Below, piece by piece: positions 1-36,767 of a stretch of 36,767 nt of DNA. The translations under genes and the position numbers were made by a program. Below the pieces are notes generated by a model that was given only the letters and a program-made list of their open reading frames with translations, did not search any database and had not been told where the DNA came from. This stretch comes from a bacterium (lineage in GTDB: Bacteria > Myxococcota_A > UBA9160 > SZUA-336), in the NCBI GenBank assembly GCA_024226335.1, contig JAAELY010000277.1, positions 1-36,767 on the forward strand, given 5' to 3'. How positions within the stretch are numbered: the stretch's first letter is position 1; each line of letters begins with the position of its first letter.

Positions 1-238
1 AGAAGCCTTTCTTGATGAACTTCCAACCCTGCGAAGTTCGGTGGAAATCACACTCTGGGTTGGGGCAGAAGGGCGGCTTTGGACAGGTCGGGAGTTCGCG
101 CATTCCCGGTCACTACGCACACCCCGTGCCAGGTACATTCTTCGGACCACAACTGATGGTTTGAAGAAACGGCTTCGAAATCTCCGGGCTGCGGGGGCCT
201 TTCCTGGACTGGCGCCGAAAATTCGCTTCCCTACCAGA
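1..238. other. Left-edge non-coding stretch
   Basis: No gene can be supported here. An open frame runs through it in frame with the VWA gene, but the residues it would add (rich in Arg, no domain) precede a clear signal peptide and are best read as untranslated leader. No obvious sigma-70 promoter was found. Confidence 0.5.
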
Positions 239-1435
239 ATGCGACTGATGACCTTCGCGCTCCTGGGAATCGCAATCGCCATCGCAGCGGGACCCGTGCA
301 CGCTGAAGATGTATGGATCGACGTAGAGCAACCCCATGCGGATGCCATCGAATCGGGGCCCGTTCCGCTGATCGAGGTCCGGGGAAGGGCCGGAACCGTG
401 GGCCGGGGCGCCCTGGATCTGGTGATCGTGCTCGATGCTTCCAAGAGCACCCGCAACTCGTCTGGGGCCGATCTCAACAGCGATGGCCATGTGGGCGGCT
501 ATGGATTCCGCTACCGACGCGGCCTCGGTTCGTTTCTTCGAAATCCATTCGGATCAAGCGATCCTGCCGACTCGATTCTGTTCGCAGAACTCGAAGCCGT
601 GCGCCGACTCGCCGCCAAGCTCGATCCGGATCGCATCCGCCTCGGGGTGGTGTCGTTCGCGGACAGCGCGATCATCCACTCGAGTATTGGCTCACCCTCT
701 GGACAGCTTCTGACCTCGCTGAAGTTCATCGGACGAGAAACCCCGACCGGCCGAACGAACATGGCCAAGGCGATTCGCGTCGCGGCCGATGCACTCGGTG
801 GCGCCCCTCACCCACGTGGAGGCAGGCGCGATCGCGCCATCGTCCTGCTATCCGACGGCGTGCCCACCGCGCCTCCGCCACAGCTTCGAGCCGCCGTACA
901 GGCGGTGCAGGCCGCACTCGAGATCGCAGAGCGCGGCATCCGCATCTACACCGTGGGTCTGTCGATTCCAGAAGCGGATAGTGGAACGCTGAAGGAGATT
1001 GCCCACGTAGGGCACGGCGCCTACGCATCAATCGACGAACCGGCAACCATCGTAGACGCTCTACCCAACCTCGATCTACAGGGAATCGCAGCCGTCGAGG
1101 TGCAAAATGCCACGACCGGCGCGCTGGCGCGTGCGACACATGTATGGCGCGATGGAAGTTTCGGCGCGTTCGTGCGTCTGACGCCGGGACCAAACGAGTT
1201 GGTATTCCGCGCACGCGGCCCGAGCGGAGCTCTCACCGAGATGACTCGAACCGTTCACTACGAACATCGAATCCCGCAAAACGACGCCGACCGCGAGCGC
1301 GCCAACCGTCGCCTCGAATTCATGAAGGAGTTGATGCGCGAACGCACCGTGCGCATGGCCGTCGAGCGCGAGATGGAGCAAGCCCGAGAGCGGAAGAAGC
1401 TCGAACGGGACATCAAGGTCGAAGTGGACGAATAG
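239..1435 (+). CDS. Secreted von Willebrand factor type A (VWA) domain protein
   Basis: Predicted exported protein of 398 aa. The ATG at 239 is chosen because it directly precedes a signal peptide (residues 1-22, cleavage near VHA|ED); the open frame extends 66 codons further upstream without sensible sequence, and no strong ribosome site marks either start. The VWA domain (about 58-270) has the complete MIDAS set: D66-A-S68-K-S70, the GRTN threonine, and the LLSDG aspartate. A metal-dependent adhesion or protein-binding role follows from the family. Right after the MIDAS loop is an EF-hand-like loop, DLNSDGHVG (78-86), within a roughly 40-residue insertion. The C-terminal 55 residues are highly charged (Arg/Glu) and probably a helical coiled coil. 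It converges on the FecR/TPR operon across a shared terminator. The binding partner is unknown; the envelope or periplasm is the likely site. Confidence 0.85.
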   Translation: MRLMTFALLGIAIAIAAGPVHAEDVWIDVEQPHADAIESGPVPLIEVRGRAGTVGRGALDLVIVLDASKSTRNSSGADLNSDGHVGGYGFRYRRGLGSFLRNPFGSSDPADSILFAELEAVRRLAAKLDPDRIRLGVVSFADSAIIHSSIGSPSGQLLTSLKFIGRETPTGRTNMAKAIRVAADALGGAPHPRGGRRDRAIVLLSDGVPTAPPPQLRAAVQAVQAALEIAERGIRIYTVGLSIPEADSGTLKEIAHVGHGAYASIDEPATIVDALPNLDLQGIAAVEVQNATTGALARATHVWRDGSFGAFVRLTPGPNELVFRARGPSGALTEMTRTVHYEHRIPQNDADRERANRRLEFMKELMRERTVRMAVEREMEQARERKKLERDIKVEVDE

Positions 1436-1489
1436 AGGCCGTACGCGAAGAGCCTCTTCGGCCCTGAGTTTCCGCTCACGACGGCCCGG

Positions 1490-1525
1490 GAACCCACCGG
1501 GTCGCAGCAGCGACCCGGTGGGTTC
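1490..1525. terminator. Bidirectional hairpin terminator between convergent genes
   Basis: A perfect 16-bp inverted repeat (1490-1505 and 1510-1525) with a 4-nt loop AGCA lies between the stop of the VWA gene (1435) and the stop of the FecR gene (1530). There is no strong T-tract on either side, so termination is inferred from the stem strength and the convergent position. Confidence 0.75.
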
Positions 1526-1529
1526 AGGA

Positions 1530-2789
1530 CTAATTTCCCAGCATCTGCTGAAGCATCGCCGCAAACTGCATCGGATCGGTGCCCTGGTTCGCGAGAAGCT
1601 GCATCAGATTCGCTGAAAACGTCGTCGTGCCGGTCGAGAGCATGCTCTGCAGATCTCCATTGGACACGATTTCGTCGAAGCTGCCGCCTGCGATCTTGAC
1701 TCTCGAGTTCACGATTTCGATCTCGAGATTGACTCCGCCACCGCCGCCCGTTTCTCCCGCGACAACCGATTCAGCGAACTCTTCCTGGATCTGCTCCATA
1801 CCCTCAGAACCCGCCTCCTGAACCGCGTCGAACTTGTGCTCCAATTTCTCCGCCAGGCGGGAGTCCTGCTCCTGCTTCACATTGAGCGCCATCTTCTTCA
1901 GAGACCCCTTCGACTTGCCCATCATCTCGTCCATCGCCTGTCCGTTGGCTCCGGCATTTTTCTGACCCGTCTCAGCTTGAGCACCCGCGGTTCTTGGTAA
2001 GGTCTTCTTCGCAGACCCTGGCTTCGAGTCCATCCGGACGCTTCGTCGCTGCTTGGCGTGCTCGACAATCTCCGGCCGCGCAGTCTGCAGCGCATGGGCC
2101 TTGGCCATATCGACTGCCATACGCGCGGGCGGCTGCGTCTTGGGCTTGAGGGTCCCCGGTGCGCTCATCTTCTGAGACCAGCCCTCCCAGGGATCGGCAC
2201 TGCCGTTCACGACCAGTTCCATCGGCACCTCGCCACCGCCGATGGCCGCAAAGCCCGGGCGCACGAGGATCTCGCTCTCGATCGCCCGATCAATTCCGCG
2301 CACACCGACCAGGCCGCGAAACACCGCCATGCTCGAGTGATCCGGCTCAACCGCCACGGAGAAGCGCGTGCCTTTCACGACCAGGACCGCATCGTGGGTC
2401 TCGACTTCGAAAGTATCGTCACCGCTTCGCTTGAGCACGTCGAATAGCGACGTTCCCTGCTCGAGACGCACGCGTTCGCTCCCCTGCTGACCCGGATCCG
2501 TCGCCAGGCGCAAGACCGAACTCGGGTACAGGCGCAGGCTGCCGGTCGCCAGGTGAACCTGGACTCGTCCGTCCGGACCCGTTCGAACCGTGTCATAGGG
2601 TCCGAGGTGATCTCCGTTTTTTGCGGCGCGCCAGATGGGAGGCACACCAGTACCGATTTCCACCTCGCCCATCACGGTTTCGAGGTAGGTCTCAGAATTC
2701 GGGCTAGCCGCCGTGAACATGAGCGCTGCGCAGATCGCGAGCGCAGACCTCGCATACAGCGCTCGCCCGAATGTGGCGAATTGCATCAT
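1530..2789 (-). CDS. FecR-domain secreted protein
   Basis: 419 aa. The ATG at 2789 is chosen for the GGAGG eight bases upstream; a frame-internal start 11 codons earlier would overlap the preceding gene. A signal peptide (about 1-28, ending near TAA-SPNS) is followed by a FecR domain (about 33-165: a 'GEV' opening, GDHLGPYDTVRTGPDG, VRLEQG, and a VKGTRFSV-type strand). Such domains fold as periplasmic or surface beta-structures and occur outside iron sensing. No sigma/anti-sigma partner lies nearby, so an iron-signalling role is not supported. The remainder is Lys/Gln-rich, low-complexity helix, then a GGGGG linker and a C-terminal hydrophobic/Gln-rich segment ending QQMLGN. It lies 29 bp downstream of the TPR/barrel gene in the same orientation and probably forms an operon with it. 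The function is likely structural or envelope-associated. Confidence 0.8.
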   Translation of the reverse strand: MMQFATFGRALYARSALAICAALMFTAASPNSETYLETVMGEVEIGTGVPPIWRAAKNGDHLGPYDTVRTGPDGRVQVHLATGSLRLYPSSVLRLATDPGQQGSERVRLEQGTSLFDVLKRSGDDTFEVETHDAVLVVKGTRFSVAVEPDHSSMAVFRGLVGVRGIDRAIESEILVRPGFAAIGGGEVPMELVVNGSADPWEGWSQKMSAPGTLKPKTQPPARMAVDMAKAHALQTARPEIVEHAKQRRSVRMDSKPGSAKKTLPRTAGAQAETGQKNAGANGQAMDEMMGKSKGSLKKMALNVKQEQDSRLAEKLEHKFDAVQEAGSEGMEQIQEEFAESVVAGETGGGGGVNLEIEIVNSRVKIAGGSFDEIVSNGDLQSMLSTGTTTFSANLMQLLANQGTDPMQFAAMLQQMLGN

Positions 2790-2818
2790 CTCGATTACCT
2801 CCGGTCCCCTCTGGGTTT

Positions 2819-4339
2819 TCAAAGCTCCGTCTTCAGGTAGACCCCGAGGACGTGTCGTTCGTAGTCATAGGTATCGACGTTGGAAATCTGCTGGCTGTAG
2901 CGCCAGGCGAATTCCATCTCGATGTATTTCCGAGGTTTGAAGGAAATCCCGAGCCGGCTATCGAAGATCGTGTCGCGACGACGCATTCGATCGAACGTGC
3001 CGACGCCTTCATCCGTCAAGGAATGCACGAGGTTGTCGTTGTCGTACATCTCGCGCGAGACCGTGATCGCAGCCGTGAGTTTGAAGTCGCGCGGCAAAGG
3101 CACGATCGCGCGGGCCAGGGCCGAAGAGCGCTCTCGGTCGTAGTCGCCGCGAAAGCCGAGCAGATCTGTAGAAGCTCCTGTGCGCGTCTTCGAAAACGAT
3201 CCACCGAGAGCTCCAAAAGCGTCCTTGCCGAAGGGCAGAGCGAAATACTGGGTCAAGCCTCCCGACATCGTCAGGCCGCTGCGCTCCAGCGACGAAAACA
3301 CCGCTTCGTCGATATAGCCGCGACGGGTCAACTCTCCGTGGATGCGCAGCACACCCGCCCGGGGCCCGAGTTCGATCAGCACACTCGGCTGTCCGGTGAG
3401 CGAACGCGAGTAGCGCTCGGTATTCAGCAGACTCGCCACGTACAACCCGTCGAATTGCAGGCTGACCCGCGGCTTCACGCGCCAGGTCGCGGTCATGAAG
3501 GGCATGTGATTGACAGAGTCGAAACCTTCCAGATCTTCGTGCTCGGACCGGTTGAAACGGTACCCCAGGGCCAAACCGGCCTCGGGTGTCTTGAACGCCT
3601 GGTAACGGAAACCCGCCCCCAATAGCCATTTGCTGTCGTCTTCGCTGGTCGTCGAACCCGGCAGCTGATCGCTCTCAAGAGTCACATTCGAATCGGACTC
3701 GAATCCCGCAGAGGCAAACAGACTAAGGCGCCGGGGCGTATCGCGAAGAGGCTGTTTGGCGAGCGCTTCCTTCGCCACCCGCGCGATCTCTCCGGTCTCA
3801 TCCAGACTTGCGGCTTCCATCAACATCCTTCGCGCCTGTTCATCTTCGCGGCGCGCGAGCGAATCCAGTCCCTCGATCAGCAGCGCTTGAGCTTTCAGCT
3901 CTGGCTCGTACCAGTGCGCAACAGCGAACGCACCCGAGGCCTCTCGAGTCCTGCCAAGAGCCCTCAGCGCAAGACCGCGGTAGAAATGAGCCGGTCCCGG
4001 TTCAGAACCTTCGTCTACCGCGCGAGCCAGCACTTTGAGGGCTTCCTCGTAGCGACCGGCCTCGTGCAGAGCTCGGCCCAGCTGAAAAATCCCATCCGGG
4101 CGCCTGTTGGGCCAGCGCGCCACGAAGACCTCGAACGCGGCCGCCGCTTCCTTCGGCCTGCCCAGCTTCGACAACGCCATCGCCTTGGCCCAGATCAGAT
4201 CCGGATCGTCAGGATGCGCTGACAGAGCACTTTCGAGCTGCGCGAATTCGGGATCTTCGGGCATCTCCCCGGCCCAGCCGAGCGAATTCACAAGAGCGGA
4301 AAAGCTCAAGACCAGAACGGTCCACAAGATGCCCCTCAC
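2819..4339 (-). CDS. TPR protein with C-terminal outer-membrane beta-barrel-like domain
   Basis: 506 aa with a signal peptide (1-23, ending GWA). Residues about 28-190 are tetratricopeptide repeats (AKAMALSKLGRPKEAAAAFE, LGRALHEAGRYEEALKVLARA, YRGLALRALGRTREASGAF). From about 208 onward the sequence alternates in a beta-barrel manner, opening with ASAGFESDSNVTLE and ending YERHVLGVYLKTEL. A TPR domain followed by a barrel beginning with a 'DSNV' motif resembles surface-lipoprotein assembly modifier (SLAM/DUF560-like) and related outer-membrane proteins; this assignment is by pattern only. A GAGGGG ribosome site lies just ahead of the start. It is the first gene of a two-gene operon with the FecR protein, suggesting a shared envelope task, perhaps surface display or tethering. 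Confidence 0.75.
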   Translation of the reverse strand: MRGILWTVLVLSFSALVNSLGWAGEMPEDPEFAQLESALSAHPDDPDLIWAKAMALSKLGRPKEAAAAFEVFVARWPNRRPDGIFQLGRALHEAGRYEEALKVLARAVDEGSEPGPAHFYRGLALRALGRTREASGAFAVAHWYEPELKAQALLIEGLDSLARREDEQARRMLMEAASLDETGEIARVAKEALAKQPLRDTPRRLSLFASAGFESDSNVTLESDQLPGSTTSEDDSKWLLGAGFRYQAFKTPEAGLALGYRFNRSEHEDLEGFDSVNHMPFMTATWRVKPRVSLQFDGLYVASLLNTERYSRSLTGQPSVLIELGPRAGVLRIHGELTRRGYIDEAVFSSLERSGLTMSGGLTQYFALPFGKDAFGALGGSFSKTRTGASTDLLGFRGDYDRERSSALARAIVPLPRDFKLTAAITVSREMYDNDNLVHSLTDEGVGTFDRMRRRDTIFDSRLGISFKPRKYIEMEFAWRYSQQISNVDTYDYERHVLGVYLKTEL

Positions 4340-4456
4340 CCGTCCCCCAGAGTCTCGTCCTAACTAACTATTCGTAATGCGGGACATAGGACTTGAGACA
4401 CAGTGCGACAGTTCTGATGGGGGAAATAGCTCAGCAACACGCAACCCGGACGCAAG

Positions 4457-4488
4457 AACGGCCGGGATCCCTGCGGACCCCGGCCGTT
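4457..4488 (-). terminator. Rho-independent terminator downstream of the ferritin-like gene
   Basis: A 10-bp perfect stem (4457-4466 with 4479-4488) with a 12-nt loop is flanked by TTTT on the plus side and TTCTT on the minus side, so it can act in both directions. It lies about 75 bp past the stop of the minus-strand ferritin-like gene. The rest of 4340-4564 holds no gene; it should contain the promoter of the TPR/FecR operon, which I cannot place confidently. Confidence 0.7.
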
Positions 4489-4564
4489 TTCAGAGCCGAA
4501 TCGACTCGGCAATCTTGCGGACCCGATGCTGCGCCTTCGGCTAGAGCACCGGGAGTTTCTTCGT

Positions 4565-5458
4565 TCAGGAAGCCGGGTCCTGGTACTCGAGGCCGATGCG
4601 ACCCAGCCGAACCTTGAACTCGGACAGAATGCTGCCAGTCAGAAGCCCCTGCGCCTTCTCCTGATCGAGCTTGCGCAGATCCTGGCCCTGGAACATCACG
4701 GGCTCGTCGAACCCGCCGATCTTCTCGATCTGTTCCTGGGTCGCGCGGCGAGCTTCCTTGACGGCCGTGTCATCCCCGCTGCGACGCGTGAAGACCTTGA
4801 GCATATGGCCCGTCATCTCCTTCTGCATCTCCTGGATTTCGTCACGGCGCTCGGGCTGTTCCTTGATCAGTGAGCCGATCCGGTTCTCACCGAAACCCAC
4901 GTGGCGACGCTCGTCGGCAATCGTGCCCCGGAGCGTATGCGCGAACTTGGGATTCACGCCGCGGTTCGTGGCCTCACTGAACTCGAATACCGTGAAGGCC
5001 AGGCCTTCGAGCACGATGTTCTGCCCGACTACACCGGCCAGGAAGTCGCCCTTCTCGACCTTCTCGAGCAACACGGCAGCGAAATTCGCCAGATCCGGGC
5101 TGGCGTGCTCGGCGATGGTCGCCTCGAGGTCTGACTTGCGCACTCCGAGATCGAGCAGGCGCTGCGTGAAGATCTCGACATGACGCGCTTCGTCCAAGGT
5201 CTGCGTGGCGAGGAAGCGCTTGCTCTCGTGGTCCGGAGCCAGATTGATCAGGCCCGAGGATGCCGCCAGCGCCGCCCGCTCACCAACGACCAACTGCACG
5301 ACGTTTCGCACCGACTCATCGCGGAGTACGGGATTGTCGAGAATGAATTCGGGCTCGCTTTCGCCCTTTTCATGGCCGAACTCCGTCTCCTCCAGGTAGC
5401 CCTGAGGACAGGATTCGAGCCAGTTTTGAATCGAGTATGCACTGAGAAAATTTGACAT
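4565..5458 (-). CDS. Ferritin-like di-iron carboxylate protein (ribonucleotide reductase R2-like fold)
   Basis: 297 aa. The ATG at 5458 has a GGAGG ten bases upstream. The sequence carries the four-helix di-iron ligand pattern: GERAAL (Glu, helix 1), DEARH (ExxH), VLEGLAF (Glu) and ADERRH (second ExxH), evenly spaced between about residues 58 and 195. That arrangement is typical of ferritin-superfamily oxidases and oxygenases related to RNR R2 (fatty-acid desaturase-like, AurF/VlmB-like N-oxygenases). The substrate cannot be told from sequence. It is the last gene of a minus-strand run after the VOC protein and the broken acyl-CoA dehydrogenase, suggesting an acyl or aromatic oxidation context. 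It has no signal peptide, so it is probably cytosolic. A hairpin terminator follows. Confidence 0.8.
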   Translation of the reverse strand: MSNFLSAYSIQNWLESCPQGYLEETEFGHEKGESEPEFILDNPVLRDESVRNVVQLVVGERAALAASSGLINLAPDHESKRFLATQTLDEARHVEIFTQRLLDLGVRKSDLEATIAEHASPDLANFAAVLLEKVEKGDFLAGVVGQNIVLEGLAFTVFEFSEATNRGVNPKFAHTLRGTIADERRHVGFGENRIGSLIKEQPERRDEIQEMQKEMTGHMLKVFTRRSGDDTAVKEARRATQEQIEKIGGFDEPVMFQGQDLRKLDQEKAQGLLTGSILSEFKVRLGRIGLEYQDPAS

Positions 5459-5550
5459 TTAGTGTGATCCTCCAAAGGCCATGATAGCAGGCAGCGCGAC
5501 TGTTTGGGCTGCGGCCATCCGCCCCCCGAACTCGAAGCGAGGCGCATCGG

Positions 5551-6363
5551 CTAGCCCCAGCGCGGGCGAAAGCCCCGCCCGATGCCGAGCTCGTACGTCC
5601 CGATCGACTCCGGCGCCATCATATCGGCAGGTGGGTGCGCCTTGCCCGCACGCGCATCGCGAAACAGTCGTTCGAGTCCCATCTTTCGGAAGATGCCGGG
5701 TCCACCGGCGATATCCATCGCAAAACTGACCACCTTCAGACTGTTGCCAGACGAAAGGGTGACGCCGAATCAGGCACCAAATGAAGTCATGTTCGCAAAC
5801 ACGGTGTTCGCGGGTTGAATCGGCGGCCTGGCCGCATCTGGAATAAACACATCGTTGAAGTCGGCATCCCAGCTCTCCTGGCCGCGACAGACCACACCCT
5901 CGGTATCCTTCAGCAACATCAGCATGGCAACTCGCGGTGTATCGCCTCCGTCTTCCACACGAACCAGAGCACCGTTCACGTCGGCGGCCGGAACATTCGA
6001 GTTGTAGGCCTTGCTGCCATTGATTCGCCAACCGCCATTGGTCTTCGTGGCTGTGGTCTGAGGCAGGAGGTAGGCCCCCGTTACACCCGTCTCGCTGAAC
6101 GAGCCCGAAAGAATGGACTTGTTCTCCCCCATCGTTTTCAGCATCGGTTCCGCGATGGCCCGAACCTCGGGAGTTTCCCGTTGGAGATCAAACAACCGAC
6201 AGCCCACGCCGAAGATATGCATGTTCACGCCAATTGCGGTCCCGGCACAGCCCTGGGCCAGTTGTTCCTGGCAGGCGCATAGCTCGAGCAGGCGCACGGG
6301 ACGAGCATCCAGGGGTTTGGGCAGCAAGGTCGGAAAGGACGAGAAAGCGGCATCGTCGTTCAA
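5551..6363 (-). pseudogene. Broken acyl-CoA dehydrogenase
   Basis: Translation from the TTG at 6363 (GGAG 7 bases upstream) enters acyl-CoA dehydrogenase middle-domain sequence without the usual N-terminal helical domain: SGSFSETGVTGAYLLPQTTA, then NGGWRINGSKAYNS and FNDVFIPD. An in-frame TGA at 5772-5770 stops it. Beyond the stop, in the same frame, reading resumes with the family's C-terminal motif (AMDIAGGPGIFRKMGLERLF, then RDARAGKAHPP) and ends naturally at PRWG. Roughly 100 residues between FIPD and the GG.G motif, most of the C-terminal helical domain, are missing. The locus therefore has at least an internal deletion, a stop codon and probably a lost N-terminus. It lies 46 bp after the VOC gene, in the position of an operon partner. 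It encodes no functional dehydrogenase as read. Confidence 0.8.
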
Positions 6364-6409
6364 TGCTCATCTCCTTTCAGAAAGAAAGCAGAGATTCGCA
6401 ACGCTCTGC

Positions 6410-7027
6410 TCAACGCTTGCGCTTGCGGCGCATCTCTTCGATCTGCGCCTTGAACTTCTCCTGTTCTTCCAGATAGCGGTGGCGATCTTCCCATGTCGCT
6501 CCCCGATGTCGAACATCTGCGGCAGTGAGTTCAGCGGTCCAGGAGGCGAACTCGAGCAAGACCCCGTCGGGATCGAAGAAATAGAGCGAACGCACGAATA
6601 CATCGTCGCTCACGTCCGCGCTCACCTGCATGGGCGAGTTGTCGTGATTGATGATCTCGGTGACCTCGATGCCCTTGTCGATCAGGCGCTTGCGGTACTC
6701 GTCGATCTTCTCGGCCGGGACGTCAAAGGCGACGTGGTTCATCGAACCATGCGCGCTGGTATGCGAGCCGCCCGGAAATTCCTTCGGCGCAGCGATGCCG
6801 GGAGATGCCTCCGGTGCCTCGGGGAACCAGAAAAACGCCAGAGCATCTCCACCTCCAATGTCGAAGAAGAAGTGCTGCCCCATGCCGCCCGGGAGATCGA
6901 TCGTCTTGGTCAAAGGCATGCCCAGAACCTGTGTGTAGAACTCGACGGTGCGCGCCATATCCTTGCAGACCAGGGCGAGGTGGTTGATTCCCCTGAGTTC
7001 GAATTCCTCGTTCTGATGCTTCCCCAT
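6410..7027 (-). CDS. VOC-family (glyoxalase / extradiol dioxygenase fold) protein
   Basis: 205 aa. The start at 7027 has an excellent ribosome site (AGGAGGT, about 6 bases upstream). There are two beta-alpha-beta-beta-beta modules: INHLALVCKDMARTVEFYTQ near the N-terminus and MNHVAFDVPAEKIDEYRKRL mid-protein, ending in DPDGVLLEFASW. Candidate metal ligands are the His of INHLA, the His of MNHVAF and the Glu of LLEFA, as expected for metal-dependent VOC enzymes. The C-terminal 40 residues form a charged Glu/Arg/Lys helix not typical of the core family. The substrate is unknown; proximity to acyl-CoA genes suggests a catabolic dioxygenase or lyase. It is divergently transcribed from the crotonase gene. 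Confidence 0.85.
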   Translation of the reverse strand: MGKHQNEEFELRGINHLALVCKDMARTVEFYTQVLGMPLTKTIDLPGGMGQHFFFDIGGGDALAFFWFPEAPEASPGIAAPKEFPGGSHTSAHGSMNHVAFDVPAEKIDEYRKRLIDKGIEVTEIINHDNSPMQVSADVSDDVFVRSLYFFDPDGVLLEFASWTAELTAADVRHRGATWEDRHRYLEEQEKFKAQIEEMRRKRKR

Positions 7028-7184
7028 GCTCTCACCTCCTGCTTGCAGCCTTCCGGCCTGCGAATCACTCTATCACCAATCAGTTCGTACCAGACCCGTG
7101 CACCCTGGCCTTCGTCGCCCCGGGTTTGATTGTTTGCCAGACCGTGATAGTGGTCAGGTGCATAGTGATCGGAGGTCCCCGGAA
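7028..7184. promoter_or_regulatory. Divergent promoter region with inverted GTGATAG half-sites
   Basis: Intergenic region between the divergent VOC gene and the crotonase gene. CTATCAC (7070-7076) and its complement GTGATAG (7144-7150) each lie at the promoter-proximal side of one gene, and a GACC(N8)GGTC imperfect dyad covers the second site (7140-7155). This is the arrangement expected for a local regulator controlling both transcripts, but no regulator gene is adjacent and the half-sites are short. Confidence 0.3.
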
Positions 7185-7838
7185 ATGAGCGAATCCCTCA
7201 CCCGACTCGAGCGATCCGACGGCGTCGCGGTACTCACTCTCGACCGACCCGCCAAGCGCAACGCCCTTTCCCGGGCCTTACGTGAGGAGCTGATCTCGCG
7301 ACTCGACGCGCTCGCAAAGGACGAAGGCGTCTCGTCGGTGATCCTGACCGGCGCCGGCCCGGTCTTCTGCGCGGGCTTTGATCGCTCGGAATTCGCAGGA
7401 AACGAAATGGCCGAAGTCTTCTCCGACGCGGTCGAATACCACGATCGCGTCTACACGTTCGCCAAACCCCTGGTTGCCGCCGTGAACGGCGCTGCCCTCG
7501 GTGGCGGGTGTGATCTCGCCGCCATGTGTGATCTGCGCATAGCCGCGCGAACAGCAGTTTTCGGACAACCCCAGGTGCGGTTCGGGGCGGCGGCCGCCTA
7601 CGACCTGATGCGCGAAGTCATGCCCACCGGACCCGCGCGCGAGATGTGCTTGACCGGTCGTCCGTACAGCAGTGAAGAAGCTCTGTCCATCGGATTGGTC
7701 AATGCAATTCACGAACCCGAAGTCCTGCTCGACGCTGCACGCGAACTGGCCTCTTCGATTGCGACACTTCCCGATGGCTTGCCCGCGGAGACGAAGCGTC
7801 AATTCCTGGTCCGGCAACCCCTCCTGTTCGCTTCCTGA
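7185..7838 (+). CDS. Enoyl-CoA hydratase/isomerase (crotonase) family protein, C-terminally short
   Basis: 217 aa. The ATG at 7185 is preceded by GGAGG nine bases away; a longer open frame upstream is rejected because its residues are not crotonase-like. The core is intact: TLDRPAKRNALS, the first oxyanion-hole segment FCAGFDRSEF, and the second AALGGGCDLAAMCDLRIA, followed by FGQPQVRFG and ARE(M)CLTGRPYSSEEA. The usual position of the catalytic Glu in hydratases (the E of 'PE.' after the second oxyanion segment) reads PQVRFG, so a simple hydratase activity is doubtful. The protein ends soon after the ETKRQF helix, about 40 residues short of typical members (around 255 aa), losing the C-terminal trimerisation helices. 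This may be a decayed or functionally altered crotonase. The downstream HerA-like gene converges, with stops 12 bp apart. Confidence 0.8.
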   Translation: MSESLTRLERSDGVAVLTLDRPAKRNALSRALREELISRLDALAKDEGVSSVILTGAGPVFCAGFDRSEFAGNEMAEVFSDAVEYHDRVYTFAKPLVAAVNGAALGGGCDLAAMCDLRIAARTAVFGQPQVRFGAAAAYDLMREVMPTGPAREMCLTGRPYSSEEALSIGLVNAIHEPEVLLDAARELASSIATLPDGLPAETKRQFLVRQPLLFAS

Positions 7839-7850
7839 AAAGGGACCGCG

Positions 7851-10295
7851 TCAGAAAAGCCGCTCGGCAATCCCCTCGGAAGTAACGCTCCAGGGAGTCC
7901 ACACGAGTGCGACGCGCTCGATCAACAGATCGGCTTTGCGGGGCCGGATCAGGCGCTCCTGTAGCGGAAGGGTCGCTGGATCGACGTTTTCCGCGACCGT
8001 CGCAGTCGCGTCTGCGAATTCCTCCTCCAGCTCGTCGAGCTTCCGACGCAACTCTTCCAGGAGTTCCTTCGCGCGTTCGACGTCACCGGCTTCGCGCGAA
8101 ATGCGCCCCGCTCCGCGCATCGTGGTTGCCGCTCTGCCAACACTCGACGCCTTGCGGCCGAAGAGCGCGCCCAGAACCGTGGCCGCTGCAGAAACGACGG
8201 TCTGGAATTTCTGTTGTTTGTGCTGCGACTGCTCGCGCTCGACACGCTGCTGGGCCCTCAGAATGCGCTCGTCCAGACGGGCCAGTTTGGGAGAAAATTT
8301 CCGACGCAGCTTTTCTACGGCCAGATCTCGCCGTTCGCGCGCAGCGAGAGCGAGTCTGCCGCGAAAGGCGCCCTCTTCCTCCTTTGGCTGCGAGTAGGTC
8401 TTCAGCTCCGAACAATGAAAAAGCGTCAGCGGCAAGTCTCGATAGGCGGCTGACTTCAGGCGCTTCTGCCACGAGGCATAACTCCTGACCCGAGTGGCGG
8501 CCGCAGGCAGGTCGGCCAGGCTCGCACCGGCTACGGGATCGTCTTCGAGCACAGGGAGACCCGGGAGTCGTTCTGCGCCATCCCACGGATTTGCGGGTGG
8601 GTCGTCGTTGAGCAGAGTCAGAAGATGCGCGTTCTCCCAGTAGTCACACTTCGAACGCGCGTCGGCATAGTGCAGGCTTGCCAAACCGAGCAGCGCCGGT
8701 CGATAGACGAGCCTTCCGGAGCCGGGTTTCCCGGGGGCACGCGACAACCAGTACTCCTCGATCTCGGGCGGGAGTAGCGCTCGTTCGAATGCATCCGAGG
8801 GTTCTGGCAACTGCGCTGCGACACCCATTTCCGTGACAGGGTGCCGGGTGGAAGACTGTCTGGCGGAAGGCTGTTTGGCAGCCTTCTTCGGGGACAGAAG
8901 ACGGATCTGTTCGCGGGTCAGTGGCCCGCGCAAATAGGACAGTGTCCAGCGCGTGTGAAATAGTTCGGGACGGTCTTCGTGCACGTTGTTCATGAGGAAC
9001 ACCCGGCTCTTGAGCCCGGACAGAATGCGATCCACCTGCTGACGATCGAAATTCCCGCCAGCGCTTGCAGCCACTCCTTCCAGTCCGTCGAGCACGCGCG
9101 CCTTGTCGCGCTCAGTCTGCAACCGGCCCAGAAACCAGGTGCCGCAGTTCGAAAGCCCCTTGTAGTCCAGATCAACCGGGTTCTGCGTCGCCAGCACGAC
9201 TCCCAGTCCGTAAGCACGCGCCTGCTTCAGCAGGGTGAGCATGGGAATCTTCGACGGGGGGTTCGCTGTGGGCGGGAAGTAACCGAACACCTCGTCCATG
9301 TACAGCAGCGCGCGCAAACTCGAAGTCCCCGGCTGTGAGCGCATCCACGACACCACTTCGTTGAGCAGCAACGCCACAAAGAACATGCGTTCGCGTTCCG
9401 ACAGATGTGCAATCGACAGCACGGCGAGTCTCGGCCGACCTTCGGGCGTGTAGAGCAACCGGCCGACATCGAGAGGTTCGCCCTCCATCCAGGCGGAGAA
9501 GCCCGGTGAAGCGAGGAGACTGTTCAAGCTCATGGCGAGTTCGAATCGCTCTGCGGCGGGAAAGAACGACTCCAGGTCCACGACGCCCAGACGTTCAAAG
9601 GGCGGCACCTGAATCTCGGCGATCAGCGATGCAATCTCGAGATCGCGCCCCTCGCGCCATGCGCGATCGACCAGGTTCGACAAGAGGATGTGTTCTCGAC
9701 TGCGGATCGGATCGGCTGTGATCCCCAGGAGCGAGAGCAAACCGGAAACCGCCGCCTGAACCCGATCGCGCAGGGCATCGTCATCTTCCGCCACGGCGGC
9801 CGATGGGGCGGCCAGCGAGCGCAGCACACACAACGGTCGGCCGACTCGACTTCCCGGTGTGTAGATCGCAACTTCGGCCGAATTGCGAAAGCGTTTGATG
9901 CGCTTTCCGCTCTGGCCCCACTCGGCCAGTCCCTTCTTCCAGAGTTCGGCGATACGCCCTGCGTACTGTTTGACGGTCATCGCCATGCGCGCGGCTTCCC
10001 CGGGGTCGACCCACGGTTCGAAGGCCTCGGCCTTCAAGCCGGGAAAGGTGAGCGCCAAATTCGAAAGATCGCCTTTGGGGTCGATGACGAGAGCGGGAAT
10101 TCCGTCGATCGCGGCCTCTTCCAGAAGCCCGATGCACAGTCCGGTCTTGCCACTGCCAGTCATGCCGACGCAGAGTGCGTGCGTCGTCAGGTCCTTGGAG
10201 TCGTACAGCAGCAGTTCGTCCTTGAGCTTTCCCGCTTCCGGGTCAAAGACGCGCCCGAGATAAAACGCTCCGAGTTTTTCGAAATCCGCGCTCAA
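7851..10295 (-). CDS. HerA-like P-loop ATPase with C-terminal coiled coil
   Basis: 814 aa from a TTG at 10295, chosen because GGGAGG lies 6 bases upstream; a GTG 22 codons earlier (10361) has no ribosome site. Walker A (GMTGSGKTG, about 44-52), an 'IDPKGDLSNL' segment, Walker B (LLYMDEVFG, about 325-335) and the ATQNPVDLDYKGLSNCG/LGRLQTERDK motor motifs place it in the HerA/FtsK DUF853-type ATPases, which translocate DNA or work with nucleases. The C-terminal third is unusual: a charged coiled coil, a short Ala/Val/Leu hydrophobic segment (VVSAAATVLGALFG) and a second Glu/Lys coiled coil. No NurA nuclease or defence gene is adjacent, so the pathway is open; DNA repair, conjugation-like transport or an anti-phage role are all possible. 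Confidence 0.8.
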   Translation of the reverse strand: MSADFEKLGAFYLGRVFDPEAGKLKDELLLYDSKDLTTHALCVGMTGSGKTGLCIGLLEEAAIDGIPALVIDPKGDLSNLALTFPGLKAEAFEPWVDPGEAARMAMTVKQYAGRIAELWKKGLAEWGQSGKRIKRFRNSAEVAIYTPGSRVGRPLCVLRSLAAPSAAVAEDDDALRDRVQAAVSGLLSLLGITADPIRSREHILLSNLVDRAWREGRDLEIASLIAEIQVPPFERLGVVDLESFFPAAERFELAMSLNSLLASPGFSAWMEGEPLDVGRLLYTPEGRPRLAVLSIAHLSERERMFFVALLLNEVVSWMRSQPGTSSLRALLYMDEVFGYFPPTANPPSKIPMLTLLKQARAYGLGVVLATQNPVDLDYKGLSNCGTWFLGRLQTERDKARVLDGLEGVAASAGGNFDRQQVDRILSGLKSRVFLMNNVHEDRPELFHTRWTLSYLRGPLTREQIRLLSPKKAAKQPSARQSSTRHPVTEMGVAAQLPEPSDAFERALLPPEIEEYWLSRAPGKPGSGRLVYRPALLGLASLHYADARSKCDYWENAHLLTLLNDDPPANPWDGAERLPGLPVLEDDPVAGASLADLPAAATRVRSYASWQKRLKSAAYRDLPLTLFHCSELKTYSQPKEEEGAFRGRLALAARERRDLAVEKLRRKFSPKLARLDERILRAQQRVEREQSQHKQQKFQTVVSAAATVLGALFGRKASSVGRAATTMRGAGRISREAGDVERAKELLEELRRKLDELEEEFADATATVAENVDPATLPLQERLIRPRKADLLIERVALVWTPWSVTSEGIAERLF

Positions 10296-10398
10296 GCCAA
10301 TCCTCCCAATCGTCTCAGTCCTGCGCGTGTATCGAGCGAACTGGAGATCGAACGCCTTCACGTGTTTAGATTAGACGAATTGCATGCGAGGTGGCGCG

Positions 10399-11436
10399 AT
10401 GAAGCTCGGATTGATGCTCGGCTACTCCGGACCGAGACTGCAGATTCCGATCGAGCGAGTTCAGCTGGCCGAACGGCTGGGTTTCGATTCGGTCTGGACG
10501 GCAGAGGCCTATGGTTCAGATGCGATCACGCCGCTCGCCTGGATCGCAGCGCACACGGAGCGCATCCGGCTCGGCACCGCAGTGATCCAACTCGCCGGCC
10601 GCACACCCGCGATGGCCGCAATGCAGATCGGGACGCTCGATCAACTGGCACCGGGCCGCGTGATCTGTGGGCTGGGCGTATCGGGACCGCAGATCGTCGA
10701 AGGCTGGTACGGGCAACCCTGGGGAAAACCCTATTGGAGAATCCGCGATTACGTGCAGATCATGAAGAAGATCTTCAAGCGCGAAGAGCCCGTCGAACAC
10801 GCCGGCCGTGAGTTCAACCTCCCGTTTACGGGCGAAGGCTCGCTGGGAATCGGGAAACCGCTGAAGTCGATTCTGCACATGAATCCCGAGATCTCGATCT
10901 GGCTCGGTACGGGCACCGATATGAATGTGCGTTTGACCGCCGAAATCGCCGACGGCTGGATGCCGCTCGGCTTCGTACCCGGAACCCTCGAGGAGTATCG
11001 CGCGGTGATCGAGGAAGGATTCCGGCGCGCGGGCAACGGCAAGAGCTGGAAGGACTTCGAAATCCAGGCGATGACGAGCGTAATCGTGACCGACGACATC
11101 GGAGCTGCATTGCAGGCCCCGAAACCGATGATCGCGCTCTATGTCGGCGGAATGGGGCACAAGAACAAGAACTTCCACAACGACATGATGGTCCGTCGCG
11201 GATACCCCGAAGCCGCCGCTCGCATTCAGGAACTCTATCTGGCCGGCCGCAAGACGGAAGCGGCCGAAGCGGTACCCGACGAATACATCGATGAGGGCGC
11301 CCTGCTCGGCCCACCGCAGCGAATTCGCGAGCGCTTTCGTGAGTGGCTCGACGCCGGCGTCACCGGATTGACCCTCACCACAGGGGATGAGCGGGCCATG
11401 GAGCTGATGGCAGATCTCGCGAAAAGCTCGAACTGA
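10399..11436 (+). CDS. LLM-class flavin / F420-dependent oxidoreductase
   Basis: 345 aa. The ATG at 10399 is preferred over one five codons upstream because GAGGT lies 6 bases before it. It is a TIM-barrel luciferase-like monooxygenase of the F420-dependent type: MKLGLMLGY opening, AERLGFDSVWTAEAYGSDA, RIRLGTAVIQLAGRTPAMAA, LAPGRVICGLGVSGPQIVEG and an ADGWMPLG segment. Family members of this kind use reduced F420 or FMN to oxidise or reduce alcohols, lipids or xenobiotics. It is cytosolic. It is divergent from the HerA-like ATPase and followed closely by tRNA-Val on the opposite strand, so it is probably monocistronic. Whether F420 is made by this organism cannot be judged from the window. 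Confidence 0.85.
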   Translation: MKLGLMLGYSGPRLQIPIERVQLAERLGFDSVWTAEAYGSDAITPLAWIAAHTERIRLGTAVIQLAGRTPAMAAMQIGTLDQLAPGRVICGLGVSGPQIVEGWYGQPWGKPYWRIRDYVQIMKKIFKREEPVEHAGREFNLPFTGEGSLGIGKPLKSILHMNPEISIWLGTGTDMNVRLTAEIADGWMPLGFVPGTLEEYRAVIEEGFRRAGNGKSWKDFEIQAMTSVIVTDDIGAALQAPKPMIALYVGGMGHKNKNFHNDMMVRRGYPEAAARIQELYLAGRKTEAAEAVPDEYIDEGALLGPPQRIRERFREWLDAGVTGLTLTTGDERAMELMADLAKSSN

Positions 11437-11446
11437 GCGGCGCAAG

Positions 11447-11523
11447 TGGTGGACGATACTGGACTTGAACCAGTGACCTCCGCGATGTCAACGCGGCGCT
11501 CTAGCCAGCTGAGCTAATCGTCC
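11447..11523 (-). tRNA. tRNA-Val (anticodon GAC)
   Basis: The reverse complement folds as a full cloverleaf: acceptor GGACGAT/ATCGTCC, D-arm GCTC...GAGC, anticodon stem CCGCG/CGCGG with loop TTGACAT (anticodon GAC), T-arm ACTGG-TTCAAGT-CCAGT, and an encoded 3' CCA (plus-strand TGG at 11447-11449). It lies between the LLM oxidoreductase and the MFS transporter. Confidence 0.97.
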
Positions 11524-11556
11524 GGAGCCTGCCGGCCGGAGCCGGAGGAGCGGCGG

Positions 11557-12843
11557 CTAGTATAGCGGCCGCGAGCGAAATCTCAGCAGGGGCAGGAACG
11601 AACCCGCCTGCAATAGGGCCGTGAGCGAAAAGAACCCCGCGTAGACCTCGAGCGGCGCACTTGCCCCAACCAGAAGCCGACCCAGGGCAATTCCGACCAG
11701 GGCCGGTACCAGACTCGAGATCACGGCGGTGGTGACGCCCGCGATCACCAGCGTGCGCGCAGGCGCATCGGACGGCGCCAGGTGGAAAAGCAGCTTCGTA
11801 TCGGCCACTCCGAATCCAGCGGACAACACAGAACGCCCGAAGAACACCGCAATCGCCAGCGCGAATGCACTCGGCCCGGGTTCGCGAATGGCCAGTAGCG
11901 GCAGCAATAGAATGCCCGCACCCACAGAGCAGACGATGAACACGGGAACCGGTCCAAGACGATCGGCCACCCGTCCCCAGAGATACAGTGACACGAAGCC
12001 CCCCGCGAAGACCGCAAGAGTCATGAGAATGAGCTCGGCGTCCGAGAATCCGACCTCTCTGCGGAGCATGACGATCGCAAAGGTCCCACTGGCCTTGCGC
12101 AAGGCGCCGAACCAGATGACCCCGGAGAGATAGCGGCGCAAATCGAGTCGCTCGCGCAACACGCCGAAGGCATCTCGCACGCGGATCGCAACACCCGTTC
12201 GCTCACTGCGCTCGGGCAGGCGCGCAATCAAGCCCACCCGGATCACACCGCAGACCCAGGCCCCCGCGAACACCGGGCCAAAGTCGCCGGGATGCGCGCC
12301 CAACCAGAACTGCGACCCCAGGTAGTAAAGGATCAGCGCACCGTGCCAGACAGAACGGATGGTTCCGAAAAAGCGTCCCGTTCGCCCCGGTTCCATGAAG
12401 CCGTTGAGGATCGGAAACCACGCGGTATTGCCGACGCGCAGACCCGCCGCGACCATCGCGATACTGGCGAGCACGACCGCGATCGCCAGACTCTCTTCTT
12501 GCAGAGCAAGGCTCGAGAAGAAAAGCAGCGGTGCGCCTCCAGCGAGCGCCACGAGCTGACCCAGGAGCAGGATGCGCCGCTTCGAAACGCGTCCGATCCA
12601 GCGCAAAGTGGGAAGCTGGAGCACCTGCATGAAATGGGGAAGTCCGCTCTGCAGACCCACGACCGCCTCACTTGCACCCAGCGATAGAAGCGCGAGCGTG
12701 GGGATCTTCTCGCTGAAGACATCCCAGAACGTCATCCCGAACGGATGACTTGCGACCGCCATTCGTCGGCCGCGAGCGCGTTCCGAAGCATCGAGGGGTG
12801 GAGCGGTCTGAGCGGGTTCAGAAGTCGCTTCGGAATGCTTCAA
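11557..12843 (-). CDS. Major facilitator superfamily transporter
   Basis: 428 aa from a TTG at 12843 whose bases overlap the TGA stop of the preceding SDR gene (TTGA), suggesting translational coupling; an ATG at 12762 is an alternative start. The protein is strongly hydrophobic with 11-12 predicted membrane segments and an MFS-type loop in the C-terminal half (YLWGRVADRLGPVPVFIV), plus RVSKRRILLLGQLVALAG after the second to third helices. It is an inner-membrane permease; the substrate is unknown. The first segment after the start (FWDVFSEKIPTLALLSLGAS) is only moderately hydrophobic. It is the last gene of the thioredoxin-TPR, SDR, MFS operon, which has 4-bp or 4-base overlaps throughout. 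Confidence 0.8.
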   Translation of the reverse strand: MKHSEATSEPAQTAPPLDASERARGRRMAVASHPFGMTFWDVFSEKIPTLALLSLGASEAVVGLQSGLPHFMQVLQLPTLRWIGRVSKRRILLLGQLVALAGGAPLLFFSSLALQEESLAIAVVLASIAMVAAGLRVGNTAWFPILNGFMEPGRTGRFFGTIRSVWHGALILYYLGSQFWLGAHPGDFGPVFAGAWVCGVIRVGLIARLPERSERTGVAIRVRDAFGVLRERLDLRRYLSGVIWFGALRKASGTFAIVMLRREVGFSDAELILMTLAVFAGGFVSLYLWGRVADRLGPVPVFIVCSVGAGILLLPLLAIREPGPSAFALAIAVFFGRSVLSAGFGVADTKLLFHLAPSDAPARTLVIAGVTTAVISSLVPALVGIALGRLLVGASAPLEVYAGFFSLTALLQAGSFLPLLRFRSRPLY

Positions 12844-13700
12844 TCGGCCGCCGTGTTCGCGAGGCTCGCGCTCAAGTCCCACAACTTTCGGGCATCCGCG
12901 TCGTTCAAAGCTGCGGGGCGGGGTTCGTGGAGCCTGCAGTCGTAATAGTAACCACCGCTGGCTTCGGCTACTTCCGTCGAGCGCGCCAGATAGATCGACG
13001 TCTCCGCTCCCTTTTCGGGACTGCGCGCAAACGGCCGCAGCGGTGCCCAGACCAGCTTCGCCAACCATCCGTTGTTGGCGGCCAGTCGCGTCGAAACCAG
13101 ACCCGGATGCAACGCATTCACCGTTACGTCGCGAGCCTCGAGTCGCCGCGCAAGTTCGCGCGTAAACAGAAGGTTCGCAAGTTTGCTCTGGCCGTACACG
13201 CGCATCACGCCGTAGCTCTGCCGTCCATCCACGTTGTCGAAATCAAAAGCCCCGACACCGCGATGCGCATCGGAAGATACATTGACGATGCGCGAAGGCG
13301 CGCTCTCGATCATGCGTTCGAGAAGCAGATTCGTCAGCAGGAAGTGTGCGAGATGGTTGACCGCAAACGTGGCCTCATTTCCGTCCACGGTCTCCTCGCG
13401 ACGCAGATTCACGATCCCCGCGTTGTTGATCAGGATATGCAGAGGCTTCGCGCTCGCCAGAAACGCCTGCGCCGCAACCCGCACCTGGTCCAGGGATGCA
13501 AGGTCACCACTCAAGAGATCGACCTCGGCATCGGGGGCCTCGGCCTCGATCACCGTGCGCGCCCGCTCACCGCGTCTAACATCGCGACACAACAAGACGA
13601 GTTTCGCTCCGCAACGCGCGAGCTCGATCGCAGTCGCCAGCCCGATGCCGCCGGTCGCACCGGTAATCAGGCAGGTCTTGCCGTCGAGTCTCTCCGTCAT
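12840..13700 (-). CDS. Short-chain dehydrogenase/reductase (retinol dehydrogenase-like)
   Basis: 286 aa, a classical SDR. The cofactor-binding TGATGGIG lies at 13-20, the structural NNAG at 92-95, and the catalytic Ser about 142-143 with Y169-G-Q-S-K173. LLCRD after strand two suggests preference for NADP(H) (basic residue following the strand), by family rule. The overall pattern (ALHPGLVSTRL, RIVNVSSDAHRG, GAETSIYLA) matches the retinol-dehydrogenase / WW-oxidoreductase-like group acting on lipophilic alcohols or ketones. Its ATGA start overlaps the stop of the upstream thioredoxin gene by 4 bp, and its own stop overlaps the MFS start, indicating one transcript. Confidence 0.9.
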   Translation of the reverse strand: MTERLDGKTCLITGATGGIGLATAIELARCGAKLVLLCRDVRRGERARTVIEAEAPDAEVDLLSGDLASLDQVRVAAQAFLASAKPLHILINNAGIVNLRREETVDGNEATFAVNHLAHFLLTNLLLERMIESAPSRIVNVSSDAHRGVGAFDFDNVDGRQSYGVMRVYGQSKLANLLFTRELARRLEARDVTVNALHPGLVSTRLAANNGWLAKLVWAPLRPFARSPEKGAETSIYLARSTEVAEASGGYYYDCRLHEPRPAALNDADARKLWDLSASLANTAAD

Positions 13701-14563
13701 CGGAACAGGAGCTTGGCCAGCTCCGACCTGAATCTCTGAGCCGTGGGATTCTGAGCTCCGAGAACATCGAACACGTCGATCATCGCCTTGCGCGCCGCCT
13801 CGTCTTCGTACCTGGGATCGCGTCGCACGACCTCGATCAAGACTTCGAGGGCTTCTTCGTAACGCCCGCCTCCACTCAGCAACTGACCGAGTTCGAGTCG
13901 CGCTCGAAGATCGTCCGGGTCGGCGCCGATGCGCGCCCGAAGCGTGTCTTCACCCTCGACACCCCCGGCCGCCAGGCGTGTGCGCAACTCGGCGGCCAGG
14001 CGCTCCACATCGGGCGCGATCGCCGCATCGGCGGGAATCCGACCGAGCAGGCGCAGCGCCTGTTCGAATTCGCCCGCCTCCGCATCGATTCGAGCCAGAA
14101 GAAAGAGCGCACCCGGATGGCGGGCCTGTTTTTCGAGCGCGTCGTTCAAACGTTCCTGGGCTGCTGAGGTGTTTCCCGCCTGGAGAAACTGCCCGGCCTC
14201 GGCGACCAGCTCGTCGGCCTCGCTCGGCAGCAACTGGGCCAGGAAACGCCTTGCATCCGCTTCGGGAACCAACCCCTGAAAGGCGGCGACAGGCTCGCCG
14301 TTCTTGAAGCCGACTACGGTGGGAACGCTGCGAACACCCAGGGAAGCTGAAACCTGTTGCGCCTGATCGACGTCTATCTTGGCGAGAATGAACTCACCGG
14401 CATGCTCCTGCGTCAATCTCTCCAGCATCGGCCCCAGTTGTTTACAGGGGCCGCACCAGGGAGCCCAGAAGTCGACGACCACCGGAGTCTGGTGCGATCG
14501 CTGGATCACCTCGCGCTCAAAATCGGCTTCGTTCACATTCAGGATCCAGGTCGCGTTGGCCAT
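13697..14563 (-). CDS. cnoX: Thioredoxin-TPR fusion (CnoX/YbbN-like co-chaperedoxin)
   Basis: 288 aa. The ATG at 14563 is chosen because it begins MANATWILNVNEADF directly before the thioredoxin fold; a GTG 14 codons earlier adds unrelated residues. The thioredoxin domain (about 8-112) keeps a full redox site, WAPWCGPCK (C37, C40), and the cis-Pro VRSVPTVVGF. Residues about 120-288 are TPR-like helices (LQAGNTSAAQERLNDALEKQ, GEFEQALRLLGRIP, GGGRYEEALEVL). This is the architecture of CnoX/YbbN, which passes protected substrates to chaperones; the retained CGPC differs from the E. coli protein, which lacks it, and is common in other phyla. It is divergent from the dsbD-like operon, 86 bp apart. 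Confidence 0.88.
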   Translation of the reverse strand: MANATWILNVNEADFEREVIQRSHQTPVVVDFWAPWCGPCKQLGPMLERLTQEHAGEFILAKIDVDQAQQVSASLGVRSVPTVVGFKNGEPVAAFQGLVPEADARRFLAQLLPSEADELVAEAGQFLQAGNTSAAQERLNDALEKQARHPGALFLLARIDAEAGEFEQALRLLGRIPADAAIAPDVERLAAELRTRLAAGGVEGEDTLRARIGADPDDLRARLELGQLLSGGGRYEEALEVLIEVVRRDPRYEDEAARKAMIDVFDVLGAQNPTAQRFRSELAKLLFR

Positions 14564-14649
14564 GACCCGAAACTGCCACAATCCGCCGATGCCCGTCGAG
14601 GCCACCTGGAAATGATGAGGTTCGCATTGCGTCCGATAGACTGTCCAAG

Positions 14650-16938
14650 ATGAAGAGAGTTCCAGACAGGCGGTTTCCCGGTATCACCGGGTTCGCGGCA
14701 GTTCTGTGGCTGATCGCGGCCTTCGCCGCCCTCCCGGTCCGTGCGGCACCCGACGTACCGGAAGGCGCCTTCGGCTCCGGGGCCGTGCAGAGCGGCAACG
14801 CTCGCGTCGAAGCCCGACTTCTGGTCGATCAGGCGGCCATCGCACCCGGCCAGAGCGTCCGCGTCGGCGTGCTCTTCGAACTCGATCGCGACTGGCACAT
14901 CTACTGGCGCAATCCGGGCCAGTCCGGACTCCCGACCCGACTGGACTGGAAGACTCCCGGAGCCCGAGTCGGAGCCATCCGCTGGCCCGCGCCGCACGTG
15001 TTCCGCGAAGCGGATGGTTTCATCACTACCTATGGTTATTCCGACTCAGTTCTGCTGAGCAGCGAAGCGCACTTTGAAGCGCGCGCCGGTGAAACACTCG
15101 ACCTCGCAGTCGACGTCGATTTCCTGGTCTGCAAGGTGCAGTGCATACCCGGCAGCATTGCACTGCGACGCGCACTGCCCGTCGCGGAGCAGGCGCAGGC
15201 GGCGGATCCCGCCACGCTGAAGGCGTTTTCCGAGTGGGATGCGCGCGTGCCCGTACCGGTCGAAAAACATGGGCTGACGGCCGATGCGCTTTACTCGCAG
15301 AGTGCAATCCGTCCCGACGACCGTTTCCGCGCCGCGATCTCCCTGGTGTGCGAGGACGACTCGGCGACCTGCAGCGGTCTGCGCCCAGCCATGCGCGACA
15401 GCAGCGAGGCCTTCGTTCCAGACCGTGTCGAGTCGATCGAACTCGAGGTAACCGGTACGCGCAGACATCCGTTTGCCGACGGACTGATCCTCACGCTGGC
15501 GGGAACGGCGAGTTCCGATGAACACCCGGGAGAACAACGCCTTGCCGGAGTGGCCGTGCTCGAAAACTCGAACGGCGCCCCCGTGCTGATTGAGATCGAC
15601 CTGGCCCTACCCCGCGCTGCGGCCGGGACCGAAGTCGTGGCGATTGACAACCCCTGGCTCGAACCGGAAACCGCTCCGTACCATGCAGCCGCTGTTCCCC
15701 TGTGGCAGGCGTTCCTGCTGGCACTGCTCGGCGGTCTGATCCTGAACCTGATGCCCTGTGTTCTGCCGGTGCTCGCAATCAAGGTTTTCGGAATCGCCGA
15801 GCGCGCCCACGAGGACCGCCGCGAAGTCCTTTCCCACGGCGCCGCCTATACGATCGGCATTCTCGTTGCGATGGCCGTGCTGGCCGGGGTGGTGGTCGGC
15901 CTGCGAGCCGCGGGTACCGCGGTCGGTTGGGGTTTCCAGTTTCAGGAACCGATCTTCATCGCTGCGATATGTGGCGTGTTGCTGGTTTTCGCTCTCAATC
16001 TGTTCGGCGTGTTCGAAATCTCCGCGGGAACCGGGCTGACGTCAAGAAACGCGGCATCGGGTCTGCGACGCAGTTTCTTTGAAGGTCTGCTCGCGGTCGT
16101 CGTTGCAACACCCTGCTCCGCCCCTTTCCTCGGCACCGCCGTGGGTTTTGCCTTCGCGAGTTCCCCGCCGGTCATCTTCTCGGTCTTCTTGGCGATTGGA
16201 CTCGGACTGGCCGCACCGTTTGTGGCCATCACGCTGGTACCCGGATGGGCACGACTGATTCCGAAGAGCGGAGCCTGGATGCTTCACCTGCGCGCGGGTC
16301 TGGGCTTCGCCCTCCTGGCGACGGTCGTCTGGTTGCTCTGGGTGGCGGGGCGCAGCCTCGGCTCCGACGGAGTGATTCTCCTGCTCGGTTTCTTGATGCT
16401 GCTCGGGGTCGCGACCTGGATCTTCGGAGCCGTGCAAGAGACGCGCGAGGACGGACGCGCTCCCGGGACCGCATTGCTGCTGAGCAGCTTCGCGCTGGCT
16501 GCCCTCGCATGGTTGCCTCTCCAGCCGATCGCAGCGCCAGACGCTAACGCGCCCGCGAGCGCCGACGCAGATGGCGCGCGCCCCTTTGCTCCGGCGGCGA
16601 TTGCGGCGGAGCTCGCGCTGGGTCGGCCGGTCTTCGTCTACTTCACTGCAGACTGGTGCCTTACGTGCAAGGTGAACGAGCACGTCGTGCTCACGGACCC
16701 GCGGATTGCGGACGAATTGCAGCTTCACGACATCGCCACGTTCAAGGCCGACTGGACCCTGAGGGACGAGGAGATTCGCAGGGAACTGGCCCGTTTCGGC
16801 CGCGCCGGAGTCCCCATGTACCTGGTCTATGACCCGCGCAACCCATCACAGCCGAAGTTACTGCCGGAACTCTTGACCGTAGATCTGCTGATCGACGCTT
16901 TCCGATCCGCTGGAACCCGGGCTGCAAATCGAAGCTGA
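14650..16938 (+). CDS. dsbD: Thiol:disulfide interchange protein, DsbD/ScsB type
   Basis: 762 aa membrane protein that carries electrons from cytosolic thioredoxin to periplasmic thiols. Order: signal peptide (1-32); N-terminal immunoglobulin-like domain with the ScsB-type NPGQSGLPT segment and a Cys pair CKVQC (about 161 and 165); an eight-helix membrane domain with the two channel cysteines in LMPCVLPVLAIK (about 367) and TPCSAPFLG (about 486); and a C-terminal thioredoxin domain with DWCLTCK (about 665-671). All three redox pairs are present, so it should be functional. The long N-terminal domain favours the ScsB subgroup over classical DsbD. No strong ribosome site is visible at the ATG. 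It probably forms an operon with the redoxin 51 bp downstream, and it is divergent from a thioredoxin gene. Confidence 0.92.
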   Translation: MKRVPDRRFPGITGFAAVLWLIAAFAALPVRAAPDVPEGAFGSGAVQSGNARVEARLLVDQAAIAPGQSVRVGVLFELDRDWHIYWRNPGQSGLPTRLDWKTPGARVGAIRWPAPHVFREADGFITTYGYSDSVLLSSEAHFEARAGETLDLAVDVDFLVCKVQCIPGSIALRRALPVAEQAQAADPATLKAFSEWDARVPVPVEKHGLTADALYSQSAIRPDDRFRAAISLVCEDDSATCSGLRPAMRDSSEAFVPDRVESIELEVTGTRRHPFADGLILTLAGTASSDEHPGEQRLAGVAVLENSNGAPVLIEIDLALPRAAAGTEVVAIDNPWLEPETAPYHAAAVPLWQAFLLALLGGLILNLMPCVLPVLAIKVFGIAERAHEDRREVLSHGAAYTIGILVAMAVLAGVVVGLRAAGTAVGWGFQFQEPIFIAAICGVLLVFALNLFGVFEISAGTGLTSRNAASGLRRSFFEGLLAVVVATPCSAPFLGTAVGFAFASSPPVIFSVFLAIGLGLAAPFVAITLVPGWARLIPKSGAWMLHLRAGLGFALLATVVWLLWVAGRSLGSDGVILLLGFLMLLGVATWIFGAVQETREDGRAPGTALLLSSFALAALAWLPLQPIAAPDANAPASADADGARPFAPAAIAAELALGRPVFVYFTADWCLTCKVNEHVVLTDPRIADELQLHDIATFKADWTLRDEEIRRELARFGRAGVPMYLVYDPRNPSQPKLLPELLTVDLLIDAFRSAGTRAANRS

Positions 16939-16989
16939 GAGCGCTGCTCAACGTCGGAAGCGGGTGAAACCCTTCCGAGGAGGACTCTC

Positions 16990-17628
16990 ATGAAGCTCTC
17001 TCACATCCTGCTGGGCATCATCGCCGTCGGCCTAGCATTGACGCTCGCCTTGCACGCGACTTCCAGCCGCGCCGAAAACCTCGCGAAAAGCCGCACCCTG
17101 GCCGGCCCAGCCGCCGTCGGAATGCCCGCTCCCGATTTCAGGGCGCGTGACGAAAATGGCGTCGAACACAGGCTGGCCGACTACCGCGACAGACTCGTGG
17201 TCCTGGAGTGGACGAATTCCAATTGTCCGTTCGTCGCCCGACACTACCGCAAAGATGCGATGGAAAAGCTCGCAAAGAAGCTGGGCGCCAAGGGCGTGAC
17301 CTGGCTTGCCGTCAACTCGACGCATTCCAACACGGCCGCGGAAACGGTCGCGTGGCGCGATTCCCAGGGATTCGAATACCCGACGCTGCAGGACAATGAC
17401 GGCACGCTCGGGCGTCTGTTCGGAGCGCGCACGACACCGCATATGTTCGTGATCGGGCCCAAGGGTTTGTTGCGCTACGCTGGAGCGATCGATAACGATC
17501 CTCGTGGGCGCGTTGAGTCACCCAGGAACTACGTCGATGAGGGCATCTCTTCGCTACTTGCCGGCAGCACTCCGGATCCGGGTTCGACCCAGCCGTACGG
17601 ATGCAGTGTCAAGTACGAGCGTCGATAA
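16990..17628 (+). CDS. Exported AhpC/TSA-type redoxin
   Basis: 212 aa. A strong ribosome site (GAGGAGGA, about 6 bases upstream) marks the ATG. An N-terminal hydrophobic stretch (about 7-22) is a signal peptide or anchor. The fold is thioredoxin-like/peroxiredoxin-like: GMPAPDFRARDENGVEHRLA, VVLEWTNSNCPFVARHY, TPHMFVIGPKGLLRYAGAID. The active site is a single cysteine (C79 in NSNCPF) rather than CxxC, plus a Cys near the C-terminus (YGCSVKY) that might resolve it. It is probably periplasmic and kept reduced by the upstream DsbD/ScsB protein. Its stop lies only 3 bp from the stop of hisG on the other strand, with no terminator between. Confidence 0.87.
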   Translation: MKLSHILLGIIAVGLALTLALHATSSRAENLAKSRTLAGPAAVGMPAPDFRARDENGVEHRLADYRDRLVVLEWTNSNCPFVARHYRKDAMEKLAKKLGAKGVTWLAVNSTHSNTAAETVAWRDSQGFEYPTLQDNDGTLGRLFGARTTPHMFVIGPKGLLRYAGAIDNDPRGRVESPRNYVDEGISSLLAGSTPDPGSTQPYGCSVKYERR

Positions 17629-17631
17629 CCG

Positions 17632-18501
17632 CTACAGCCGGGTGTGGCGCAACTCTGTCTCGAGAATCGCAGCACAACCGAGTTCTTCGAGTTCGTCCAT
17701 TACCCGGTGTACGCGATCCTTTTCGACCAACACCTTCACCGAGAGCCAGTCTTCATTCTGAAGTGGCTGAATTGTAGGTGAGGAGAAACCCGGCGTGATC
17801 CGGGTCGCGGATGCAATCTGACTGGCCGGGCAGTTGTACTCGAGAAGCGAGTAGCGCGACGCCACCAGTACGCCGTCCATCCGACGCAGCAAGAGGTCCC
17901 GGGCTGCGACGTCCCGAGGGTGTGCATTGCCGATCAGCACGGCCTCGGCCTGGATCACCTCGGCCAGCTCAGCGAGGTCATTCTCGACCAGGCTGTTTCC
18001 CGTCTCGACCACTTCGACGATCGCGTCCACCAGACCGAGCAGCACCATGACCTCGACCGCGCCTTGAATTTCGAGCAGATGCACGTCTTTTGCGCCCTCA
18101 GCTTCGAAGTAGCGGCGGGCCAGGTTGAGGAACTTGGTGCCGATCACGCGACCCGAAAGATCCGCAGCATTCCGGAACGGAGCGTCTTTGTGCGCCGCGA
18201 TCGCAACGCGGCAGCGCCCAAAACCGAGTTTGCGGTGCTCGATGACGTCGACTTCTTTTTCGGCGACCTGGTCACTACCGGTCACGCCGAGATCGACCAC
18301 CCCCTCGGCGACCAGCAGCGGAATGTCCTGCGTATTGCAGAAGATCAGGCGCGTCTGGGTGTCGTTGCACACAGCGAACAAGCGACGCTCGGAGAGCCGG
18401 AACTCGAGTCCGGCGCGGCGCAGGAGATTCAGTGAGGGTTCCCGCAGTCGCCCTTTCGAAGGAATCGCGATTCGAAGCCCGTCCTCACTCAGCACTTCCA
18501 T
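17632..18501 (-). CDS. hisG: ATP phosphoribosyltransferase, long form (HisG)
   Basis: 289 aa, first step of histidine synthesis (ATP + PRPP to phosphoribosyl-ATP). The family pattern is clear: LRIAIPSKGRL at the N-terminus, GVVDLGVTGSDQVAE, RVAIAAHKD, VIGTKFLNLARRYF, the PRPP-binding region LLEIQGAVEVMVLLGLVDAIVE(V), ETGNSLVEN, and the C-terminal regulatory domain (TIQPLQNEDWLSVKVLVEKD). The length and that last domain indicate the hexameric, histidine-inhibited long form, so no HisZ is needed. The ATG at 18501 overlaps hisE by 17 bp; a GTG at 18495 has better spacing to GGGAG and is equally possible. A longer frame upstream is shadow sequence over hisE. Confidence 0.93.
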   Translation of the reverse strand: MEVLSEDGLRIAIPSKGRLREPSLNLLRRAGLEFRLSERRLFAVCNDTQTRLIFCNTQDIPLLVAEGVVDLGVTGSDQVAEKEVDVIEHRKLGFGRCRVAIAAHKDAPFRNAADLSGRVIGTKFLNLARRYFEAEGAKDVHLLEIQGAVEVMVLLGLVDAIVEVVETGNSLVENDLAELAEVIQAEAVLIGNAHPRDVAARDLLLRRMDGVLVASRYSLLEYNCPASQIASATRITPGFSSPTIQPLQNEDWLSVKVLVEKDRVHRVMDELEELGCAAILETELRHTRL

Positions 18502-18820
18502 CTCCCTCGCGGGCGGCTTTTTCGGCCAACCCACTCGTTCCAAAACGCCGCTCCAGTTGTTCGTAAACCCGCTGGACCGGCAACTCACACGCAGCCAGCA
18601 GAACCCAGAGGTGGAAAAGCAGATCCGCGGCCTCGTGGGCCGTGTGGTCCGCATCGTCTGCGCCCGCCGCCTCGATGAGTTCTTCGGTCTCCTCTCTGAG
18701 CTTCGCCGCGATGGCCGGTGTGCCGCCGTCCAGCAAGGAGACCACGTAACTACCCGTCGGACGGTGTCTTGCCCGCTGAGAGACGACCTCGGCCAGGCGA
18801 TCGAGAATCTCAGAACTCAT
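18485..18820 (-). CDS. hisE: Phosphoribosyl-ATP pyrophosphatase (HisE)
   Basis: 111 aa. GGAGG lies about 8 bases before the ATG. The MazG-like helical signature is complete: LREETEELIEAA with the Glu cluster, then HTAHEAADLLFHLWVLLAA, and the GSYVVSLLDGGTPAIAAK opening. It hydrolyses phosphoribosyl-ATP, the product of HisG, and its 3' end overlaps hisG, so the two are co-translated. The other his genes are not in the window. Confidence 0.93.
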   Translation of the reverse strand: MSSEILDRLAEVVSQRARHRPTGSYVVSLLDGGTPAIAAKLREETEELIEAAGADDADHTAHEAADLLFHLWVLLAACELPVQRVYEQLERRFGTSGLAEKAAREGDGSAE

Positions 18821-19308
18821 CGGCTCGTCCTCCGACCTGCGACCCTGGAAGCGTCTTCGCCTTGCTCATGACAGAGAACCTCGATTCATCCGGCCCGCCC
18901 GGATCGCGTCAGCGGGCCGGAGAGGGATCTAGAGGCAGCAGCAGATACCACGCCTGCCGGTTCCAGGCCAGCGACTTTCCGCCATCCGGCCCGGGCCCCG
19001 ATAGCGGGAAGCTGCCTCGAAAACTCGCAAAATGCACATACGAGCGTGTATCGGATTCCGGAACTCTCGCGTTTTCTTCGCATTATTTCGCGTGACACCA
19101 GCGGGGTGTTTAAGCCACCATATCGATAAGCGTTGCTCTGGCTGATTTCGGCATTCTCGAAACCGCCCTCAGCTGAAGCGATTCTTGTCCTGTGGGTTAG
19201 TCTAGGAATCGCATGTCCTGTTTGGGAAGGGAGGTCTGTGGTTCGAATCCGGAGCGCTCACGCGTTCCCAAGAGGCAGGCATACCGCATTCTTTGGAGGG
19301 GCATCGAG
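18821..19308. other. Intergenic region upstream of a PEP-CTERM gene
   Basis: About 490 bp with no supportable gene. It must carry the hisE promoter (minus) and the promoter of the PEP-CTERM gene (plus); neither can be placed with confidence. The only structured element seen is a tRNA-Pro-like relic at 19191-19260. Confidence 0.5.
19191..19260 (+). other. tRNA-Pro-like relic
   Basis: The segment has an anticodon-loop-like TTTGGGA (19221-19227; anticodon TGG, followed by the G typical of position 37 in proline tRNAs), a T-arm TGTGG-TTCGAAT-CCGGA (four of five pairs) and a D-loop-like GGGTTAGTCTAGG. The anticodon stem has one mismatch and no matching acceptor stem is found, and there is no CCA. 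It is either a decayed tRNA or chance similarity. Confidence 0.3.
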
Positions 19309-19998
19309 ATGAAATGGCTGGCCGCATTGTGCGCAGCTCTGGTTTTGCTGGTCTTTTCTGGTCCAGCTTCCGCCAAGCTATTGCAGATTCGCTACGAAGC
19401 CAGCGACGCCTATGGCTGGATGGCACCTCCGACGTACGGGCTTCGTATGGATGGAGTATTTGGTGGCAACGATGTCGTCACCTTCCACTTCAACACGGTC
19501 TACTTCGACCTCTTCGATGATGGCAGCGCCCTTCTGCACGGCGACATCAGCGTCGTCGAAGTCGACGGTGGCGCGCCGGGCGCCCACGCTTCGACCTGGG
19601 ACATGAACGTCTTCTTCCAGCACGACGCGGGATTCGTCGGCCAGCCGACGCTCGACTACTACCACCTGATTTCTCACGGCGCCGAACTTCGCAATCAGGC
19701 CGACGCTCTGGATGTGATCGACCTGTTCGAAGCGCCCGCCGATGGCTCCATGCCTCTGCAACTCGGAATCGGTGCGTTCCCGAAGCACAAGTGTCATTCA
19801 GACGAAGCCTGCCTCGGTGCGACGGGCTGGCTTTTCTGGGAGCACGACGGAGCGGACAACTACGACTTCATGGAAACCGGCCTGGTCGCCGACTTCGTGT
19901 TCGAACTGACGCCGACCGAGGTTCCCGAGCCCGCAGTCCTTGGCCTGATCGGCCTCGGACTCGCAAGCGGTCTCGCACTGCGCCGCTCCAGGCGCTGA
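19309..19998 (+). CDS. PEP-CTERM-type secreted protein
   Basis: 229 aa. The ATG at 19309 has GGAGG nine bases upstream. The signal peptide is about 1-21 (ending PASA). The body contains no recognised enzyme motif; it is rich in Asp, Gly and aromatic residues (DVVTFHFNTVYFDLFDDG, CHSDEACLGATGWLFWEHDG) and probably beta-sandwich. The C-terminus is a PEP-CTERM sorting signal: VPEPAVLGLIGLGL followed by a short hydrophobic run and RRSRR. By family knowledge such proteins are processed by an exosortase and delivered to the surface or exopolysaccharide matrix. No exosortase lies in the window. Confidence 0.82.
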   Translation: MKWLAALCAALVLLVFSGPASAKLLQIRYEASDAYGWMAPPTYGLRMDGVFGGNDVVTFHFNTVYFDLFDDGSALLHGDISVVEVDGGAPGAHASTWDMNVFFQHDAGFVGQPTLDYYHLISHGAELRNQADALDVIDLFEAPADGSMPLQLGIGAFPKHKCHSDEACLGATGWLFWEHDGADNYDFMETGLVADFVFELTPTEVPEPAVLGLIGLGLASGLALRRSRR

Positions 19999-20031
19999 TT
20001 CAGGAACCGGCCCTGGGAGAAGATCCCGCCC

Positions 20032-21651
20032 TCAGATGACGTCGCCCCAAAACCCGCACGCCTGCTCGAAGGTCATGGGATCGGCACCGTGGTCGGCACC
20101 CAGAATCATTGCGACGCGATTCCCTGCTTCGTAGGCCGGCCACTCGCGCAGACGCTCGTGGCCGGGATCGCCGGTGCGAGCAAACATCAGCCATGCATCC
20201 TGCATGCGCAGAGATAGCTTGTGCGCCCTGCGACCCGCCAGAGACGCCAGCGGACGAAGTGCAGCGTCGCGAAGAGTTCCGAACACAAATGGAATCTCGA
20301 GCGCGTGACAGGGGCCGATTCGCCTCTCCAGCATTGGCGGCGACCAGGCGAACTGATAGGCAAATGTTCGGCCAGAGTTTGAGGCGTGCGCATCGGCGAG
20401 TGCAGCCGCTGGATAGCGAAACACGCGATCTGTCTGAAAGGCAACCCAGCGTTCACGAGGAGTGTGTGGCTCAGTCCCCAGGTGACTGGAGCGATAGGCG
20501 TCAGCGGCGCGCGATAACAACTCCGGGTCCGCCTCGGTCTTGGTTTCGAGCGCACGCGTAAAGCGCCGCATTAGACCGGCCTCGTCGAGCCGGTGCCCTT
20601 TCTTGTCGCCGAGCATGAACAGCTTCCACTCGTCGCGGTTCGTGCCGATCATCACATCGACCGAAGCCGCACTACCCTTGCGGATCTCATTGAGCGGGTA
20701 TTCCGACAGTAGATCTCCATCCAGAGCGGGCTGCCACGCCAGCTGCCCACCGATCAGCGGCAACTTCAGCAGGGTCTTCCGCTGCGCTTGAATGATCTCG
20801 ACCACGGACAGGCGCTGCAGGTTCTGAAGCGTTGGATCCACGCCCGTGAAGCCTGAAAACACATCGACCACGCGCTGCGCATCGGCTTCGCTGGAAATAT
20901 TGTGGGCGGCTCCGCTCTGCAGAACCGCGCGCCGAAACAATCCCCTTGCGCTCGGTATTCCGAGCAGGGTGGCGACACTCATCGCACCCGCGGATTCCCC
21001 GAAAACGGTGACGTTCTCGGGATCACCTCCGAACGCCTCGATGTTGTCCCGCACCCACTCGAGGGCAGCGATCTGATCCCGGATACCCAGATTAGAGAGT
21101 GACTGATCTCCCCTGCCCGGCAGTTGCAGGAAACCCAGGGCCCCGAGGCGATAGTTGATGGTCACGACCACGGCGTCACCGCGCCGCGCAAGCGGCGCAC
21201 CGGAGTAGAAACGAGTTGAACCCGATCCGAGCACGAACGCGCCACCGTGAATCCATACGAGTACCGGACGGCGTCGGTTGTCTGTCGCGGGCGTCCAGAG
21301 GTTCAGATACAGGCAGTCTTCACTGTGCCGAACACCGAAGGGCGTAGTGAGCGTTCGCAACAGCCCGGATTCGGGCAGGGCCTGGGGTGCGGCTGCACGG
21401 AAGGCAGTAGCCGCGCGCGTACCCCTCCAGGGCGGGACCGGCTGCGGAGGCCGAAAGCGCAACTCACCTTGCGGCGCAGCCGCGTAGGGAACTCCGCGAA
21501 ACTGGCATACGCCTCTTCTGAAGCGGCCTTCGAGAACGCCTTGCCGTGTGCTTGCGCGCGGGTTGCCCAACAAGTCTCCCTTCTTCTCCCACGAGTCTGC
21601 CACAGTCCTCACCCCGGATTCATACACTTCGTCAAGTGTCCGATAGGACAA
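20032..21651 (-). CDS. Type-B carboxylesterase
   Basis: An alpha/beta hydrolase of up to 539 aa. The nucleophile elbow is FGESAG, the oxyanion segment is LVWIHGGAFVLGSGS, the acid is probably the Glu in IGTNRDEWKLF, and the His is the CHALEIPFVFG motif; SEDCLYLNLWTP is the family signature. All catalytic positions are present, so an active ester hydrolase on lipophilic esters is expected. The start is uncertain: TTG at 21651 gives the longest frame, but the catalytic domain begins near residue 33 (ASTRQGVLEG), and GTG codons at residues 9, 14 and 17 or TTGs at 27-28 (with AAGGGAG nearby) are alternatives. There is no clear signal peptide in any version, so it is probably cytosolic. Confidence 0.87.
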   Translation of the reverse strand: MSYRTLDEVYESGVRTVADSWEKKGDLLGNPRASTRQGVLEGRFRRGVCQFRGVPYAAAPQGELRFRPPQPVPPWRGTRAATAFRAAAPQALPESGLLRTLTTPFGVRHSEDCLYLNLWTPATDNRRRPVLVWIHGGAFVLGSGSTRFYSGAPLARRGDAVVVTINYRLGALGFLQLPGRGDQSLSNLGIRDQIAALEWVRDNIEAFGGDPENVTVFGESAGAMSVATLLGIPSARGLFRRAVLQSGAAHNISSEADAQRVVDVFSGFTGVDPTLQNLQRLSVVEIIQAQRKTLLKLPLIGGQLAWQPALDGDLLSEYPLNEIRKGSAASVDVMIGTNRDEWKLFMLGDKKGHRLDEAGLMRRFTRALETKTEADPELLSRAADAYRSSHLGTEPHTPRERWVAFQTDRVFRYPAAALADAHASNSGRTFAYQFAWSPPMLERRIGPCHALEIPFVFGTLRDAALRPLASLAGRRAHKLSLRMQDAWLMFARTGDPGHERLREWPAYEAGNRVAMILGADHGADPMTFEQACGFWGDVI

Positions 21652-21670
21652 CTCGGGAGCCCCTATTTCA

Positions 21671-22768
21671 GTGAATTACTCCAGCCAGATGGAACCGGCG
21701 CACTCTGGGCGACGGAAGTGCCTCGTCCGGCTGTTCGAGAGCCTCGAAGTCTTCCGGGAGGAGTTCAGGAAAAACATCTCGAACGGCGGAATCTTCATTG
21801 CGAGTGAAGATGACTTCGAGATGCGCGAACTGGTCGATGTGATCCTGGAGCTTGCCTGGAGTAGCGAGCGCGTACCGCTCGAAGGCGAGGTCGTACGCCT
21901 TGTCAAAGCGGAATCCCGCGACTCGGGCGGCGCACCGGGTGTGGCCGTACAATTCGTAGCGACCCCCGCCGGAGTGCACGACCGCCTGATCGAGATTGCG
22001 GATCTCGCGCTCACGACGGAGCATCCCAGGGAAGCCTCCGACCCGGTTCGGCGCCCGGCCCCCGCGCGAGAAGCGACTCGTAAACTCGAGGATTCGTCAG
22101 TTCGCAGCCCTGCGTGCTCGTGCGGGAGGGAAGTCGGGGACAGTTCCGAAGAAGGCACCGAGAGCACAGGAACCCCCGCGACCGCTTCGAGCGTCCCATC
22201 GGCGAAACACATGCGCAACCCGGACGCGATCACCGGCCCCATCGCCACATTGGGAATGGCAAATCTCGTGCAGATGTTCTCCTCTTGCGCCGACCGGGGC
22301 TTGTTGACGTTGGACAACGGAAACCAACACGGCACGGTCGGATTCGCTTCTGGCAGCCTTGTCCACGCCCGATTGGGTCGGGCCTCGGGAGTAAAGGCGC
22401 TGGCCCGCCTCTTCAGCTGGAACGACGGCGAATTCGAGTTCATCGACGACATCGACGATGCCTGCACACAGGTCGCCGCGGTGCCGATCTACGGGGCCGT
22501 GATGGAAGCCATGACTCAACTCGATGAACTCAGCCGTCTGGACCTGAGAGATTGGGGAAGCCATGAGCGCGTGGAACTCGATCTCGAAAGCATGTTCGAC
22601 ACCAGCGACGACCTGGAAAAGCTCCAAAACACGATTCTGTCGAGTGTGGCCGAAGGCTGGAATCGAATTGGAGACCTGCTCGATCGACTGGCGGACTTCG
22701 ACGCCGAGATCTATTCCGCGCTCGACGGCCTGCGCGAACGGGGACTGCTCCGTATCAACACCTTGTAG
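21671..22768 (+). CDS. PilZ-like plus DUF4388 (PATAN) protein
   Basis: 365 aa from a GTG at 21671 (GGGAG 11 bases upstream); an ATG at 21689 is possible. Residues about 15-100 are PilZ-like: the NISNGGIFIAS motif matches the (D/N)xSxxG hallmark, followed by beta-strands PLEGEVVRLV and GVAVQFV. The upstream RxxxR c-di-GMP arm is not evident. A low-complexity linker (about 115-180) leads to a DUF4388 domain (about 187-255: GPIATLGMANLVQMFSSC, GTVGFASGSLVHARLG, LFSWNDGEFEF). A C-terminal helical segment ends in a winged-helix-like DGLRERGLLRI. The combination is common in myxobacteria-like genomes and points to second-messenger signalling or scaffolding for motility or gene control; the exact output is unknown. 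Confidence 0.82.
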   Translation: MNYSSQMEPAHSGRRKCLVRLFESLEVFREEFRKNISNGGIFIASEDDFEMRELVDVILELAWSSERVPLEGEVVRLVKAESRDSGGAPGVAVQFVATPAGVHDRLIEIADLALTTEHPREASDPVRRPAPAREATRKLEDSSVRSPACSCGREVGDSSEEGTESTGTPATASSVPSAKHMRNPDAITGPIATLGMANLVQMFSSCADRGLLTLDNGNQHGTVGFASGSLVHARLGRASGVKALARLFSWNDGEFEFIDDIDDACTQVAAVPIYGAVMEAMTQLDELSRLDLRDWGSHERVELDLESMFDTSDDLEKLQNTILSSVAEGWNRIGDLLDRLADFDAEIYSALDGLRERGLLRINTL

Positions 22769-22866
22769 CGGTACTGCGGAAGCAAACGAATTCTGCTGGG
22801 TCCAAATCTCCGGTATCCTGTCGTGATCTCGAAGCCTCGAACGGGGCGCGCGGAACAGGAGACAGA

Positions 22867-23934
22867 GTGGAAGAACCAGTTCGCTACGGTGTGATCGGGA
22901 CGGGACTGATGGGCACGGAGCACCTGCGCAACCTCGCGCTCGTGCCAGGCGCCAAGGTCAACGCTTTTGCGGACCCCAATGCGGAGAGCCGACGCTGGGC
23001 CAGGCTGGTCGCGCCACCGGAAGCGCAGGCCTACGAGGACTACAGAGACCTGCTTGCGAACGCCGAAGTCGACGCCGTGATCATCGCAAGTCCGAACTTC
23101 ACGCACGCAGAAATCCTGAGCGAAGTCTTCAAGACGCACAAGCACGTGCTGATCGAAAAGCCGCTATGCACGAAAATCGACGACTGCATGCGCGTCGTAG
23201 AAGCGGCCGCTTCACATCGCGGGATCGTGTGGGTGGGTATGGAGTACCGCTTCATGCGTCCCGTGGAACGCCTGGTCCACGAAGTAGGCGCCGGCAGTAT
23301 TGGCCAGTTGAAAATGCTCGCAATCCGCGAGCATCGCTATCCCTTCCTGCCCAAGGTCGATGACTGGAACCGCTTCGCCGAGAACACTGGCGGCACTCTG
23401 GTGGAAAAGTGCTGTCACTTCTTCGACTTGATGAACCTGATCACCGAGCAGCGCCCGATCCGCGTCTACGCCTCAGGCGGTCACGACGTAAACCACCTGG
23501 ACGAGCGCTACGGCGGTCGGCAGCCCGACATCCTCGACAACGCTTTTGCGATCGTCGATTTCGACGGCGGTGCGCGCGCCCTACTGGACCTCTGCATGTT
23601 CGCCGAGAACTCGAAGAACGAAATGGAGATCGCGGCAACGGGCAGCGAAGGAAAGATCGAAGCCTTCATCCCCGCCCACGAATTGATTCTAACGCGGCGC
23701 GACTCGCGCGATCAAACGAATATCGAGCTGAGCGTCGATCGCGAGGTTCGCCATGCGGGCGCGCACCACGGCTCGACGTTCTTCGAACACATGGCCTTCC
23801 TGGAGGCAATCAGGAAGGACGGCAAGCCGATCGTCAGCGTTGAGGACGGCGCACTAGCCGTCGCCGTCGGGGTAGCTGCAGAGCGTTCCGTGCGCGAAGG
23901 CCGCCCGGTCCAACTGAGCGAACTGGGATTCTGA
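22867..23934 (+). CDS. Gfo/Idh/MocA-family NAD(P)-dependent oxidoreductase
   Basis: 355 aa from a GTG at 22867 with AGGAGA about 5 bases upstream. An N-terminal Rossmann fold opens with YGVIGTGLMGTEHLRNL and has the family motif IEKPLCT. The C-terminal domain contains GGTLVEKCCHFFDL, the catalytic region that normally carries the His of 'HxxD' (H-F-F-D here is present). Members oxidise or reduce sugars, inositols and related polyols. Substrate and partners are not indicated by the neighbours; the gene stands alone between the PilZ protein and a miniature transposable element 58 bp downstream. It is cytosolic. Confidence 0.88.
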   Translation: MEEPVRYGVIGTGLMGTEHLRNLALVPGAKVNAFADPNAESRRWARLVAPPEAQAYEDYRDLLANAEVDAVIIASPNFTHAEILSEVFKTHKHVLIEKPLCTKIDDCMRVVEAAASHRGIVWVGMEYRFMRPVERLVHEVGAGSIGQLKMLAIREHRYPFLPKVDDWNRFAENTGGTLVEKCCHFFDLMNLITEQRPIRVYASGGHDVNHLDERYGGRQPDILDNAFAIVDFDGGARALLDLCMFAENSKNEMEIAATGSEGKIEAFIPAHELILTRRDSRDQTNIELSVDREVRHAGAHHGSTFFEHMAFLEAIRKDGKPIVSVEDGALAVAVGVAAERSVREGRPVQLSELGF

Positions 23935-23992
23935 CCGGACCGCCGCCCCGAAAGACGCCGCGCATCCCGGCCCGGTGAGCTTCCACAACCTG

Positions 23993-24161
23993 CTAGGGAA
24001 CCTCTGCACAGGGAGGCTGCGGCTGCGAAGCGCGATGCATCCGCCTGCGCTGCATCGCGCAACCCTCTGCAGATCTACGGATCTGCGATCGGATCACGCT
24101 TCTTGCTCAGGCGGCGACTCCCGCTTCTCGCTCGAATCCTCCCTGTGCAAAGATTCCCTAG
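23993..24161 (+). mobile_element. 169-bp miniature inverted-repeat element, copy 1
   Basis: A 169-bp unit begins CTAGGGAACCTCTGCACA and ends with the inverse, TGTGCAAAGATTCCCTAG, giving terminal inverted repeats of about 24 bp. It matches 34891-35059 on the opposite strand at 165 of 169 positions. It encodes no protein. CTAG at both ends fits a TA duplication at a CTAG target, as made by IS630/Tc1-mariner-type transposases. Internal perfect stems occur at 24030-24039 with 24051-24060 (10 bp) and 24069-24075 with 24080-24086 (7 bp, TACG loop). The terminal CTAG (24158-24161) contains the stop codon of the secreted metallophosphatase gene on the minus strand. Confidence 0.9.
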
Positions 24162-27100
24162 GGGAACACTGGAATCGAAGGCGGGATATCGGTTTCGTCG
24201 TCGTCTACAAGATTGGAACAACCAGCGTCCTGCGCGTAGTCGATCAGCAGATCGGCATCGTTGTCGCTGCCATCGTCGCAAGCGGGTCCGTTGGGGTCGA
24301 ATTCGCTCAGATCGGTCGGCCCGCTGCAGCCCGGATCATTCGGGTAGTCGGAAGAGAAGTCGCTGTCGTTATCCACCGCATCGTCACAGGCCGGCCCGCC
24401 CAGTTCGCGTTCGCTGGTATCGGAGGGCCCGGTACACCCGAGATCGCCCGGGAAATCCGGCGTACCGTCGAGGTCGTTGTCCAGCGCATCGTCGCAGGGC
24501 AGACCAGGCCCGCGTTCATCGCCATCACTCGCGCTGGAGCAACCGGGATCCGCCGGGAAATCGGCGATCAGGTCCAGGTCGTTGTCCAATCCGTCATCGC
24601 ACGCAATACCACCCAGTTCCCGTTCATCGGTGTCCGTCGGCCCGGTACAGCCGGTGTCATCCGGATAGTCGAAAAGACCGTCGCCGTCATTGTCGCTGCC
24701 GTCATCGCATGCGGCACCGAGCGGATCGCGCTCGTCGGGGTCATTTGGATCGCTGCAACCCGGATCATTCGCATCGACCAGCACATCAAAGTCGTTGTCG
24801 AAACCGTCGCTACACGCAGGGCCTGGAACGTTGCAAGTGCAATCGGGCAGGCACAGGCCTGGACAGGCCGAATCATTGCTGCCGTCGCAGTGTTCGGGCG
24901 CATCGATGATCAGGTCGCCACACACGGCCGGACACAGACAGTCTCCGGGCAAGATGCACTTGTTCAGAGTTACCGTGTCTAGAACGGTGCCGTTCTTGTT
25001 GACCATAGTGGCCGTCAACTGATTTCCATTCACGTCGAACACACCGATACCGATTTCCGAGACGTAGAACTCGACGGGAGGGGGAAACGGTGAAGGCACG
25101 TTCGGGTCCGGAGCTCGGGTCCAGGCACCCGTTCCTGGATGGATCACCGTCGTCCCGGCCCCGTCTTCACAAGAGGCATACGCGATGTTCGGGTCACCGG
25201 GAACCACGTCCGTAATCGGGCGGTAGCGCTGATAGGAATGAACGGCGCCACCGAGGAACAGATCAGCCCCCTCGTCGACGGCGACTTTCAGGATGTTGTC
25301 CCGCAACTGGTCGTGTTCTTCGCGTTCGCCGGACCAGGTGACCTTCATGACGGCCGGCTCATGCGACACGACCACCTTCCACGTCTTCGACGAAGCCTGC
25401 AGGTCTGCTGTGAGCCACGGCGCGACATCGGTCGGGAGCGTCCCGAAATCGCGGGCAGAGTTGATGACGGCGAAGTGCACGCTGCCGTAATCGAAGGAAT
25501 AGTTGTACTCGTCGGTCAGGGTCGCCGGACCATTCAACGGCGAGAAAGCGTGATCCAGAGTGCTCTGGCCTTCGTCGATTCCAACCCCGTGATTGCCGAT
25601 CACGAATGCGAACGGTCGATCGACGATCGTATCCTCGTAGACATCGAAGACTCGGGACTGGAAGTGTTCGTACTCTCCCAGATAATAGACGTAGTCACCG
25701 AGCAGGAAGTGCAGGTCGGGATCCTGAACTGCAAGCTGGGCGGCTATCTTCTTGGCTCCCTGCGTACCCTGGCCGCTATTACCGAAGGCCGTAAAACGAA
25801 ACGCGCCCGTCTTCTGGGTTCCGACCGTATTCTGCCAGGTCTGGATCGGTACCTCGTTGCGCAGATGCCTCAGTCGGTACTCGTACTCCGAGTCGAAATT
25901 CAAGCCGCTGATCGTTGCGTTCTGGTTCAATCGAGAAACCGAGTTGACGGAAACTGGAGTTCCGGTCGAGACGGCAATCCAGTTGGGATCCCCGAGTTCC
26001 CGATACTCGATTTCGAAGCGGTCCGCGTTCGGGCCGCCTTCGCGGGTCGTGACTGTCTGCCAGGCCACCAGGAACTGATCCGTTAGCGGATTCAGAGGTG
26101 CATCCCCGAGCTGGAGGTAAGGTGGACCGTTGACGTGGTACTCGACGGGCGCTTCGACCGAGACGACCACGGGCGCGACGCCGCTGGTCAGAACCACCGC
26201 GTCATCGCTAGCAGTAAAACTGGCACTGCCGGGGGTCGCGCCGAAGATCACGCTCGCTGATTGCAGATTCGACCCACCTGCGGCAAACGTGAGAGCGAGC
26301 GAACCCGCCGTCGATCCGACGAAGTCCGCAACCGCAGGGTCCGAGGTCGTGAGGGTCACATTGACCGGGCCGAGAGCATTGCTTCCAAGTGGAATCTGCA
26401 CTTCGATCGACGAATTCGGCGCGCCCGCCGCATCGTAGACCGCTGCGGGATCGAGTTCGATCGGAGTACTCGCAACGTTTACGGGCAGCGCAGCGTCGCC
26501 GACCGCCGCATCGTTTGTCGTGGTGAGAAGAGCCGTACCGGCGGAACCGATGGTCAGCGCGACGGGCATGCTCGTCGCGCCTGCTTGCGCGAACACGATC
26601 GGTCCCGGGCCGGCCGTTACACCGGGTGCATCACTGGCGATGGTCACCGTCACGGCCTGTGCCGAATTCGATCCATCGGGAATCCGCAATACGACATTCT
26701 GCGAACCGGCACCGGGATAGGCATCGAGTTCGATCGGCGCAAAGACGATAGTTGGGGCGAAATCAACCTCGAGACGCGGGCGCGCAAAGCTATTCGAGTC
26801 TTCGCTACTGCGAATCGTGGTCGCGTCCAGACCGTGGTGATCCTTCGGAATCGGGACACCCGGCGACGAGAGATAGGTCTCATCGGGATTCACACCATCG
26901 CTCAGCGTGATCGACCACGAGTTGAGCACGGACTCACTATTGAAAGAACTCCACTCATCGGTCACGGTCAAGATCCAGTCGCCGTCCGCGAGCTGACCGC
27001 ACAAACCTGCCGTTCCTCCGCCCGTACACAGAGGCAGCGAAAGGCAGGAGCCATCGGGTCGATAGGTACCCAGCAAGGGGGAGCTATTTCCCGAGTCGTG

Positions 27101-28042
27101 CACGTCGGTGGCCGCGTCATCGTCGAGCGTAATCACCAGGTCATCGGCCCCGTTGATGTTGGCGAAAAAACACCCCGAGCGGCCGAGTTGATCGAGCAGC
27201 AGGGCAGTGTAATTGCCATGTCGCAGTGTCACGATCAGTTCGCCGCGCTGGGGCGTCGTGATGTCGAGGTCGACGGTCACCTTCGTCAGGGACCCCAGCG
27301 ATGAGCTCGCGACCGGGATCGTTTCCTGAAGTCCAACCGGCATGAACAACCAGCCCAGGTTCGCATCAGGATCAGCCGACCAGGCCGAAAGCGAGTCTGC
27401 TACATCGATTGCAAGCACCTGCCCATCGACCACTTCGCCGGTATGGGCCTCGATCGCGCTGGAGAAATCCGACCCGAAATCCGGACCGGGCGACGCGCCC
27501 AGTGAATCCCAACGCAGCGATTCGTCCCAGTCGACCAGCATCCGGTGCAGATTCGCTGCATCCCCGTTGCTCGGATAGCCGTTGTCGACCTCGATGTAGA
27601 GCGTCGCGGAGTTGATCTGCGCTCCCGGAGGAATCTGATCCGCGTCGGATCCGAACAGATCCCGAAAACGCAAGAGTCCGATGTTGTCGCCCCAGCTCTT
27701 TTTGTTGGCCCCGGAACTCAGCAAGACAGAAGCGGCTCCCCAGGTGTCCTCGAGATCCCACTCCCAGCGCTCGTTCTGGGGGTCGGTCGGAAACTCGCTC
27801 TCATCGTGACCCGACCCGGTGAAATCCGGCGGGATCGAGATGTGCAGGTCCTCGGTACCCGCGTACCCGTTCTGACCTTCCTGAAAGGAGCGGACCTCCT
27901 GGCCATACGCGGGCGATCGGAGCCCCAGAGCCGCGAAGGCAACCATCAGGACGAGGCACAACCGCAGCGCGCGCGAATGGTGCGCGAGCTTTCGCCTTTC
28001 GCCTGGAATGGCGCTCCTCTTCCCTAGACGCGACATGACCAT
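24158..28042 (-). CDS. Giant secreted metallophosphatase-like protein with nested P domain and Cys/Asp repeats
   Basis: 1294 aa from an ATG at 28042 (another at 28036); a frame extending to 28243 adds non-signal residues. A signal peptide ends near residue 47 (SPAYG). Next, a DNRLRE-like beta domain (nt about 27730-27320 and again 26890-26750) is interrupted by a proprotein-convertase P-like domain (27300-26905, VTVDLDITTPQRGELIVTL ... NSWSITLSD). Two beta-sandwich modules and a fibronectin/purple-acid-phosphatase N-terminal module follow, then a calcineurin-like phosphoesterase domain (about 25800-25150). Its motifs read FGNSG, LLGDYVYY, GNHG, VVSHEP and GGAVHSYQR: motif I Asp is Asn and motif V first His is Ala. 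The C-terminus has a CxxxC-rich CGDLIIDAPEHCDG segment and six Cys/Asp repeats. The stop TAG lies in a mobile-element end. It is probably a surface or extracellular protein; catalytic activity is doubtful. Confidence 0.82.
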   Translation of the reverse strand: MVMSRLGKRSAIPGERRKLAHHSRALRLCLVLMVAFAALGLRSPAYGQEVRSFQEGQNGYAGTEDLHISIPPDFTGSGHDESEFPTDPQNERWEWDLEDTWGAASVLLSSGANKKSWGDNIGLLRFRDLFGSDADQIPPGAQINSATLYIEVDNGYPSNGDAANLHRMLVDWDESLRWDSLGASPGPDFGSDFSSAIEAHTGEVVDGQVLAIDVADSLSAWSADPDANLGWLFMPVGLQETIPVASSSLGSLTKVTVDLDITTPQRGELIVTLRHGNYTALLLDQLGRSGCFFANINGADDLVITLDDDAATDVHDSGNSSPLLGTYRPDGSCLSLPLCTGGGTAGLCGQLADGDWILTVTDEWSSFNSESVLNSWSITLSDGVNPDETYLSSPGVPIPKDHHGLDATTIRSSEDSNSFARPRLEVDFAPTIVFAPIELDAYPGAGSQNVVLRIPDGSNSAQAVTVTIASDAPGVTAGPGPIVFAQAGATSMPVALTIGSAGTALLTTTNDAAVGDAALPVNVASTPIELDPAAVYDAAGAPNSSIEVQIPLGSNALGPVNVTLTTSDPAVADFVGSTAGSLALTFAAGGSNLQSASVIFGATPGSASFTASDDAVVLTSGVAPVVVSVEAPVEYHVNGPPYLQLGDAPLNPLTDQFLVAWQTVTTREGGPNADRFEIEYRELGDPNWIAVSTGTPVSVNSVSRLNQNATISGLNFDSEYEYRLRHLRNEVPIQTWQNTVGTQKTGAFRFTAFGNSGQGTQGAKKIAAQLAVQDPDLHFLLGDYVYYLGEYEHFQSRVFDVYEDTIVDRPFAFVIGNHGVGIDEGQSTLDHAFSPLNGPATLTDEYNYSFDYGSVHFAVINSARDFGTLPTDVAPWLTADLQASSKTWKVVVSHEPAVMKVTWSGEREEHDQLRDNILKVAVDEGADLFLGGAVHSYQRYRPITDVVPGDPNIAYASCEDGAGTTVIHPGTGAWTRAPDPNVPSPFPPPVEFYVSEIGIGVFDVNGNQLTATMVNKNGTVLDTVTLNKCILPGDCLCPAVCGDLIIDAPEHCDGSNDSACPGLCLPDCTCNVPGPACSDGFDNDFDVLVDANDPGCSDPNDPDERDPLGAACDDGSDNDGDGLFDYPDDTGCTGPTDTDERELGGIACDDGLDNDLDLIADFPADPGCSSASDGDERGPGLPCDDALDNDLDGTPDFPGDLGCTGPSDTSERELGGPACDDAVDNDSDFSSDYPNDPGCSGPTDLSEFDPNGPACDDGSDNDADLLIDYAQDAGCSNLVDDDETDIPPSIPVFP
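24188..24815 (-). repeat. Six tandem 34-36 residue Cys/Asp repeats
   Basis: Within the C-terminus of the secreted metallophosphatase-like protein, a unit of the form C-D-D-G-x-D-N-D-x-D-x5-D-(Y/F)-P-x-D-x-G-C-(S/T)-x4-D-x2-E recurs six times (about 105 bp each). Each unit has two Cys, likely disulphide-bonded, and dense Asp/Asn with the spacing of calcium-binding loops. Related repeats are common in secreted delta-proteobacterial proteins. Confidence 0.85.
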
Positions 28043-28442
28043 CCCCAATTGTAACCGGCGAGATCCGCTCTGAGTGAGTTTTTGCGACCCCAATTCGCCA
28101 CCGGTCGTCCGGGTGCGATCACACCGTACGGAGGAAAACCGCAGCGAACCGGGCGAACTGGTGTGGGCCTGATCGGCCCAGAAAGCGTTGGCTATGGAAA
28201 CTCGGAGCGATTCGGAATTCCCCAACAATGCGGCAATACACATATATAACGGAATTTGCCTGTGCCGGTTGACTTGAGAGAAGCACTGAATCGGCAGACG
28301 AACTCAATCGGGCTCCTTCCGGACACGGAAATTTCGCGAAAACCCGTGGTGTAGGGCTGGCAACCCGGCTCTACACCCCCCATCATTGGCCCACCGACAA
28401 GATTCCTAACGATCCGTCTCACCTTCCCGGAGGCCTGGTCGC
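28043..28442. promoter_or_regulatory. Divergent promoter region of the two giant secreted-protein genes
   Basis: 400 bp with no gene. It separates the divergent starts at 28042 (minus) and 28443 (plus). It is notably AT-richer around 28230-28260 (ATATATAACGG) than its surroundings, a plausible place for a minus-strand -10 region, though no matching -35 was found. A 10-bp stem-loop (28348-28357 with 28368-28377, one G-U pair) lies about 65 bp before the plus-strand start and may form in its leader. Confidence 0.4.
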
Positions 28443-31400
28443 TTGAAACAACACGAACCGGTCGCCATTCCGCGTGGCGTCCTGTTCGGCAATGCTGCGC
28501 TGAAGACTTCAGCAGCATTCGCCATCCAACTCTGCCTTTGTGTCTGTCTCGCCGTTGCGCTGCTACCCGGCAAGCTGCAGGCGGACTCCTACGCGTCGCA
28601 ACGTCTGGTTGGCGGTGACGCTCACCAACACGCGAGTTCGGCGAGCAATTTGTCCTCCTGGCTCAACGAGGCTTGCGCGCCGCATCAGTTCGGCAGACCG
28701 ACATCGGTCTACGACGCCATGCGCGCCGGTGGCTACGACTGGGGGAACCTGTCGCATCACTCTCACATGATTTCCCGTTTGCCACAGGAACAGGCGTACA
28801 AGCTCTGGATCGACCCGAACACGATTCCGATCCCCGATACGAAATTTGGCGGCTTTTTCGATCTGGACCCGGGCGGCTTCCCCGATTTTTCCACCGGTCT
28901 TCCGCTGGCTGCGCCGTTCGACCCCTGGAACGAAGCCCAGTCGTTCTCGACCGCGGCCAGCACGCGAAATCAGCCGGGTGCATTCATCGCGTTCAGCGGG
29001 CGCGAGTACACGACAAGACACGACAACAGCGGACTGGCGAATACCGGCGGCCACAAGATCCTGATTCTTCCCGTAGACACTGACGTGACTTGCGGCGAAG
29101 GCGTCGTGAAGGACGGATTGTGTACGAGTGAGTGGGAGATGTATCTGTGGGTCGCGCAACTCGGCGGTGCGGTCATCCAGGCTCATCCCGCCGAACTGGC
29201 CGATCCGCACCTGGATCCCGCCACAAACCCCGGCGGCTTCAGCGATGCACTAATCTTCGGGATGGAACTCGGCACCACGCGCGTGCGCTGGGAAGGCAGT
29301 TACCAGCAAGCGCTTTCTCGCGGTTTCCGGACCTTTCCCGCGATGGGCAGCGATAACCACAACCGGCCCGAAGGTTGCTTGCCCACAGCGTTTCCCAGCA
29401 CGTCGCGCGGCACCACGCTGTGTTGGGCGGATGCCCTTACGCGCACTAGCGTAATCGATGCCATGCGCGATCGGCGCTGCTACTACGGACGCGCCCGCAA
29501 ACCCGAACTCCGGGTGGAAGCCTGTGCCCAATGGGATATCCCGAGTGCATCCTGCGCCGTCGCCGTCACCCAGATGGGCGACCTGCTCTCCGCTCCGGGC
29601 GGAGCCTTCCATCTGAGCGTCGAGGTCGTGAACGATCCCGACAATGCAGACCTCGGCGACCCGAATGCTGGAATGCGCTTCGACACCCTCGAAGTGGTCG
29701 ACCAGACAGGAACCGTCCTGCGTTCCTGCCCGATCGGTGGTTCGACCAGCTGTAACTGCACACGCGATGATGCGGGCGGATTGGACCGATGCACCTTCGA
29801 TGGCCTGATCGCAGTGGCGTCGGGTGCGATCTATCCGCGCGTCAGCTGCTCGGGAAAGAACTGCCAACAGACTTGCGAGGACGGACTCCCAGGGGATTGC
29901 CGCTGGCTGGTCACGGGCGCCCCGATCTATGTGAACTGGAACACGTACAAGACGCGGATCGGCTTCACCGGCGCGGACGATTGCGACTTCGATGCCGACG
30001 GAATCGCCTGCTACGAGGACAACTGTCCTACGGACTACAACCCGGACCAGGCAGACCCCGACGGCGATGACGTGCCCAGCGCCTGCCTCGACAACTGCCC
30101 ATACCTGGCCAACGCAGACCAGAGCGACGTCAACGGCGACGGCGAAGGCGACGCGTGTGATCCAGAAGCGGATGATGATGGCCAGCCCAACGCCGCGGAC
30201 AACTGCCCGATCTTTCCGAATCCCGATCAGAACGACGGCGACAGCGACGGCGTGGGCGATCTCTGCGACAACTGCCCGGGAATTCCCAACGCAGACCAGG
30301 CCGATGACGACAGCGACGGTGTGGGCCAGATCTGCGACAACTGCACGACGATCGCCAATTCTCTGTTCGACCCGAACACCAGTGGCTACCTCGCATACGA
30401 CTTCGAGGGGGAGCCGTTCCGCACCACGACGGGCGGCCAACTCGACGACGACGCGGATGGCTACGGCAACGCCTGCGACGGAAAGTTCACGGCCGGTGAT
30501 GGCAACGTCGACGCTTCGGACCAGGCGGAGTTCGCCGCATCCCTTTTCGGTCTCGTCATGCAACGAACCTGCGGAACGAGTGGCGGAGAGCCCTGCGACA
30601 AGTTCGACATGGAAGAAGCCAGTGCCCTCGGCCTGGCTGTCGACACCTCGGACGAGGCGGCTTTCCAGGCGCGGAACGGGCTGCCGCCGGGACCGCGCTG
30701 CGCGCTGTGCCCGCTGGAATGCGCGGGCGATGCCTGCGACGACGATGGCGACGGATTGAGCGACACCTATGAGACGAGCATCGGAACCGACCCGGGATCC
30801 GAGGACAGCGATGGCGACGGTGATCTGGACCTCACGGAACTGATCGCGGGAAGCAATCCACTCGATGCCGACAGCGACCTTTCGCCCGCACTCCGCGAAC
30901 TGGCCGGGGGACGGGTAGAACTGAGCTGGTCGTCCTCACCAGGAATCAGCTACGAGGTGCTTTTCGGCGCTGGCATCGCACAGGCAGATAGCAACGGATC
31001 GGGTGCCTCGTTGCCCAGCCTCGAGAGCTTCGCAACGATGGTGGGAACTGGAGCCTCGCTGCAGCAGATTGACGACGGCAGCACCACGAGCGGATCGCCC
31101 AGCGATGTCGATACCCGGATCTACGCGCTGCAGATCACCGGCTCCCATCCGGAAACCGGCAGCCAGATGACCGTGACCGGCAACCCGGTCGGTTTCGTGC
31201 GAATCAAACTTCCGGCCGGCGGCTTCGAGATCATCGGCATGCCGTTTTTTGCCGACGATGATTCGATCCACGTCATCCTGGGACAGCAACTCGACGGCGC
31301 CTCGCAAGAAGCCGAAGCCGATCGCGTACTCGCGTTCGACGCACTTTCACAGGTGTACACCAGCGCGTTCGTATTCGATTCAGGCGGGACCGCTCCCGGA

Positions 31401-31874
31401 TTTGATCATCGACTCTTCGAAATCGGCGGCGAATCGACGCTGCGCCTGGGCTGTGGTGACGCGGTCTTTGTTCACAACCGCGGGCCGGCCCAGAACCTTT
31501 TTCTCGCTGGACGTCTGGCCCGCGAGCCGCATTCGCACAATCTCCTGGCAGGCATGAATCTGTTCGCGCCCTGCCATGCCGTCTCTGGGCGCCCGCTCGA
31601 CGCGACTTCACTGGCATTGGCCGGCGCCACTGGCGGCACCGATCCCATCGCGTCCGATCGCGTGTTGCGCTTCGTTCCCGAGACCCAAGCCTTCGCGGGC
31701 CAGTACTTCTTCGATTCGGGCAGCGACCCGAGCTTCGATCGACGCTGGTTCCCCGAGACCGGGGGGAGCGATGAGAGTTTCGATCTGGAGGCGGGTCAGG
31801 GCTACGTGTACATGAACCGGGGCGGCCCCCCCGATCTCGTCTGGCTGGAGAACGTGCCCTACACGCTGCCCTGA
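28443..31874 (+). CDS. Giant secreted PHP-like metallohydrolase with thrombospondin type-3 repeats
   Basis: 1143 aa from a TTG at 28443 with GGAGG nine bases upstream. A hydrophobic signal segment (about 24-48) precedes a PHP/DUF3604-like metal-hydrolase domain (about 50-340): GDAHQH (58-63), NLSHHSHM, SGREYT, GGHKILILP, VIQAHPAE and AMGSDNHNRP supply His/Asp clusters placed as in PHP-fold enzymes. A beta domain with several Cys pairs follows, then calcium-binding-type thrombospondin type-3 repeats (about 511-640), a dockerin-like AGDGNVDASDQAEF segment (about 684), a second Asp-rich stretch (about 763-812), and a C-terminal beta-rich half with paired 'DRVLxF...YxxxFxFDSG' modules. It probably acts outside the cell on phosphoesters or similar, with calcium stabilising the stalk. 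It is divergent from the metallophosphatase-like giant. Its last 16 bp overlap the small gene on the other strand. Confidence 0.82.
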   Translation: MKQHEPVAIPRGVLFGNAALKTSAAFAIQLCLCVCLAVALLPGKLQADSYASQRLVGGDAHQHASSASNLSSWLNEACAPHQFGRPTSVYDAMRAGGYDWGNLSHHSHMISRLPQEQAYKLWIDPNTIPIPDTKFGGFFDLDPGGFPDFSTGLPLAAPFDPWNEAQSFSTAASTRNQPGAFIAFSGREYTTRHDNSGLANTGGHKILILPVDTDVTCGEGVVKDGLCTSEWEMYLWVAQLGGAVIQAHPAELADPHLDPATNPGGFSDALIFGMELGTTRVRWEGSYQQALSRGFRTFPAMGSDNHNRPEGCLPTAFPSTSRGTTLCWADALTRTSVIDAMRDRRCYYGRARKPELRVEACAQWDIPSASCAVAVTQMGDLLSAPGGAFHLSVEVVNDPDNADLGDPNAGMRFDTLEVVDQTGTVLRSCPIGGSTSCNCTRDDAGGLDRCTFDGLIAVASGAIYPRVSCSGKNCQQTCEDGLPGDCRWLVTGAPIYVNWNTYKTRIGFTGADDCDFDADGIACYEDNCPTDYNPDQADPDGDDVPSACLDNCPYLANADQSDVNGDGEGDACDPEADDDGQPNAADNCPIFPNPDQNDGDSDGVGDLCDNCPGIPNADQADDDSDGVGQICDNCTTIANSLFDPNTSGYLAYDFEGEPFRTTTGGQLDDDADGYGNACDGKFTAGDGNVDASDQAEFAASLFGLVMQRTCGTSGGEPCDKFDMEEASALGLAVDTSDEAAFQARNGLPPGPRCALCPLECAGDACDDDGDGLSDTYETSIGTDPGSEDSDGDGDLDLTELIAGSNPLDADSDLSPALRELAGGRVELSWSSSPGISYEVLFGAGIAQADSNGSGASLPSLESFATMVGTGASLQQIDDGSTTSGSPSDVDTRIYALQITGSHPETGSQMTVTGNPVGFVRIKLPAGGFEIIGMPFFADDDSIHVILGQQLDGASQEAEADRVLAFDALSQVYTSAFVFDSGGTAPGFDHRLFEIGGESTLRLGCGDAVFVHNRGPAQNLFLAGRLAREPHSHNLLAGMNLFAPCHAVSGRPLDATSLALAGATGGTDPIASDRVLRFVPETQAFAGQYFFDSGSDPSFDRRWFPETGGSDESFDLEAGQGYVYMNRGGPPDLVWLENVPYTLP
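29975..30370 (+). repeat. Thrombospondin type-3-like calcium-binding repeats
   Basis: Repeated units of the form D-N-C-P-x4-N-x-D-Q-x-D-x-D-x-D-x-x-G-D-x-C-D recur about four to five times inside the PHP-like giant protein (for example DNCPYLANADQ, DNCPIFPNPDQ and DNCPGIPNADQ). By family knowledge these bind calcium and form a stiff extracellular stalk. Confidence 0.88.
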
Positions 31875-32164
31875 TCGCTCTGACGGAACTCACCGGCGGC
31901 GTCGATCACCTCGCGCAACGCGGGAGCGATGAAGTGAGCCTCCATCCACTCTGCTGCGTGTTCCCGGAGGGCGAGGGCCAGGACTTCGGTTCGGCGGTCG
32001 AGCGGGTCGGCCCTCGCGAGTAGCACCCAGACCGCACCCTGAACCCGGCACACTCCGCTGGAAGGAGGCAACTCTCCGGCAGAGGTGTCGTCAACGCTGC
32101 GCACCTCGATACCGGCACACCCCGCCAGGTCACTCAAGCTCGAAAGAAGCTCCGCCTCGTCCAT
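31859..32164 (-). CDS. Small hypothetical protein
   Basis: 101 aa, not recognised. The ATG at 32164 has GAGGA about 6 bases upstream, and the composition fits coding sequence. It is acidic, Ala/Leu/Glu-rich and probably mostly helical at both ends, with a central beta segment (CRVQGAVWVLLARADPLDRR). A pair of cysteines (C16 and C39) is the only feature of note. It has no signal peptide or membrane segment. Its last 16 bp overlap antisense the end of the PHP-like giant gene, with no room for a terminator between the two. Confidence 0.6.
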   Translation of the reverse strand: MDEAELLSSLSDLAGCAGIEVRSVDDTSAGELPPSSGVCRVQGAVWVLLARADPLDRRTEVLALALREHAAEWMEAHFIAPALREVIDAAGEFRQSDQGSV

Positions 32165-32283
32165 CGCCGTCCTCTAGCCTGTGACCCGCCCGGGCGATCA
32201 GGCCCCGTATCGCTCTGCTCGAGAAGATCGCGCACTGCGAAAGGAATCTCGACGCCAGCCCAAAAACCCACCGGGATCAGATT

Positions 32284-32329
32284 AAAATGAAAGGCCCCGA
32301 TCCCTTGCGGGACCGGGGCCTTTCATTTT
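32284..32329. terminator. Strong bidirectional terminator
   Basis: A 21-bp stem (32284-32304 with 32309-32329, one mismatched pair) with a 4-nt loop has A-rich and T-rich outer ends on both strands (AAAATGAAAGG / CCTTTCATTTT). It ends 12 bp before the stop of the minus-strand PEP-CTERM gene and is its natural terminator. Confidence 0.92.
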
Positions 32330-32341
32330 GCTTCGGACCGA

Positions 32342-33172
32342 TCAGGCGCGGCGACGAATCGCTGCGATTCCGATCAGACCCATGCCGAGCAGGAGAGCGC
32401 TCCCTGGCTCAGGCAAGATCGTCTCGACGAGCACGCCAACGTGGACATCGTTGATGCCCTGGCCCTGCATGCCGAGTGCGAACTCGAGCACGGACCACGG
32501 AACGTTGAACGCCTCCGAGTCGACCGCGATGTCCGGCCACAGCTTACCCACGGTGGGTGAACCCGTGTACAGAACGCCGTAGGTGATGGCCGGATTGAAC
32601 GGATGGCCACCAATAGGCAGGCCCTGTAAAAGCGCGTCCTGGATATTGAAGACGACGCCGTCGTTCGTGAAGTACACGAAGCCGGTACCCGCGAGGGACT
32701 TGTAGATCTCCATCGGGTTCGAAAGCGGATTGTTGATGTCCGTTGCGGTGATACCCGAGAACGCGGCCGGATTTGGAATGCCGCCGGCTCCGCTGAAGCC
32801 ACCCACGGTGGCATCATCGACCCACATCTCGAGTAGGTCATAACCGACGCTCGGAACGCCGACGTTCAGGGCCGTACCGAAATTGGCGGCGACAGCCTGA
32901 TACGTAAATCCAGCCACGTTGGGCAGGATTGTCGGATCTTGGGTGTCCGCCTCGTTGACGGTCAACGCAGTGCCCGGAACCGCTTCAGCGACTCCGTCCC
33001 ACGTGAGCGTCTGGCCCGTTTCGCAGGCGGCAGCGACGCCTGCGGTGCAGCCACCGAAGTTATTGACTTGGACGGTGTACGTGGTACCGGTCGGGCTTGC
33101 ACCCGCCGGAGTGCTCACCGCCATAAGCGAAAGCACCGCTAGAGCCACCGCCGAATAGCGCAGAATACTCAT
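32342..33172 (-). CDS. PEP-CTERM-type secreted protein
   Basis: 276 aa. The ATG at 33172 is preceded by GGAGGAGG about 8-9 bases away and begins a typical signal peptide (to about residue 26, PAGA|SPTG). The body has no known enzymatic motif; it contains a likely disulphide (CTAGVAAAC) and beta-rich stretches. The C-terminus carries the sorting signal LPEPGSALLLGMGLIGIAA followed by RRRA. A matching exosortase is not in the window. A promoter candidate lies just upstream and a strong terminator just downstream, so it is a single-gene transcript. Its role, perhaps matrix or surface, is unknown. Confidence 0.85.
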   Translation of the reverse strand: MSILRYSAVALAVLSLMAVSTPAGASPTGTTYTVQVNNFGGCTAGVAAACETGQTLTWDGVAEAVPGTALTVNEADTQDPTILPNVAGFTYQAVAANFGTALNVGVPSVGYDLLEMWVDDATVGGFSGAGGIPNPAAFSGITATDINNPLSNPMEIYKSLAGTGFVYFTNDGVVFNIQDALLQGLPIGGHPFNPAITYGVLYTGSPTVGKLWPDIAVDSEAFNVPWSVLEFALGMQGQGINDVHVGVLVETILPEPGSALLLGMGLIGIAAIRRRA

Positions 33173-33207
33173 AGTTGTTTCCTCCTCCCTAGAGAACCCA
33201 GTGAGTG

Positions 33208-33238
33208 ATTCTAACCGCGGGACACCCCTCAAAGGCAA
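33208..33238 (-). promoter_or_regulatory. Candidate sigma-70 promoter of the PEP-CTERM gene
   Basis: On the minus strand, TTGCCT (33238-33233) and TAGAAT (33213-33208, five of six to the -10 consensus) are 19 bp apart. Initiation near 33201 would leave a leader of about 30 nt carrying the ribosome site. The spacer is longer than ideal. Confidence 0.4.
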
Positions 33239-33808
33239 GCGTTTTTTTGCGCAGAGTCGCGATTTCCTGCGGATTTTCCGGTGTGGCTGCCGGTTTGTGA
33301 AAATTCCCTTTGAAAATCATAAACTTGCGAGACCGCCTCGGAAACGTTCGCGAGCGAACAAAGCGCGAAACCAGGAGCCGACAGAACCGTTTCGAGGACT
33401 CACGAAGAGCACCGAGACCCCTCGACTCCAAAATCGACCCCGCGCACTCCCTCTCAGCGGTGGCGAATTCCCGTGGTGAGCGCCCCGGGGTTGAGAATCC
33501 CCCGAGATGGCCGGCGGGTCGTGTGCCCCCTTGGGCTCCCCTCGAAATCTCCCTTACAGATAGGACTCCGAGTTCGGGCCCCGCCGGCCGAGGCAGATCG
33601 GCCACTGCTTCGGAGGGGGCCAGGCCCGCAATCCGGTTTCATGGGGTGACCGCGACAAACCGGAGGTGTAAGATAGGACACCGCCTCGAACCGCGTGAGC
33701 AGTTCCCCGGGATCATGGTGGGTAAATCCCGGCTGGACGCTCTGCCGTCTCGGCACTGCAGTCCGTGACCCGCGAGAAGCGCCAGACCGTCCACACCAGG
33801 AGTCCGCC
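33239..33808. other. Gene-free region before the small conserved-type gene
   Basis: About 570 bp. Several open frames cross it in both strands, but none has a ribosome site or protein-like composition. A lower-GC patch (33240-33330) adjoins the PEP-CTERM promoter. No repeat, riboswitch or RNA gene is recognised. Confidence 0.5.
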
Positions 33809-34000
33809 ATGGCCCGGAAGAGCAAGATGTCGATCCTCAAGCGTCAGCGAGAGGTCAAAAAGGCCGAGAAAGCCGCGTTGAAGCGCGAAAAGCGGATGGA
33901 CCGACCCGACGGTGGCGGTTCCGGTACAGATGTGGCCACCAAGGAAGACCTGGCCGGGTACGGCTTTCCCGAGGACGAGGAAGACGCGAGCAACGGCTGA
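33809..34000 (+). CDS. Small basic/acidic protein of 63 aa
   Basis: The ATG at 33809 has AGGAG 6 bases upstream; the open frame extends further upstream but only without a ribosome site. The N-terminal half is a Lys/Arg-rich helix (MARKSKMSILKRQREVKKAE), reminiscent of nucleic-acid-binding or ribosome-associated tails. The C-terminal half is acidic with a 'TKEDLAGYGF' segment and ends EDEEDASNG. Small proteins of this shape recur in delta-proteobacterial genomes but I know no function. Its end overlaps the start region of the EamA transporter gene, so the two may be co-transcribed. Confidence 0.65.
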   Translation: MARKSKMSILKRQREVKKAEKAALKREKRMDRPDGGGSGTDVATKEDLAGYGFPEDEEDASNG

Positions 34001-34958
34001 ATCCCACCCGGAAGCAGGTCGGTCTCTGCACTATCTTCTAGTGGTCGGCGGCGCTCTGGGGATCTCCACGGCGCCGATCCTGGTCGCTCTCTCACAGGCG
34101 GCCCCGACTCAGGCGGCTTTCTGGCGTTTTGCCTACGCGTTGCCGGTGCTTCTCGCACTCTGCCTGGTGCGGCCTGCGGGTCGGCGTTCGTTCTCCCGGC
34201 GGGGCTGGATCGCGGCGGCGGCGCTATCCGGACTGTTCTTCGCTGCGGACATGGATCTCTGGCACCACTCGATCGGCTTGATCGGTGCCGGTCCCTCGAC
34301 CCTCCTGGCCAATACGCAGATCGTCTGGCTGGCCCTGTTCGGCCTCTTGTTCCTCGGCGAGCGCCCCTCACGCCTTTTTTGGCTCACCCTGCCTGTGATC
34401 GCTCTCGGCCTGCTCCTGCTCACGGGCGAAGACTCCGCAGACCTGCGCTTCCCGGAACAGCGCGCGGGATTGCTGTTCGGGCTGGCTGCGGGGTTTTGTT
34501 ATGCGGGAGCACTCATCTGCCTGCGACGCTCGCAACGGGCTGCACCTGTGCTGCCTGAAGCGACACTCGTGATGCAACTCAGCGTCGGAGTGGTCGCACT
34601 GGCCCTGGTCGGCGCAGTCGACGGTTCACTTCCCGCGACGCTGTCGGCCCAGCAGCACGGCTGGCTGTTGCTTCTGGGCCTGGTCGCGCAGGTCGCTTCG
34701 TGGATGGCGATCACAACCGGTATCAAGCACCTGCCCGGGCACCACGGCGGGCTCCTGCTCTTGTCGCAACCCGTGAGCAGTCTGTGCCTGGGCTGGTGGA
34801 TTCTCGACCAATCGCTCGCCGCGTCGCGCATCGCCGGTGCGGGGCTGATCCTGTGCGGCGTGGCTGCCGCGTTGTTCGCAGAAAGCAGAGCTAGGGAATC
34901 TCTGCACAGGGAGGATTCGAGCGAGAAGCGGGAGTCGCCGCCTGAGCAAGAAGCGTGA
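33930..34958 (+). CDS. EamA/DMT-family transporter with a mobile-element-derived tail
   Basis: 342 aa if started at the ATG 33930; GTGs at 33912 and 34041 are alternatives, and none has a good ribosome site, so coupling to the overlapping upstream gene is likely. About ten membrane segments in two EamA halves are visible (LLVVGGALGISTAPILVALS to LPVIALGLLLL, then LLFGLAAGFCYAGALICL to AGAGLILCGVAAALF). Family members move metabolites such as amino acids across the inner membrane. The last 22 residues (A-R-E-S-L-H ... E-Q-E-A) are encoded by the inserted miniature element. Without the insertion, joining the flanks, the frame would continue 12 codons after AESRA (SGRPPRTKDSRR) and stop. Confidence 0.85.
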   Translation: MWPPRKTWPGTAFPRTRKTRATAESHPEAGRSLHYLLVVGGALGISTAPILVALSQAAPTQAAFWRFAYALPVLLALCLVRPAGRRSFSRRGWIAAAALSGLFFAADMDLWHHSIGLIGAGPSTLLANTQIVWLALFGLLFLGERPSRLFWLTLPVIALGLLLLTGEDSADLRFPEQRAGLLFGLAAGFCYAGALICLRRSQRAAPVLPEATLVMQLSVGVVALALVGAVDGSLPATLSAQQHGWLLLLGLVAQVASWMAITTGIKHLPGHHGGLLLLSQPVSSLCLGWWILDQSLAASRIAGAGLILCGVAAALFAESRARESLHREDSSEKRESPPEQEA

Positions 34959-35059
34959 TCCGATCGCAGATCCGTAGATCTGCAGAGGGTCGCGCGACGC
35001 AGCGCAGGCGGATGCATCGCGCTTCGTAGCCGCAGCCTCCCTGTGCAGAGGTTCCCTAG
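34891..35059 (-). mobile_element. 169-bp miniature inverted-repeat element, copy 2
   Basis: Same element as 23993-24161, inverted; four single-base differences. It is flanked by CTAG at both ends. One end (35056-35059) holds the TAG stop of the minus-strand methyltransferase; the body provides the C-terminal codons and stop of the plus-strand EamA gene. No third copy was noticed in the window. Confidence 0.9.
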
Positions 35060-35820
35060 CGGGCGACCACCACGAACGAAGGACTCTCGACGCTAATGGG
35101 GCTGCGATCGAAATCGCCATAGATCATCACGTCCTCGAAACCCGCCCGCGCCAGCAGGTGTTCGAGTTCGTAGCGGTAGAACCAGCGCATATCGAAATCG
35201 CTGAACTCATTTGCAACGACTTCCCCGGCGCGGTGCACCTCGTAGCGCATGCGCACGTGCAGGGACTGACGCGCACGGTCGCGCTCGACAGTCTCGTAGC
35301 GAACGACCTGATCGCCCTCCAGTTCGAAGCGAAGCTGCTCGCGCTCGGGAATCGAGTCCGGCCCCTGCATTCGAGGCCGAAAGACGTCGAAGGCGAAGAT
35401 CCCTCCAGGGGTCAGATAGCGACGGACCCGTTCGAGGCAGGCCAGCTGGTCCGCAATCGAATCCAGGTGCTGAAACACTCGAAAACCGGAGAAGATCAAG
35501 GCGAAGCGTTCGTCTTCCCCTTCGAACTCGAAGGCCTGCATCGGCGCACACACCAGGTGCAGAGTGGGAGGAGGTCGCTTGTCGCGCAGCACGTTCAACA
35601 TCGCCTGCGAGGCATCCACTCCCGTGCAGGGATATCCCTGGGCTGCGATCTCCAGCAACACGCGACCCGTACCGCAACCGAGTTCGAGAACGGGACCACC
35701 GGCTTCACGGGCCAGCGACGCGTAGAATTCCCCATCCCGGCGTTGCTCGGAAATGGCCTCATAAGCCGCGTCGTAAAACCGCGCGGTCACAGAGCCGTAG
35801 GATCGATCGAGTTCGTTCAC
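35056..35820 (-). CDS. Class I SAM-dependent methyltransferase
   Basis: 254 aa from a GTG at 35820 with GGAGGG about 5 bases upstream. It is a Rossmann-like methyltransferase: motif I VLELGCGTGRVLLEIA (about 44-59), the acidic residue of motif II in CTGVDASQAML, motif III region PMQAFEF..FALIFSGFRVFQHL, and the later YLTPGGIFAFDVF strand. The N-terminal YGSVTARFYDAAYEAI is typical of the UbiE/Methyltransf_25-like group. The substrate is not identifiable. Its stop codon is part of a mobile-element end, leaving the C-terminus FVVVAR apparently natural. Confidence 0.88.
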   Translation of the reverse strand: MNELDRSYGSVTARFYDAAYEAISEQRRDGEFYASLAREAGGPVLELGCGTGRVLLEIAAQGYPCTGVDASQAMLNVLRDKRPPPTLHLVCAPMQAFEFEGEDERFALIFSGFRVFQHLDSIADQLACLERVRRYLTPGGIFAFDVFRPRMQGPDSIPEREQLRFELEGDQVVRYETVERDRARQSLHVRMRYEVHRAGEVVANEFSDFDMRWFYRYELEHLLARAGFEDVMIYGDFDRSPISVESPSFVVVAR

Positions 35821-35875
35821 GGGAGCCCTCCGGTGAGCGCCAGCCGCGCACCGGTAGGCCCCGGAGCTCGGCGAC

Positions 35876-36547
35876 TCAGTTCTCGATGGAAATCAGTTCG
35901 ACGTCGAACTGCAGCGCCGCACCCGGCTTGATGCGACCGCTGCCGCGATCGCCGTACGCGGTTTCGGCCGGACAGGTGATCGTGGCCTTGCCTCCGACCT
36001 TCATCTTCTGAAGCGCCTCGGTCCAGCACGGAATGACCCGGTTCAAACCGAAACTCGCGGGCTCGCCGCGGGTTACCGAACTGTCGAATACCGTGCCGTC
36101 CCGCAGCGTGCCGTGGTAGTGGACCGTCACCTTGTCTTCCGCCCCGGGAGCCTTTCCAGTGCCTCCCTGGGTCTCGCGGTAGATCACGCCCGTATCGCTT
36201 TTCACCGCACCCTTGGCGGCAGCGGCGGTTTTCAGGAACTTCGCTCCAGCTGCGGTCTCATTCTTGGAGGCCAGAACCTGACGCTCAGCCTGGAACGCCT
36301 GAATCTTCGGACCGTAGACCGTGAGCTCGACCGCCGGTTTCTTCGCCATCAGCCCCGCGAGCAACCCGGTCTGCAGGATTTTCACTTCCTCTTCGCTAAG
36401 CGCGAAGTTGGAGAGCTGTTGTGAAACAGCGAAACCCAGGGCGTAGATGGTCTTCTGCTCTTCTGTTTCGAGCGCGGGATCCGCAGCCTGAGATGACGAA
36501 GCCTGCAGCAGCAGTGCCGCCAGAGCGATGAAAACGAATCGACGCAT
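35876..36547 (-). CDS. Periplasmic FKBP-type peptidyl-prolyl isomerase (Mip/FkpA-like)
   Basis: 223 aa. The ATG at 36547 has GGAGA 8 bases upstream and starts a signal peptide (to about residue 21, SSQA|ADPA). An N-terminal helical dimerisation domain (FKBP_N; about 25-110, IYALGFAVSQQLSNF, a Lys/Ala-rich helix) precedes the FKBP domain (about 115-223): KVTVHYHGTLRDGTVFDSS, FGLNRVIPCWTEALQKMKVG and YGDRGSGRIKPGAALQFDVELI. Active-site positions (Y of VHYHG, F-D of VFDSS, W of CWTEAL) are in place. The protein assists folding of exported proteins by prolyl isomerisation. Confidence 0.92.
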   Translation of the reverse strand: MRRFVFIALAALLLQASSSQAADPALETEEQKTIYALGFAVSQQLSNFALSEEEVKILQTGLLAGLMAKKPAVELTVYGPKIQAFQAERQVLASKNETAAGAKFLKTAAAAKGAVKSDTGVIYRETQGGTGKAPGAEDKVTVHYHGTLRDGTVFDSSVTRGEPASFGLNRVIPCWTEALQKMKVGGKATITCPAETAYGDRGSGRIKPGAALQFDVELISIEN

Positions 36548-36627
36548 GGAAACTCTCTCCTTCGAGAAATTCGGAAGGCGCGAGCTTCGCCCAGTTCGAT
36601 CGCGCACACAAGCACACGAAGGGCCAT

Positions 36628-36767
36628 CTAGTGTCCTGTTTCAGAAGTTCCATCTCTAATGCTTCCGAGCGTGGACCTGGAGGACTCGGGAACAGAAGCG
36701 ACGGATGCTGTCGAGGATCTGCTCGGCGCTCTTGGTCCAGATGAACGGCTTTGGCGCTGCGTTGTGC
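36628..36767 (-). mobile_element. IS630-family insertion sequence, 3' end (runs off the window)
   Basis: The element begins at a CTAG (36628-36631) followed by GTGTCCTGTTTCAGAAGTTCC, which is its terminal region, and contains the transposase gene end. Insertion at TA within CTAG is the known preference of IS630. The other end is outside the window. Confidence 0.8.
36656..36767 (-). CDS. IS630-family transposase, C-terminal fragment
   Basis: Reading from the right edge, the last 36 residues are H-N-A-A-PKPFIWTKSAEQILDSIRRF-C..., ending RKH and a TAG stop (36658-36656). The PKPFIWTK...ILxSI(A/R)RFC pattern is the typical C-terminus of IS630 transposases. The catalytic DDE region lies outside the window, so whether it is intact cannot be judged. 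Confidence 0.85.
   Translation of the reverse strand, partial: HNAAPKPFIWTKSAEQILDSIRRFCSRVLQVHARKH

Follow-up and report, generated by a model that had tools for sequence, protein, structure and literature searches.

The window, i.e. the whole stretch of 36,767 nucleotides that was analysed (contig JAAELY010000277.1), belongs to a genome (G000) of 5.75 Mb that is distributed over 556 contigs and is 97% complete. Two copies of a short palindromic element, referred to below as a MITE, are located in this window, each enclosed by CTAG. The features around the first copy, with the strand given where it applies, are:

22867..23934, plus strand: convergent GFO/IDH/MocA oxidoreductase gene, ending 58 bp short of the element
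23993..23996: left target duplication CTAG of copy 1, read in the sequence
23997..24157: MITE copy 1, 161 bp, palindromic, without an ORF of its own, with three differences from the family consensus
23997..24016, plus strand: terminal inverted repeat, C-end, GGAACCTCTGCACAGGGAGG, identical in its first 14 bases to the right end of the IS5-type element of this genome
24138..24157, minus strand: terminal inverted repeat, T-end, GGAATCTTTGCACAGGGAGG in copy 1, consensus GGAATCTCTGCACAGGGAGG
24158..24161: right target duplication CTAG, whose TAG on the minus strand (24160-24158) terminates the metallophosphatase-like gene
24158..27946, minus strand: gene with the insertion at its stop codon, with weak Metallophos and P_proprotein matches and an alternative ATG start at 28243

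The initial annotation had described copy 1 as a miniature element of 169 bp with CTAG ends and terminal inverted repeats of about 24 bp. The span (23993-24161) is correct, but it includes both target duplications, and the repeat proper measures 161 bp. Its terminal repeats are imperfect, with a match at 18 of the first 20 bases (GGAACCTCTGCACAGGGAGG and GGAATCTTTGCACAGGGAGG), and reach approximately 24 bp when CTAG is counted. On the minus strand the right CTAG indeed supplies the TAG that follows the codons for V-F-P, at the end of the ORF 24158..28243. The length of 1294 aa proposed for this gene is less certain: the ORF ends at the CTAG as described, but depending on the start it comprises 1361 aa (first ATG) or 1262 aa (codon usage). 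An empty site of copy 1 was sought in relatives, where homologues align poorly over the C-terminus of the metallophosphatase-like protein.

Two further repeats were observed elsewhere in the window. A 21-bp inverted repeat (32284-32329; 95% perfect, four-base loop, AAAA/TTTT ends) is located downstream of the gene at 28443-31874 and looks like an ordinary bidirectional terminator. Within the ORF of that gene, a 69-base unit (DNCPxxxNxDQxDxDxDGxGDxC) is present three times (30090-30335), and these units resemble thrombospondin type 3-like calcium-binding repeats. An Rfam search of the window returned one tRNA and nothing else.

The second copy is located between a methyltransferase gene and a transporter ORF:

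33912..34958, plus strand: EamA-type transporter ORF, which reads into copy 2 and takes its stop codon from inside the element
34891..34894: left CTAG of copy 2
34895..35055: MITE copy 2, inverted relative to copy 1 and 97% identical to it
35056..35059: right CTAG of copy 2, providing the stop codon of the minus-strand methyltransferase gene
35056..35820, minus strand: complete methyltransferase gene, to which relatives align up to residue 254

For this copy a counterpart without insertion was found. The methyltransferase orthologue of a relative in the same family (G007; 64% identical) has the same final residues, FVVVAR, followed by a TAG within a single CTAG, and carries no insert; it thus represents an empty allele at the orthologous stop codon. 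For another host gene ended by a MITE copy (L130), the orthologues are of about equal length but have a TGA stop, which demonstrates an intact protein and not an empty CTAG. Full-length orthologues were not found for a third host gene searched for an empty site, and a paralogue of one coding-region target lacks both the insert and CTAG. Where it could be checked, the comparison with orthologues shows that the stop codon predates the insertion and that the protein was not truncated. The earlier proposal that such insertions leave proteins undamaged holds to this extent, as orthologues end at the same residue where checked, but it is not general. Without copy 2 the frame of the EamA-type ORF would continue to a TAA about 40 bp past the CTAG, so that the insertion is predicted to have altered the C-terminal tail of this convergent ORF; since the ORF now stops inside copy 2, not every insertion is harmless, and two of 30 assembled copies are located in predicted genes.

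A first search of the genome yielded 40 scored copies and a pattern search 173 ends; the stretches around all sites were then taken and reduced to 151 distinct ends. Because of these numbers, the 97% identical second copy and the folding of copy 1 compared to shuffled sequence (RNA fold z = -7.8 and -10.9 on the two strands), copy 1 cannot be attributed to chance. The inventory comprises about 28 full-length assembled copies, about 77 contig-end halves and a few deletion forms (77, 83, 96 and 147 bp), leading to an estimate of about 70 copies in the genome, each zero to four bases off consensus. Among the 161-bp copies that were assembled completely, one to four bases deviate from the consensus, and in contig-end copies mostly zero to three over about 135 bases. 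Contig breaks inside the MITE are common, as expected for young repeats. The 169-bp unit as such was not found in the other 59 genomes searched, except for one 41-bp stretch in G044, and the MITE sequences were not found in named genomes, viral contigs or plasmids. G044 also contains a distinct element of 77 bp that shares the end motif and has CTAG-type flanks (L185:1961-2045, L191:2692-2776), apparently an independent miniature family.

The origin of the element was traced through its ends. The motif CTAG+GGAANCTCTGCACA was searched in 90 other genomes of the class and was present in 15 of them. In three of these (G063, G028 and G078) two GGAANCTCTGCACA ends enclose an element of 1140-1144 bp with a complete transposase of 323-326 aa, which matches NCBIfam NF033581 (IS5_4; E-values down to 3e-99) and comprises DUF772 and DDE_Tnp_1 domains. 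These autonomous elements of 1.14 kb thus combine the ends of the MITE with CTAG duplications. In the genome of the window, three contigs (C406, C387 and C543) terminate with the left end of such an IS and its first codons (CTAG|GGAATCTCTGCAGAACCCC...), and one (C452) opens with the final codons and the right end (CTAG|GGAACCTCTGCACATGCGGG in the inward direction). The MITE ends (GGAATCTCTGCACA.. and GGAACCTCTGCACA..) match these IS ends over 12 and 14 bases, and no recognisable IS sequence was found in the MITE core. A complete IS was not assembled in this genome, where its ends are found at contig breaks only, together with one decayed fragment on C289, and the multicopy interior is absent from the assembly. 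Among annotated plasmid proteins, the best relatives of the transposase encoded by the IS with MITE ends share about 52% identity with it. Its named relatives are found in Deltaproteobacteria/Myxococcota and other environmental genomes, and the window is very likely from the same group.

Other remnants and families were encountered during this search. The fragment on C289 (L032:1455-1940) is an internally deleted IS5-type relic (CTAGGGAATTTCCGCAGAACC.. with transposase fragments) that carries a MITE copy at its remaining end. A second, different DDE_Tnp_1 transposase (C542:1734-2270, L031) is apparently decayed and has no MITE end motif nearby. A further family was identified in G043 (L180, L219-L231, L256-L260), with ends CTAG+GGAAGGTCTGCACAGGGTGCAGACC and a hairpin within the end itself; 14 of its 20 ends are located at stop codons, and an IS5_4 transposase was not found in G043.

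With regard to the target, exactly CTAG precedes 136 of the 151 distinct ends, which supports the proposal that the element targets this word. On the other hand, the idea that insertion regenerates TA has to be replaced. One copy in the window's genome (C523, L111) has CTAA on both sides, and among 54 IS relatives with delimited ends the flanks were CTAG/CTAG in 23, TTAG/TTAG in 10, CTAA/CTAA in eight, TTAA/TTAA in two and ATTA/ATTA in one. The 4-bp flank pairs were matched in 44 of the 54 and one base apart in the rest, although the delimitation gave a bonus to matching flanks, so that the exact pair counts lean to matches. The duplicated target is therefore 4 bp, YTAR, mostly CTAG. Variant flanks in the window's genome (sites in L037, L044, L063, L087, L111, L124 and L131) mostly affect the first and last base of the duplication (TTAG five times, CCAG three times, CGAG, CAAG and ATAG, with only one inner change); the single non-matching flank bases of a few copies may be later mutations. 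Outside CTAG, C is in addition weakly preferred at -3 and G at -1. For E. coli IS5, a 4-bp YTAR duplication with CTAG as the commonest target has been reported (PMC5493358).

To relate the insertions to gene ends, genes were called by a custom codon-usage model trained on 1.15 Mb of fetched DNA of the same genome (87% coding), and the assembled elements were removed in silico, after which the empty sites were classified. Twenty-five of the 30 assembled copies were located exactly on a stop codon, three were intergenic and two were in predicted genes, compared to 112 stop, 162 intergenic and 279 coding positions for the 553 empty CTAGs in the same DNA. This corresponds to an odds ratio of 12 for stop versus intergenic positions (p=9e-7) and to an approximately 14-fold depletion in odds of insertions in coding compared to non-coding DNA (p=7e-7). 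The stop odds ratio remained between 6 and 12 when the gene-call threshold was varied, the CTAG background was similar in an insertion-free stretch of 118 kb, and a Mantel-Haenszel analysis by orientation of the neighbouring genes gave an odds ratio of 20 (p=3e-4). When all ends were counted, including those of contig-end copies, 50 of 148 were at stops, compared to 119 of 544 half-sites in non-coding DNA (p=0.0036). As stop positions are less frequent among contig-end copies (23 of 77 copy ends, versus 22 of 56 ends of assembled 161-bp copies), 83% at stops is probably an upper figure, and about two thirds is the safer one. That the assembled copies are older, and hence more strongly filtered to stops, was considered but is not claimed: their divergence (1.2%, against 0.7% for contig-end copies) is suggestive, yet the two groups do not differ significantly in their stop fraction. 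A comparable excess was observed in other genomes of the class, where 46 of 91 ends (IS copies, short elements and undetermined contig-end copies, all with the end sequence of the MITE) were at stops against 31 of 118 other CTAG half-sites (p=5e-4); among the three complete IS copies initially detected in relatives, two were at stop codons. A literature search, from whose reach most subscription papers were excluded, returned no report of stop-codon targeting by CTAG-specific IS5 elements.

Neither outcome that the initial annotation had named as refuting, a spread of copies irrespective of CTAG and stops or a lack of empty-site alleles in relatives, was observed. The stop codon was thus rightly proposed as a niche, but it need not itself be what is sought. 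Expressed per empty CTAG half-site, insertions amount to 0.42 at stops, 0.50 at 0-20 bp downstream (where some half-sites form the far side of a stop of the opposite gene), 0.35 at 21-100 bp and 0.17 further away, while upstream sides have 0.10-0.17 and gene interiors 0.016. The 3' surroundings of genes in general are favoured, and stops are where many CTAGs are. The high density downstream, the lower one upstream and the near absence within genes lead to the conclusion that CTAG targeting combined with the loss of harmful insertions explains most of the pattern.

Taken together, the element is short, lacks a transposase gene and has terminal inverted repeats (161 bp, imperfect 20-bp ends), its near-identical copies (about 70) are dispersed, and the empty orthologous site in G007 points to movement. 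We consider it very probable that it is a non-autonomous MITE of an IS5-family insertion sequence, the surviving copies of which are found at stop codons by CTAG targeting and selection. It represents a new family, though of a kind already known, and its stop-codon niche is unusually clear. Judging from the common ends, the MITE would be moved in trans by the IS transposase: the enzyme of the full-length IS would recognise the GGAANCTCTGCACA ends and make a cut staggered by 4 bp at a YTAR target, which is almost always CTAG, and insertion of the 161-bp palindrome would then duplicate CTAG on both sides. CTAG is rare in this genome, with approximately half of its occurrences outside coding interiors and about 20% being NNC-TAG stop codons. 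An insertion at a stop CTAG keeps stop codon and protein intact, because each flank retains its own CTAG. Selection would remove copies that landed in coding DNA, as well as many that landed upstream of genes. Surviving copies would then accumulate at stops and just downstream, mainly between convergent genes, and most would sit on stop codons because CTAG mostly survives outside genes and at gene ends. We infer that selection is also the cause of the excess over other non-coding CTAGs, although simple removal of promoter insertions does not account for the stop preference within convergent pairs, where the ratio of stop to non-stop CTAGs was 16:0 for insertions and 44:16 for empty sites.

This last observation bears on the proposal that the niche is chosen rather than left behind by selection, with a transposition machinery that, in addition to CTAG, is actively drawn to stop codons or the 3′ ends of genes, for example by DNA structure, termination or a longer target motif. 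Among sites of equal gene orientation, stop CTAGs are preferred over non-stop ones; all copies are of very recent origin, so that selection has had little time to act; and a weak extra preference is seen at -3 and -1. We nevertheless regard active preference as unlikely, as CTAGs 0-20 bp downstream are as densely occupied as stops, no strong extended motif was seen, insertions in coding DNA exist but are rare, which is the pattern that selection would leave, and the non-stop convergent sample is small (16 empty sites). In its more specific form, with an IS5-type machinery that senses stops or the transcription-termination region besides CTAG and acts as a safe-harbour inserter with built-in selectivity, it is likewise unlikely.

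Copies might also be kept for a function, the hairpin after the stop codon acting as bidirectional terminator, mRNA 3′ stabiliser or RNase III site. Such a role, suggested by the very stable fold on both strands and by the position of 16 of the 25 stop copies between convergent genes, seems very unlikely: no terminator-like site was found at 23900-24250 and no T run after the MITE stem, the copies are recent and near identical with no long-term conservation seen, and protein-coding IS copies, which need no hairpin, reach the same position. An IS630/Tc1-mariner MITE duplicating TA within CTAG, a preference known for IS630, can be dismissed almost entirely, since elements with the same ends encode IS5-family and not IS630 transposases and matched 4-bp duplications (TTAG/TTAG, CTAA/CTAA and TTAA/TTAA) occur, even though most flanks on their own fit a TA or a CTAG duplication equally well and the variant flank bases are mostly at outer positions.

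The preferred reading, a MITE directed to CTAG and filtered by selection, provides a clear case in which a rare four-base target word that doubles as stop-codon context gives a transposon a nearly harmless home, and it links target choice, genome-wide CTAG avoidance and copy-number success. It also makes a testable prediction for IS5-family elements of other GC-rich bacteria. For annotation, it should be taken into account that such MITEs rewrite the sequence downstream of many genes as well as the tails of convergent ORFs, and for assembly that they break contigs.

Among known systems, MITEPsy1/ISPsy2 of Pseudomonas syringae (IS5 family; 4-nt duplication of CTAG or YTAA) is similar in being short, non-coding and associated with a 4-nt duplication and an IS5-family transposase, and its ends start GGAA..TCTG (PMC3189936). 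In the accessible part of that report, MITEPsy1 measures 100 bp and has few copies, two of six inside genes, unlike the approximately 70 copies found here mostly at stops; no stop-codon bias is mentioned there and no sequence relation to the present MITE is apparent beyond the ends (PMC3189936). E. coli IS5 and transpos_IS5_4 (NF033581) share the transposase family, a size of about 1.15-1.2 kb, ends that start with GG and YTAR targets with CTAG as the commonest one, whereas the MITE is a 161-bp non-coding derivative. Many copies, a palindromic structure, positions near genes and the potential to form hairpins when transcribed are also features of RUP, NEMIS/Correia and Nezha MITEs. For RUP and Correia-type elements, however, the association is with transposases of the IS630 type and a duplication of TA, while the present element is of IS5 type and uses CTAG. 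REP/BIME sequences are also small palindromes outside genes, often after stop codons, but an identity as REP or REPIN was rejected: unlike REP/BIME-RAYT systems, the element has no GTAG tag, and it has true terminal repeats, a target duplication and ends that belong to IS5 elements with a DDE-type transposase.
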